DNA of 50,679 nt from contig JAKABA010000017.1 of assembly GCA_021802115.1 (NCBI GenBank), positions 1 through 50,679 on the forward strand, given 5' to 3'. Positions 1 to 50,679 of the stretch are shown in pieces (the stretch's first letter is position 1; the number at the start of each line of letters is the position of its first letter). A model generated the notes under the pieces. That model did not search any database. It worked only from the letters and a program-made list of their open reading frames with translations, and was not told the origin of the DNA. The stretch comes from a bacterium. GTDB taxonomy: Bacteria > Chloroflexota > Dormibacteria > UBA8260 > Bog-877. The translations under genes and the position numbers were made by a program.

Positions 1-1
1 C

Positions 2-433
2 GTCTTCGACAACCAGCTGCGACGGTTGGTCGATGAGATGTACGTGCGCTGCGAGGAGTGGAACGGGGTGGGGCTGGCGGCGCCCCAGGTGGGGCTCAAC
101 CTCCAGCTCGCGGTGATCGTCTACGAGGACCGCAAGTTCGCCATCTGCAATCCTGAGCTGGTGGCGGGCAGCGGGGAGGTAGACGCGATCGAGGGTTGCC
201 TTTCGCTGCCAGGCCGGGCCGGGCTGATTCGCCGCTTTGAGCGGGTGACGGTGCGGTATCGCAACGTCCATGGGCGTGGGGTGGTGCGCTCCTTCGAGGG
301 CTGGCTCGCGCGCATCGTCCAGCACGAGTCGGACCACCTGCAGGGCATGCTCTGCCCTGAGCGGCTGGCCCCAGGGGCGGTGTTCCAGGAGGTCACAGAG
401 GAAGAGGGTACGGAGGAGGCCGGGGCCGGCTGA
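2..433 (+). CDS. def: Peptide deformylase, N-terminus cut by window edge
   Basis: Removes the formyl group from the N-terminal Met of nascent proteins in the cytoplasm. The frame is open to the left edge of the window, so the true start lies outside. All three metallo-hydrolase motifs are visible: GVGLAAPQVG (motif I), EGCLSLPG (motif II, metal Cys) and HESDH (motif III, two metal His plus catalytic Glu). The visible part covers most of the family's usual 150-190 residues, so only a short N-terminal piece is missing. It ends in an acidic Glu/Gly tail. It converges on the YceI gene across a strong hairpin. Identification is secure. Confidence 0.95.
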   Translation, partial: VFDNQLRRLVDEMYVRCEEWNGVGLAAPQVGLNLQLAVIVYEDRKFAICNPELVAGSGEVDAIEGCLSLPGRAGLIRRFERVTVRYRNVHGRGVVRSFEGWLARIVQHESDHLQGMLCPERLAPGAVFQEVTEEEGTEEAGAG

Positions 434-465
434 AGCCGGGTGGGCCGGCGCCGACCCACCCGGCT
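434..465. terminator. Bidirectional hairpin between convergent def and yceI
   Basis: An 11-bp perfect inverted repeat (AGCCGGGTGGG and CCCACCCGGCT) encloses a 10-nt loop. It fills the gap between two convergent genes, which is where a shared terminator is expected. There is no clear T-tract on either side, so it is a strong stem but not a textbook intrinsic terminator. Confidence 0.6.
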
Positions 466-472
466 GCGGTTC

Positions 473-1006
473 TCAGGCGGCCTCGGCGACCTCGTTGACC
501 TCCGCGTCGATGGAGATCTTGATCTCGTCTCCGACCAGTACACCCCCGGTCTCGAGCGCGACGTTCCAGGTGAGCCCGAACTCCTGGCGGCTGATCTTCG
601 TGGTCGCCTCGAAGCCCGCCGCCTTGACCCCATAGGGGCTGGTCTGGATCCCCAGCGAGGTCACATCCAGGCTGACCGGCCGGGTGACGTCCTTGATCGT
701 GAGGTCTCCCTCCACCCGGTAGCGGTCGCCGCCGACGGATTCCACCCGACGGCTCTGGAAGACGATCTCGGGGTACTTCTCTGCGTCCAGGAAGTCCGCG
801 GACACCAGGTGGGCGTTGCGCTGGGGCTCGCGCGTGTCGATGCTGGCCGCCTTGATGACCGCCCGCACCGAGCTCTTGGCGAGGTCGTCGGGGTCGATGT
901 CCACGTCCACCGAGAACTCCTTGAAGTTACCCTTGACGGTGCTGATCATCATGTGGCGCACCGAGAACTCCACTGCCGAATGGGCCATGTCCAGTTTCCA
1001 AGCCAT
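473..1006 (-). CDS. YceI-family lipid/polyisoprenoid-binding protein
   Basis: A 177-residue YceI-domain protein. The family forms a lipocalin-like barrel that binds long isoprenoid or fatty amphiphiles. The sequence starts directly with the domain (WKLDMAHSAVEFSVRHM...) and carries the conserved strands KYPEIVFQS, VEGDLTIKDVTRPV and ISIDAEV. There is no signal peptide, so unlike E. coli YceI it should be cytoplasmic. The ATG at 1006 follows an AGGAGG-type ribosome site. It is divergent from a MarR regulator, which probably controls it. The bound ligand is unknown. Confidence 0.88.
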   Translation of the reverse strand: MAWKLDMAHSAVEFSVRHMMISTVKGNFKEFSVDVDIDPDDLAKSSVRAVIKAASIDTREPQRNAHLVSADFLDAEKYPEIVFQSRRVESVGGDRYRVEGDLTIKDVTRPVSLDVTSLGIQTSPYGVKAAGFEATTKISRQEFGLTWNVALETGGVLVGDEIKISIDAEVNEVAEAA

Positions 1007-1032
1007 CTCCTGCCTCCTGTTCGCTCATCTGG

Positions 1033-1063
1033 GACTCCCGCGGAGTCATAATTGTTTATACAA
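1033..1063. promoter_or_regulatory. Divergent yceI/marR control region with two inverted repeats
   Basis: GACTCC-cgc-GGAGTC at 1033-1047 is a perfect 6-3-6 inverted repeat. TTGT-ttat-ACAA at 1052-1063 is a second, AT-rich one overlapping likely -10 sequence (TATAAA on the minus strand). MarR proteins normally bind such palindromes between themselves and a divergent target, so these are the best operator candidates. The assignment is inference. Confidence 0.5.
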
Positions 1064-1091
1064 CTAAATCCTACCACGCAGGTACTTGTCC

Positions 1092-1622
1092 ATGCAATCA
1101 ACGGTTCCGACCGATACCGGCCTCAGCCCGAGCGTCCTGGCCGCCTGGCAGGCCTTCCTGCGCGCCCACACCCTGGTCACCAGGGCGCTGGAGCGCGAGC
1201 TGATGGCGACCCAGCGCCTCCCCCTGGCGGAGTACGACGTGCTGGTGCAGCTGAGTGAAGCTCCGGAGGGTCGCCTGCGGATGGCTCAGCTCGCCGACCG
1301 GGTGCTGCTCAGCCGCAGCGGCCTCACCCGCCTCGTGGAACGGTTGGAGGCAGCAGGATTGGTCCGGCGCGAGGTCTGCCCCAGCGACGCCCGCGGCGCC
1401 TTCGCGGTGCTGACCGCAGACGGCTGGGCGAGGCTGCGCTCTGCGGCCCGTGACCACCTGCGCTCGGTGCAGGCCCACTTCGGAGATGTCCTAGACTCGG
1501 AGGTCATGAACCAGTTGCAGGTGGCGCTGGAGCAGGTGGCCTCCGCCAACCTTCTGGAGTCAGGCGGCGGCTGCCCGGGTCTGCCGGGCCCGACACGGGT
1601 TGTGGAGGATGGGAGTGACTGA
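1092..1622 (+). CDS. MarR-family transcriptional regulator
   Basis: Winged-helix MarR regulator of about 176 residues. The recognition region reads RMAQLADRVLLSRSGLTRLVERLEAAGLV, shown here only as the family landmark, and is followed by the wing with its conserved DAR (CPSDARGAFAVLT). Flanking helices form the dimer interface. ATG 1092 is preferred over the in-frame TTG at 1086 because a weak purine-rich site lies upstream. The gene is divergent from YceI and its stop overlaps the start of the next gene, so regulator and PCP_red protein are probably translated together. The ligand cannot be predicted. Confidence 0.88.
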   Translation: MQSTVPTDTGLSPSVLAAWQAFLRAHTLVTRALERELMATQRLPLAEYDVLVQLSEAPEGRLRMAQLADRVLLSRSGLTRLVERLEAAGLVRREVCPSDARGAFAVLTADGWARLRSAARDHLRSVQAHFGDVLDSEVMNQLQVALEQVASANLLESGGGCPGLPGPTRVVEDGSD

Positions 1623-2337
1623 GCAGGCGGAGCCGAGATGCCCCTTCCCCGGGGCTTCCCCGGATCAGGAGCGGGCTGGAGGATCAGGTGGGGGCTGCCC
1701 GGTGCCCCATGACGGCGACTCCGCCGGTTGGGATCGGGAAGCCCACATCGAGGCCATGCGCCGTGCCCAGCAGGGGGCTTCGCGGAGCCACCTGACGCCC
1801 GAGCGGGCGCAGGAGATGGCGCTACGAGCGGCCGAGCAGCGGGCCGAGCGCAAGGGGATCGACGAGATCCGGAGCGAGTTCATCGACAGCCTCGGCAAGA
1901 AGCTCGGCTACGGCCATCCCCTCAGCGATCGGGGCCAGCTGCCCGAGTTCACCTGGACGCCGGAGGCGGAGCAGCGCCTGGCGGAGGTCCCGGAGTTCTG
2001 CCGGGAGTTGACGCGCTGGCGGGTGGAGTGGACCGCCTACAAGCGGGATCTCGGCACCACCATCACACCGGAGATCATGGAGCTGAAGTACCAGATGTGG
2101 GGCGAGGTCTCCCACAAGATCCAGCAGCGCCACCGCGACGGCCTGCCCTGGACCGAGGCTGCGCTGCGCCGCTTTGAGCGGGTCCCTGACTTCGTCAAGG
2201 GGCAGGTGCTGGAGGCGGTGGAGGGCAATGCTCGCCAGCAGGGTGCCGAGGTCATCGACGACGAGGTCGTGGATCGGGTGGTCGAGCGCTGGTCAACCAG
2301 CGGGGACTTTCACGAGGGGCTGTACGGCTTCCGCTGA
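1615..2337 (+). CDS. Protein with two tandem PCP_red-like domains
   Basis: A 240-residue protein read from GTG 1615, which has GGAGG at 1604-1608 and overlaps the marR stop. Two copies of the small helical domain seen at the C-terminus of light-independent protochlorophyllide reductase subunit B are recognisable. The first begins FTWTPEAEQRLAEVPEF and the second LPWTEAALRRFERVPDFV. Each has the W-T-x-E-A start, the VP-F turn and a trailing helix (TPEIMELKYQMW and DDEVVDRVVERW). The N-terminus has two isolated cysteines (CPFPG and CPVPH) on a Gly-rich linker. No photosynthesis genes are nearby, so a role in pigment synthesis is unlikely. Function unknown. Confidence 0.72.
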   Translation: MTEQAEPRCPFPGASPDQERAGGSGGGCPVPHDGDSAGWDREAHIEAMRRAQQGASRSHLTPERAQEMALRAAEQRAERKGIDEIRSEFIDSLGKKLGYGHPLSDRGQLPEFTWTPEAEQRLAEVPEFCRELTRWRVEWTAYKRDLGTTITPEIMELKYQMWGEVSHKIQQRHRDGLPWTEAALRRFERVPDFVKGQVLEAVEGNARQQGAEVIDDEVVDRVVERWSTSGDFHEGLYGFR

Positions 2338-2357
2338 CCGCCTGCGATCGCTTGGGA

Positions 2358-2732
2358 TCAGGGCTCCTCGACCAGACGCTTGGCGGCCTCGGCTATGTCG
2401 ACCTCGCCGCGCGCCACCGCCTGCAGCAGGCTGAGGGGGCTTTCGGCACTGGGGACCGGGGCGGGGTCGATGCCGAGGCGGTTCAGCATCGCGTCCAGGC
2501 GCGCTCGGGCGGTCGGATAGCTGACCCCGAGCTGGCGCTCCAGCGCCTTCATGTTGCCGCGCGAGCTCAAAAAGATCTTCAGCAGTTCGCGGTCCTCGCC
2601 CCCCAGGGAGCAGAACTCGCAGGCCTCGAAGTCACCCGAGAGCTCGGTGCCGCAGCCCCGGCAGCTGAGCCGGGTGACCCTCAGGATCTCCCCGCAGACC
2701 GGGCACACCCGGGGGGGCCGCCGCTCGATCAC
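2358..2732 (-). CDS. DUF2089 family protein with zinc ribbon
   Basis: A 124-residue DUF2089 protein. It has an N-terminal zinc ribbon (CPVCG ... CRGCG, then CEFC), a helix-turn-helix-like middle (MKALERQLGVSYPTARARLD), and a short C-terminal helical hairpin (LLQAVARGEVDIAEAAKRL). The layout suggests a small DNA- or protein-binding regulator. Its ATG overlaps the stop of the upstream DUF4097 gene by four bases (ATGA), so the two form an operon. The C-terminal hairpin resembles the N-terminal one of its partner, suggesting the proteins interact or share a binding surface. Confidence 0.85.
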   Translation of the reverse strand: MIERRPPRVCPVCGEILRVTRLSCRGCGTELSGDFEACEFCSLGGEDRELLKIFLSSRGNMKALERQLGVSYPTARARLDAMLNRLGIDPAPVPSAESPLSLLQAVARGEVDIAEAAKRLVEEP

Positions 2733-3505
2733 CCCTCCTCCACCCAGACCGCCCCGGTGGTCGCCTCGATGTCGAGCCTTCCGGTCCCGGCACCGATCAC
2801 CTTCTCATGCACCTCGCCGCCCATCGTCCATCCCTCCCCCAGGCCGGGGGCGTCCCCCGGCAGGGAGATCTTGCCCAGGGTGCTGCGGGCCACCACTCTG
2901 ACGCTGGAGCCGCTCTCCAACCTCACCTTGACGGTCCCGGCCTCGCACCGGATCTGGGAGCTTCCCGAGTCCAGGAGGCCACGGACGGAGACCGTGCCCC
3001 AGGTCACGTTCAGGTTGATCGGCTGCGAGAAGCCCTCCACCTTGGCACTGCCCGCCTGGATGTCGGCATTAATCGGGCCCCGCACCCCCTCCACGGTGAG
3101 CAGGCCGGCGGCCATCTCCACGTCCAGCGCCAGGCCGGGGTTCATGCGGATGAGGACCGGCTGCAGCGGACTCCCGGAGGCACCCTGTCCGAACGGCAGC
3201 CGGTCCGGCCAGCGGAAGGAGAACCATCCGCCGTCGTCCCTTGACGGCATCCCCGTGACCACCATGGCGTCACCCTCCCGGGCCGCGCGGTGGGGGCCCT
3301 GGACCACGACGTCCGTGATCTGGGGGTCACCGACGATCTTGGTGGGATGCACCAAGCCAGTGACCTTGATCCTGCGAACCGGCGGCTCCTGGACGGTCAC
3401 CGCGGTCTGCTGCAACTGAGCGACCCGAGCCGCAGCCTCCTCTGGGGAGATCTCGCCAGCCGCCACCCGGGTCAGCAGCTCCTGGATCGCCTCTTCATTG
3501 GCCAC
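2729..3505 (-). CDS. DUF4097-type beta-helix protein with N-terminal SHOCT-like hairpin
   Basis: A 258-residue protein read from GTG 3505. It opens with a helical hairpin (IQELLTRVAAGEISPEEAAARV) typical of SHOCT-like or YvlB-type N-termini. The rest is a repeat-rich beta-solenoid with short polar strands (VEMAAGLLTVEGVRGPI, INLNVTWGTVSVRGLL, GSSQIRCEAGTVKVRLESGSS) like the putative adhesin DUF4097. No signal peptide or membrane segment is present, so it is likely cytoplasmic. The start is set by a near-consensus promoter ending only 7 nt before the GTG. Members of this group are often stress-linked; the function here is unknown. Confidence 0.75.
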   Translation of the reverse strand: MANEEAIQELLTRVAAGEISPEEAAARVAQLQQTAVTVQEPPVRRIKVTGLVHPTKIVGDPQITDVVVQGPHRAAREGDAMVVTGMPSRDDGGWFSFRWPDRLPFGQGASGSPLQPVLIRMNPGLALDVEMAAGLLTVEGVRGPINADIQAGSAKVEGFSQPINLNVTWGTVSVRGLLDSGSSQIRCEAGTVKVRLESGSSVRVVARSTLGKISLPGDAPGLGEGWTMGGEVHEKVIGAGTGRLDIEATTGAVWVEEG

Positions 3506-3512
3506 ACGCCAA

Positions 3513-3541
3513 TTTATAGGCTGTACTTCAAAGAATGTCAA
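3513..3541 (-). promoter_or_regulatory. Near-consensus promoter giving a leaderless DUF4097-DUF2089 transcript
   Basis: TTGACA at 3536-3541 and TATAAA at 3513-3518 (minus strand) are separated by exactly 17 nt. The GTG start at 3505 lies 7 nt after the -10 box, so transcription should begin at or next to the start codon. It is one of the best sigma-70-type promoters in the window. Confidence 0.8.
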
Positions 3542-3645
3542 GTTTGTACGCAATAAAGGCAAGGATATACGCCACCATCGCTGGAGACCGACCGACTGGC
3601 GACGTCGGCCGCCACGGCAGCAGCCAGGGTGGTTAGGATGCGCTC

Positions 3646-3963
3646 GTGGGCTCCGAACCAGATGACGTGCCACCGAGCGATCCGGGGATCCCGCCCGTGC
3701 CCCGCCTCACCCGCACGGAACGCGTGGTCTGGGCGGTCTACGCCCTGGTGGCCCTGGGACTCATCATCGTCCCGGTCGCGACCCGGAGCTTTTCACTCTC
3801 CAACGTGGCCGCCTTCGTCCTCCTGGGGGGTGCGGTGGCGATGAGCTATGGCTGGTTCCGCAGCGGCGTGCTCAGGACGGCGGAATGGCTGCCTGAGGAC
3901 GAGTACGAGGAGTTCCTGGCCCGGTTGCACGCCCCGTTCGAGCCCTCGGACGACTCCGACTGA
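3646..3963 (+). CDS. Small membrane protein with two TM segments
   Basis: A 105-residue protein from GTG 3646. A Pro-rich N-terminus precedes two hydrophobic segments (WAVYALVALGLIIVPVA and VAAFVLLGGAVAMSYGW) and an acidic tail. The GTG lies 6 nt after TAGGAT (3634-3639), fitting a leaderless start. Its last 92 nt overlap the 3' end of the convergent DtxR-type gene. No family was recognised. Reality is supported by the coherent membrane topology and promoter position, not by homology. Confidence 0.55.
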   Translation: MGSEPDDVPPSDPGIPPVPRLTRTERVVWAVYALVALGLIIVPVATRSFSLSNVAAFVLLGGAVAMSYGWFRSGVLRTAEWLPEDEYEEFLARLHAPFEPSDDSD

Positions 3964-4639
3964 CGTCGACCCAAACGGCCCGGGCGGCCGGAAGCCCAAG
4001 GGAGGTCGCATGGCCGTCGGACACCACCGTGATCGCGCCCGCTCCCTCGGCCCGCTCCACCCCCACCAGCCTCTCGAGATGCAACCCCTCCCGATCCAGC
4101 AGGCGCAGCAGCTGAGGGGCCTCATGCTCCGCCACCTCTGAGATCCGCGCGATCGGGGCCAGCAGCTCCGGTCCGAGATCTGCCAGGCACACCAGCTGCC
4201 GTGGCGGGCATCCGGCTCCGGGGATCTCGTTGCCGTGCGGGCAGGTGATCGGCCTTCCCAGACGTTCGAACAGTCGTGCCACCAGATCGGCGGAGAAGAA
4301 ATGGGCGATCCGGCCGGCCTCCAGATCCGCCGCCGCCCAGTCCATGCCCATCTGGTCTGCCAGCCAGCGCTCGACCACCCGGTGGCGCCGGACTATTTCG
4401 GAGGCGAGGCTCTCCCCCGCCTCGGTCAGGGAGAGGCTGCGGTCCTCCCCGATCGAGAGATAGCCCCGGTCGCGCATCCGCTGGACCACCCCGGTGACAG
4501 TGGGCGCCTGGACCCCGAGCCACTCCGCCAACTTTGACGGGCGGGCAACCTCCCCCTCATGAGCCATGTAGTAGACGGCTTCGAGGTACCGGGAGGTCAC
4601 CGCCGACAGGTCAGGCGGGGAATTCCGACTTGACGGCAA
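3872..4639 (-). CDS. DtxR/IdeR-family metal-dependent regulator
   Basis: Iron- or manganese-responsive repressor. Residues 1-70 form the winged helix (KLAEWLGVQAPTVTGVVQRM). The middle is the dimerisation and metal-binding domain (GRIAHFFSADLVARLFERLG, CPHGNEIPG), and the C-terminus is a FeoA/SH3-like domain (GLHLERLVGVERAEG). TTG 4639 is the only start before the first helix. The gene is divergent from an FTR1 iron permease over an IdeR-like box, so iron is the likely effector. A basic, low-complexity C-terminal tail of about 28 residues overlaps the convergent small membrane gene; the domain itself ends before it. Confidence 0.85.
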   Translation of the reverse strand: MPSSRNSPPDLSAVTSRYLEAVYYMAHEGEVARPSKLAEWLGVQAPTVTGVVQRMRDRGYLSIGEDRSLSLTEAGESLASEIVRRHRVVERWLADQMGMDWAAADLEAGRIAHFFSADLVARLFERLGRPITCPHGNEIPGAGCPPRQLVCLADLGPELLAPIARISEVAEHEAPQLLRLLDREGLHLERLVGVERAEGAGAITVVSDGHATSLGLPAARAVWVDVSRSRPRARTGRATGPGTPRTRPQAAIPPS

Positions 4640-4652
4640 GTATTTAGCCCCC

Positions 4653-4671
4653 TATGGTTAGGCATTGCTAA
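4653..4671. promoter_or_regulatory. IdeR/DtxR-like iron box
   Basis: The 19-bp sequence TATGGTTAGGCATTGCTAA matches the palindromic IdeR/DtxR consensus (TTAGGTTAGGCTAACCTAA) at 13 of 19 positions and contains the inner palindrome TTAG-N6-CTAA. It lies 14 nt before the regulator start and 69 nt before the FTR1 start, so one site could repress both genes when iron is plentiful. Confidence 0.6.
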
Positions 4672-4739
4672 AGACGAGGTGCGTCCGGGCTAACGGGTGG
4701 CCTGGCGCAAACCCACCGTCAACGTCAGGAGGACCCCCG

Positions 4740-5621
4740 TTGCTGCCCACCTTCGTCATTTTCCTACGGGAAGGGGTGGAGGCGAGCATGATCGTGGCCA
4801 TCCTCCTTGCCTACCTCGCCCGCAGTGGCCACCGAGAGCACTTCCGCGATGTCTACCTCGGGGTCGGAGCCGCCCTCGTGCTCGCCTTCGGGGGAGGGGC
4901 CGCCGCGTTCCTTTTGATCCACACCTACGAGGGCTCAAGGGTGCAGACGATCTTCGAGACCGGGACCTTCCTGCTCGCGGCCGGGGTGCTGACCTACATG
5001 ACCTTCTGGATGCACTCTCACGCCCGCTCGCTGTCGGCGGAGCTGCGGGCCAAAGCCGACTCCGCCATGGGTCGCGGGGCCCGGTGGAGTCTGGCCCTGG
5101 TCGCCTTCCAGGCGGTGGGCCGGGAGGGGCTGGAGACGGTCGTCTTCACCCTGGCGATCTTCTTCGCCGCCGCCAACGCCCGGGCCAACTTCGCGGCCTC
5201 TATCCCCGCGGCCGCGCTCGGAGCCGGGCTGGGGGTGGCCGGTGCGCTCATGATCGCCTTCGCCATCTACCGGCTGGGGCACCGCCTCAACCTGGGCAGA
5301 TTCTTCCAGGTGGTCGGCACCCTGTTGATGCTGTTCGCCGCCGGCCTGCTCGCGGACGCGGTCGAGAACCTTCAGCAGCTGGGGTGGCTGCCGTTCCTGA
5401 CCCACCCTTTGTGGAACACCTCGGCGGGGCTCAGCGAGAGCGGTGCGGTGGGCGACATCCTGCACACCTTCTTGGGCTACGCGGCCCAGCCGACCGGCCT
5501 GCAGGTGGGCATCTACCTCGCCTATGTCCTGGCCGCAGTCGGGGGCTTCGTCTGGATCTCGTCCCAGCCCCGCCGCACCCGGGTGTCGCCGCCACCCCCG
5601 GCCGACGCTGTCCCCTCATAG
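4740..5621 (+). CDS. FTR1-family iron permease
   Basis: A 293-residue integral membrane protein of the FTR1/EfeU family, which imports iron across the cytoplasmic membrane. Two REGxE motifs, the iron-binding signature of the family, are present: REGVEA near residue 10 and REGLE near residue 128. Seven hydrophobic segments are visible. The start is TTG 4740, which has a perfect AGGAGG at 4727-4732 and places the first motif at the very N-terminus as in homologues. No EfeO or EfeB partner is adjacent. Control by the divergent DtxR-type repressor through the 4653-4671 box is likely. Confidence 0.92.
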   Translation: MLPTFVIFLREGVEASMIVAILLAYLARSGHREHFRDVYLGVGAALVLAFGGGAAAFLLIHTYEGSRVQTIFETGTFLLAAGVLTYMTFWMHSHARSLSAELRAKADSAMGRGARWSLALVAFQAVGREGLETVVFTLAIFFAAANARANFAASIPAAALGAGLGVAGALMIAFAIYRLGHRLNLGRFFQVVGTLLMLFAAGLLADAVENLQQLGWLPFLTHPLWNTSAGLSESGAVGDILHTFLGYAAQPTGLQVGIYLAYVLAAVGGFVWISSQPRRTRVSPPPPADAVPS

Positions 5622-5691
5622 ACTGGTAGCGGACTTGAGGTCGGCCCCGGCCGGTGGGTTCCGGCGGCTGGGATGGAAGGGGAGCTGAAAC

Positions 5692-7488
5692 ATGGATGTC
5701 GAGCCTGGGCCACCCGCGCAGGGGGCGTCTATCCCGGTCTGGGAGCGCCGCTTCCGCGCCCCGCGGCTCGACCTGCCCCACTGGGCGCGCGAGCGCCCTG
5801 AGCGGGTCGTCTACAGCTCCTCGCGGGGGGGCAGCTGGCAGGGTTGGACCTGGGACATGGAGAGAAGTCGGCACCAGCGGCTCACCCATGGCCCGGTGGG
5901 CAACCGCAGCATCGGCATCAGCCCCAGCGGCGAGCATGTCATCTGGTTCGATGACGAGACCGGTGATGAGCGTGGCACGTGGCAGATCGAGCGCTTTCCC
6001 AAGGGCGGGCGCCGGGACCTTCTCCCTGGGGTCGCGCCGAGCTGGGAGTCGGGACTCGCCTGGGGCGGGAAGCTGGCCGTGGTGGGGCTGGCGACCGAAG
6101 ACGGATTCGCGGTCCACATAGCCAGCCCCGATGGGGAGCACCGGCAGATCGTCGACCAGCGCGAGGAGGTGATGGCGCTCGGGCTCAGTCGCGACGACCG
6201 ATACGCGCTCGTCAGCAGCGCCGACCACGGCGATTCGATCCATCCCGACCTCAAGGTCCTGGACGCCGAGGATGGCAGCCTGGTCGGTCAGCTCCGGGCC
6301 GCCGGGACCCGCCACCTCGCAGCCGCGGGTTTCCGCCCGACCGCTGGTGAGCTTTGCGTCGCCATCGACGATGACCGGAGCGGCCATACCAGGCCCTGTC
6401 TTTGGTGGCCGCGGCGGCGTAGGGTCGACCAGCTGAAGACCGGCCTGCGCGGCGAGGTGGAGGTGGTCGACTGGTTCGAGGACGGAGTTGCACTTCTGCT
6501 CCGGCAGGTGCTGGACGGCCGACACCACCTCTGGCGGCTGGATCTGGATCCCGTGCAGCTGACCCGGATCGACGGCCCCCGAGGCACGGTCGAGGCCGGG
6601 GTGCGCCCCGACGGCGCGGTATGGGCGCTATGCCAGAGCGCGGCCCGGGCCGCCCGTCTGCTCCAGCTTCCCGCCGGTGACGAGGTGCTGCGCGTTCCTG
6701 GCCGCCGGCCCCCAAGAGCCACCCCGCTGCGCAGCTGGCGCTTCCCGACCGAGGGCGGCCGGATCATCCACGGCCTGCTGGCCGTCCCCCCGGGTTCCGC
6801 CCCGCACCCGACGGTGATCTGGGTGCATGGAGGCCCCCACTGGCATCTGGACGACTCCTACTCACCGGCGATGGCAGCGCTGGTCGACCGGGGCCTGTTG
6901 GTCGCAGCGCCCAACTACCGCGGCAGCACCGGATACGGGAGGGAGCATCTCGACCTCCTCAATGGCAACCCCGGCTTTCCCGAGGTGGCCGACGTAGCGC
7001 ATGGGGTGGCCGATCTGGTGACCAGAGGTCTGGCCGATCCCGCCCGGGTCGTGTTGATGGGCGCATCCTGGGGCGGCTACATCACCCTGCTCGGCCTGGG
7101 CCTGCATCCCGAGCTCTTCGCGGCAGGGATTGCGCGGGTGCCGGTGGCCGACTACGAGCTCGCCTTCTTCGAGGAGTCAGAGCCCCTCCAGGCGATGGAT
7201 CGAGCGCTGTTCGGAGGTGACCCCAAGCAGGTCCCCGAGCTCTTCAGGGAGCGCTCTCCTCTGACCTACGCCGACCGGGTGCGGGCCCCCCTGCTGATCC
7301 AGGCCGGCGAGAACGACAGCCGCTGCCCCTACCACCAGGTGGAGGTGTATGTCGAGCGGCTCCGGGAGCTGGGCAAACCCGTCACCTTCCACCACTACCC
7401 CGCCGGGCACAGCGCCATGGTGGTCGACCAGGATGTCGCCCTCACCGCCCAGGCGCTGGACTTCCTGCAGCGCGTGCTGCCCGACTGA
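5692..7488 (+). CDS. S9 family (prolyl oligopeptidase-type) serine peptidase
   Basis: A 598-residue enzyme. The first 330 or so residues form a beta-propeller (blades such as SIGISPSGEHVIWFDDETG and ALGLSRDDRYALVSSADHG). The C-terminal part is an alpha/beta hydrolase. The catalytic triad is Ser459 (GASWGGY), Asp542 (GENDSR) and His573 (PAGHSAM), with the oxyanion region WVHGGPHW. It lacks a signal peptide, so it is a cytoplasmic oligopeptidase or acylaminoacyl-peptidase type. GGGGAG lies 7 nt before the ATG. A TAGACT box overlaps the stop codon of the iron permease and could give a separate transcript. Confidence 0.92.
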   Translation: MDVEPGPPAQGASIPVWERRFRAPRLDLPHWARERPERVVYSSSRGGSWQGWTWDMERSRHQRLTHGPVGNRSIGISPSGEHVIWFDDETGDERGTWQIERFPKGGRRDLLPGVAPSWESGLAWGGKLAVVGLATEDGFAVHIASPDGEHRQIVDQREEVMALGLSRDDRYALVSSADHGDSIHPDLKVLDAEDGSLVGQLRAAGTRHLAAAGFRPTAGELCVAIDDDRSGHTRPCLWWPRRRRVDQLKTGLRGEVEVVDWFEDGVALLLRQVLDGRHHLWRLDLDPVQLTRIDGPRGTVEAGVRPDGAVWALCQSAARAARLLQLPAGDEVLRVPGRRPPRATPLRSWRFPTEGGRIIHGLLAVPPGSAPHPTVIWVHGGPHWHLDDSYSPAMAALVDRGLLVAAPNYRGSTGYGREHLDLLNGNPGFPEVADVAHGVADLVTRGLADPARVVLMGASWGGYITLLGLGLHPELFAAGIARVPVADYELAFFEESEPLQAMDRALFGGDPKQVPELFRERSPLTYADRVRAPLLIQAGENDSRCPYHQVEVYVERLRELGKPVTFHHYPAGHSAMVVDQDVALTAQALDFLQRVLPD

Positions 7489-7502
7489 TCCCGCCCTCGG
7501 CG

Positions 7503-8744
7503 CTACCCGGCATCGAGGAAGCGCGCAGACTGAGCCACCTCCTTGATGTGCCAGACGGCGTCGTGGACATCGACGAACCTGGTCGTGGGGGCGGCCAGAC
7601 CGAGGCGGAGCCGGTCCGGCGCCCGGAAGTCAGCCACCACCGACCCCTCCTCGATCAGGGCCCTGCAGATGCGCTCCGCCTGGGGATGCCCGAGCGATAC
7701 CTGGGACCCGCGACGGTCAGGCGCCGGTGGGCTCATCAGTCGGAAACCCAGAGGAGCGAGCCAGGCCCGATAGCGGTCGATGAGGAGCTCGCTGAGCCTG
7801 ACGCTCTTGGCCCGGATCTCGTTGATTCCGATCTCCGCCAGCAGCCTGGCTCCCTCCTCCACCATCGCGATCCCCACCACCTGTGGAGACCCGCTCTGGA
7901 ACCGGCCGATGCCAGGGACCGGATTGTACCCCTGGCCCATGGCGAATTGGTCCTGCTGCCCGAACCAGCCCCAGATCGGTTGGCGCAGACTGAGCTGCAG
8001 CTCCCGGCGCACATAGAGCAGGGCTGGGGAGCCGGGCCCGCCGTTCAGGTACTTGTACGTGCAGCCTGCGGCCAGGTCGGTGCCTGACCGATCCAGCTCG
8101 ACCGGCACCGCTCCCACCGAGTGGCAGAGGTCCCAGAGCACGAGCGCCCCCGCCTCATGGGCCAACCGGTTGATACCTTCCATGTCCGCCATCGCCCCCG
8201 AGCGGTAGTCGACATGGGACAGGCTCACCAGCGCGGTGGTGGGGCCAAGGTGCGGCGCCAGCGCCTCCGGGGTGGGCCCGTCGACCTCGGAGAAGGCGAC
8301 GAGCCGCAGGGTCATCCCCCGCGCCCGGGCGAGCCCCTCCAGCAGGTACCGATCGGTCGGGAAGTTGCCGCGATCGGAGACGATCACGGAGCGCTCGGGG
8401 CGGGCGTCCAGCGCCGCGGTGGCGAGCTTGTAGAGATTGACGGTGGTGGCATCGCTGACCACGGTCTGGCCCGCGGCCGCCCCCAGCAGCGCCTCCCCGA
8501 CCAGGTCCCCAACCCGGGCCGGCAGGTCGATCCAGGCGTCCCATGCCCGCACCAGCTTGGCGGCCCACTCCTCGTGGAGCAGGCGCTCAACGCGTTCAAC
8601 CGTACTTCGGGGGGGCATGCCCAGCGAGTTGCCATCGAGGTAGATGGGCCGATCCCCAGTTCTGAGGAAGCGATCACGGGCCCAGGCGATGGGGTCCTCC
8701 TGATCCAGCCGCACCGCCTCCGCGCGCGAACCCGCCTCAGCCAC
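7503..8744 (-). CDS. kynU: Kynureninase
   Basis: PLP enzyme that cleaves L-kynurenine to anthranilate and alanine in tryptophan breakdown. At 413 residues it is the normal family length. Signatures include YLDGNSLGMPP near the N-terminus, the PLP-phosphate region SDATTVNLYK, the aspartate segment LVLWDLCHSVGA, the Schiff-base Lys231 in CTYKYLNGGPG, and WGWFGQ plus RFQSGSP. It starts with GTG 30 nt downstream of the nitrobindin gene on the same strand, so the two are probably co-transcribed. No other kynurenine-pathway gene is in the window. Confidence 0.93.
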   Translation of the reverse strand: MAEAGSRAEAVRLDQEDPIAWARDRFLRTGDRPIYLDGNSLGMPPRSTVERVERLLHEEWAAKLVRAWDAWIDLPARVGDLVGEALLGAAAGQTVVSDATTVNLYKLATAALDARPERSVIVSDRGNFPTDRYLLEGLARARGMTLRLVAFSEVDGPTPEALAPHLGPTTALVSLSHVDYRSGAMADMEGINRLAHEAGALVLWDLCHSVGAVPVELDRSGTDLAAGCTYKYLNGGPGSPALLYVRRELQLSLRQPIWGWFGQQDQFAMGQGYNPVPGIGRFQSGSPQVVGIAMVEEGARLLAEIGINEIRAKSVRLSELLIDRYRAWLAPLGFRLMSPPAPDRRGSQVSLGHPQAERICRALIEEGSVVADFRAPDRLRLGLAAPTTRFVDVHDAVWHIKEVAQSARFLDAG

Positions 8745-8774
8745 CGCGCAGCTGCCCGCGGGCTCTCGACTCGG

Positions 8775-9257
8775 TCACCGGTCCACGCGCTCCAGGGTGG
8801 CGGCGACGTGAGCGACCGGGACGCCGCCTCCGACTGCGATGTCGACCCGGTCGTGGAGGTGGCCCTGACGCCAGATGAGGCTGCGTCTGGTCTTGGAGAG
8901 CGGTCGCGCCCGCGGAGCCACCCCCAGATGGACCAGCTCCAGCTCAAGCGCATGGTCCCGCAACCGGCCGCGGTGCACCTCGGTGTATCCCGCCGGGATC
9001 GCCACCACCAGCTCGGCCTCACCGTCTTCGAACAGGCGCAGGAACCCGAGCTCGGAGTGACTGAGGGCACCGGAAGGCACCTCGACGGTGCGCTGGATGA
9101 GGCGGATCAGAGCCCGCTCCGGGATCTGCTCAAGGGTGAGGTCCTCGCGGTACTCGAACCGGCTGCCGGGATCCCACAGCCCGACTCCTCGCCCCGACCA
9201 GTGGCCGACCAGGAAGGAAAACGGGCGCACGATCTCCTCGATTGAGGCAGTGGTCAT
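8775..9257 (-). CDS. Nitrobindin-like heme-binding beta-barrel protein
   Basis: A 160-residue FABP-like barrel. The N-terminal signature PFSFLVGHWSGRGVG matches the nitrobindin G-x-W-x-G-x-G motif. His150 in VAHVAATLER near the C-terminus is the expected proximal heme ligand. Nitrobindins bind ferric heme and NO or peroxynitrite. ATG 9257 is chosen because TTGACG-N17-TAAGGT ends 7 nt upstream. It is the first gene of a two-gene operon with kynureninase, an unusual pairing. Confidence 0.82.
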   Translation of the reverse strand: MTTASIEEIVRPFSFLVGHWSGRGVGLWDPGSRFEYREDLTLEQIPERALIRLIQRTVEVPSGALSHSELGFLRLFEDGEAELVVAIPAGYTEVHRGRLRDHALELELVHLGVAPRARPLSKTRRSLIWRQGHLHDRVDIAVGGGVPVAHVAATLERVDR

Positions 9258-9264
9258 GGAGATG

Positions 9265-9293
9265 ACCTTAGGGACAGCATCCGGCAGCGTCAA
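9265..9293 (-). promoter_or_regulatory. Promoter for nitrobindin-kynU operon, leaderless
   Basis: On the minus strand TTGACG (9288-9293) and TAAGGT (9265-9270) are 17 nt apart. The ATG at 9257 follows after 7 nt, so the transcript should start at or near the initiation codon. Confidence 0.72.
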
Positions 9294-9405
9294 GCGGGCT
9301 ATCACCGCTGGCGACGGATCTGCCAGTTCCCGCGGCGCCCCGCGGAGCGGCCAGGATCGAGATTGCGGGCCAGAGCCAGCACTGGCCCGAGCTACCCTGG
9401 GGAGG

Positions 9406-10380
9406 ATGGAGATCAAGCTGCCCTCACGATCCGACCTGCTCTGGCTGCTGGCCTCGGGTCTGCCCCCGGCGGGGCCGTTCCCAATCTCCTCCACCGAGCC
9501 CGACCGTGGTCTGTTCGGACCGGGCACCGTGACCTGGCGGGTGATGCGGGAGCCGATGTTGCTGCTGGGAGCCTCGCGGGCCCTGCTCATGCAGGTGGCC
9601 CATCCGCTGGTGGCGCAGGGCGCACTGGACCACAGCGACTTCACCGCCGACCCGGTGGGGCGTTTCCAGCGCACCGTCGCCTGGGTTACCAGCGTGGTGT
9701 TCGGCACCGAGGAGGAGGCGCTGGCGGCTACCAGGACGGTCAACCGCATGCACCGAAAGGTGGAGGGAACCCTGCCGGCGGACCATGCGACCGCCAGCTG
9801 GTCCGCCGGAGCCACCTACCGAGCCCGCGACCCCGACCTCCTGCTGTGGGTGCATGCCACCCTGGTCGACTCGATGCTGGACACCCACGACAAGCTCATC
9901 GGGGGGCTCAGCCAGCGCCAGCGCGACCGCTTCGTGCGAGAGTGGGACGCCGTGCTCAAGATCATGGGGATGGCGTCGGGCACCGGCTGGTCCGGGGTGG
10001 CCGAGATGCGGGGATGGATAGATTCCCAGATCGGCTCCGGCGTTGCCCTGCCGGGGGCCGGCTCACGGTCGGTGGCGGAGGTGATCCTGGTTCCGCGGCT
10101 GGGAATGCGTGGCCCCAAGGGGCTGGCGGAGCTCACCGGCTTCATCACCGCGGGCCTGCTTCCAGAGGTGATCAGGCGGCACTACCGGATTCGTTGGAGC
10201 CCCGCCCACGAAGCCGCCCACCAGGCGCTGAGGATCTGGTTGCGATCGACCAAGACGGTGTTTCCGCGGCCGATGCGCGTCTCGCCGGTCTACGAGTTCG
10301 CGGTCGCCCGGACCGCTGGTGAGCTGGACCGGCACCCGACGCTCCTGATGAATTTGGTGAGGCAACCCCGCCTGGCCTGA
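9406..10380 (+). CDS. Oxygenase MpaB-family (DUF2236) protein
   Basis: A 324-residue member of the MpaB/DUF2236 family, heme-type proteins related to latex-clearing protein Lcp. Family landmarks are WRVMREPMLLLGASRALLMQVAHPLVAQG, cited for its central Q-x-x-H-P, then HSDF and WVHATLVDSML. The His in QVAHP and the H of WVHATL are candidate cofactor ligands. The ATG at 9406 sits 7 nt after TACCCT (9393-9398). GGGGAGG touches the ATG and is too close to work as a normal ribosome site, so a leaderless start is likely. Substrate unknown. Confidence 0.83.
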   Translation: MEIKLPSRSDLLWLLASGLPPAGPFPISSTEPDRGLFGPGTVTWRVMREPMLLLGASRALLMQVAHPLVAQGALDHSDFTADPVGRFQRTVAWVTSVVFGTEEEALAATRTVNRMHRKVEGTLPADHATASWSAGATYRARDPDLLLWVHATLVDSMLDTHDKLIGGLSQRQRDRFVREWDAVLKIMGMASGTGWSGVAEMRGWIDSQIGSGVALPGAGSRSVAEVILVPRLGMRGPKGLAELTGFITAGLLPEVIRRHYRIRWSPAHEAAHQALRIWLRSTKTVFPRPMRVSPVYEFAVARTAGELDRHPTLLMNLVRQPRLA

Positions 10381-10384
10381 GGTC

Positions 10385-10948
10385 TCAGGTCAAATCCCAG
10401 CTCACTATGGCGGGCACTCCGTGCTCCTCGCCGAGCACGGAGATGGACGCCACGGCCAGGACCAGGTGGCGGCAGCACGTGACCGGCACACCCAGGTAGG
10501 CGGCGGTGATGGCGCGGAGGATATGCCCGTGTCCGAAGAGGACCGAGTCACCATCGCTGGGGAGGTCAAGGCCGGCCAGCAGCCGAGCGGCCCGATCCAG
10601 CGCTTGCTGAGGAGTCTCGCCACCGGGGCAGCCGTCGCGCCACAGCTCCCAGCCCGGCTGCAGCGTCTCGATCTCCGCTGTGGTCAGGCCCTCATACTCT
10701 CCGTAGTCGTACTCGCGGAGTTGGGGTGCGATCTCGATCTGGCCCTCGAAGCCGGCCAGCTCTGCGGTCCGGCGGGCCCGCTGCAGCGGGCTCGAAACCA
10801 CCCGGGCGAACTCCAGCCCCGTCAGACGACCGGCCAGGGCCCGTGCCTGCTTCTCCCCCTCGGCGGTCAGAGCCACATCAGTGGTGCCGGTATGACGCCG
10901 GCTCTCGGTCCAAGCGGTGGCGCCGTGGCGGATGAGGTAGATGGACAC
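10385..10948 (-). CDS. Histidine phosphatase family protein
   Basis: A 187-residue phosphoglycerate-mutase-like phosphatase. The nucleophile motif is LIRHGATAW at the N-terminus, followed by the arginine of SSPLQRARRTAEL, the acid in LREYDYGEYEG, and the second catalytic His in LFGHGHILRA. Close relatives include GpmB/CobC-type and broad phosphatases; the substrate cannot be told. GTG 10948 is preferred over GTG 10954 because TAGACT (10957-10962, minus strand) lies 8 nt upstream of the former but only 2 nt from the latter. It converges on the MpaB gene with a 4-nt gap. Confidence 0.88.
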   Translation of the reverse strand: MSIYLIRHGATAWTESRRHTGTTDVALTAEGEKQARALAGRLTGLEFARVVSSPLQRARRTAELAGFEGQIEIAPQLREYDYGEYEGLTTAEIETLQPGWELWRDGCPGGETPQQALDRAARLLAGLDLPSDGDSVLFGHGHILRAITAAYLGVPVTCCRHLVLAVASISVLGEEHGVPAIVSWDLT

Positions 10949-11008
10949 TCCCACTGAGTCTAGGGAGCGCCAGCCGGCTTCGAGGGTCGCCGGTATACTG
11001 GGGCACCT

Positions 11009-11086
11009 CGGGAAGTAGCTCAGTCAGGTTAGAGTGCACGGTTCGGGACCGTGAGGTCGGCGGTTCGAATCCGCCCTTCCCGACCA
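11009..11086 (+). tRNA. tRNA-Pro (anticodon CGG)
   Basis: Complete cloverleaf with CCA encoded. The acceptor stem pairs CGGGAAG with CTTCCCG, followed by ACCA. The anticodon stem CACGG/CCGTG closes the loop TTCGGGA, which gives anticodon CGG (codon CCG). The T-arm contains GGTTCGAATCC. A TATACT -10 box lies at 10994-10999. Its last 19 nt form the left attachment site of the integrative element; the gene stays intact after insertion. Confidence 0.96.
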
Positions 11087-11089
11087 GGG
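11068..11089 (+). repeat. attL: 22-bp direct repeat inside tRNA-Pro 3' end
   Basis: AATCCGCCCTTC...CAGGG is identical at all 22 positions to 19084-19105. It covers the T-arm end, acceptor stem and CCA of the tRNA, the standard target of tRNA-specific tyrosine integrases. Confidence 0.92.
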
Positions 11090-11114
11090 GCTCCGACGAG
11101 CTCAGATTTTGAGA

Positions 11115-12311
11115 TCAGATGGAGTCTTGGGACAGCTCCTGAGGCGAGTTTGACACCCTATTTGACACCCTATCGGTTTCCTGCGCGCCCTCCAACAGGG
11201 CCTGCACGGCGAGCGCGGCGTCCCGACGCAGGGAATCGGAGACGTGAGAGTAGCGATCGAGGGTCATCGCCACCGTGGCGTGACCCAGCCTCTCTGAAGC
11301 CACCCGAGGATTGACCCCCGCGCCAAGCATCAAGGTCGCTGCGGTGTGCCTGGTGGCATGGAAGGGCATGTGCTCCAAGCCCGCCCGGCGGAGTAGCCGG
11401 CTCCAGCTGAGTAGCAGGCTGGAAGGGGAGATCGGTCGGCCAGTCGCCGACACGAAGACGAAGTCCTCGGGCCCTGGCGGGGTGCCATCCCCGTCCCAGG
11501 TGCTGGCCCAGGTCGTGCGGTGCAAGCCAAGCCGTCCCAACAGGTCATCGTCAATCGCCAGAGCCCGCCTGGAGCTCGACGATTTGGGTTCCGCCACCAG
11601 TGGCGCGGAGCCGCTCGGGGTGGGTTGGAGGGTGCCCCGGACGATGATCAAGCCGCGGTCAAGGTCGATGTCGCGCCACCGCAGGGCAAGCAGCTCCCCG
11701 CGCCTCAATCCAGTCTTGAGCGCCACCCGGAAGAGGAGCTCGAACTGGTGCCCGGCCGCCGCCTGGAGCACTGCTCTTACCTCGTCGAGTCCGAGGACCG
11801 CGGCTTCCTTCCTCGGCAGCCGTGGCGGGTCGACCAGGTCGGCCGGGTTGTGCCCGCACCGCCCCCACCGCACCGCGTCGCGCAGCGCCCGGTGGAGGAT
11901 GAAGTGCACCATCCTCACGGTGGCCGGCGAGAGACCTTCTCGAATCTTGGCGGCGTAGAGCTGCTGGAGGTCGTCCGGCTCCAGCCTGAGCAGTGGCCGT
12001 CCTCCCAGTGTCGGCGCGACGTGGTCGAGCATCAGCTGCCGATAGCGGCGCCACGATTGGGGGCGGAGGTTAGGCTCGACCGCCACCAGCCACGATTCGA
12101 GGAAGGTGCCGAGCCGAAGCCGGGCAGAGCCGACCCCGCGGCCCTGCGCCAGGCTTCGTTGCAAAGCCCGCAGTGCGACGATGGCCTCGCGGCGGGTCGG
12201 TCCGTACACATATCGCCGGCCCTTGCCCGGGACGGTCAGATACGCGCTCCAGCGGCCATCCTTGCGCTGGCTGACGTTGCCGTCACCCTTTCCTCTCCGA
12301 CTGCGCGGCAT
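11115..12311 (-). CDS. int: Tyrosine recombinase / integrase of the element
   Basis: A 398-residue phage-type integrase. An AP2-like arm-binding region (KDGRWSAYLTVPGKGRRYVYG) is followed by a SAM-like core-binding domain (residues about 65-150) and the catalytic domain. Numbered from ATG 12311 the active site is Arg203 (TGLRRGEL), Lys243, His318/Arg321 (HATRHT), His344 (LGHATVAMT) and Tyr354 (DRYSH), all intact. ATG 12311 has AGGGGG 9 nt upstream; a GTG at 12329 overlapping the xis stop is the alternative. It lies 28 nt from the tRNA. Its C-terminus encodes RVSN twice, the protein readout of the left tandem DNA motif. Confidence 0.95.
   Translation of the reverse strand: MPRSRRGKGDGNVSQRKDGRWSAYLTVPGKGRRYVYGPTRREAIVALRALQRSLAQGRGVGSARLRLGTFLESWLVAVEPNLRPQSWRRYRQLMLDHVAPTLGGRPLLRLEPDDLQQLYAAKIREGLSPATVRMVHFILHRALRDAVRWGRCGHNPADLVDPPRLPRKEAAVLGLDEVRAVLQAAAGHQFELLFRVALKTGLRRGELLALRWRDIDLDRGLIIVRGTLQPTPSGSAPLVAEPKSSSSRRALAIDDDLLGRLGLHRTTWASTWDGDGTPPGPEDFVFVSATGRPISPSSLLLSWSRLLRRAGLEHMPFHATRHTAATLMLGAGVNPRVASERLGHATVAMTLDRYSHVSDSLRRDAALAVQALLEGAQETDRVSNRVSNSPQELSQDSI
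11150..11173. repeat. Left arm-type site: TTGACACCCTAT in tandem
   Basis: Two head-to-tail copies of TTGACACCCTAT, 12-nt periodicity, located 60 nt inside attL and within the 3' end of int. The identical 24-nt block recurs in the same orientation at 18957-18980 near attR. Position and duplication fit binding sites for the integrase arm domain or Xis. Confidence 0.7.
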
Positions 12312-12325
12312 AGCGGACTGCCCCC

Positions 12326-12553
12326 TCACCGCTGCCGCGGCCGGCTCCAGAGATCGGCGGCCGAGAAGCCTGGGCCAACGAAGCTCTCCTCGCCAGCAAC
12401 GAACTCGACCAAGGAGCGCGCGGGGATCCGGGTCAGCCGCCCTAGCTTGACAACAGGAAGCTCTCCGCGCTGGATCATTCCGTAGACATAGGTCCGTCCA
12501 CAGCCCAGGACTGAGGCGACCTCGTTCACGTCGAGGAGCAGCTTCTCGGTCAT
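12326..12553 (-). CDS. xis: Excisionase-type helix-turn-helix protein
   Basis: A 75-residue MerR-like DNA-binding protein of the excisionase family. It reads LLLDVNEVASVLGCGRTYVYGMIQRGELPVVKLGR, where the paired helices and the GRLTRIP wing are standard. Its ATG overlaps the stop of rep (ATGA) and its stop overlaps an alternative GTG start of int, so rep, xis and int are translationally coupled. It should bend att DNA and steer the integrase towards excision. Confidence 0.88.
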   Translation of the reverse strand: MTEKLLLDVNEVASVLGCGRTYVYGMIQRGELPVVKLGRLTRIPARSLVEFVAGEESFVGPGFSAADLWSRPRQR

Positions 12554-13653
12554 CGCATCAGCTCCGACAGGCGGTCCGGACTCATCCTGAACATCCGCTC
12601 AGCACGAAGACGGTCTCGCTTGGCGTCCACCAACCCCTCGAAGTCCCTCCCCGTCTCCTGGAGGTGGCGGGTCGCAAGCGAACCCGCCGTGCGCAGCACC
12701 GCCGCCAGGTCGTCCTCGGTGGAGAGCGCCCCAAGTGCACTGGCATAGCCGATGAAGCCCCGCACCAACCTCTCCTGGGCCGCGGCCCGGACTCGCTGCC
12801 GCACCAGTGGCGATGATGGTGACCCCAGCTCGGCCCGGCGGAGCTCGCTCCAGACCGGGTCCTGGTGCCACCGGGAGCGGTTGCTGTCCTTCCCGGGACG
12901 CCGCAAAGAGATCCACCCCATCCCGTACTCCCACAGTTCCTGGCGCGATCGGAGCGCCTGCTCGAGGGTCTCCAGGCCGAACGCTCGCAGTGCCCGGCGG
13001 CGGAACTGGAACTCGACCCGCCACACGGGCTGCCCGGGGTCGCGGCCCCGCCAGATCTCCTCCTGCCAGTGCTGCTCCCTGGCCGCCATCTCCAGCGACT
13101 TGTCGTAGATGCGGCAGACCACATCACCCTTGCCGAACGTGAAGCCGGAGAAGATGCGGCCGCTGAGGTGCGCCTGCCGGGGCACCTCGAAGAGCCGGCG
13201 ACGAGTGGCCCGGCAGCTGAAGTCCGAGAGGTCCTGAGCGACAGGGACCCAACCTTGGAAGTCGCAGTACAGGTCGAGCCTCGACACCCGCAGTGGGCCC
13301 CTTGCCTCCATCACAGCCTCGTCCAACCATCCATCCACCATCGCCACAGCGGCCTCCACCCCGTAGGCGTGGATGAACGGCGAGTGCCACTGCACGAAGG
13401 CCGGCGGGAACGGGTCGACCGCGCCGAGCATCAGCTCGATCCGCGCCGAGCGCAGCCAGATCGGGTACCCCCTCCAGCCGTGCGGCTTGAGGATGAAACC
13501 CTCGGGGTTGTCGCCGAGGTCAATCAGAGACCCGTCAGCACCGGCTTCGCGGCGGAGTTCGCCCAATTCCTGGCGCAGGCCGGGGCGGAGCACCCCCGGC
13601 GCGGAGGCGTGGATGGTGTCCACTCCAGAGGTGAGGAGATGAAGCTTGCTCAT
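12550..13653 (-). CDS. Replication initiator (Rep_trans-like)
   Basis: A 367-residue protein resembling the replication initiation factor family (Rep_trans) of rolling-circle plasmids and phages. Landmarks in order are SGVDTIHAS at the N-terminus, RVSRLDLYCDFQG (acidic active-site region), SGFTFGKGDVVCRIYDKS (strand plus candidate catalytic Tyr) and VWRVEFQFRRRALRAFG. ATG 13653 is used; its ATGA overlaps the stop of the upstream ORF. It likely nicks an origin in the excised circle so the element can replicate. The assignment rests on motif order, not a database match. Confidence 0.72.
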   Translation of the reverse strand: MSKLHLLTSGVDTIHASAPGVLRPGLRQELGELRREAGADGSLIDLGDNPEGFILKPHGWRGYPIWLRSARIELMLGAVDPFPPAFVQWHSPFIHAYGVEAAVAMVDGWLDEAVMEARGPLRVSRLDLYCDFQGWVPVAQDLSDFSCRATRRRLFEVPRQAHLSGRIFSGFTFGKGDVVCRIYDKSLEMAAREQHWQEEIWRGRDPGQPVWRVEFQFRRRALRAFGLETLEQALRSRQELWEYGMGWISLRRPGKDSNRSRWHQDPVWSELRRAELGSPSSPLVRQRVRAAAQERLVRGFIGYASALGALSTEDDLAAVLRTAGSLATRHLQETGRDFEGLVDAKRDRLRAERMFRMSPDRLSELMR

Positions 13654-14129
13654 TCGATCTCGTCCTGATCTCGGAGCGATGTACTTTGCCACCAGGGTGT
13701 TACAAGCACCCCTGGTGGCTGTGGGCTGATGGAACTCCACCTGACCGGATCGGCCGGCAGGGGGCCGACCGCGATTCTGTCTGGCGGGGTCGCTCCGCTC
13801 ACGCGGGCGGGACCACACTCACTCCCGCTGAGGTCGAGTTGGGTCGGCCGCTGCCCGAAGCCGGCGGCGACTCTGGCCCTCGCGATGAAGCGGCCGAGGT
13901 TGACCCAAGCCACCCTCTCCGCTCCGGCACGAGCACCGGGCCACCCGCTCTCCGCCTCATTGGCGGCGCGGGTGGCCCGGATGGCGCGCAGGGCACAGCG
14001 GATGAGCTCCACAACCTCGACCACCCCGTTCGTGAGCCAGGCCCACCTCGATCGGGCAGCTGACTCATTCGGTGGCATCGCGCACGCGAGAGCGGCGAGC
14101 CCACGAGTGCTTCGCCCGGTCTCCGGCAT
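13650..14129 (-). CDS. Unknown protein, first gene of the rep-xis-int operon
   Basis: A 159-residue ORF from ATG 14129, which has a perfect AGGAGG 6 nt upstream and a strong promoter beyond it. Its stop overlaps the rep start (ATGA). The N-terminal half is helical and basic (SRWAWLTNGVVEVVELIRCALRAIRATRAA) and the C-terminal half Pro/Ser-rich. No family was recognised. In pSAM2-like elements an activator (Pra) or accessory replication gene occupies an early position, but there is no sequence basis for that name here. Confidence 0.6.
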   Translation of the reverse strand: MPETGRSTRGLAALACAMPPNESAARSRWAWLTNGVVEVVELIRCALRAIRATRAANEAESGWPGARAGAERVAWVNLGRFIARARVAAGFGQRPTQLDLSGSECGPARVSGATPPDRIAVGPLPADPVRWSSISPQPPGVLVTPWWQSTSLRDQDEIE

Positions 14130-14161
14130 CGCTCGCCTCCTGGTAATCCGCTGCACCGCGC

Positions 14162-14204
14162 CATGTGGTACGGTCCATTATAGCACGACCACATGCGGAG
14201 TCAA
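14162..14204 (-). promoter_or_regulatory. Strong promoter and operators of the rep-xis-int operon
   Basis: Minus-strand TTGACT (14199-14204), 16-nt spacer, TATAAT (14177-14182). A perfect 8-bp inverted repeat CATGTGGT (14162-14169) / ACCACATG (14188-14195) brackets the -10 box. The 13-mer TGGTACGGTCCAT at 14166-14178 overlaps it and recurs with 11 of 13 matches at the gntR promoter. These are the likely repressor targets. Confidence 0.75.
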
Positions 14205-14312
14205 TGGGTGCGTCAACCCCCACTCGCCCCCAGGCCCAACCCTCGGCCACTGGCTGCGGGACACCCTTTCAAATGGGCATCCCCTTGGATGGACCGGGCT
14301 CTTCCTACCCCT

Positions 14313-15098
14313 TCAGCCGCCGAGCTGAGTCCGGGGGAAGACCAGGGTTGTCAGGTCGGCTGGCAGGTGGACCTCGATGACCGCCACCACCAGAGCATCC
14401 TGCTTCATGACCCGGTACAGCTGGAGCACCGGGACCCCGTCCGGCACGGCCAAGACCCGCTTGAGGTCAGGCGCCGGCATCATCGCCTCAACGACATCCT
14501 CTCCGTCCGCCGCCGTCATCCCCCGGCTGGCGAGCAGATCGGGAAGCCACTGACCATCCAGATCCGCCTCTGTCAACCCCAGTTCCCGCTCGACCCTGGG
14601 GTGAACCCAAGCACGGCGGAGCGAGGGGATGCCCTCGGCCCCGTATCCCACCGACTCCTGCAACAGAACCGCAGTCCCTACCTCCACCTGGAGCAGACCC
14701 GATATCCAGGGAGTCGCGGGCACCCGACGCGTCGCCGGCTCGATCGGGGCGATGACCCGGAACGACCTCACGGGACCAGCTCCAGTCCGATCGCCATCCG
14801 CGGACGCCGACAAGCGGGCCGAGCTCAGCTGCGTCGCGTCCACCAGTCTCCGATCCGCCTTGGGGTCGCGCACGAAGCTGCCAGCCCCATGTTCGGCGAC
14901 CACCATCCCTTCCTGCTTCAAGAGGCCGATGGCGCTCCGCACGGTGGTCCTGGTGACCTGGTACCGGGCCATCAGCTTGCGCTCCGATGGAAAAGCCACC
15001 CCCGTCGGTAGGCGCCCCTCCGCTATGTCCTGGCGCAGGTGGTCTGCCAACTGCTGATATAGCGGCACCGGGCTGTCGCGTTCCAGGGTGGGTCTCAC
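14313..15098 (-). CDS. GntR/HutC-family transcriptional regulator
   Basis: A 261-residue repressor. The N-terminal winged helix is typical (PLYQQLADHLRQDIAEGRLPTG, PSERKLMARYQVTRTTVRSAI), followed by a UTRA effector domain (RRAWVHPRVERELG ... VLQLYRVM). GTG 15098 has GGAG 5 nt upstream and TAAACT (15108-15113) as -10. In pSAM2-type elements a GntR protein (KorSA) keeps the element integrated, and the same job is inferred here because the shared 13-mer sits at both its own promoter and that of the replication/excision operon. Effector unknown. Confidence 0.85.
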   Translation of the reverse strand: MRPTLERDSPVPLYQQLADHLRQDIAEGRLPTGVAFPSERKLMARYQVTRTTVRSAIGLLKQEGMVVAEHGAGSFVRDPKADRRLVDATQLSSARLSASADGDRTGAGPVRSFRVIAPIEPATRRVPATPWISGLLQVEVGTAVLLQESVGYGAEGIPSLRRAWVHPRVERELGLTEADLDGQWLPDLLASRGMTAADGEDVVEAMMPAPDLKRVLAVPDGVPVLQLYRVMKQDALVVAVIEVHLPADLTTLVFPRTQLGG

Positions 15099-15107
15099 AA
15101 CTGCTCC

Positions 15108-15128
15108 AGTTTAGCTGGTCCGCTCCAT
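15108..15128 (-). promoter_or_regulatory. gntR promoter with second copy of the operator 13-mer
   Basis: TAAACT at 15108-15113 (minus strand) is the likely -10. TGGTCCGCTCCAT at 15116-15128 lies just upstream of it and matches the operon operator at 14166-14178 in 11 of 13 positions, in the same orientation. Autoregulation is inferred. Confidence 0.55.
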
Positions 15129-15469
15129 CTGTGGCTCGGCCCTAACCTGACGCAGACCAACTTTGACTAAGCCGTTGGCGAATAGCCATCGTCCCGTGTG
15201 TACGGTCGGGGGGTGGTCAGAAGTTGACCCGACCAGGTGCCGGAAGGCTGTCGCGCCGGAAACTGTTTGCACCGTTCCGCTGATGGCAGTGGTCACTCGG
15301 CAAGTCATCGACCTGCGGTGGCACTGTGCCACTCCTCACTTATTCGGGAGCTTCCCAACAACCAGAGCGACCCACGTCGCGCTTTGCCAGGGTCAGAGCC
15401 TGGAGGTAACCACTTGTTTGTGGTAACGTCGAGCAGAGTAGATGTCGCGTCACAATTCAGGGTCTGCGC
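15129..15469. other. Non-coding stretch inside the element
   Basis: About 340 nt without a convincing gene on either strand. It holds a small stem ACCAC-ttgttt-GTGGT at 15409-15424 and a repeated GCCGGAA around 15239 and 15255. A replication origin for the Rep protein could lie here, but nothing in the sequence identifies a nick site. Confidence 0.3.
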
Positions 15470-15497
15470 CTGACACCGGCGGGAGTCGGCCTATGTT
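15470..15497 (+). promoter_or_regulatory. Promoter of cargo lipoprotein gene, leaderless
   Basis: CTGACA (15470-15475), 16-nt spacer, TATGTT (15492-15497), then 6 nt to ATG 15504. It fixes the start of the lipoprotein gene and matches the leaderless pattern seen on the chromosome. Confidence 0.6.
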
Positions 15498-15503
15498 CCC
15501 ACT

Positions 15504-16214
15504 ATGGCCAACTCAACTCGCGCCGATCGAGAGGGGCCGGGAATGACGTCCCGGGTGTTCGTCCATGCACGTGTGCCGACCTCACTTGGATTGATTGCCG
15601 GTCTACTGATCCTGGCGGCGGCAGCAGCGGGATGCGCCTCGACAAATTCGAGCCGACCGGCAACTCCGAGGCATTTGCCTCGCCTGATTAGCTTCGCGCA
15701 CGGTGCCAGGCCGCATCTCGATACCGGCACGCCATCCAGTACCGTGCCCGGAGCTAGCGTCGCCCTCCAACCTCCATTCTCGGCCCTCTGGAGCGGAGCG
15801 CTAACTGGGCCCCAACCATCGAATTTGCTTCAGGAGATGCCCCATACTGTCACGACAAGCGTCGATCCCTTGGTCACGGTGTTCATGCGGAATGAGACGT
15901 CTTCAGTCGAAACAGTGAGCTACCAGCTTTTGATTACCGATGGTCGCCTACCGTTTACGCTGGGTGGTGATTCTACCGTCCCACCGAGTGCCTGGCCTCA
16001 GGTTGTCTGGAATTCGCAACAAGCGTTGCCTGATGGTACAAGCGAAATTACGCTTCAACCGGGACAGACAGCATCCGCCAGCATGGGATGGCCATCGGAC
16101 CTAGTGTCGTCACGTCCTGGCAACTTCTACGGAGTCGTCTACTTCTACGTCAACGGCTCTGTCTGGGGCGCCCCGACGCCATTCTTCTACTATGAGCCGC
16201 TGACCCTTCAGTAG
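15504..16214 (+). CDS. Predicted lipoprotein, cargo of the element
   Basis: A 236-residue secreted protein. A positively charged start, the hydrophobic run SLGLIAGLLILAAAA and lipobox AAAGC-AS mark a lipoprotein anchored outside the membrane. A Ser/Thr/Pro-rich linker follows. The folded part has beta-sandwich character (VTVFMRNETSSVETVSYQLLI and FYGVVYFYVNGSVWG). The start at 15504 is fixed by a promoter 6 nt upstream. Base composition is visibly less GC-rich than flanking genes, suggesting acquisition. No named family recognised. Confidence 0.72.
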   Translation: MANSTRADREGPGMTSRVFVHARVPTSLGLIAGLLILAAAAAGCASTNSSRPATPRHLPRLISFAHGARPHLDTGTPSSTVPGASVALQPPFSALWSGALTGPQPSNLLQEMPHTVTTSVDPLVTVFMRNETSSVETVSYQLLITDGRLPFTLGGDSTVPPSAWPQVVWNSQQALPDGTSEITLQPGQTASASMGWPSDLVSSRPGNFYGVVYFYVNGSVWGAPTPFFYYEPLTLQ

Positions 16215-16724
16215 TCCAGCCACCACCGCTTTGGGCGCTCTCGCGGCCGAGGTAGTTCGGTCACCACGTCGAAGCGCTTACTGGTTTGCCGACTGGCGAT
16301 GAGGATGTCCTGAGCGGCGTGGAATTTGGTCGGTGGTCCTGGGGCGGATGATACGCGTGAGGAGGGTGGCCCTGCGCGCGCCACAGGCGTGGTCAGGGGA
16401 TGGGTCGCTGCCTCTTGCCTGGGGTCAAGAGCAGGGGGTCTGGAGGTCATGAGAGGTGATTTGCGAGGCTCTACGGCCTTCTCAGCGGCGTGTTTTGGTC
16501 ACGGATGGCCGCAGGATGGCCAGGCGACCATGCTCGGGGCGGCGGTCGAAGTCCGCCCGAGCCGCGCCACCAGCGCCACGGCCAGGTCCACCAAGTGCTA
16601 ATGGCGCTGCCGAAGACCGCACCACCTCAACGACGACCAGCCGGGCAATCGGAAGGCTTTTAACAGAGCACTGATCGCAGCCAACCCGCCCAGTGAGGTG
16701 ACGACAGACACTCCGGTTCGACCA
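16215..16724. other. Non-coding stretch inside the element
   Basis: About 510 nt with no supported gene. A minus-strand frame at 16208-16450 ends with a plausible-looking peptide (DILIASRQTSKRFDVV) but has no recognised family, ribosome site or promoter, and overlaps the previous gene. It may be a remnant. Confidence 0.3.
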
Positions 16725-17234
16725 TTAAATAGCGTCACAAGACAGTCCGCTCCTGACGATCTTGCCAACGGCCACCGTCACGTTTACCCAGCCGTAGAAG
16801 TATGAGGTTCGTAGCGGACCCACGGCAAGGACGTAGTGCCCCGGTGGCAACGAGAATCGGAACTCTTGATGTCGCTTGACCGTCTGCGTAGTTACTTGGA
16901 CACTGGGAAGAACGAGTTTGACTCTATTGCTAGACACTGGTACGAGAGCTGCCGTGCCTCGCAGGACGATGACAGTGCCCGCCACATAGTCGGGCCACTT
17001 GATGTGCGTCGGCAACACCGCGGCGCAGACGTTGATCCCGCCGACGACCACGCCATAGCCGCTTGGGATTGCGATTGACGCGGTTGGTGATGGCGACGGG
17101 TGGGGGAGCGAACTGTTGGCGCAACCGGCTGCCGTGAGCAGGACGCCCATCATTAACGCCATCGCAAATGTGTGCGGTCTGAACCAAGTCAAGATGGGGA
17201 TGAGGCTACGCGTAGGTCGGCTACTTGGCAACAT
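16725..17234 (-). CDS. Predicted small lipoprotein, cargo of the element
   Basis: A 169-residue protein from ATG 17234 (a GTG at 17273 is an alternative). The signal peptide FAMALMMGVLLTAAGC-AN carries a clear lipobox. After a Pro/Ser linker the mature part looks like a single beta-sandwich; the segment FRFSLPPGHYVLAVG resembles carboxypeptidase-regulatory or PEGA-type modules. It is on the strand opposite the first lipoprotein. Its function is unknown, with surface binding most likely. Confidence 0.65.
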   Translation of the reverse strand: MLPSSRPTRSLIPILTWFRPHTFAMALMMGVLLTAAGCANSSLPHPSPSPTASIAIPSGYGVVVGGINVCAAVLPTHIKWPDYVAGTVIVLRGTAALVPVSSNRVKLVLPSVQVTTQTVKRHQEFRFSLPPGHYVLAVGPLRTSYFYGWVNVTVAVGKIVRSGLSCDAI

Positions 17235-17512
17235 GAGCCTGATCGACACCGGCCAAGACCGACCGTCGCCCACGGTAACGGCGGTTGCTCTCGGACCCAG
17301 GTCAGCGAGCTGTCGGGCAGAATGGCCAGACCACGTGCTGCGAGTTCAAGACCTGCGGTGCGTACGAGAGACCAGTGGTCTCAGCGCCATCCGAGGGTCT
17401 CTGTGGTGGCCTGGTGCCGGCGAACGGCGTGGCGACACCTGGACCTGACCCGGCACGACGGGACACCGATAGGCAAATCGCCGGCTCCTTGGGTTCGAGC
17501 CTGGCTAAGCAC

Positions 17513-18751
17513 TCAGCTTCCCACCGCGACCCACGTACGCTCGTTCGTCGTGCGCCAGAGGCCCGCTCCCGGGGCCAGCATCCATCCGTCCAGCGGTCCG
17601 GTGAACGAGAATACGGCTGCATTCCCACCGAGATTGACACCCGGGACGGCGGACCAAGAGTAACCGCCGTCTCTGCTGCCCGACAGCTCGTTGGTCGTCG
17701 CGATCCAGAGCTCCCCCGTCGGGCTCACGCCCAAGCTGGCGAAGTCCTGAGGGGGAAGGCCGGTGGGGTCCCGGGTGCCGAGCGCCGGCAGCAGCGCCCT
17801 GGGGAACCATGTCGCCCCGGCGTTTTGAGACACGTAGATGCCCTTGGGCGTCGAGCCGGCGGCCCCCGACCCTTCGCAGACGCTCACCATCGCGCCCGGG
17901 GCGCGTATCGCTATCGCGGCCATGCCGAACCATGGGTTCGAAGCGCACGGGGACTCGCGAGTTGTCCATGTGGAGCCAGCGTCGCTCGTGACCACGAGTG
18001 TCGACAGCCTGCCTGAAGTGATGGCATGGGTGACCGCCACAGCTGCCCACCCGGGCGCGGGGCCGAGAGCGAACGCGGTGAACGCGTCGACCGCAGGGAT
18101 GGGTAGTACGGAGCCCGGCTGCCAGGACGTCCCCGTGCCGGAGGTGTGCCAGAGGCGCCAGCTGCCCGAGGTGCCACCTGCTCGAGGCGAGGTGAGAGCC
18201 AGCGTCTCATTTCCAGACACGCCGAGGCCAGCCACCGGGCTTCCGAGTTGGCTCAACGTCCATTGCCTGCCACCATCACTGGTTCCGGCCAGCATCCCGT
18301 TTCCTGCGACCCAGCCCGACGTGATCGTAGTGAACGCCACTGAGGAGGCCCGGCCGAGTGAGGTCCGCACCACCTTTGGCAACTGTGACCCTTCCACCGT
18401 CCATGTGGTTCCCGCATTCCTCGTGACGGCGAGCCGCCCCGGGTACGGTTCGGGGCTGGTCTGGATGCCTCCGAGCCGGGAACGGTGCTGAGCGCAGATG
18501 ACCGTCGAAAGGGTAACGCCTATGCCAACCGATGGGCTGAGGAAGTCGATCGAGGCGAGGTACTCGGACGGCACGCGCGACCCAACCCTGAGTATCGTCG
18601 GGTGCTTCGCGCAAGGTGGCGGGCCGAGGATCGCCGATGCGCTGGTGTCTGATGGGATCGAGCCCTCGGGCCCTGACGGCGCCCCGGCACAGCCGGTAGC
18701 AAACAGTAGCAGGGCGGCCGTGAAGCCAGCCGTAAGCCCCCGCACTAACAC
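17513..18751 (-). CDS. Lipoprotein with BNR/sortilin-like beta-propeller, cargo of the element
   Basis: A 412-residue lipoprotein from GTG 18751, which has AGGAGG 5 nt upstream. The signal peptide ends FATGC-AG. The mature part is a beta-propeller built from Asp-box repeats: TRNAGTTWT, SDGGRQWT, SDAGSTWTT, SQNAGATWF and SRDGGYSWS are spaced through the chain. Such propellers occur in sialidase-like, YCF48-like and sortilin-type proteins. No catalytic signature was found, so binding rather than hydrolysis is more likely. It lies next to the right arm of the element, so its promoter must overlap the recombination region. Confidence 0.8.
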   Translation of the reverse strand: MLVRGLTAGFTAALLLFATGCAGAPSGPEGSIPSDTSASAILGPPPCAKHPTILRVGSRVPSEYLASIDFLSPSVGIGVTLSTVICAQHRSRLGGIQTSPEPYPGRLAVTRNAGTTWTVEGSQLPKVVRTSLGRASSVAFTTITSGWVAGNGMLAGTSDGGRQWTLSQLGSPVAGLGVSGNETLALTSPRAGGTSGSWRLWHTSGTGTSWQPGSVLPIPAVDAFTAFALGPAPGWAAVAVTHAITSGRLSTLVVTSDAGSTWTTRESPCASNPWFGMAAIAIRAPGAMVSVCEGSGAAGSTPKGIYVSQNAGATWFPRALLPALGTRDPTGLPPQDFASLGVSPTGELWIATTNELSGSRDGGYSWSAVPGVNLGGNAAVFSFTGPLDGWMLAPGAGLWRTTNERTWVAVGS

Positions 18752-18956
18752 CTCGACCTCCTGCAAGCAACCGTCGCGGGCTACCAGGCCATGGACCCTG
18801 CTATGTGATGGAACGACGCTCGCCGGGACTGTGTTTCAGCCCCGATGCCTCCCGCACCGGCCTGGTCAGCCTTCATGGTCGCCAGTGGCCCGGTTCCCAT
18901 GGCCGCCAACAGTCCTCCCACCTCCGCGCGACTGGCAGCGCCAACATGGCGAGGAC

Positions 18957-18980
18957 TTGACACCCTATTTGACACCCTAT
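18957..18980. repeat. Right arm-type site: TTGACACCCTAT in tandem
   Basis: Identical over 24 nt, and in the same orientation, to 11150-11173. It lies 103 nt inside attR, in non-coding DNA. A perfect 6-3-6 inverted repeat (CGTACC-cga-GGTACG, 19012-19026) lies between it and attR and may be an additional protein site. Confidence 0.7.
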
Positions 18981-19083
18981 CCGGCGAACATAGGCGGATT
19001 TCGGCGTACGTCGTACCCGAGGTACGCCTCGTCTTCTAATACGAAATGGTCACCGGCGCACCCTCACGTACAGTTCACTGGCA

Positions 19084-19105
19084 AATCCGCCCTTCCCGAC
19101 CAGGG
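19084..19105 (+). repeat. attR: 22-bp direct repeat of the tRNA-Pro 3' end
   Basis: Perfect copy of 11068-11089, including the acceptor stem and CCA of tRNA-Pro but none of the rest of the tRNA. It marks the right junction of the element with the chromosome. Confidence 0.92.
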
Positions 19106-19218
19106 CCAACCAGAGCCCCGGTGTGTGAGACGGCCACGCTGTAGTCACATCTGCCCCGGTCGGTTCGGCAGCTTGGCCACCGAGGCGACCGCTACGGCCA
19201 CGCTCAGCAGACCAAGAG

Positions 19219-19506
19219 TTGCTTCGCAGCGCGGAGAGGGACACTCAAGCCGCGGCACGAGATATCGCCAAGGGGTGGCTTCGTACCGACGGCGGTGAGA
19301 TCAGGCCGGGATCGAGCCAGGACGACACCGTCGTGGTCACCAGGACCGGTGCCCCAGCGGGAGAGGCGACGCCCGTGCCGTTGCGCCGCTTCGCGCTCGC
19401 CGATGCCGCAATCGCCATGCTCCGCACAGCTCCGGGTATCGATCTGACCCGGCTTGGGGCCGACCTCGACAGCGTGGTGTCGCAGGACCCCCGCGCGCGC
19501 GCCTGA
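19219..19506 (+). CDS. Possible Phd/YefM-like antitoxin, perhaps degenerate
   Basis: A 95-residue frame from TTG. The segment TVVVTRTGAPAGEATPV resembles the Phd/YefM core (TVVVTRRGKPVA-x-L-x-PV), and the acidic end DLTRLGADLDSVVSQDP resembles toxin-binding tails. It lies directly before a decayed PIN toxin, the usual order. The N-terminal helix region is irregular and no ribosome site is evident, so this gene may itself be decaying. Family assignment is tentative. Confidence 0.4.
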   Translation: MLRSAERDTQAAARDIAKGWLRTDGGEIRPGSSQDDTVVVTRTGAPAGEATPVPLRRFALADAAIAMLRTAPGIDLTRLGADLDSVVSQDPRARA

Positions 19507-19520
19507 TGCCCAACCTGCCC

Positions 19521-19745
19521 CGTGTGACTCATCGACACCTTCTCCGTCATCGATCTTGACCGGTCCTGTGCAGGGCACCTCCCCCTCAAGCCGACGGTCA
19601 CCGCGATCCCCCGCGGCGGAACTCGCCGGCGTGGCTCACGCGACCGGCGACCCGGCCTAGAGAGCGCGCCGACAGGGTCGGTCGCAGTAGCCGGAAGCCG
19701 TCTTCGACTTCCCGCCCGGCGGGGGAAAGTGGGCTGGAGCGTCTG
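19521..19745 (+). pseudogene. Decayed VapC-like PIN-domain toxin
   Basis: Fragments of a PIN toxin appear in order across different frames. LIDTFSVIDLDR (PIN motif with first acidic residues) and PTVTAI are in one frame. After a frameshift come AELAGVAHATGDPA, a stop, then RARRQGR, another stop, and EAVFDFPP. This matches the linear order in actinobacterial VapC proteins (AELAAG...DPAERARRQ...EAVFDPLPF). At least one frameshift near 19610 and two in-frame stops make it non-functional. It lies about 420 nt outside attR on the chromosome. Confidence 0.65.
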
Positions 19746-20177
19746 GTCGAATCTGACCAGCTGAGTCAGCCAAGGAGCGCGGAACTCCGGCATCGCATGT
19801 CCTCACGGCAGCTGCCTCGGGTGCCTCCGCGCCCCCGGGCCCCCGGTCCGCAGTCGCCACCCGAAGCGCTTTGAGGGCCGTCGACAGCTCCTCGAAGTCG
19901 CCGCGGCTGGTTCCACCCGCCGGCCTGCGCCCTGCCCTCGGGGAGGAGCTCTGGCGGGCCTCCGGAGGCATGGAGATGCCGGTGCAGCCGACCGCGCCCC
20001 GCCCCGCCACGGGGTTCAGCGTGAACGCGAGCGTTGGATGCGGCTCCCGACCGCAGTCACATCCATCCGAGCGTCCGCCAAGGGCACCGGCGAGCTGAGG
20101 TCGGGGACCGTGACGCACCCGCTACTCCCCCATCACACGATCCCGCAAGTTCCGACCGTAGACTCCGCCACAAGCCG
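19746..20177. other. Non-coding stretch before the GGDEF/EAL gene
   Basis: About 430 nt with no supported gene. TAGACT at 20159-20164 is the only candidate -10 box for the downstream gene; no matching -35 was seen. Confidence 0.3.
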
Positions 20178-23100
20178 ATGTCAATGCCAAGCCGGGCGGG
20201 CCGGATGGACCCAGGTCGACAGCCGACAGCTGCCGAGCTCGACGCCATCCTCGGGGAGCTGTTCGAGCAGGCAACACTCCCCATGGCCGTGATCGGCTTC
20301 GATCACCTCCTAAAGCGGGTGAACGCCGCCTACTGCCAGCTCCTGCAGCGCCGCCCCTCCGAGCTTCTGGGCACCCACATCCTCGAGCTCACCCACCCCG
20401 AGGACCGCAGGGCGAGCCAGATCGCCTCGTGGCGCGCGCGGCGAGGCCGGCCGGCTCGGAGCATTCCCAAGCGCTACCTGCTCCCCGACGGCGGCTGGGT
20501 CTGGGCGCGGATCACCACCATCCTGCTCAGGGACCACGCCGGAGAGCCGCTCTGCGTCCTCACCCAGGCGGAGGATGCCAGCCACGAGGAACGCCTTAGG
20601 CGCCAGGTGCTGCAGCTGAGCCAGATCCAGCTGGCCCTGGCCGAGAGCAGCGAGGCGATGCTGCGGGCCCAGAGCGTGCAGGAGCTGTGGGAGAAGACCT
20701 GCCGGATCGCGGTCGAGCGGGGTGGTCTCGACATGGCCTGGGTCGGCCGGATCCGAGAGGACGGCACGGTGGTCCCGGATGTGCACTGGGGCTCCCGAGA
20801 TGAGTACCTGCAGACCCTCAGGGCCTCCATCCACGCGGATGACCCGGAGGGACAGGGCCCCGTCGGAGTGGCGGTGCGCTCGGGGGCCCCGGCCGTGTTC
20901 CAGGACATCCTGGGAGATTCGCGCTTCGCCCCCTGGCGCGACCGGGCGATCAACGCTGGATTTCGGGGCGTGGCTGCCTTCCCGATGAGACACGGCGGAG
21001 CTCCAGCCGGAGTGCTGGCGGTCCACGTGGCCCAGCCCAACTTCTTCGACCCCGAGACCACCGAGCTGCTGGAGCGGCTGGCGAACACCCTCGAGTACGC
21101 GTGGGAGGCCTTCGGGCTTCGCGCCCGGGCGGAACGCTCAGCGCGGGAGGTGGCCGACAGCCTCGACCGCTTCCAGCACGTGTTCCAGAGCAGCAGCATC
21201 GCGATCTGCATCACCGACCTGGAGATGAACATGCTCCAGCTGAACCAAGCGATGTGTGATCTGCTTCAGAGTGCGGAGGAGCCGCTGCTGCAGCGGAGCC
21301 TCCTCGAGTTCGTGGCAGATGCACAACGAGAACAGGTGGTGCTGAACGCGCGCCCCCTCGTGGACCTGCGGAGGGAGTACATCCCGGCGTGGGAGCTGGC
21401 GATGCTCACGACCAGCGGCCTGCCACTGCGAGTCCGCATCTCCGCCAACGCGATGCCGGAGTCCGCCACCCGCGGCAGATATCTGGTCTGGCAGGCTCAG
21501 GATGTCACCGCCCAGCGCCAGGCCGAGGAGCTTGCGGACCGCCGGACCGCCCAGCAGGCGGCGGTGGCGGACCTGGGCAGGATGGCGCTGCAGACTGCCG
21601 ACGTGAAGGCGCTGAGCCAGGACTGCGCCACCCTGATGGCGCAGCATCTGGGGACGGACAAGGCCTCGGTGCTGCGCTGGAACCCAGCCCACGAGTCCTT
21701 CCTGGTTACCTCGGGGGTGGGCTGGGAACCCGGGGTGGTGGGGGGAGCCCTGATCCCCGGCGGCAAGGGCTCGCTTTCGGGGTTCGCCCTGACGTCCCAG
21801 GCCCCGGTCATAGTCGCCGACACCACCACCGAGGCCCGGTTCGATGCCACGGCACTAACCCGCGACTTCGGGGTCAGGTCGGCGCTGGCGGTTCCGATCT
21901 GGACCGGGGAGCGGTACTACGGCGTGCTGGCCGCCTTCACCTCCCACGTGCATACCTTCAGTCCGGACGAGATCAACTTCGCCGAGGGGATCGCCAACGT
22001 GCTGGGGGCCGCCATCGCCAGATCCGAGGCGGAGATCGCCATCCAGCGCCAGGCGCTTCACGACTCTCTGACCGGCCTTCCCAACCGGGTCCTCCTTCTG
22101 GATCGGATCGGCCTCAGCCTGGAACGGATGCGCCGCGACCGCCAGCCGATCGCGGTCATGTTCCTCGACATCGACCGCTTCAAGATGGTCAACGACAGCA
22201 TGGGCCACGCGGTCGGGGACGAGGTCCTGCGCGCGGTGGCGCGCCGCCTGACCAACTCTCTTCGCCCCACCGACACCATCGCCAGGGTCGGGGGGGATGA
22301 GTTCGTCATCCTCTGCGACGACCTCGACTCGGAAGCCGCCGCCACCCTCATGGCGGACCGCCTGGTGAGAGTCGTGGAAGCGCCCATCTCAATCGAGGAT
22401 CGCGAGGTCGTGGTCACCGCCAGCATCGGGCTGGTGATCACCGGCGACGAGGATCAGGGGCCGGAGGTGCTGCTCCGAGACTCCGACATCGCCATGTACC
22501 ACGCCAAGTCAGCCGGGGGTCGGCGGTCGGTACCCTTCGCGCCCGAGATGGCGGAGGTCTTCGGCGAGCGCATCAAGGTCGAGGTGGAGCTACACCACGC
22601 GCTCGAGCGGAACCAGTTGGTCGTCCACTACCAACCCGCAGTCAGCCTCCGCTCGGGCGAGATTGTCGGCGCAGAGGCCCTGGTGCGCTGGAACCATCCG
22701 GTGAGAGGCATGGTCCCGCCGGCCCAGTTCATCCCCCTCGCCGAGGAGACCGGGACCATCCACGAGATCGGGGCATGGGTGCTAAGGCAGGCGTGCCACG
22801 CCGCCCGCAGATGGAGTGACCTGCGCCCAGGCAGCCGCTTCTCGATCTCCGTCAACGTGTCGGCACGCCAGCTCCAGACCGCCGATCTGGCCCATCAGGT
22901 GGCGGCCATCCTGGACGATGCGCGCCTGCCGCCTGCGCAACTCTGCGTCGAGATCACCGAGACCGCGGTGCTGGCGGACTCGCTCACGGCCATCTCCGGC
23001 ATCGGCGCCCTGCGCGAGCTGGGAGTTTCGATCTCGGTGGACGACTTCGGGACCGGCTACTCCTCGGTGTCCCATCTCAAGCGCTTCCAGCTGCAGGAGC

Positions 23101-23345
23101 TCAAGATCGACAAGTCCTTCATCGACGGGATCACCGAGAATCCCAAGGATGCGGCGATCGTCGGCGGCCTGATCCAGCTGGCCCACTCCGTCGGGCTGTG
23201 GGTGGCGGCGGAGGGGGTGGAGACCGCGCCCCAGCGCCGGGCGCTGGAGGAACTGGGCTGTGACGTTGCCCAGGGCTATCTCATGTCCCGGCCAGTACCG
23301 GAGCAGGAGTTCGAGCGACTCTGGGTCGGCGCCGCCCGTCTCTGA
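20178..23345 (+). CDS. PAS/GAF sensor diguanylate cyclase-phosphodiesterase (GGDEF-EAL)
   Basis: A protein of about 1055 residues with, in order, PAS, GAF, PAS, GAF, GGDEF and EAL domains and no membrane segment, so it is a cytoplasmic sensor. The cyclase motif GGDEF is intact at residues 705-709 and an RxxD inhibitory site (RPTD) sits five residues before it. The EAL domain keeps E833-A-L, SVNVSARQL, EITETAVL, DDFGTGYSS, KIDKSF and AEGVET, so phosphodiesterase activity is also plausible. The protein could make or break c-di-GMP. Start 20178 is uncertain (20184 and 20205 are alternatives); a TTG at 20034 is less likely because the extra N-terminus looks non-coding. Confidence 0.93.
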   Translation: MSMPSRAGRMDPGRQPTAAELDAILGELFEQATLPMAVIGFDHLLKRVNAAYCQLLQRRPSELLGTHILELTHPEDRRASQIASWRARRGRPARSIPKRYLLPDGGWVWARITTILLRDHAGEPLCVLTQAEDASHEERLRRQVLQLSQIQLALAESSEAMLRAQSVQELWEKTCRIAVERGGLDMAWVGRIREDGTVVPDVHWGSRDEYLQTLRASIHADDPEGQGPVGVAVRSGAPAVFQDILGDSRFAPWRDRAINAGFRGVAAFPMRHGGAPAGVLAVHVAQPNFFDPETTELLERLANTLEYAWEAFGLRARAERSAREVADSLDRFQHVFQSSSIAICITDLEMNMLQLNQAMCDLLQSAEEPLLQRSLLEFVADAQREQVVLNARPLVDLRREYIPAWELAMLTTSGLPLRVRISANAMPESATRGRYLVWQAQDVTAQRQAEELADRRTAQQAAVADLGRMALQTADVKALSQDCATLMAQHLGTDKASVLRWNPAHESFLVTSGVGWEPGVVGGALIPGGKGSLSGFALTSQAPVIVADTTTEARFDATALTRDFGVRSALAVPIWTGERYYGVLAAFTSHVHTFSPDEINFAEGIANVLGAAIARSEAEIAIQRQALHDSLTGLPNRVLLLDRIGLSLERMRRDRQPIAVMFLDIDRFKMVNDSMGHAVGDEVLRAVARRLTNSLRPTDTIARVGGDEFVILCDDLDSEAAATLMADRLVRVVEAPISIEDREVVVTASIGLVITGDEDQGPEVLLRDSDIAMYHAKSAGGRRSVPFAPEMAEVFGERIKVEVELHHALERNQLVVHYQPAVSLRSGEIVGAEALVRWNHPVRGMVPPAQFIPLAEETGTIHEIGAWVLRQACHAARRWSDLRPGSRFSISVNVSARQLQTADLAHQVAAILDDARLPPAQLCVEITETAVLADSLTAISGIGALRELGVSISVDDFGTGYSSVSHLKRFQLQELKIDKSFIDGITENPKDAAIVGGLIQLAHSVGLWVAAEGVETAPQRRALEELGCDVAQGYLMSRPVPEQEFERLWVGAARL

Positions 23346-23387
23346 AGGGCGACCAACGGCGAGCCCTACTCCCCCACCTCCTACCTG

Positions 23388-25037
23388 TCACATTAGGCCG
23401 AGCTCGTCCAGCCCCCGCAACAGTTGGCTGACCACCGCGGGGTCGCAGGCGACGTCGATCACGAAGGGATTGCCCGTCCGGGCGGCGGTGAAGGCCTTGG
23501 TGAGAGCGGGATCCAGCTCCTCGCGGCGGGTGACGCGTTCTCCCTGAGCTCCCAGGCCCACGGCCAGGGCCGCATGGTCGACCGCTCCGGCGGGGTCTCT
23601 CCTGGAACTTCCCGGTCCCCTCCACACCCCGTTGTTGACCACCACCGCCACCATCCCGATCCGCTGCCGCGCGGCGGTGTCGAGTTCCATCGCGGCGAAT
23701 CCAAAAGCACCATCCCCGGTGAACAGGACCATCGGCTCCTGGGGCCGGGCCATCCCCGCGGCGATCGCGAACGGCAGACCCACCCCCAGGGTGCCCATCG
23801 ATGACCCGATCAGCATGTTGGACCCGGGTCGATGCGCCCGCGAGAATGCGATCCCCCAGGTCACGCTGTCACCGCCGTCGGAGATCCAGGTCCCACCACC
23901 TTCAGCTTCGAAGCGCGCGGCCACCTGACGGGCCACCCAGCCGGCCCCGACGGCAGAGCCGTCGCCCTCTGCCTCGGCTGCCCACATCTCCCGGCTGCCC
24001 GCGCTCAGGGTGGCGGCAGCCGCCCGCCAGCCGCTCCAGCGTTCGGCCGACGACTTGAGATCGGCGCCCAGTGCCGCCAGGGTGGCTCCGACATCGCCGA
24101 GCAGCCCGAGGGTGGGCTCCCGCGCGCCTCCCAGGTTCTCCGGACGGAGGTCTACCTGGACAATGACCTGCTCCTCCCCGAACAGGGGCGGCCTGCCGTA
24201 GATCAGGTTGCCGTTGAAGCGGGACCCCACCACCAGCGCCAGGTCGGCGCTGGCAAGGGCGGCCCCGCCATGGACCAGACTCCCCAGGCAGTTGGGATGC
24301 TCGTCGTCCAGCAGGCCGCGGGCGGCGCTGGTGGTGGTGACAGGGACACCGGTCAACTCCGTGAAGTCCCGCAGGGCATCGCCCGATTGGGAGAAGAACG
24401 CACCCGAGCCCGCCACAACCAGCGGCCTCTCGGCGCGGCGCAGAAGATCCGACGCCTGCGCCAGCGTGCGCGCGTCGGGGACCGACTTGGAGATGGGCGC
24501 CAGCGTAGGGGGCAGCGAATCGCCCACCTCCGCCTCGAGCACATCCTCGGGTATCTCCAGGTAGGCAACCCCGGGCGCGCCCCGGACCGCGTGCCGATAC
24601 GCCTCCACCACGTATTCCGCCGTGCGCTCCGGGGCCAGGCACTCGGCGCTCCACTTGACCACGCCCGCCACAACTCGCAGCTGCTCCAGATCCTGCACCG
24701 CGCCCCGGCCGCGCTTGCCGAGCGCCGTGCGTCCGGCCACGATCACAACTGGAGCCCCCGCGGCATTGGCCTCCACGATTCCGGGCAGCGCATTGGCCAG
24801 CCCCGGCCCGGCCGTCACCATCGCGAAGCCGCAGCCTGCGGTGGCCAGCGCCCATCCCTCGGCCATCAGCACGGCATTCTCCTCGTGACGCACCGATACC
24901 ACGCGGGCGCCGGCCGTGCGGACCTCGTCCAGGAGCGCGCCGATGTGGCTGCCGGGAAGGGTGAAGAGCACCTGCATGCCCACGCTGTGGAGCGCCCGCG
25001 CCGCCAGCTGGGCTCCGGTCCGTCGGCCATCCTGCAT
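23388..25037 (-). CDS. TPP-dependent enzyme, acetolactate synthase-like
   Basis: A 549-residue thiamine-diphosphate enzyme with the three-domain ALS/POX/BFD architecture. The catalytic Glu is in SVRHEENAVLMAEGWA, the central domain has the ERPLVVAGSGAFFS fold, and the TPP/Mg motif runs from GDGAFGFAAMEL to VVNNGVW. ATG 25037 has GGGAG 6 nt upstream; two further upstream starts are possible. There is no adjacent regulatory subunit (IlvN) or other branched-chain gene, so biosynthetic acetolactate synthase is not assured. Other decarboxylases or ligases of the family (oxalyl-CoA decarboxylase, benzaldehyde lyase) are possible. Confidence 0.82.
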   Translation of the reverse strand: MQDGRRTGAQLAARALHSVGMQVLFTLPGSHIGALLDEVRTAGARVVSVRHEENAVLMAEGWALATAGCGFAMVTAGPGLANALPGIVEANAAGAPVVIVAGRTALGKRGRGAVQDLEQLRVVAGVVKWSAECLAPERTAEYVVEAYRHAVRGAPGVAYLEIPEDVLEAEVGDSLPPTLAPISKSVPDARTLAQASDLLRRAERPLVVAGSGAFFSQSGDALRDFTELTGVPVTTTSAARGLLDDEHPNCLGSLVHGGAALASADLALVVGSRFNGNLIYGRPPLFGEEQVIVQVDLRPENLGGAREPTLGLLGDVGATLAALGADLKSSAERWSGWRAAAATLSAGSREMWAAEAEGDGSAVGAGWVARQVAARFEAEGGGTWISDGGDSVTWGIAFSRAHRPGSNMLIGSSMGTLGVGLPFAIAAGMARPQEPMVLFTGDGAFGFAAMELDTAARQRIGMVAVVVNNGVWRGPGSSRRDPAGAVDHAALAVGLGAQGERVTRREELDPALTKAFTAARTGNPFVIDVACDPAVVSQLLRGLDELGLM

Positions 25038-25211
25038 GCTCATCTCCCGGCTTGTCCACCAACGCGGCGACTGCGACAATGCCGCACCGTCACCAGGATC
25101 GGGCCTTTAGAGCTCCGATCGCACCCGGGAAAGCAGGGGCGACCGGCGACGGTATTCACGCTGGCGTCCAGCCGCGGGCACGAGGAGGCCGCCTGGGATC
25201 AAGATGTCCTG

Positions 25212-26576
25212 GTGCAGGATCTCTTCGCCGACGAGCAGCCGTCGGGCCCATCCTCAGGGGTGGCCGCCAGCCCAGCGGTAGAGGAAGAGCGCGCCGAGGC
25301 ACCCCTCGCCACGCGCCTCAGACCCGCACGCTGGGAGGAGGTCCTTGGCCAATCCCACCTGCTGGGGACCGAAGGACCCCTGCGTCCGGCGTTGGAGGGA
25401 GCCCGGCTGCAGTCGCTGGTTCTGGTGGGCCCGCCGGGAACCGGGAAGACCACCATCGCCCAGCTCCTGGCCCGTGCCCAGCAGGCGCACCTGATCGCCC
25501 TGTCCGCCGTGTCCACGGGGGTTGCGGACCTGCGCCGGGTGGTGACTGAGGCCGAGCAGCGTCGCCGGGTGGGGCAGGGCACCGTCCTGTTCCTGGATGA
25601 GATCCACCACTTCAGCCGGACCCAGCAGGACGCTCTGCTGCCGCACGTGGAGAGCGGGCTGTTCACCTTGATCGGCGCCACCACCGAGAACCCCAGCTTT
25701 CAGCTGACCGGGGCGCTGCTGTCGCGGGTCCAGGTCCTGGATCTGCGGCCCCTGACCGAGGAGGACCTGGCCGCCGTGCTCCAGCGCGCCCTGGATGACC
25801 ATGAGCGGGGCCTGGGTCAGCGCCGCCTCAGCCTCAGCGTCGATGCCGGAGGGCTCCTCATCCGTCACAGCGGAGGTGACGCACGCCTGCTGCTCAATGC
25901 TCTGGAGCGAGCGGCGGAAGGGGTGCCGGATGCTGGCGAGATCGGTGCGGCGGAGGTGAAGCGGGCGCTGAGCAGCCCCCACCTGCTGCACGACCGCGCC
26001 GGCGATCTTCACTTTCAGATCCTCTCGGCCTTCATAAAGTCAATGCGCGGCAGCGACCCCGATGCGGCCGTCTACTGGCTGGCGCGCCTCCTGGAAGCAG
26101 GTGAGGACCCCCTCCTGCCGGCTCGCCGGATGGTCATCCTGGCGGCCGAGGACGTGGGGCTGGCGGACCCCCAGGCGCTGCCGCTGGCCGTCGCAGCGCA
26201 CCAGGCGGCGGCCCTGGTGGGAATGCCCGAATGCCGCCTGCCCCTGGCGGAAGCCGCGATCTTCCTGGCCCTGGCACCCAAGAGCAACGCCTCATACCGC
26301 GCCTATGGCGCTGCCGCCGCGGACGTGGCCCTCCGAGGCCAACTGGCGGTCCCCCTCCACCTGCGCAACGCGGTCACGAGTCGGGACCGGGCGGCGGGGT
26401 TCGGGCTGGGCTACGAATACGCTCACGACGACCCCGAGGCGCTGGTGGGCCATGAGCACCTGCCGCCAGAGCTCCTGGGCCAAAGCTATTACCGACCCAC
26501 CGATCACGGCTTGGAGGCCGAACTGGCCAGCCGGCTGCGGCGGGCTCGGCGGCGCCGGAGCCCGGGGGTCGAGTAG
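25212..26576 (+). CDS. rarA: Replication-associated recombination protein A (RarA/MgsA)
   Basis: A 454-residue AAA+ ATPase that acts at stalled forks. It has LRPARWEEVLGQSHLLG at the N-terminus, Walker A GPPGTGKTT, Walker B VLFLDEIHHF, sensor 1 LIGATTENPSF, and the RarA-specific C-terminal tetramerisation region (FIKSMRGSDPDAAVYWLARLL, shown only as landmark; then LAPKSNASYRAY). GTG 25212 gives the expected N-terminus beginning (M)QDLFAD. Its stop is separated by 2 nt from that of the convergent bL25 gene. Confidence 0.92.
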   Translation: MQDLFADEQPSGPSSGVAASPAVEEERAEAPLATRLRPARWEEVLGQSHLLGTEGPLRPALEGARLQSLVLVGPPGTGKTTIAQLLARAQQAHLIALSAVSTGVADLRRVVTEAEQRRRVGQGTVLFLDEIHHFSRTQQDALLPHVESGLFTLIGATTENPSFQLTGALLSRVQVLDLRPLTEEDLAAVLQRALDDHERGLGQRRLSLSVDAGGLLIRHSGGDARLLLNALERAAEGVPDAGEIGAAEVKRALSSPHLLHDRAGDLHFQILSAFIKSMRGSDPDAAVYWLARLLEAGEDPLLPARRMVILAAEDVGLADPQALPLAVAAHQAAALVGMPECRLPLAEAAIFLALAPKSNASYRAYGAAAADVALRGQLAVPLHLRNAVTSRDRAAGFGLGYEYAHDDPEALVGHEHLPPELLGQSYYRPTDHGLEAELASRLRRARRRRSPGVE

Positions 26577-26578
26577 CG

Positions 26579-27211
26579 CTACTCGGCGGAGGGAGCCTCC
26601 GGCTCCTCCGCTGGAGCCGCGGCCTCAGCCTCGGGTTCCTCCGCCGCCACCCTGGTCTGGGCGATCTTGACCAGGATCTCGGAGGGATCGATGGCGGCGT
26701 TGAGTTCGACGCCCTCCGGCAGGGTGAGGTCGGACACCCGCACCGCGTCATCCACCTCGGCAAGGCCCGAGATGTCCACCGTGATCTCCCCGGGAATGGC
26801 GTCCGGGAGACAGCTGACCTCAAGGGTGTGGACCACGTGCAGGAGCTCGCCCACGCTGAACTTGACCGCTGGCGACTCGCCGGTGAGGACCACCTGGACC
26901 TGCACGGTCAGCTTCTCCTGCAGATTGACCTGGAAGAAGTCGACGTGCTGGGCGACGCTGGTCCTCGGGTTCAGCTGGAGTTCCTTGATCAGGACCGGCC
27001 GCTGCCTCCGCTCACCGGCCACCTTCAGCTGCAGCAGATGGCTCTTCCCGGCGGTGTGCACCGTCTTGGCCAGCTCCTTCGCGGGCACCTCGACCATGAT
27101 CGGGGCCACCTTGTGGCCGTAGATGACCCCGGGCACCAGCCCTGCTCGGCGGAGCTGACTCACGTGGCGACCGGTCACAGAGCGCGGCGCGGCCTCAAGT
27201 TGAAGTGTCAT
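26579..27211 (-). CDS. rplY: 50S ribosomal protein bL25 (CTC form)
   Basis: A 210-residue long form of bL25, the 5S rRNA-binding protein. The N-terminal RNA-binding domain reads LEAAPRSVTGRHVSQLRRAG with VPGVIYG. The C-terminal TL5/CTC domain carries the LPDAIPGEITVDISGL landmark, and a Glu/Ala-rich tail follows. ATG 27211 follows GAGGTCAG. A TAAGAT box at 27262-27267 gives a leader of about 45 nt. The gene often neighbours pth; here it does not. Confidence 0.95.
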   Translation of the reverse strand: MTLQLEAAPRSVTGRHVSQLRRAGLVPGVIYGHKVAPIMVEVPAKELAKTVHTAGKSHLLQLKVAGERRQRPVLIKELQLNPRTSVAQHVDFFQVNLQEKLTVQVQVVLTGESPAVKFSVGELLHVVHTLEVSCLPDAIPGEITVDISGLAEVDDAVRVSDLTLPEGVELNAAIDPSEILVKIAQTRVAAEEPEAEAAAPAEEPEAPSAE

Positions 27212-27261
27212 CTGACCTCGATCCCGAAGATGGCCCCGGCGGACGGGGGCGGTGCAGCCGG

Positions 27262-27267
27262 ATCTTA
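27262..27267 (-). promoter_or_regulatory. Candidate -10 box for rplY
   Basis: TAAGAT on the minus strand, between the mutase small-subunit stop and rplY. No good -35 was seen. It supports rplY being transcribed on its own. Confidence 0.35.
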
Positions 27268-27280
27268 CCAAACCGTCGGT

Positions 27281-27697
27281 TCAGCGAGTCCCCGCCGGTA
27301 CGGCCCCGAAGCGACGATTGACGTAATCCACAATCGCCTGCAGGCTGGTCCCCGGAGTGAACACCTCGTCCACTCCCATCTGCTTGAGGGCCTCCACGTC
27401 CTCGGCCGGCACTATCCCGCCCCCGAAGACCACGATGTCCGCGGCGTTGCGCTCCGCCAAAAGCCGGATCACCTCCGGGAACAGGGTCATATGGGCCCCG
27501 GACAAGAGGGAGATCCCGATCCCGTCGACGTCCTCTTGGATCGCGGCATCGACCACCTGGGCGGGTGTTTGGTGCAGGCCCGTGTAGATGACCTCCACAC
27601 CGGCGTCTCGCAGCGCCCGCGAGATGATCTTGACCCCGCGGTCGTGTCCATCCAGCCCCACCTTGGCGGTGAGGATCCGAACCGGCCTGTTGGGCAT
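27281..27697 (-). CDS. Acyl-CoA mutase small subunit (cobalamin-binding)
   Basis: A 138-residue stand-alone B12-binding domain of the methylmalonyl/isobutyryl-CoA mutase family. The cobalamin His is in KVGLDGHDRG (D-x-H-x-x-G). The other family motifs, ISLLSGAHM and VFGGGIVPAEDVEALKQMGV, hold the nucleotide tail. It pairs with the large subunit at 31741-33432, which lacks this domain. The ATG at 27697 lies 6 nt after TACACT, so it is probably leaderless and transcribed separately from the large subunit. Confidence 0.92.
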   Translation of the reverse strand: MPNRPVRILTAKVGLDGHDRGVKIISRALRDAGVEVIYTGLHQTPAQVVDAAIQEDVDGIGISLLSGAHMTLFPEVIRLLAERNAADIVVFGGGIVPAEDVEALKQMGVDEVFTPGTSLQAIVDYVNRRFGAVPAGTR

Positions 27698-27703
27698 GCG
27701 CCT

Positions 27704-27709
27704 AGTGTA
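27704..27709 (-). promoter_or_regulatory. -10 box of the mutase small-subunit gene
   Basis: TACACT on the minus strand ends 6 nt before ATG 27697. The same TACACTAGG string occurs upstream of sucC (47425-47433, minus strand). Confidence 0.5.
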
Positions 27710-27727
27710 AGTCGCGCCGCCAAAGGT

Positions 27728-28903
27728 TCAGTTCACGGATGCGGACACGGGGGCGGCCGGTGAGCTGCCAAGAGCCGCCTGGGCGGCGTAGGGAACGCTC
27801 CCGACCAGCCCCACCAACAGGGCCACCGCCCCTGCCAGCGCGAGCCGCCTGGCCCAGCCGCGGCGCGCGGCAAACGGGAGACGGCGCTGCCAGGCGACCG
27901 CCCACCGCGTCGGGAACTCCGCCACCAACAGCAGGACCGCCAGCACCGGGGCCAGGTTGGGATCCGTGGCAACACCCGTCGCCGGAGTTCCAAAGCCCTG
28001 CCCGAACCACCACGCGAAGGCAAGCCAGGCCATGGTGGCGATGGTCAGGAAGCGGTCGCGCCCACCCAGGAGATGGGCGACCCCCAGGGCGACCATGGTG
28101 GCGGTGAGGGCGGTGTTCCATAGGAACGGGTCAGCGGCCACCTGGCCGGCGAGGGCGTGGATCGGCGCCGCCAGCGCCGCGGGCTGCGGCGGCGCCGCCA
28201 TCGCGGCGAAGAGCCCGTTGAGCCCCGCGGCGCTCCAGAAGCCCTCCCCAGGGATCGTCTGCAGGACGGCTCCGAACAGGAAGGTGGTGCCGAGCCCCAC
28301 CTCGATCAGGCGGCGCGCCCGCCCACTGCGCCACAGCTCGACCGGCGCCAGCAGAAGGCCGGCAGCGCCGACGTACGCCAGTACGGCCCCAGGGGATCCG
28401 GCGAGCAGGCTGGCCCCGGGGGCCAGCAACCCGCCGAGGGCCTCCCCCCCGACCCAGACCATGAGGCCCCAGGCCAGCGACGCCCACAGACCCCAGCGCC
28501 CCAGCCTACCGTCCCCCCCACAGAGAATCGCGATCCCGATCCCGGCCTGGATGAGCACCGTCGCCGCCGCCAGGTGGACCGGGTGCGCCTGCCATATCCC
28601 CATCTCCCACCGGACGAAGGCCGCCCACCAGCCGGGGGTGCCATGGGCGACCGGTGCCAGGACCAGGGTCGGGAACCCCCCCGGCATCCGAGGCTGGGCC
28701 TGCAGGAGGGCGTCCAACAGCCACAACAGGCCCAGCGCCGTGCGCAGGAAGGTCCGGGCCGGAATGGTGCCCGGTTGGGCGGACACCGCCGGGGCTGGAG
28801 CAGCGACCGCCGCGGGCCGCAAACGGCCCACGATCGGACCCGCGAGCAGCACCAGCCCGGGCAGCGCCAGTTCCAGGAGCAGGACCAGGTAGAAACCGTT
28901 CAA
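27728..28903 (-). CDS. Polytopic membrane protein of unknown function
   Basis: About 391 residues from TTG 28903, with around ten hydrophobic segments. Two halves share a pattern: a helix containing a W-x-x-G motif and a short extracytoplasmic loop (LAWGLMVWVGGEALGG in the first half, MAWLAFAWWFGQGFG in the second), which suggests internal duplication. The segment ALGLLWLLDALLQAQPRMPGGF is reminiscent of DoxX-like actinobacterial membrane proteins. No catalytic motif was identified. The start is uncertain, with no good ribosome site. It is divergent from the radical SAM gene. Confidence 0.6.
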   Translation of the reverse strand: MNGFYLVLLLELALPGLVLLAGPIVGRLRPAAVAAPAPAVSAQPGTIPARTFLRTALGLLWLLDALLQAQPRMPGGFPTLVLAPVAHGTPGWWAAFVRWEMGIWQAHPVHLAAATVLIQAGIGIAILCGGDGRLGRWGLWASLAWGLMVWVGGEALGGLLAPGASLLAGSPGAVLAYVGAAGLLLAPVELWRSGRARRLIEVGLGTTFLFGAVLQTIPGEGFWSAAGLNGLFAAMAAPPQPAALAAPIHALAGQVAADPFLWNTALTATMVALGVAHLLGGRDRFLTIATMAWLAFAWWFGQGFGTPATGVATDPNLAPVLAVLLLVAEFPTRWAVAWQRRLPFAARRGWARRLALAGAVALLVGLVGSVPYAAQAALGSSPAAPVSASVN

Positions 28904-29100
28904 GCGCGCCGACCCCGGCTCGCCAAGGTGGGGACGCTCCGGCAGCCGGCCGTCACCGGCGACTCGAAGACGTCCGGAATCGGTAATGGCACAATCCCAA
29001 TCTCCGGCGGAAGCGCCGGCTCGGCCAGCGCGGTTTCCTCCTGTCAGGGGAGGGAAATCACCCGGGTGCGCCCGGGGGCGGGATCGCGACACTGGTCCAG

Positions 29101-30249
29101 ATGCCAGCTGCCAGCGGTGTGGATGACCGGGTGGGAGCGTCCCCGGCCCGGGTCCGGTTCGACCAACGCCCGATGCTGGTCTTCTGGGAGACCACCAAGG
29201 CGTGCGCCCTGAGCTGCCGTCACTGCCGCGCGACCGCGGTTCCCGACGCACTTCCCGGCGAGCTCACGACCAAGGAAGCGCGGCTGCTTCTGGAGCAGGT
29301 CGCCGCCTTCGGACGGCCGTCGCCGATCTTGGTGATGACCGGTGGGGACTGCCTGGCGCGTCCCGACCTCCCCGACCTCACCGCCTACGCACGCGACCTG
29401 GGCCTGATCGTGGCGCTGTCGCCATCGGTCACCCCCCGGCTGCGCCCCGACACGATGCGGGCCTATAAGGAGCTGGGGGTGCGGTCCGTCTCCATCAGCC
29501 TGGATGGAGCGAGCCCCGCGGTCCACGACCGCATCCGCGGGATCCCCGGGCATCACGAGCTGACCATGTCCGCCATCCGCTGGCTGGCGGACATGGGCTT
29601 CAAGGTCCAGGTCAACACCACGGTCATGCGCCAGAATGCCCACGAACTCGCCGATGTCGCAGCCCTACTGGCGGAGTCCGGAGTCGTGATCTGGGAGGTG
29701 TTCTTCCTGGTCGGGGTCGGCCGCGGCGCCCGGCTGTCCGCCCTGTGGGCGGCGGAGAATGAGGACGTCTGCAACTTTCTCTACGACGCCTCCCGGCATC
29801 GGCTGCTGGTGCGCACCGTGGAGGCGCCCTTCTTCCGCCGGGTCCTGACCGCTCGCAGGGCCGACGAGGAATCCCAGCCAGAGCCGCTGACCGAGCTCGG
29901 GCGGCAGCTCAGCGCGCGCCTGCGGCATCTGCTTGGCCCCGCCCAGGGCCGGTCCCTGGCCCAGGCCGCGGGGACCCGGGATGGCATGGGAGTCGTGTTC
30001 GTGGGCCACGACGGCGCGGTGCTCCCATCGGGGTTTCTGCCCATGCCCCTGGGCAACGTGAAGGAGACCGAGCTGGCGGTCATCTACCGACGACATCCGC
30101 TCCTGCGGGCCATCCGGCGTGCCGAATTCCACGGCCGCTGTGGCAGCTGCGCCCATCGGCAGCTCTGCGGAGGCTCGCGCGCACGCGCCTACGCCCACCT
30201 CCTGGACCCACTCGGCGAGGATCCCGGCTGCGTCCACCGTCCCAGCTGA
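29101..30249 (+). CDS. Radical SAM/SPASM domain protein
   Basis: A 382-residue radical SAM enzyme. Cys35, Cys39 and Cys42 (CALSCRHC) bind the 4Fe-4S cluster used to cleave SAM. The rest of the TIM-barrel core has MTGGDCLARPDL (a GGE-type motif with D in place of E) and SISLDGASPAVHDRIRG. The C-terminal SPASM/twitch region has FHGRCGSCAHRQLCGGSRARAYA and a final Cys, enough for an auxiliary cluster. It resembles the TIGR04053 group related to PqqE and heme-modifying Ahb enzymes. No precursor peptide is visible nearby. Substrate unknown. Confidence 0.88.
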   Translation: MPAASGVDDRVGASPARVRFDQRPMLVFWETTKACALSCRHCRATAVPDALPGELTTKEARLLLEQVAAFGRPSPILVMTGGDCLARPDLPDLTAYARDLGLIVALSPSVTPRLRPDTMRAYKELGVRSVSISLDGASPAVHDRIRGIPGHHELTMSAIRWLADMGFKVQVNTTVMRQNAHELADVAALLAESGVVIWEVFFLVGVGRGARLSALWAAENEDVCNFLYDASRHRLLVRTVEAPFFRRVLTARRADEESQPEPLTELGRQLSARLRHLLGPAQGRSLAQAAGTRDGMGVVFVGHDGAVLPSGFLPMPLGNVKETELAVIYRRHPLLRAIRRAEFHGRCGSCAHRQLCGGSRARAYAHLLDPLGEDPGCVHRPS

Positions 30250-30334
30250 GGAACTGGGGTCGGTCCGGGCGGCCCCCCGCGGAGGCCGGGATCGCCAGGT
30301 GCCGGTCGCGGCCTTGGGGAACAATAATCGAGAG

Positions 30335-31231
30335 ATGTTTCAGGGATCGCGATCGCCGGCGGAGCTGGAAGGACGAGCTGCCGGGCTGCTGCTGGGTTTC
30401 GCCATGGCCCAGCACCAGAGCGACTGCGAGGGTGCGCACGCCCCCACCGAAGCCCTCCTGGTGGATGCAGTCTCGCGGCACCTGTTGACAGGTGGCGGGG
30501 CCGAGGAGGGAGAGCTGCTCCGCAGCTGGGTCGCCGCCATCGCCGGCAGCGGGCAGCCCCAGGCCACCCAAACCGAGCTCGTGCTGGAAGGGGTGCGGAG
30601 CGGCCGCTCCTGGACCGAGGCTCGAGCCACCGCGGCCCGGATAACCTTGAGGCCGAGTTTGGATCCGCCACTTCTGCGGACCCTGCCCCTGGCAGTCGCC
30701 TGCGTGGGCCGGGGCTGGGCGCTCCGAAGCTCGGCACTGAGGGTGACGTCAGCAACCCACGACGACCCCAGCTCTCAGCTCGCCGGTTTCGCAGTCGCCC
30801 GGCTCGCGCAGGACCTCCTGGCCTTCGATCTCGAGGATGCGCTTCCCCGCACCGCCCAGGCGGTGCGGGAGGATGCCCCGGAGTCACTGCTGCGGGCGCT
30901 GCGCCCGGCGGGGCTGGGGGAGGTCATTCCCGACGGCGAGGACGCCCAAGGGGTGCTGGCAGGGGCCGTGCAGGCGGTGGTCGGGGCCGCGGACTGGACG
31001 CAGGCGGTTGAGCGCGCCAGCTCGCGGGGACTCAAGGGCGATCAGGCAGTCCTGCTCGCCGGAGCTCTCGCCGGCGCGCTCTTCGGGGTTGAGGGAAGCA
31101 CCGTGGATCTGCCCGCGGCCAAGGTCCAGCGGGTGCGCGAGCGAGCCAACGCCCTGCTGCGGCACAGCCAAGAGCATGCGGCCGACCCACTGCCGCCGCC
31201 GACCCGGCTCGCCGCGCCCACTGCGCCATGA
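30335..31231 (+). CDS. ADP-ribosylglycohydrolase-fold protein, probably inactive
   Basis: A 298-residue all-helical protein from ATG 30335 (AATAAT lies 6 nt upstream). It follows the ADP-ribosylglycohydrolase pattern: GRAAGLLLGFAMAQ in place of GxLxGxAxGDALG, the conserved THDDP, and GVLAGAVQAVVGA. Then comes LKGDQAVLLAGALAGALFG where active enzymes have GGDTDT. Acidic metal ligands at both ends of the active site are thus changed, suggesting loss of hydrolase activity or a new role. It is coupled (ATGA) to a NYN-domain nuclease gene. Confidence 0.68.
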   Translation: MFQGSRSPAELEGRAAGLLLGFAMAQHQSDCEGAHAPTEALLVDAVSRHLLTGGGAEEGELLRSWVAAIAGSGQPQATQTELVLEGVRSGRSWTEARATAARITLRPSLDPPLLRTLPLAVACVGRGWALRSSALRVTSATHDDPSSQLAGFAVARLAQDLLAFDLEDALPRTAQAVREDAPESLLRALRPAGLGEVIPDGEDAQGVLAGAVQAVVGAADWTQAVERASSRGLKGDQAVLLAGALAGALFGVEGSTVDLPAAKVQRVRERANALLRHSQEHAADPLPPPTRLAAPTAP

Positions 31232-31755
31232 GCTCGCGAACCCTGGTGGTGGACGGCACCAACGTCAGCTGGGCCTGGCCGAAGAGCCGGCCACACATGG
31301 TGCGCAGCGAGTTCGGTGAGGCGCAGCTGCTGCTGTTCGAGGCGCTGATGGGATCCCCGCTGCGAGCGGTCCACCAGGAACTCGTTGTGGTCTTCGACGG
31401 CCCCCCCACCCGGGGCGGGCCATCCAGCACCAGGGGGGCGCTGGTCCTGCACCCCGATGCCGGTCACACTGCCGACGATCGGATCCTGGAGTTGATCGGG
31501 CAGCGGCGCCACTCGGGGCAGACGATCGCGCTCGCGAGCAGTGACCGGCAGCTGCGCGACCTGGCACGCGGCCTGGGGGCGACGACCATGGGGGCGATGG
31601 AACTCCTCAAGCTGCTGGACTCCAGCCTGGGGAGGCGACGCGGGCCGTCGGGACCGCCGAGTGGCAGCTCGGAGAAGCCTGCGCCATCCCAGCGCGACAC
31701 CGAAGCGTGGCTGCGCCGCTTCAGAGCGGTGGACCGCCGGTCAGAAGGAGGGTGA
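31228..31755 (+). CDS. NYN-domain (YacP/PIN-like) ribonuclease
   Basis: A 175-residue protein of the YacP/NYN group, PIN-like nucleases that cut RNA. Acidic active-site positions are in [30 protein letters not shown] and [12 protein letters not shown] Ser/Pro/Arg-rich tail follows and ends WLRRFRAV. The start overlaps the previous gene (ATGA), and the last 15 nt overlap the 3' end of the convergent mutase gene. Bacillus YacP (Rae1) cleaves mRNA at the ribosome; whether this protein does the same is inference. Confidence 0.8.
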
Positions 31756-33432
31756 CTCCCGGTAGTCGCCGAATACCTCCTTCATGGCGGAGATGATCTC
31801 CCCCTCGGTGCAAAGCGACCGCACGCAGTCCAGGATTGGCAGCATGAGGTTTTGGTCCGAGCGGGCCGCGTCTCGAAGCCGGTCGAGAGCGTTGGCCACA
31901 CCCTGGCCGTCCCGGCGCTGGCGCAGGGACGCCACCGCCGCCTTCTGGTCATCCTCGGCGGACTGGTCGATGCGCAGCAGCGTTGGGGGCTCCTCGTCCG
32001 TGCTGACGAAGGCGTTGACCCCGACCACCAGCCGCTCACCTCTGTCCAGCTGCTGCTGGTAGCGAAAGGCCGCGTCCGCGATCTCACGCTGGAAGAAGCC
32101 ATCCTCGATGCATGCGAGCACCCCGCCGCGCTGGTCGATCTCCTCGAAGTATCGTTCGGCCTCCGCCTCCATCCGGTTGGTCAGCTCCTCCACGAAGTAG
32201 GAGCCGCCCAAAGGGTCGATGGTGGTGGTTACCCCGGTTTCGTACGCGATTATCTGCTGGGTGCGCAGCGCGATCTGGGCCGCCTTGGCGGTGGGCAGCG
32301 CCAGGACCTCGTCCATGGCGTTGGTGTGCAGCGACTGGGTTCCCCCAAGGACGGCTGCCAGCGCCTCCAGCGCGGTGCGGGCGATATTGTTCTCCACCTG
32401 CTGCGCGGTCAGCGAGCAGCCCGCGGTCTGGGTGTGGAAGCGCATGAGCCAGGAGCGCTGGTCCTTGGCGTGGTACCGGTCCCGCATCCGCCGCGCCCAG
32501 ATCCGGCGTGCCGCCCGGTACTTGGCGATCTCCTCGAAGAAGTCGATGTGGCTGTTGAAGAAGAAGCTCAGCTGAGGGGCGAACGAGTCCACGTCGAGGC
32601 CCGCCCCGATCCCGGCCTCGACGTAGGCGAACCCGTCCGCGAGCGTGAAGGCGAGCTCCTGCACCGCCGTCGAGCCAGCCTCTCGGATGTGGTATCCCGA
32701 GATGCTGATGGGATGCCAGCGCGGGATGTTGCGGCTGCAGAAGGAGACGACATCCGTCACCAGCCGCAGGCTCGGCTCGGGGGGATAGATGTACTCCTTC
32801 TGGGCGATGTACTCCTTCAGGATGTCGTTCTGGAGGGTGCCACCGAGCCGCTCCGCCGCCACCCCCTGACGCTCCGCCACCCCGACGTACATCGCCAGCA
32901 GGATGGCGGCCGGCGAGTTGATCGTCATCGAGGTCGTGACCCGGCCGAGATCGATTCCCGAGAAGAGTTGCTCCATGTCCTCCAAGGAGTCGATCGCCAC
33001 TCCGCAGCGGCCGACCTCCCCCTGTCCCAGGGGGTCGTCCGAGTCGCGGCCCATCAGGGTCGGCATGTCGAAGGCGACGGAGAGCCCGGTCTGGCCCTGC
33101 TCCAAGAGGAACCGGTAGCGCTGGTTGGTCTCAGCGGCGGTCCCGAAGCCCGCGAACTGCCGCATGGTGAAGATCTTGTCCCGGTACATGGAGGGATAGA
33201 CACCCCTGGTGTAGGGGAACTCGCCCGGGTAGCCGATCTCGCGGGCGTAGTCGTGCCCCGCCATCGCCGAGGGGGTGTAGAGAGGCTCGACCGGGAGCCC
33301 GGAGAGCGTCTCTGGCGGCGGCAAAAAGCCGTTGCGCCCGGCGCGTTCGCGGGAAGCGCGGTAGCGCTTGGCCCAGCGCTCCAGGGCCTCCTCGTCGTCG
33401 ACCATGGCGCTCTGCTTCTGGTCCAGCATCAC
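31741..33432 (-). CDS. Acyl-CoA mutase large subunit, isobutyryl-CoA mutase-type active site
   Basis: A 563-residue substrate-binding subunit of a B12 mutase lacking its own cobalamin domain. The TIM barrel is complete ([60 protein letters not shown]). Counting from GTG 33432, Phe93 (RQF) and Gln211 ([10 protein letters not shown]) occupy the positions of Tyr89 and Arg207 in methylmalonyl-CoA mutase, with identical spacing (118) and His248 matching His244. Phe and Gln are the residues of isobutyryl-CoA mutase (Phe80/Gln198), so isobutyryl/butyryl-CoA is the likelier substrate pair. It follows meaB with a TGATG-type overlap; ATG 33429 is an alternative start. Confidence 0.9.
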
Positions 33433-34463
33433 AGGTCCCTCCGGGTGGCGGCCGCGACGGCGGCCGCGGATACCTCTATGTTGCGCCGCTGGTGGGCGAG
33501 GCGGTCCAGCAGGAGCTCGGCGATGCGCTCGGGGTCGGCCCGCCGGGCGTCCTCCGCGGGCAGGGACGAATCCTCGCGGGCCAGTTCGGCCGCCGCAAAC
33601 TCGCGGGCTCGCAGCGCCACCAGCTCGGCCACCTCATCCCGCAGGCGGCGCACCCTCCGCTGGCCCAGCTCGCCCGACTGCTGGAGGTGGGAGCGATGGT
33701 GATCGATCGCGGTCGCCAGCTCCGCGACCCCTTCCGCACCCTGAGTCGCGGTCGCCCGCACCACGGTGGGCAGCCAGCCGCGGTCCGGGCGGGAGAGCCG
33801 GATCATGTCCCGCAGCTCCCGGGTCACCCGCTCCACCCCGGGAAGGTCCGCCTTGTTGACCGCGAAGACGTCCGCGATCTCGGTGATGCCGGCCTTGATG
33901 ACCTGCACCCCGTCGCCGGTGCCGGGGGTGGTCACCACCACCACCGTGTCCGCGATCTCACAGATCTCCAGCTCCGACTGGCCAACCCCGACCGTCTCCA
34001 CCACCACCATCTCCCACCCCAGGGCATCCAGCAATCGCACCGCCCCCCGGGTCGCCAGGGAAACCCCGCCCAGGTGGCCGCGGGCCCCCATGCTGCGGAT
34101 GAACACCCCCTGGTCAAGGGCATGCCGCTGCATCCGCACCCGGTCCCCCAGGATGGCGCCGCCGGTGAATGGGCTGTTGGGATCCACCGCCAGCACCGCC
34201 ACCCGGCGACCCTGCTGCCGCCACAGGCTGGTGAGGCTGTCGGCCAGAGTGCTCTTCCCAGAGCCCGGGGGACCGGTCAGGCCGACGACGTGAGCCCCCG
34301 CTGTATCGGCGTCACTGCGCCCCGCCCAGAGCGCCTGGAGCAGCTCACCGCCGCCGGGCGCCCCGGCCTCGATCTCGGAGATGGCCCGCGCGAGCGAGCG
34401 GATGTCGCCCGCCAGCAGCGCCTCGGGTCCGATGCTTGCCACCATCTCATGGTAGAGACGCAT
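33429..34463 (-). CDS. meaB: MeaB/ArgK-type GTPase, mutase chaperone
   Basis: A 344-residue G3E GTPase that loads and protects B12-dependent mutases. The P-loop is [10 protein letters not shown], followed by switch-region residues [15 protein letters not shown] and VNKADLPG for guanine specificity. C-terminal helices form the dimer arm. It is the first gene of a two-gene operon with the mutase large subunit and overlaps its start. Fused versions (IcmF) join the same three functions in one chain; here they are separate. Confidence 0.94.
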
Positions 34464-34688
34464 CGCCCGTCATGCCCGGAGGTCGGCGGCCCAAGCGACG
34501 ATCCCGACCGGGGCACGGCTGAGGGATGCCCGCCCGGCCCCGGATCCTGCTAGCAGCGCCGACTCCGACCAGCAGAGCCTGGGCATCCGGTCCGGGCCTC
34601 CAGCGGACGAGAGGTCCGGTGCCGGGCTGGGCCGGGGAGGCCGCGGGTGGCGAAAGCTCCCCGTCTCAGGGCCCGGGGACTCCGCCAT

Positions 34689-35726
34689 TCAGACCCGTAG
34701 GGCGCTTAGGTAGCTGTCCTCGGCGGCGTAGTCGTCGGGGGCGGGGCCGTACTCATCGACCAGGGCCGCGAAGCTGCGATCCGGGTCTTCGCCTGCGGCC
34801 CTGGAGACCAGCCAGTCGATCTCGTCCGCCACCGTGGTCGCGTAGTCGCCGCACGGAATGTACCCGAGGCGTCGGGCGGCACCGGTGTCGAGGACCACCG
34901 GGGGGAATCTGTCCCATGGGTGCCACCCCAAGCCCTCCGGAGCTCCGTCGTCGAGCGCGACCTCCTGCCAGCGGTGACCAAGACGAGCGGCGATCACCTG
35001 GGCGATGCGGCGACCGTCGGGACAGTCCGGGTCGGCTGCGTTCAGCACTCTGCGCCCGGGCTGCTCAGCCACCGTCTGGATCAGAGCGGCGAGGTTGAGC
35101 GCGGCACTCGGATGATCCGCACCCCGACCGCCGCGCGCCAGCAGCACCGCGGGGCGGCGGTCCAACACGCGCTTCACGAAGTGCCACTCACGGGGCTGCC
35201 GGCTCCAGGCGCCGTGGACCTTGGAAGCGCGCAGCACGGTGACGGGATGCCCGCAACCCAGCAGGGTCTCCTCGGCCGCGACCTTGTTCGGCCCGTACCC
35301 ATCGCGACTGTTGTACGCGGCCCCGTTGGGGCGGAGCGTCGGCTGGTCTTCGGCGATCGGCCGCGCGAACAAAGGTGGGCTCTCAGAGTTGGAATGCCGT
35401 CCCTGGTCGTCGACGTACACCGCCTTGCTGGAGATCATGACGGCCGAGGTCACGTCGGCCAGCAGTGGGATCAACGCCGCCGCATCCTCGGCGGTGTAGC
35501 AGACGCAGTCCACCAGCAGGTCCGCGCCGCCCGCCAGGACCGTGGCGAGGGCCAAGCGGTCGTGCCGATCCGACGCGAGGAAGCTCGCGGAGGAGGTGGG
35601 GAACCCCGTCGGCACCCGGCCGGGATCGCGGCCGGTGACGGTCACCTCCCACCCCGCGACCGTGAGCCTGCGGGTGACCGCCCAGCCGATCGCCCCGGTC
35701 CCGCCCAGAACTACCGCCCGTTTCAA
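34689..35726 (-). CDS. NAD-dependent epimerase/dehydratase-like protein
   Basis: A 345-residue extended short-chain dehydrogenase. The nucleotide-binding motif is VVLGGTGAIGWAV at the N-terminus, and the catalytic pair is in DGYGPNKVAAE (YxxxK). The C-terminal half carries substrate-binding helices typical of sugar-nucleotide epimerases or isoflavone-reductase-like enzymes. The start codon is TTG without a clear ribosome site. No sugar-pathway neighbours are present, so the substrate is unknown. Confidence 0.8.
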   Translation of the reverse strand: MKRAVVLGGTGAIGWAVTRRLTVAGWEVTVTGRDPGRVPTGFPTSSASFLASDRHDRLALATVLAGGADLLVDCVCYTAEDAAALIPLLADVTSAVMISSKAVYVDDQGRHSNSESPPLFARPIAEDQPTLRPNGAAYNSRDGYGPNKVAAEETLLGCGHPVTVLRASKVHGAWSRQPREWHFVKRVLDRRPAVLLARGGRGADHPSAALNLAALIQTVAEQPGRRVLNAADPDCPDGRRIAQVIAARLGHRWQEVALDDGAPEGLGWHPWDRFPPVVLDTGAARRLGYIPCGDYATTVADEIDWLVSRAAGEDPDRSFAALVDEYGPAPDDYAAEDSYLSALRV

Positions 35727-36115
35727 GGAACCGGCCAGCGAACCGCCGCCTCGACTCCGGTCCGAGGCGCCAGACGCGGCCGCGCGGGCCGACCCAGGAG
35801 TAGCGGGAGGCCACCACCGTCAGGCCCCCCCGCGGGACCCCTCGGGACGGCGGTGAACCTGCGGATGCAGACGGCTACCGGAACCGCTGGACTGACGACG
35901 CCCACTCCCCCATGGTAGGCGAGGTTCGCGGTCGCGGCCGGAGCTTTCCGGCTGGCGCCTGTTCTAGCGAGGCCGGGTCGCCGGCCGAGGGAGGCTGACA
36001 CTCGGTCAATGGGCGGACTCCAACGGCCTTCGGGGAACTCCCCCGCGAGTGCCTGCGACAACGCCGCCGGGGCGTAACCGCCACGGCCGTCCGCTCGTTT
36101 CCCGGGCCAGGTGCG
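35727..36115. other. Intergenic stretch without supported gene
   Basis: About 390 nt between divergently placed genes. Frames here are composition-driven and show no recognisable protein, RNA or strong promoter. Confidence 0.3.
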
Positions 36116-36997
36116 ATGAGCTCCATGGGGACGGCGGTTTCCCACCTCGTCAGGGTGTGGGCCCGACACGGGCCCCACCGATTGGCGCTGGCCAGCCTCT
36201 GGGCGGCGGCGGGCCTGGCGATGGTCGGCTGCGCCGTCGGCCCGACGTCACATCCCCGCCCCACCCCCCAACCCTCGCCGAGGGCCTCGCCCTCGCCCTC
36301 GCCCCCGAGCTGGCCCCAGCCGGTGGGACAGGCGATGGCGGTTGTCGCCGCCACCAGCAGGATCCCACTCGAGGCTCCGCTGGAGCTGCCATTGGCGGAG
36401 ACGACACCTAACTCGGCGCGGGTGGTGGCGCAGGCCAACAGCTACCAGGTCGAGCTCTACCACTGCCTGGTGGCACTGCCGGTCAACGACCCCTTGGTGG
36501 GCGGTGGCAGCTGTGGGTCCATGGCCAACATCTACGGTGACTTCGGCGGGACCGGGTACGCCACCGGGACCGCCGCCCGCACTGCGGTGCTCGCCACCAA
36601 CATCCCTCCCGGCTCGCGCTGCCAGGAGCGCAGCCTGGCCTACCTCCAGCCCGGACTCCCAGCCACGGTGTTCTCGGCGCCGGGATCCGGACCGTGCCTG
36701 GTCACCTGGCGAGAGGGCGATTGGACGATTACGCTGGAGGGCGACCTGGGAGTGGGCGCCTCCTCCGATGTCGGCTCGGCGTGGCCGCCGGTCGCCCAGT
36801 CGGTGGTCGGCTACCTTGACCACCATCTGCTTCCACCGGACGTGGGCTCGTTCGTCCTGGACCTGGCACCCGACGGCCTTCACAGCTCGCTCGCCTGGGC
36901 GGCTGGGGACGTCGTCTACTCGGTCGGTGTGCTGCACGGAGCCGTACCGGCGGCGGAGATGGCGGTCACCATGATGCCCTTCCCCACCGCCCCCTGA
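36116..36997 (+). CDS. Predicted lipoprotein of unknown function
   Basis: A 293-residue exported protein. The signal segment LALASLWAAAGLAMVGC ends in a lipobox cysteine (MVGC-AV). A Pro/Ser-rich linker of about 30 residues follows, then a globular domain with four cysteines (YHCLVALP, GGSCGS, SRCQERS, GPCLVTW) able to form two disulfides. A C-terminal region (VGYLDHHLLPPDVGSFVLDLAPDG) completes it. No family was recognised. Confidence 0.68.
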   Translation: MSSMGTAVSHLVRVWARHGPHRLALASLWAAAGLAMVGCAVGPTSHPRPTPQPSPRASPSPSPPSWPQPVGQAMAVVAATSRIPLEAPLELPLAETTPNSARVVAQANSYQVELYHCLVALPVNDPLVGGGSCGSMANIYGDFGGTGYATGTAARTAVLATNIPPGSRCQERSLAYLQPGLPATVFSAPGSGPCLVTWREGDWTITLEGDLGVGASSDVGSAWPPVAQSVVGYLDHHLLPPDVGSFVLDLAPDGLHSSLAWAAGDVVYSVGVLHGAVPAAEMAVTMMPFPTAP

Positions 36998-37051
36998 GCA
37001 GCCCGACGCGGCGACGGTCGGTCGGCACTGCCGGCGGGCCGGCCTGAGAGC

Positions 37052-38191
37052 TCAGCCGAGCAGTTTCTTGGCGATCACGACCCGCTGGATCTGGTTGGTG
37101 CCCTCGTAGATCTGGGTGATCTTGGCATCTCGCATCATGCGCTCCACCGGAAACTCGTTGACGTAGCCGTAGCCCCCCAGGATCTGCACCGCGTCGGTGG
37201 TCACCCGCATGGCGGCATCGGAGGCGACCAGCTTGGCCATCGCCGCCAGCTCGGTCATGCGCGGGTCGGCGGCGTCCACGGCGCGGCAGGCCTCATGCAC
37301 CAGGCAGCGGGCCGCCTCCATCTGGGCGGCCATGTCCGCCAGCATGAACTGCAGCCCCTGGAACTCCGCGATCGGGTGACCGAACTGGTGACGTTGGCGG
37401 GCATACCCCAGGGCGTACTCCAGAGCCCCCGCGCCGATCCCGAGGGCCTGGGAGCCGATCTGCGGGCGCGAACGGTCCAGCACCCCCATGGCGATCTTGA
37501 ACCCGTCCCCCTCTGCTCCCAGCCGCCGCTCCGCGGGGACTCGGCAGGAGGAGAAGATGAGCTCCGCGGTGTTGCTGCCCCTGATGCCCAGCTTGCCATG
37601 GATCTCGCGGCGCTCCAGTCCCGCCGCGTCGCCGTCCACCAGAAATGCCGAGATCCCCCGGGTCCTGGCCTCCGGCTCCGTGGAGGCGAAGACGACGATG
37701 AGATCGGCGACGCCGCCGTTGGTGATCCACATCTTGGAGCCGTCCAGAACGTATTCGTCCCCCTCGCGGCGCGCCCTTGTCCGCATCGAGCCGGCGTCGC
37801 TGCCGGCGTCGGGTTCCGACAGGGCGTAGGCGGCGATCTTGCGGCCGCTGGCGAGCTCGGGCAGGTACGCCCGCTTCTGCTCATCGCTGCCGCCGATGAG
37901 AATGGGGTACCCTCCCAGCGCCTGCACCGCCAGCAGGAGCGCCGAGGTGGCGCAGACCTGGGCCACCTCCTCGATCACCTGGGAAAGGGTGAGCGCGGAG
38001 CCGGAGAGGCCGCCGTACTCCGGGGGGAAGGCGACCGCGAAGGCATCGTGCTCGCGGAACAGGTCCACGACATCCCAGGGGAACTCTCCCGTCCGATCGA
38101 TCTCGGCGGCGCGCGGGGCGATGCGCGCCCGGGCCAGCTCCCGTACGCTCTGCCGGATCGTCTCGCGCTCGATCTCGACCTCAACTGCCAT
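37052..38191 (-). CDS. Acyl-CoA dehydrogenase
   Basis: A 379-residue FAD flavoprotein that forms the alpha-beta double bond in acyl-CoA. Family blocks include [53 protein letters not shown] and LGGYGYVNEFPVER. The catalytic Glu is in QIYEGTNQIQR. ATG 38191 is preferred, with GGAGG 8 nt upstream, over the GTG at 38206. TACAAT (38229-38234, minus strand) is the likely -10. Short- or branched-chain substrates are likely, but chain length cannot be read from the sequence alone. Confidence 0.93.
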   Translation of the reverse strand: MAVEVEIERETIRQSVRELARARIAPRAAEIDRTGEFPWDVVDLFREHDAFAVAFPPEYGGLSGSALTLSQVIEEVAQVCATSALLLAVQALGGYPILIGGSDEQKRAYLPELASGRKIAAYALSEPDAGSDAGSMRTRARREGDEYVLDGSKMWITNGGVADLIVVFASTEPEARTRGISAFLVDGDAAGLERREIHGKLGIRGSNTAELIFSSCRVPAERRLGAEGDGFKIAMGVLDRSRPQIGSQALGIGAGALEYALGYARQRHQFGHPIAEFQGLQFMLADMAAQMEAARCLVHEACRAVDAADPRMTELAAMAKLVASDAAMRVTTDAVQILGGYGYVNEFPVERMMRDAKITQIYEGTNQIQRVVIAKKLLG

Positions 38192-38228
38192 CCGGCGGTC
38201 CTCCACCCGGGATTGCCCCCTACCCGAA

Positions 38229-38251
38229 ATTGTAGGCGCCTCGCGAGGCGC
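38229..38251 (-). promoter_or_regulatory. Palindrome abutting the -10 box of the acyl-CoA dehydrogenase gene
   Basis: GCGCCTCGCGAGGCGC at 38236-38251 is a perfect 16-bp palindrome. TACAAT (38229-38234, minus strand) follows it after one base. The palindrome lies 18 nt past the kinase stop codon, so it may be that gene's terminator stem or an operator for the dehydrogenase. Confidence 0.5.
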
Positions 38252-38269
38252 GGCCCGCCCAGCTGGCGG

Positions 38270-40273
38270 TCAAACCGCGGGGGCGGGCTCCCGGCAGGTT
38301 AGCACCTGGTCCACGATTTGCAGCAGGTCCTTCACGTTCACGGGCTTGGTCAGATAGCCGTCGGCGCCAGCCGCCAAGTAGCGCTCCCTCTGTCCGGGCG
38401 AGGCGTCTGCGGTCAGCATGTATATGGCGCTGTTCGAGGTCGCTTCCAAAGCGCGCAGGCGTCTCAACACCTCGATCCCGTCGATATCCGGCAGATGGTG
38501 GTCGAGGAGGATCAACTTCGGAGCGTGTTCGGCCGCGAGTTCCAGCCCCAACTGTCCCTGCATGGCGGGCATGACCCGGGTCAGCGGACGATCTCGCACC
38601 AAGCGCTCGACCAGCCGCAGGTTGGACAGGTTGTCCTCGATGTAGAGCACGATGCCTTCCGGCTCGCAGCCGTCGGGAAAGGCGGCCTGCGGCCGTGCCC
38701 CAATCGAGGGCTCGCTTACCACCTCCGCGACAGCGGCGCCAAAATCGATCGAGATCTCGGTTCCGCGACCCTCTGCACTGGTCACCGAGATCGCTCCACT
38801 CATCGCTTCGACCAGAGACTTGCACAGCGCCAACCCCAAACCCGTGCCCGTCACGGACCCGCTCTCCCGCCCTAGCCGATCGAAGGGGTTGAACAGCCGT
38901 GGAAGCATCTCCTCAGGGATCCCGATCCCAGAGTCCGACACCCTCATGCCCACCCGGGCGGTCCCCGTCTGGATCAGGTCGACCGCGACCCATCCCCCTG
39001 GCCGGTTATATTTCAACGCATTTGACAGCAAGTTGAGCATGACCTGCTTGAGCCGCTGTCGGTCGGCCTGAATGAGGCAGGGGCCAGACGGCAAGTTGGT
39101 CCGAAGATCACAGCCTGCCCGGTGCGCCGCCGGCCGCATCAGTTGCACCGACTCCTCCACGACTTCGCCGGCATCGACCGGTTCGATCGACAGGGCCAGC
39201 CGCCCCTGCTCGATGCGTGCCAGGTCCAGGATCTCGTTGATGAGGTCCAGGAGGTGGTGGCCCGCCTTCAGGATCTGCTCAACGCTCTCCTGGTCGTCGG
39301 CACTCTTCGACTCCATCTCCAACAGCTGCCCAAACCCCAAGATCGCGTTGAGGGGGGTTCGCAGCTCATGGCTCATCCTTGACAGGAATTCCGTCTTCGC
39401 CTGGCTCGCGTTCTGTGCGGCTAAGGTCGCCTCCCGGGCCTCGGCCTCCCGCTGCGCCAGCAGCCCAGCTGCTTCGTTCACGGCCCTGGCCAACTGCCCG
39501 ACCTCATCAGCGGCGTCCGCTACTGGGGCAAGGTCAAGCCCCAACGGGAGTCTGGCTGCATTGCGTTTGACAGCTCCGATGCGCCGCCCGATCCCTCGAG
39601 TGAAGAGGGCCATGGCAAGGACCCCGCCCGCAAGTCCTAGTGGAATCGTCAGTATGAGCACCACCAGCACGCCGATCTCAGCTCCTGACAGTGCCCGGTC
39701 GTGTGCGGCCACCCTTGCCCGCTCGTAGGCGATCAAGCGGGAGATTTGCTGCCGGACCTCGTCCATCGTCGTCTTGCCGAGCGCGAGCGCCGGCTGCAGC
39801 GTCGCCACCGGCGCGCCCGCGCTGGCACGCAGCTGGTTGAGCGTTCCCATCTCCCGATGGGCCAAGGCGATCAAGCGCGCGATGTCCCGCGAAGCCGGCA
39901 GTTGGTTGGGTTCTCGGGTTTCACTTTTGAGCGAATCCAAGAGGGCTGGAAGTTGGTGAACTGCCATGCCATATGGCTGTAGAAAGCTGACTTTGCCGCT
40001 GAGCAGATAACCCCTGACCCCGGTCTCCGCATCGAGCAGGGCTGAAAGCGCATCCTGCCCGGACTGGGTCAGCGTAGCGGCCTGGTTGGCAGAATTCCGG
40101 TCGGACGACTCGGCCCTGGTCAGGTACAGCAGGGAGGCCCAGTTGACGGCCAGGACCAATAGGGGTATGGCAACCACCACGGCTCCCTTCACGTTGAGAG
40201 GAAGGTCCGCCCAACGCCACCGGGCGCTGCGCCACCATCGCACGCCCGCCGCCGCCAGTCTCGTCCCCGTCAC
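38270..40273 (-). CDS. CHASE3-HAMP hybrid histidine kinase with receiver domain
   Basis: About 667 residues. A first TM helix (GAVVVAIPLLVLAVNWASLLYL region) precedes an extracytoplasmic CHASE3 domain with the signature AETGVRGYLLSG. A second TM helix (VLVVLILTIPLGLAGGVLA), HAMP, HisKA (His at about residue 302 in MSHELRTPLN), HATPase_c (NLLSNALKYN, DSGIGIP, GTGLGLAL) and a receiver follow (phospho-Asp at about 591 in LILLDHHLPD, Lys in TKP). It sits 7 nt after the EAL regulator. GTG 40273 is chosen as the first start after that gene's stop; 40306 and 40330 are alternatives. Confidence 0.92.
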   Translation of the reverse strand: MTGTRLAAAGVRWWRSARWRWADLPLNVKGAVVVAIPLLVLAVNWASLLYLTRAESSDRNSANQAATLTQSGQDALSALLDAETGVRGYLLSGKVSFLQPYGMAVHQLPALLDSLKSETREPNQLPASRDIARLIALAHREMGTLNQLRASAGAPVATLQPALALGKTTMDEVRQQISRLIAYERARVAAHDRALSGAEIGVLVVLILTIPLGLAGGVLAMALFTRGIGRRIGAVKRNAARLPLGLDLAPVADAADEVGQLARAVNEAAGLLAQREAEAREATLAAQNASQAKTEFLSRMSHELRTPLNAILGFGQLLEMESKSADDQESVEQILKAGHHLLDLINEILDLARIEQGRLALSIEPVDAGEVVEESVQLMRPAAHRAGCDLRTNLPSGPCLIQADRQRLKQVMLNLLSNALKYNRPGGWVAVDLIQTGTARVGMRVSDSGIGIPEEMLPRLFNPFDRLGRESGSVTGTGLGLALCKSLVEAMSGAISVTSAEGRGTEISIDFGAAVAEVVSEPSIGARPQAAFPDGCEPEGIVLYIEDNLSNLRLVERLVRDRPLTRVMPAMQGQLGLELAAEHAPKLILLDHHLPDIDGIEVLRRLRALEATSNSAIYMLTADASPGQRERYLAAGADGYLTKPVNVKDLLQIVDQVLTCREPAPAV

Positions 40274-40280
40274 GGCGGGT

Positions 40281-41591
40281 CTATGCCTTGACCCATTGCC
40301 GCTCACGAAGAGCAGCAAGGTTGACGGCAAGCGTCAGTGCCTGGGGCAATTCCGGATCTGGTCGGCGCAACAGGTATCCCTGGCCCTGTGAGACGCCCAG
40401 CTCTTGCAAGGCATGCAGTTCCTCGTGCGTCTCCACGCCCTCGGCCACGACCTTGGCACCCAAGGCGTCACTCAAAACCAGCAAAGCAGTTGTGAGCGCC
40501 CGTCGGGCCGGGTCGCGATCCAGTCCTTGGATCAGGGAGCGGTCCAGCTTGATCACGTCCGGCTCCAATCGCAGTACGTGCTGAAAGCTGGAGATCCCAG
40601 CGCCCGTGTCGTCGATCGCCAAACCCACCCCTAACGTCTTCAAATGTGCTCGCACCTTGAGCAGCTCCGCGTAATCATCGACCGCGGTGTGCTCAGTGAG
40701 TTCCACCACCAACCGCTCCGCAGCCGATGCCAGTAGTCGCCTGCTCAGCCGTTCCGAAGAGAGTGCTTGGGGAGACAGGTTGATCGCCAGGTACCCAGGC
40801 GGGGAGTAGGTGGCCCACTTCGCAATCGCCCGGCTCACCACACAGATCTCAGCCTCGACGCCCAGCCCAACACGATGCGCGTCCTCGAACCACAGATCTG
40901 GCGGCCTCGGCGGAGTCTCCTCGAAGCGGGCCAGCGCCTCCAGTCCCACCACCGCACCCGTTTGAAGGTTGACGATGGGCTGGAATGCCACGTCGAACCC
41001 CTGCCCGTCGAGAACCCTGCGGACCCTGGCTTCGATGGCCTGCTGCACCCGCTCTGCCGAGTGGCGGCGCTCGCGTTCCGAGCTGACTTCTGCTTCCAAC
41101 CGGGAGGCTCGAGCGCGCAACTGGTGGTTCAAAGCCCGCGTCGTAAGCAGATTGCGCACGCGCAGAACCACTTCCGAGTAGTCAAAGGGTTTGGTGATGA
41201 AATCGGTGGCCCCGGCGTCCAGCGCCCGATCTCGAGCCGCCCGGGAAGCGTCGGCAGTTACGACCACGATCGGGAGAAAGTCGTCGGACGCGACCATCGC
41301 CCGCAGCGCTGGGAGGATCTCGAATCCACTGACCGCCGGCATGTGAAGGTCCAGCAGCACCAGATCTGGGCGATCGTCACGTGCCGCCGTGAGAACCGTC
41401 GTTGGATCGGTGGTCGATATGACGTTCGGGTAGCCCGCTCTGTGGAGCATCCGTTCCAAGAGCCGAACGTTGGAGAGGTTGTCGTCTACGACAAGGATCC
41501 GCGCCGGGGACGGGGCGGCACCATCATCGCCGCCACTTGGGAGACGGGCGTCAGCATCACCTCCACATCCTCGCTCCGCCTCGTATACCAT
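40281..41591 (-). CDS. Response regulator with EAL phosphodiesterase output
   Basis: A 436-residue protein with an N-terminal receiver domain (ILVVDDN, phospho-Asp81 in LVLLDLHMP, TKPF), a coiled linker, and an EAL domain. The EAL domain keeps Glu218 in GLEALARF, NLSPQAL, ELTEHTAV, the paired Asp of AIDDTGAG (normally DDFGTG), IKLDRSLI and AEGVET, so c-di-GMP hydrolysis is plausible. ATG 41591 follows AGAGGAG. The partner kinase gene begins 7 nt after its stop, so phosphorylation by that kinase is the natural inference. Confidence 0.92.
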   Translation of the reverse strand: MVYEAERGCGGDADARLPSGGDDGAAPSPARILVVDDNLSNVRLLERMLHRAGYPNVISTTDPTTVLTAARDDRPDLVLLDLHMPAVSGFEILPALRAMVASDDFLPIVVVTADASRAARDRALDAGATDFITKPFDYSEVVLRVRNLLTTRALNHQLRARASRLEAEVSSERERRHSAERVQQAIEARVRRVLDGQGFDVAFQPIVNLQTGAVVGLEALARFEETPPRPPDLWFEDAHRVGLGVEAEICVVSRAIAKWATYSPPGYLAINLSPQALSSERLSRRLLASAAERLVVELTEHTAVDDYAELLKVRAHLKTLGVGLAIDDTGAGISSFQHVLRLEPDVIKLDRSLIQGLDRDPARRALTTALLVLSDALGAKVVAEGVETHEELHALQELGVSQGQGYLLRRPDPELPQALTLAVNLAALRERQWVKA

Positions 41592-42283
41592 CGGGATCTC
41601 CTCTCGCCGGTGCGCCTGGGTCGCCTGGGCGAGCGCTGCGAGCCGCACTCGGGCCGGGTGAGCCCAGTGTCAGTGGCGACAAGTCGGCCGGCACTCGGCG
41701 TCACCGTAAGGTCACCGGATTGAACCCTGCCTGTCAGCCGGGGCTGAGCGGCACAGCCGTGAGTTGGGACGATCCGCTCGGCGCTCAGTGCGTGCCCGCG
41801 CGGAACCACGGCCTTACGCGCCGGACTGCTCGGTCGGTCACGGCCCCCGCCCGTGATCGGCAGGAACCCGAGGGGGCCAGTAGCCAGTGGCTCGGCGGCC
41901 TTGGCTGCCGCAGCCCAGGGACACAGCACCTCGGCCCACGGCAGCTGGCATCAGTTCACCAGATGTAGCGGGTCAGCAACTCGCAGGCCAAGCCCGATTG
42001 GAGCGGTTCGAAGTCCTTGTTACGTGGCGCCCCGATCTCGGCTCGGCTCAGTTGCCAGCCCCGCTGGCCAACCCTCGGACCCAGCAGGGGAGCGCCGCAG
42101 GTCGGCGCCCAATCCCGCCCGGATGCAATTGGCAGATTGCTCCACAGCGTCCCGCGGCCGGGCAGTGCCCCGCCACTCCGACTCCACGAGCCGGCCGCGG
42201 TGGGGCCTCCCCACCGCCTGGCACATGCGTTCAGGAGCCCGGCGCTACGACGATGTGCAGCAGCTGGTTTCTCCTGCCCGAAT
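41592..42283. other. Intergenic stretch without supported gene
   Basis: About 690 nt. Several open frames exist on both strands, but none shows a recognisable domain, a ribosome site with promoter, or membrane pattern. It is the largest apparently empty gap on the chromosomal part of the window. Confidence 0.3.
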
Positions 42284-42832
42284 TCAGCCGGTCTGTGCCG
42301 CCCGGGGCAACTCCACGGGCAGTTGGATCAGGAAGGATTGGCGACTGGGGAGGGGCCGTGGCAACAGCAGGAGACGAGATCCGGTACCCTCCTCCCACCG
42401 CGCTGCCGCCCCCGCCATTCTCCAGTTGAGGAAGGCGAACACCAGCAGCTGGGCGGCCATGAACCCGAGCAGCTTGGGGTCTGCGGCAGCCACCAGCAGC
42501 CCCAGCCCGGTCACCGCCACCGCCAGATACCCGCCCACAACCAGCAAGGGAGCCCGCAGGGCCCGCGGCTGAAGCCGGGCTGAGGTGGTGGCGGCCTGCG
42601 CGGTGGCCCACCCCACCCAGCGCCGGAGGAGAAGGGTCATCGCGGCGCCGTAGACGGCCAGAATCCCGGCCATCTCCGGGTAGTAGAGCGGCGGCGGCTT
42701 CAGCCACATGGCGGTCGCAGTCCCCAACGCCACCCCGCAGGCAGCCAGGGCGGCGGCCAGGCCTTTCAGGTACTCCCGGGCCAGCACGTACCGGGAGGAC
42801 TCGACCCAACTGGGCGTGAGCGAGGCCCGCAT
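42284..42832 (-). CDS. Small polytopic membrane protein
   Basis: A 182-residue protein with about four hydrophobic segments (LAAALAACGVALGTATAMWL, MAGILAVYGAAMTLLL, LLVVGGYLAVAVTGLGLLVAA, LLGFMAAQLLVFAFLNW). The tail is soluble and Arg/Pro-rich. It lies 43 nt downstream of thiolase on the same strand and may be co-transcribed. No family recognised. Confidence 0.6.
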   Translation of the reverse strand: MRASLTPSWVESSRYVLAREYLKGLAAALAACGVALGTATAMWLKPPPLYYPEMAGILAVYGAAMTLLLRRWVGWATAQAATTSARLQPRALRAPLLVVGGYLAVAVTGLGLLVAAADPKLLGFMAAQLLVFAFLNWRMAGAAARWEEGTGSRLLLLPRPLPSRQSFLIQLPVELPRAAQTG

Positions 42833-42875
42833 GGGCCGGAGTGTACGCCCGTCCCAGGTCCTGCCGCCGAGCGGC

Positions 42876-44069
42876 TCAGGCGACCTCGACCAGCGTCGCC
42901 TCGCCCTGAGCCAGCCCCGAGCAGATCGTCGCCCCCCCGAGCCCCCCGCCGCGGCGCCGGAGCTCGAGGATCAGGGCACCCAGGATGCGGGCGCCCGAGG
43001 CACCGATCGGATGCCCGATCGCGATGGCGCCACCATTGGGGTTCACCCGGTCCGCCTCCAGCTCCAACATGCGTGAGCTGGTGATCACGACCGAGGCGAA
43101 CGCCTCATTGATCTCCACCACCTTGAGGTCCTGGGATGTCATCGCCCCAACCTGGCGGTCCAGCGCCTGCTGCAGCGCCAGGGCCGGGACGGTGGCCAGG
43201 TAGGGGTGGTCGGCAGCGGACTCGCCGTACCCCAGCCAGCTCGCCAAGGGCTCGGCGTTCAACTCGGCGGCCCTGCGCCGGCTCATCATCACCACCACTG
43301 CCGCCCCGTCGTTGATCCCCGGAGCGTTGCCGGCGGTGACCGATCCGTCCGGTCCCCCGAACACGGGTCTCAGCTCCCGCAACTTCTCCAGGGTCGTGTC
43401 GGGCCGCGGCTGCTCGTCGCCGGCGACCGTCACCGCCCCTCCCCGTTGAGGGACCTCAACCGGGATGATCTCCTCGGCGATCCGGCCAGCCCGCCGCGCA
43501 TGCTCGTAGAGCTGCTGCGATCTGAGGGCGAACTCATCCTGCTCCTCGCGGCTCACCCCGAGCTCAGCCGCGACGGCACTGCCGTGCTCACCCATGTGCA
43601 CATCGTCGACCGGGCAGGTGAGGCCGTCCCAGATCATGGAGTCGTACATGGTGAGGTTCCCCATGGCCACCCCCTGGCGGGTGCCCCGCAGCAGCATGGG
43701 CGCCTGCGACATCGACTCCATGCCGCCCGCCACCACCACCTCGGCGTCCCCCGACCGGATGAGGAGGGCCGCCAGATTGATCGCCTTGAGCGAGGAGGCG
43801 CACACCTTGTTCACGGAAAGCGACGGGACGCTGGAGGGGATTCCGGCCCGCAGCGCCGCCTGCCGGGCCGGGACCTGACCCATGCCGGCAGTGATGACGG
43901 TTCCCAGGATGCACTGCTCCACCTGGTCGGGCGTCAGCCCGGCACGGTCCAGCGCGGCCCGGATGGCGGCGGCCCCCAGCTCCACCGCCGGCAGCGAGCT
44001 CAGCCCGCCCCGCAGCCGTCCGAACGGGGTCCTGGCGTAGGCGACGATGACGGGATCGAGATCACTCAT
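42876..44069 (-). CDS. Acetyl-CoA C-acyltransferase (thiolase)
   Basis: A 397-residue thiolase. Nucleophile Cys90 is in [13 protein letters not shown], the general base His in [17 protein letters not shown], and the second Cys in [12 protein letters not shown]. The last motif departs from the usual C-x-G-G-G-x-G. Biosynthetic and degradative thiolases are not separable from sequence alone; neighbours suggest fatty or branched acyl-CoA breakdown. ATG 44069 lies 6 nt after TACCAT and is probably leaderless. Confidence 0.93.
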
Positions 44070-44075
44070 GACCCT

Positions 44076-44081
44076 ATGGTA
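44076..44081 (-). promoter_or_regulatory. -10 box of the thiolase gene
   Basis: TACCAT on the minus strand ends 6 nt before ATG 44069, which implies a leaderless transcript starting between the dehydrogenase and thiolase genes. Confidence 0.5.
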
Positions 44082-44102
44082 CGCGCAGCCCTGGCCGGCG
44101 CC

Positions 44103-45299
44103 TCAGCTCTTGGGCGCGGGATCCAGCAGCCTGGTGACGGAGCCACCGTACCCCAGGAGGTGGGAGGCAATTACGAGCCGCTGGACCTCCGATGTCCCCT
44201 CCCCGATCTCGTTGATCTTGACGTCGCGGTAGTAGCGGGCGACCGGGAGGTCCTCCATGAAACCGGAGCCCCCGTGGATCTGGACCGCCTGGTTGGCACA
44301 CCAGGTGGCGGTCTCCGAGGCCTGCAGCTTCGCCATCGCCGCGAACTTGCCGGCCGGAAGGCCGTGGTCGATCAGGGTGCCCGCCCGCCAGACCATGAGC
44401 CGCGCCAGCTCGATCTGGGTTGCCATGTCCGCCAGCTTCAGCTGGGTCGCCTGGAACCGGCTGATGGAGCGCCCGAACTGACGCCGCTGCTGGGAGTAGC
44501 CAACGCAGGCGTCCAGGCAGGCCTGGGCCACTCCGACCGAGAGGGCGGCGATCGCCACCCGACCGGCCTCCAGGATCTTGAGGAACTGGCTGAACCCGCC
44601 GCCCTGCCGGCCCAGGAGATTGCTCTGCGGCACCCGGCAGCCAGCGAAGGTGAGCTCCCTGGTGTCGCTGGCATGCCATCCGAGCTTCCGGTAGGGGGCA
44701 GCCTGGGAGTAGCCGGTCGTGCCCCGCTCCACCATGATCGCGCTGATCTCGTTGCGCCCCTCCTGGCTTCCCGTCACCGCGGTGATCGTGACCCCGCGGC
44801 TGATGTCGGTCCCGGCATTGGTGATGAAGCACTTGGTGCCGTCGATGACGAACTCCTCCCCCTCCCGCACCGCCCTGGTCTTGGTCCCGCCCGCGTCCGA
44901 GCCCGCGTCGGGCTCGGTGAGCCCGAACGCCCAGAGCGCCCGCCCCGCGAGGAGGTCGGGAAGGTGGCGCTCCCGCTGCTCGGCGGTGCCGAAGTTGAAG
45001 ATGGGGGCGATCCCCAGGGAGACCGCCGCCTCCAGGGTGATCCCCAAAGAGGCGTCGGCACGGGACACCTCCTCCAGGGCGAGCAGATAGCTGATGAAGT
45101 CGGCGCCCGCACCGCCCTCCGCCTCCGGGTAGGGCAGGCCGAAGAGGCCCAGCTCCCCCATCTGGGCGACGATCGGGTAGGGAAACCGCTCCTCCCGGTC
45201 GTAGACGGCCGCCTGCGGTGCTACGACCTGGTCGGCAAACTCGCGCGCCAGCTGGCGGATCGCCTCCTGCTCGGCGGTGAGCTCGAAGCTCAGCCCCAT
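44103..45299 (-). CDS. Acyl-CoA dehydrogenase
   Basis: A 398-residue FAD enzyme of the acyl-CoA dehydrogenase family, distinct from the one at 37052. Blocks are [60 protein letters not shown] and [19 protein letters not shown]. The catalytic Glu is in [11 protein letters not shown]. It begins 5 nt after the sucD stop, so it belongs to the sucC-sucD operon, linking acyl-CoA oxidation to the TCA cycle. Confidence 0.93.
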
Positions 45300-45304
45300 C
45301 CGGG

Positions 45305-46192
45305 TCAGACCGCTGCCGGGCGGGACAGCCGCTGGCGCACCAGTTCCACGATCTCCTCGATGGTGTCCGCCACCCGGACGCCGGCGCTCTCCAGTGCGTC
45401 CACCTTGGAGCGGGCGGACCCGGTGTTGCCACTGATGATCGCCCCGGCATGGCCCATGCGCTTGCCGGGAGGGGCGGTGCGACCGGAGATGAAGCCGATC
45501 ACCGGCTTGGGATAGCCCCGCCCGATGAGCTCGGCCGCGCGCTCCTCATCCGCCCCACCGATCTCCCCCGCCATCACCACCACCTCGGTGGCGGAGTCGG
45601 CGGCGAAGAGCTCGAGCACATCGGAGAAGCTGAGTCCCAGGATGGGGTCCCCACCGATCCCGACCGCGGTCGACTGCCCGTAGCCGGACCTGCCCAGCGC
45701 CTGCATGATCTCGTAGGTCAGGGTCCCGGACCTGGAGACGATCCCGACCGGGCCGTCCTGCCCATTCTGGTTGGGGATGATCCCGACCTTGGCCCGCTCC
45801 CCGGGCGACATCAGCCCGGGGCAGTTGGGCCCCACCAGCCGGGTGCCGCGGCGGGCGAGGAAGGCGCGGGCGCGCACCATGTCATTCACGGGGATGAGCT
45901 CGGTGATGCAAACCACCAGGGGCACCCCGGCCGCTGACGCCTCCATGATCGCGTCGGCCGCGAACGCCGGGGGCACGAAGACCGCGGCCACGTCCGCGGC
46001 GGTCCGATCCACCGCCTCCTGGACGGTGTCGAAGACCGGCAGGCTCAGGTGCTCAGTCCCGCCCTTGCCCGGGGACACCCCGGCCACGACCCGGGTGCCG
46101 AACTCCAGCATCTGCTGGGTGTGGAAGGTGCCCTCGCTGCCGGTCATGCCCTGCACCACAACCTTCGACGAGCGGTTGAGCAGGATGCTCAT
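45305..46192 (-). CDS. sucD: Succinyl-CoA ligase alpha subunit
   Basis: A 295-residue alpha subunit of the ligase that makes ATP or GTP from succinyl-CoA. It has the CoA-binding Rossmann region ([18 protein letters not shown]), [20 protein letters not shown], and the phosphorylated His248 in [11 protein letters not shown]. The ATG overlaps the sucC stop by four bases. Confidence 0.96.
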
Positions 46193-47379
46193 CTTCTGCC
46201 TCCCTGAGCCGCCACCAGCTCCACAATCTTCGCCGCCGCCTCGGGCGCGGAGACCGCCGGGACGATGCCCGCCCGCTCCAGGATCGCCCTTCCCTCCTCC
46301 TCGCGGGTCCCTGTCATCCGGACCACCAGGGGGACGCTGATCCCCAGCTGGTCTCGGGCCGCCACCACCCCGTTGGCCACCTCGTCACCTCTGGTGATGC
46401 CCCCGAAGATGTTGATGAAGATGCCCTTGACCGCAGGATCGAGGAGAACCATCTCCAGGGCATTGGCGACCACCTCCGCCTTGGCCCCACCACCGATGTC
46501 CAGGAAGTTGGCCGGCTCCCCACCGTGCTGCTTGACCAGATCCAGAGTGTTCATCACCAGCCCGGCGCCGTTGCCGATCACCCCCACGTCGCCGCCCAGA
46601 TGCACGTACGTGAGCCCCCGCCGCTTGGCCTCGACCTCAAGGGGGTCGTCGCCGCTGGAGGCGGCCTGCTGGTCATCCCCCAGCTCCTTGACCAGGTCCT
46701 GGTGACGGAACTCCGCGTTCTGGTCGATCTCGATCTTCCCGTCCCCGGCGATCAGCCGCCGCTGGGCGCTCACCACCAGGGGGTTGATCTCGCACAGGGT
46801 GGCGTCGAGCCGCTGGCAGAGTGCGTACAGCCGCTGGACCAGAGGCACCAGCTGGTTGAGCAACGAGCCCTTCGGCAGGGTCCCCTCGCCTCCCACCGCC
46901 GCCAGCGCATCCAGCGCCAGCTGGCGGATCTCGAAGGGGTGAGGGCCACTGAAGGGGTCGGGCCAGAGCTTGGCGATCTTCTCGGGGGACGTGGCCGCCA
47001 CCTCCTCGATCTCCATGCCCCCGGCGAACGAGAGCATCACGACCAGGCTGCGGCGATCGCGGTCGAGGGCGACCCCCAGGTACAGCTCGCGGGCGATGTC
47101 CAGCGCCTCCTCGCAGAGCACGGCGGGCACCCGGAAGCCGCGGATCTCCATCCCCAGGATCTGCTCGGCCGCGCTCCTGGCCTCCTGCTCGGTCCCCGCC
47201 AGCTTCACCCCGCCGGCCTTGCCCCGGCCCCCGATCGGAACCTGGGCCTTGACCACCACGCGCCCCAACTCCCGGGCCGCCGCGGCGGCCTCGGCAGGGG
47301 TGTGGGCCAGACGGCCCATCGGACATTCGATGCCAACCTGTCGGAACTGGGACTTGGCCTGATGTTCTAAGAGCTTCAC
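46189..47379 (-). CDS. sucC: Succinyl-CoA ligase beta subunit
   Basis: A 396-residue ATP-grasp beta subunit. [19 protein letters not shown] at the N-terminus, [19 protein letters not shown] (nucleotide-binding glycine loop), CEINPLVVS, and the C-terminal [12 protein letters not shown] and [13 protein letters not shown] motifs are all standard. GTG 47379 has AGGAGG about 5 nt upstream. TACACT lies further upstream (minus strand, near 47430). It is the first gene of the sucC-sucD-acyl-CoA dehydrogenase operon. Confidence 0.96.
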
Positions 47380-47524
47380 CGATCCCTCCTGAGCGAGCCC
47401 TGCCGAATCGCGGCATCTTCGAACCTAGTGTAGGAGCAGGCCACCGCAATGACCCCGCCCGGGGGCGGCCCCACCCGCACGGTGGTGGTCACAATGGCCT
47501 GTCTGAGCTGGGGAGGAGGACTCG

Positions 47525-48682
47525 ATGGCGAAGGGGCTGGAGGAGGGGATCCGTGTCAGGCTGGCCGCCGAGTTCTCGGCCTGGACCGGCACTCGCCCGG
47601 ACGGGATCTGGTCGGCGCCAGGTCGAGTCACCCTGGTCGGGGAGTACCTGGACCTGTGCGGAGGGCCGGTGCTGCCGGCGACCATCGACCTGCGCGTCTG
47701 GGTGGCCCTGCGGCGCAGGCCGGGGGGCGGGCTGCGGGTGCGCTCGCTGCAGCGCCTGGAGGAGTTCGAAATCGACCGGGAGCAGCTGAGGCCTCGGAGG
47801 ATTCGTGGCTGGGCGGCGTACCCCCTGGGTGCCATCTGGGCCGTGACGCAGTTCAACGATCCGGGTACTGGGCTGGACGTCCTCCTCGACGGCCTCGTCC
47901 CCGAGGGCGCCGGCCTGTCGTCCTCCGCGGCGGTCGAGTGCGCCGTGGTCGAGGCGGTGACCGACTCATTGGGAGTGCGGCTCTCGCGCCGGCAGAAGGT
48001 GGCGGCGGCCAGGCGCGCCGAGGCCGAATTCGTCGGGGTCCCGTGCGGGCTGATGGATCAGGTGACCGCGGTCTTCGGGATGCCCGGGTCCGCCCTGCGG
48101 TTTGACTCGAGCACTGGCACCGTCCTGCCCACGCCGTTCGATCCGGCCGCGGCCGGCGACCGACTGTTCGTGATCGACACCGGCAGCCGCCGCCGGCTCG
48201 CCGACTCGCCGTACCCACAGCGGCGCCTTCTCCTGGCCGCGGCGGGCAGGATGCTCGGCCATGAACGCCTGGTCGACGCCTCGGCGGAGGAGGTGGATCG
48301 GCTCCTGGATCCGAAGATCCGCGGCGGCGCCCGCCACGCCCTGACCGAGCGCGACCGGGTCGAGCGGGCGCTGGACGCCCTGGGCCGCACCGACCACGAG
48401 GAGTTGGGCCGGATCATGTCCGAGTCGCACCGCTCCCTGCGTGACGACCTCGACGTCAGCGCCCCGGAGCTGGACCTGGCGGTGGAGGCGGCCTGCTCGG
48501 CTGGAGCCTACGGAGCCAAGCTCACCGGGGCGGGATTCTCCGGAGCGGTGGTGGCGGTAGGGCCAGAGCACTCCCAGCGCGCGATCGACTTTGGTCTGCG
48601 GGCGGCCTTCGCCGACGCCGGGCTGAAGCCGCCGACCCTGAGGGCGGTGGAACCCGCGCCCGGCGCCCGGCGCGACCGCTGA
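47525..48682 (+). CDS. galK: Galactokinase-like GHMP kinase
   Basis: A 385-residue GHMP kinase. Motif 1 is SAPGRVTLVGEYLDLCGGPVL, equivalent to the galactokinase signature GRVNLIGEHTDYNGG but with Tyr in place of the galactose-contacting His. Motif 2 is PEGAGLSSSAAVE (ATP phosphates), the catalytic Asp is in GVPCGLMDQ, and motif 3 is KLTGAGFSGAVVAV. ATG 47525 has GGAGGAGG upstream. No other Leloir gene is nearby. Galactokinase is the closest call, but another sugar such as arabinose or N-acetylgalactosamine is possible. Confidence 0.8.
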   Translation: MAKGLEEGIRVRLAAEFSAWTGTRPDGIWSAPGRVTLVGEYLDLCGGPVLPATIDLRVWVALRRRPGGGLRVRSLQRLEEFEIDREQLRPRRIRGWAAYPLGAIWAVTQFNDPGTGLDVLLDGLVPEGAGLSSSAAVECAVVEAVTDSLGVRLSRRQKVAAARRAEAEFVGVPCGLMDQVTAVFGMPGSALRFDSSTGTVLPTPFDPAAAGDRLFVIDTGSRRRLADSPYPQRRLLLAAAGRMLGHERLVDASAEEVDRLLDPKIRGGARHALTERDRVERALDALGRTDHEELGRIMSESHRSLRDDLDVSAPELDLAVEAACSAGAYGAKLTGAGFSGAVVAVGPEHSQRAIDFGLRAAFADAGLKPPTLRAVEPAPGARRDR

Positions 48683-48708
48683 GCCTCGCCGCAGATCGCG
48701 GCGGGTGC

Positions 48709-50310
48709 TCAGAGAGGGATGTTGCCGTGGCGGCGCTCCGGCCCCCGCACCCGCTTGGTGGACGCCATGCGCAGTGCCCGGATCAGACACGCCCGGGTCT
48801 GGCGCGGCTCGATGACGTCGTCGACATAGCCGCGCTCGGCCGCGTGGTAGGGATTGGCGAACTGCTCGCGGTAGGCGGCCGCCAGCTCCGCCTCGGCCAG
48901 AGGCGGCCCCGAGCCCCGCTGCCGGCTGAGAAACCTGACCGCGCCCTCCGCGCCCATGACCGCGATCTCGGCGGTGGGCCAGGCGGCGTTCCAATCCGCG
49001 CCCAGGTGCTTGCTGCACATGACGTCATAGGCTCCGCCGTAGGCCTTCCGGGTGATCACGGTGAGCTTCGGGACGGTCGCCTCGGCGTAGGCGTAGAGGA
49101 GTTTGGCGCCGTGGCGAATGATGCCGCCGTATTCCTGATCGGTGCCGGGCAGGAACCCGGGCACGTCGACCAGGGTGACGAGCGGGATGTTGAAGGCGTC
49201 ACAGAAGCGGACGAAGCGCGCCCCCTTGACCGAGGCCGCGATGTCAAGGGAGCCCGCCAGGTGCTTGGGCTGGTTGGCGATCACCCCCACGCTGGCGCCG
49301 TCGAGATGGGCGAAGCCCACGACCAGGTTGGGGGCGAACAGCGGCTGAACCTCCAGGAAGCGGCCGTCGTCGACCACCCGGTGGATCACGTCGCGCATCT
49401 CGTAGGGCTCGCGGTGGCTGCTCGGGATGATCTCCTGGAGCTCGGGGTCGGCCCGGTCCCAGGGGTCGGCGGTCGGTACCCTGGGAGGGGCCTCCCTGGA
49501 GTTCTGAGGCAGGAAGGAGAGCAGCTCACGGATCTGTTGGAAGGCCTGGTCCTCGCTGGTCGCCTCGAAGTGGGCCACCCCACTGCGCTGGGAGTGGACG
49601 TCCGCCCCTCCCAGCTGCTCGAAGTCGACGTCCTCGCCGGTGGTCACCCGGACCACCTCGGGGCCGGTGATGAACATGTAGCCCACGTGGCGCACCATGA
49701 AGGTGAAATCGGTGATCGCGGGCGAGTAGACGGCTCCCCCCGTGCAGGGCCCGGCGATCAGGGAGAGCTGGGGCACCACCCCGCTGCAGCGGACGTTGCG
49801 GTAGAAGATGTCGGCGTATCCCGCCAGGGACACGACGCCCTCCTGGATCCGGGCCCCGGCGCTGTCGTTGATCCCGATCAGGGGACAGCCGGTGCGCTCG
49901 GCCAGTTCCATGACCTTCACGACCTTCTCCGCGAAGGCCTCACCCAGCGAGCCGCCCATGAAGGAGGCGTCATGGGAGAAGACGAAGACCCGGCGCCCGC
50001 CGATCTCGCCGAAGCCGGTGACCACCCCATCACCCGCCACACGCCGCTCCGCCATGTCGAACTGCTCCGAACGGTGGACCACGAAGGCGTCGAGCTCGGT
50101 GAAGCTGTCGGGGTCGAGCAGCCGGCGGATTCGCTCGCGAGCGGTCAGCCGCCCCTTGCGCCGCTGCAGCCGCTCGGGCTCGCCACCGCGATGGACCGCG
50201 TCGTGGCGGCGCTTGCGCAGCTGATTGATGAGGCGCTCGTTCTTGGTCGGCTCCCGGGCGGGATCCGCGCTTGGCTTGGGGCCCTGACCGGGCCGCTCCT
50301 GCTTGGCCAC
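48709..50310 (-). CDS. pccB: Acyl-CoA carboxylase carboxyltransferase, propionyl-CoA type
   Basis: A 533-residue biotin-dependent carboxyltransferase beta subunit. Both crotonase-like halves are present with their oxyanion regions ([12 protein letters not shown] with [11 protein letters not shown], and [13 protein letters not shown] with [11 protein letters not shown]), and the conserved end [15 protein letters not shown]. Asp429 in GGAYDVM is at the position of Asp422 in Streptomyces PccB, which favours propionyl-CoA; AccB has Ile there and AccD5 Cys. The biotin carboxylase subunit is not in the window. GTG start. Confidence 0.92.
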
Positions 50311-50369
50311 CGCCTCATCTTCTCCGATCGCAGGGGTCGCCGGCCGAGCCTTCTCCGATCCGAGCCGCG

Positions 50370-50679
50370 ATGAGCACGTTCCTGCGCGCGGTCTGGCGGC
50401 GCTGCCAACCGCCCGCCCTGCAGCGCCCGGCCCAGCCCGGCTGGCACCTGCCCGAGTGGGGGGCGGAGTTCCTCGGCACCTTCCTGCTGGTGCTGGGCGG
50501 GCTGAGCGCGGTCTGCCTCGACTTCGGCCACGGCTCGCCGGTCCCGCATCTCATCCCCTCGGTCAGCGTGAGGCTGCTCATCACCGGCCTCCTCTTTGCC
50601 GGCTGCGGGAGCCTGATCGCCATCTCCCCCTTTGGACGGTTGAGCGGCGCGCACGTAAACCCCTGCGTGACCCTCGCCT
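50370..50679 (+). CDS. Aquaporin/MIP-family channel, C-terminus cut by window edge
   Basis: The first 103 residues of a major intrinsic protein. A basic, Pro-rich N-terminus leads into the first TM helix ([16 protein letters not shown]). A second hydrophobic segment and the first pore motif [12 protein letters not shown] follow. The pore motif reads NPC instead of the usual NPA. ATG 50370 is divergent from pccB over a 59-nt gap. Whether it conducts water or glycerol cannot be judged without the second half. Confidence 0.85.

Follow-up and report, generated by a model that had tools for sequence, protein, structure and literature searches.

Short repeated motifs placed on either side of an attP core have been read as arm sites in several phages and integrative elements, and in the published sections drawn on here they were worked out phage by phage. 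In the Cluster J mycobacteriophages Omega and BAKA, attP carries 10-bp direct-repeat pairs (P1, P2 and P3, P4) on both sides that are read as arm sites, and the sections available report nothing that varies systematically with the integrase N-terminal domain (PMC3706429). For the Cluster K phages CrimD and Pixie, 11-bp pairs of putative arm sites lie around the core, and co-variation with the N-terminal domain was suggested from a few phages (PMC3203893). In the attP regions of Oenococcus prophages (IntF/IntB) both arms carry copies of a short direct repeat, ATTTGCACAA (P1-P6), in alignments that end at the int stop codon, and changes in the repeat were proposed to accompany the Int N-terminus (PMC8074189). 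The IntS system of ICEMlSymR7A has a 283-bp attP with repeated P/arm motifs required for efficient integration (PMC11963761).

The element described here, found in a 50,679-bp stretch of Dormibacteria DNA analyzed in full (the window), is similar to these systems in its overall plan, with candidate arm-site pairs on either side of the core as in Cluster J and in direct orientation as in phages L5 and Giles (PMC3706429, PMC3203893). It differs from them in a number of details. The Cluster J motif is 5'-TGCATACg/tPuPy, and the sections consulted for that cluster do not describe arm sites within the 3' coding end of int (PMC3706429); the second pair of CrimD is inverted and the K1 phage cores lie on the 5' side of int (PMC3203893); the Oenococcus unit is 10 bp long, is present in two plus four copies on the arms and belongs to another phylum (PMC8074189); and ICEMlSymR7A has the motif TGKTGGTATC at five sites, with rdfS away from the integrase gene (PMC11963761). 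We conclude that the N-terminal domain of the element's own tyrosine integrase very probably binds the two tandem pairs of the window as arm-type sites. Arm sites are a known kind of feature, and the present layout is seen again in related elements, as well as in small relatives missing most of int. The reading is supported by five comparisons of sequence: enrichment of pairs at integrase 3' ends, partners at the far end, a geometry flanked by att repeats, co-variation with the N-terminal domain and recurrence at the same tRNA-Pro gene.

The 12-bp unit TTGACACCCTAT has four exact matches on the + strand of the window, at 11150-11161, 11162-11173, 18957-18968 and 18969-18980, so that the identical, equally oriented 24-bp tandem of the preliminary description is borne out at both the near pair (11150-11173) and the far pair (18957-18980); the stretch common to both element ends is 25 bp long (TTGACACCCTATTTGACACCCTATC). 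These four copies are the sole matches at ≤2 mismatches in the 50,679 bases, a count reached once in 100 shuffles (mean 0.83, maximum 4), and the 15 matches at 3 mismatches are not above the chance mean of 13.3, so the window holds no more recognisable copies. The same preliminary description had regarded further copies elsewhere as damaging to its reading, and within the window none was found at ≤2 mismatches. The longest exact repeat outside both pairs is the 22-bp att core AATCCGCCCTTCCCGACCAGGG, present on the + strand as attL (11068-11089), which overlaps the 3' end of the tRNA-Pro (CGG) gene predicted by ARAGORN as the integration target (11009-11086, + strand), and as attR (19084-19105). 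The element measures 8,016 bp, and the gaps between pair and core are 60 bp on the near side (11090-11149) and 103 bp on the far side (18981-19083), the same distances as first described. Within the element, a short motif is thus repeated on either side of the attP core, as arm-type (P/P') sites are.

The integrase gene (11115-12329, - strand) encodes a protein of 404 aa that was recognized by PF00589, PF14659, the PHROG integrase profiles and structural models, with a three-stranded, one-helix N-terminal domain ahead of the core-binding and catalytic domains. Among 23 aligned sequences R209/R210, H324, R327, H350 and Y360 are invariant and K249 is nearly so; we take these to be the catalytic R..K..HxxR..H..Y residues. 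By its catalytic and core-binding domains the protein fits the tyrosine integrases with an arm-binding domain (lambda/Tn916 type), and the top PDB match of the full-length model is lambda Int (1z1b; 380 columns, TM 0.39 of the query). The N-terminal domain was not called by Pfam at E 0.001. It is predicted to consist of strands at residues 17-21, 27-33 and 37-43 and a helix at 46-61, with a second model similar (pTM 0.55), and when modelled alone it gave a weak match to Tn916 Int (1bb8/1b69) and no significant fold match. Relatives of Int were found at 11 loci in viral contigs (top identity 36%), and the exact 24-mer had 0 matches there.

Searches with Int yielded 266 matches, of which 225 were unique and 219 had the full 260-bp stretch needed for scanning. 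Since the strict pattern TGTCAA-N6-TGTCAA stands beside just 14 of 168 integrase matches, a de novo scan for tandem pairs was used instead. Such pairs occur at the 3' ends of 67 of 217 related integrases (a set that leaves out L114, which was fetched by the motif pattern, and the window itself) compared with 22 of the 1085 control segments (p 1e-37), and at 69 of 219 integrases as against 2 of 26 XerD-like recombinases of one class (p 0.011). This latter control comprised the 26 scorable loci out of 30, where no Xer match reaches its family's curated cut-off, and had pairs at 2 of 26 loci at score 8 and 5 of 26 at score 6. At a score of at least 6 the scan found no tandem pair at 118 of the 219 integrases, where divergent or differently spaced sites were thus either missed or absent. 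The 67 strong pairs begin at a median of 6 bp past the int stop. Across 47 genomes from the class to which Dictyobacter belongs, the pattern TTGCTGTCA-N3-TTGCTGTCA has 184 matches at ≤2 mismatches as against 13 for the reversed control and, among the matches listed, the same change is found in both units of 65 of 103 two-mismatch matches (2% expected) and of 32 of 66 distinct strings.

A partner for the pair was sought at the far end of the 72 elements, out of 101 with pairs, that have at least 5 kb upstream, the window included. At ≤5 mismatches 16 of the 72 have it on the same strand; the opposite strand and the reversed pair each give 1 of 72. One element (L048) has a far-end match on the opposite strand too. 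When L213 (6 mismatches) is added to these 16, again with the window included, 16 of the 17 elements have a direct repeat of 14-55 bp beyond both pairs, the one in which it was not found being L017; this agrees with the earlier suggestion that in the circle the blocks flank attP as arm sites do. In the 16 elements with an att repeat the far gap is 91-131 bp in 15, and near gaps are variable (44-80 bp in 10 of 16); L189 has a different geometry.

The preliminary description also proposed that the motif be compared with the N-terminal domain of Int in related elements. For 88 of 94 translated integrases, 66 of them with a Xis-like ORF, divergence of the motif tracks the N-terminal domain better than it does the catalytic domain or Xis. 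The association with the N-terminal domain is 0.274 given the catalytic domain (p 0.002), while given the N-terminal domain the core-binding domain retains 0.114 and the catalytic domain 0.067 (p 0.06; 0.036 in a second analysis). By co-variation, the motif would therefore seem specific to the N-terminal domain of its cognate integrase.

The same comparison bears on the possibility that the excisionase, an HTH_17 protein, and not Int, binds the pairs as direct repeats spaced by roughly one helical turn. The MerR-like protein BldC binds direct repeats, and a similar head-to-tail arrangement has been proposed for RdfS (PMC11963761, in the sections consulted). At 50 of the 66 loci with enough sequence the ~3 kb upstream of int include an HTH_17-like ORF, and Xis retains an association of 0.073 with the motif given the catalytic domain (p 0.03). 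Yet such an ORF was not found at 16 of the 66 loci, and the association with Xis is lost given the N-terminal domain (0.035, p 0.17), whereas that with the N-terminal domain persists given Xis (0.286, p 0.002). Sites on both arms suit Int better than Xis. We regard the excisionase as an improbable owner of the pairs.

The near pair encodes Int residues 387-394, RVSNRVSN, because the reading frame runs through the pair with a 12-bp period, or four codons; its place by the stop codon follows from attP lying next to the 3' end of the gene. In KplE1, Int sites similarly overlap the int gene region, at the autoregulated intS promoter and not at the 3' coding end (PMC2951348, as far as the sections consulted describe it). 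The idea that the int coding sequence contains part of the integrase's own site is correct in that the near block is read as RVSN-RVSN, but the coding is probably incidental, as 70 of the 101 pairs lie entirely past the int stop and only 13 have at least one unit inside the ORF (one of these, L022, with a different word). Several close homologues do keep the repeat in frame, as if it were a selected protein feature whose far copy arose by coincidence or as a trace of gene conversion. It is nevertheless very hard to credit such an origin, when the far copy is outside int, both units change in parallel (RVSN, RGSN, RLSN, SVSN), the homologues P0007-P0009, from a metagenome set 74-94% identical (P0001-P0009), stop short of the repeat, residues 383-404 are disordered in the model (pLDDT < 50) and so many pairs lie beyond the stop. 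Equally remote is a role of the pairs as promoter or operator elements for the genes at the ends, or as sites for the GntR protein: the unit includes TTGACA, the sigma-70 -35 hexamer, but relatives carry GGTTGCACC, TTGCTCTCA and TAGCTGTAA at the equivalent place, so this hexamer is not the conserved feature, and the distance from far pair to att is similar across elements.

If the pairs are arm sites, the core in the excised circle would be separated by 103 bp from the far pair on one side and by 60 bp from the near pair on the other, with the pairs co-oriented. A monomer of Int would hold an arm unit by its N-terminal domain and the core by its catalytic part, and the complex would assemble on attP, with Xis and DNA bending setting its direction; we infer this binding, bridging and directionality at the pairs.

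Upstream of int, on the same - strand, are a xis-like gene for a 75-aa HTH_17 protein (12326-12553; PF12728, TIGR01764), an adjoining gene (12550-13818) with weak PHROG matches only, no Pfam match and a 47% identical counterpart in L344, and a gene for a GntR/UTRA regulator (14313-15098; PF00392, PF07702). A sequence search of the PDB with the protein of 12550-13653 found no relative, and four proteins of the element gave no PADLOC match. The int-xis order and the GntR gene are AICE-like traits. AICEs are pSAM2-like integrative conjugative elements of actinomycetes with a conjugative translocase of the FtsK/TraB type; membership was rejected, as Pfam found no family of that type among the 8 element ORFs scanned. 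Directly outside attR (19254-19838, + strand) is an apparently decayed, diverged copy of the antitoxin/PIN cargo carried by the mini-elements described below, 72% identical in DNA to L345, with no full-length PIN frame among the listed + strand ORFs of at least 60 aa.

Related near ends follow the same tRNA-Pro gene in L342, L344, L347, L348, L349 and L351. In L344, from a related genome, Int is 92% identical and the near 24-mer and 60-bp gap are the same; the far ends of L343, L345 and L346 keep the 24-mer and the 103-bp spacing. Among these hand-picked ends, with the fused end of L348 counted in both alignments, a single unit is present at 4 of the 10 near ends and at 3 of the 9 far ends. 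For four related near ends the mean pairwise identity is 0.92 in the pair, 0.64 in the preceding gap and 0.79 in the following int stub. Both gaps contain conserved blocks: in the near gap GAGATC is the same in all 8 near ends compared, and the far gap has blocks conserved in the related far ends.

Several of these relatives are ~1-kb derivatives (mini-elements) that retain att, the arm units and a stub of int on the flanks of a PIN/antitoxin-like pair. With tblastn the mini-elements showed int stubs only, and L348 none. The far core is recognisable at ≤3 mismatches in L343, L345 and L351 and not in L342, L346 and L347; L345 and L351 stand in tandem with other copies. Cis-mobilizable elements (CIMEs), which keep att sites, have lost recombination and mobilisation genes and are mobilised through accretion with a complete element, may be comparable in their att-like ends, incomplete int and tandem arrangements with other copies, but the present relatives differ from them, in the sections consulted, in having the PIN/antitoxin-like pair as sole recognised cargo, in keeping the arm units and in showing no evident conjugation module (PMC7563491).

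A search for a 10-13 bp pair in tandem beside the int stop, with a partner at the far end and att outside both, located candidate arm sites beside related integrases of several phyla, together with a co-varying N-terminal domain, and offers a way to locate the ends of elements. With so many natural combinations of motif and N-terminal domain, the recognition code of arm-binding domains becomes testable. For the Dormibacteria we put forward, tentatively and at somewhat less than even odds, that complete elements coexist at tRNA-Pro (CGG) with ~1-kb non-autonomous cassettes that are integrated and excised in trans by the Int of a complete element. The proposed order of a cassette is core, 60 bp, near unit(s) in the int 3' stub, a Phd/YefM-like antitoxin and PIN toxin, far unit(s), 103 bp and core. 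Because an arm site lies within the int reading frame, such cassettes would have to keep the 3' end of int; the stub might then be a cis-acting site and not mere debris, which is a possible reason why a 3' fragment of int persists in deletion derivatives.

The element in the window is bounded by exact 22-bp direct repeats and measures 8,016 bp, and the two tandem pairs of 12-bp units that it carries near its ends are very probably arm-type sites for its tyrosine integrase (Int). The unit TTGACACCCTAT occurs twice in tandem at 11150-11173 (the near pair, at the int end) and again at 18957-18980 (the far pair), so that the identity and shared orientation of the pairs reported in a preliminary description are exact; both lie on one strand, and no further copies with up to two mismatches were found within the 50,679-nt window. 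One copy of the att core (11068-11089), corresponding to the 3' end of a tRNA-Pro CGG gene, lies outside the near pair and the second (19084-19105) outside the far pair, at gaps of 60 bp and 103 bp respectively, as had been described. Genes for Int (11115-12329; 404 aa; PF00589/PF14659), an HTH_17 excisionase-like protein (Xis), an unassigned protein and a GntR regulator lie on the minus strand between the repeats, and none of the 8 ORFs scanned is of the FtsK/TraB type. The near pair overlaps int probably because attP adjoins the 3' end of that gene; it is indeed translated as RVSNRVSN (residues 387-394), in an Int tail that is disordered in the predicted model. The far gap (18981-19083) contains conserved blocks and an inverted repeat, GGCGTAC...GTACGCC, at 19003-19028, and GAGATC in the near gap (11111-11116) is invariant across 8 near ends; GAGATC and the far-gap blocks are possible sites for Xis or bending proteins. 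Among relatives of a flanking kynureninase, the best one with an organism name (78% identity) is from Candidatus Dormibacteria, and another is 99% identical; the host presumably belongs to this group as well.

Locus L344, from another genome, has an element in the same tRNA-Pro gene, with Int, Xis and the third protein matching those of the window at 92%, 72% and 47%; at its near end (the stretch compared stops short of the far end) the 24-mer, again inside int, is identical to that of the window and the gap is likewise 60 bp. The far 24-mer is identical in loci L343, L345 and L346, which align with the window ungapped across the 103-bp far gap, and is kept in L346 despite a degenerate core. 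Mean pairwise identity among four related near ends reaches 0.92 in the pair, against 0.64 in the preceding gap and 0.79 in the stub that follows. Of the ends compared, 4 of the 10 near ones and 3 of the 9 far ones have a single unit. The number of units apparently shrinks by exact repeats, and at the near end such losses stay in the int reading frame. One 12-bp unit is absent at one end in L349, L351, L342 and L345. In the class that includes Ca. Aeolococcus (Dormibacteria), 31 of the 110 genomes searched contain the pattern GGGTGTCAA-N3-GGGTGTCAA with at most two mismatches; 50 matches were listed, vs 5 for the reversed control.

A protein search detected the C-terminal tetrapeptide repeat in Int relatives down to ~50% identity, with both tail units changing in parallel (RVSN-RVSN, RVSR-RVSK, RGSN-RGSN, RLSN-RLSS, SVSN-SVSG); the homologues P0007-P0009 (73-75% identity to Int) terminate ahead of it. 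When the DNA of related integrases was scanned de novo for two adjacent words of 10-13 bp in the 260 bp past the catalytic tyrosine, tandem pairs scoring at least 8 were found for 67 of 217 ints and in 22 of 1085 control segments; for XerD-like recombinases of one class the counts were 2/26 at score 8 and 5/26 at score 6. For the 67 strong pairs the median start is 6 bp past the stop, with -2.5 and 16.5 as the quartiles. The words vary among relatives (TTGCTGTCA, TTGGTGTCA, TTGCTCTCA, GGTTGCACC, TAGCTGTAA). Across 47 genomes from the class that includes Dictyobacter (Ktedonobacteria), a fixed pattern gave 184 matches and its reversed control 13. Among the matches listed for that class, the change is identical in both units in 65 of 103 with two mismatches or, with each distinct string counted once, in 32 of 66.

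A partner pair upstream of int (at most 5 mismatches in 20-24 bp) was found on the same strand at 16 of 72 loci, the window included, and on the opposite strand at one (L048, where a same-strand partner also exists); the reversed-word control likewise gave 1/72. Direct repeats of 14-55 bp lie outside both pairs in 16 of 17 both-ended elements, and random segments from the same loci share stretches of at most 10-12 bp, except at L026, where the control reached 55, presumably by striking the repeat itself. L017, from Dictyobacter arantiisoli, has no att repeat outside its pairs (longest, 7 bp). Its pairs stand at both ends, 7.3 kb apart. Of the 16 elements that do have an att repeat, 15 show far gaps of 91-131 bp and 10 show near gaps of 44-80 bp; L189 is an outlier in geometry, with gaps of 7 and 162 bp.

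Co-variation of the motif with the Int N-terminal domain, a comparison raised in the preliminary description, was borne out: across 88 ints, motif distance correlates with distance in this domain (residues 10-62; rho 0.309) above the core-binding (0.205) and catalytic (0.162) domains. In partial correlations, which control only in part for kinship among ints, the N-domain retains 0.274 (p 0.002) with the catalytic domain accounted for, and given the N-domain the catalytic domain retains 0.067 (p 0.06 in one run, 0.036 in another) and the core-binding domain 0.114. At 66 loci the values are 0.286 (p 0.002) for the N-domain given Xis, 0.035 (p 0.17) for Xis given the N-domain, and 0.073 (p 0.03) for Xis given the catalytic domain. 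The N-domain is modeled as three strands and one helix, for which the predicted structure alone gives weak matches to AP2 and dsRNA-binding folds and to Tn916 Int; the first solved-structure match of the full-length model is lambda integrase. In lambda-type integrases the N-domain occupies arm sites and the catalytic part acts at the core, in a complex that bridges attP. By analogy, the N-terminal domain of Int would hold the arm units while its catalytic part acts at the core, and pairs on both arms would let an Int tetramer bridge attP, a mechanism that probably carries over from the lambda type, for which the parts of PMC8138268 consulted offer general statements. Arm-site pairs or sets around a core are already known (PMC3706429, PMC3203893, PMC10865867, PMC11963761, PMC8074189), and in KplE1 Int sites overlap the int promoter (PMC2951348). 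Arm sites within the coding end of int are absent from the titles and opening abstracts found in a largely open-access literature.

Seven tRNA-Pro loci (L342, L345, L346, L347, L348, L349 and L351) have in common up to ~1 kb of cargo, in BLASTN pieces of 80-99% identity (L349 is truncated at its contig end), within mini-elements with one or more arm units at their ends, the far end being present where the sequence extends that far; the cargo DNA also occurs in L343. The mini-element in L347 (8451-9700) has arm unit(s), an int 3' stub and cargo that matches PIN above, and a Phd/YefM antitoxin below, the Pfam cut-off. Such a stub lies between core and cargo wherever the near side was compared, save in L348, where tblastn finds no int and a near end continues directly into a far end (~9834-10055), as if the two direct-repeat pairs had recombined with loss of all between them. 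Tandem arrangements occur in L345 and L351. In L342, L346 and L347 no far core can be recognised with 3 mismatches allowed. Cargo DNA is matched at E 0.001 in 28 of the 110 genomes and with at least 500 bits in 12. A diverged copy, 72% identical to that of L345, lies just outside attR in the window (19254-19838) and precedes a GGDEF/EAL gene, as in L345; the ORF at 19219-19506 in this region has no Pfam match. CIMEs are described in PMC7563491, and mini-elements with toxin-antitoxin cargo in Dormibacteria are absent from the titles and opening abstracts found in the largely open-access literature. Judged by their sequences, the mini-elements may be mobile in trans, or else they may be remnants.
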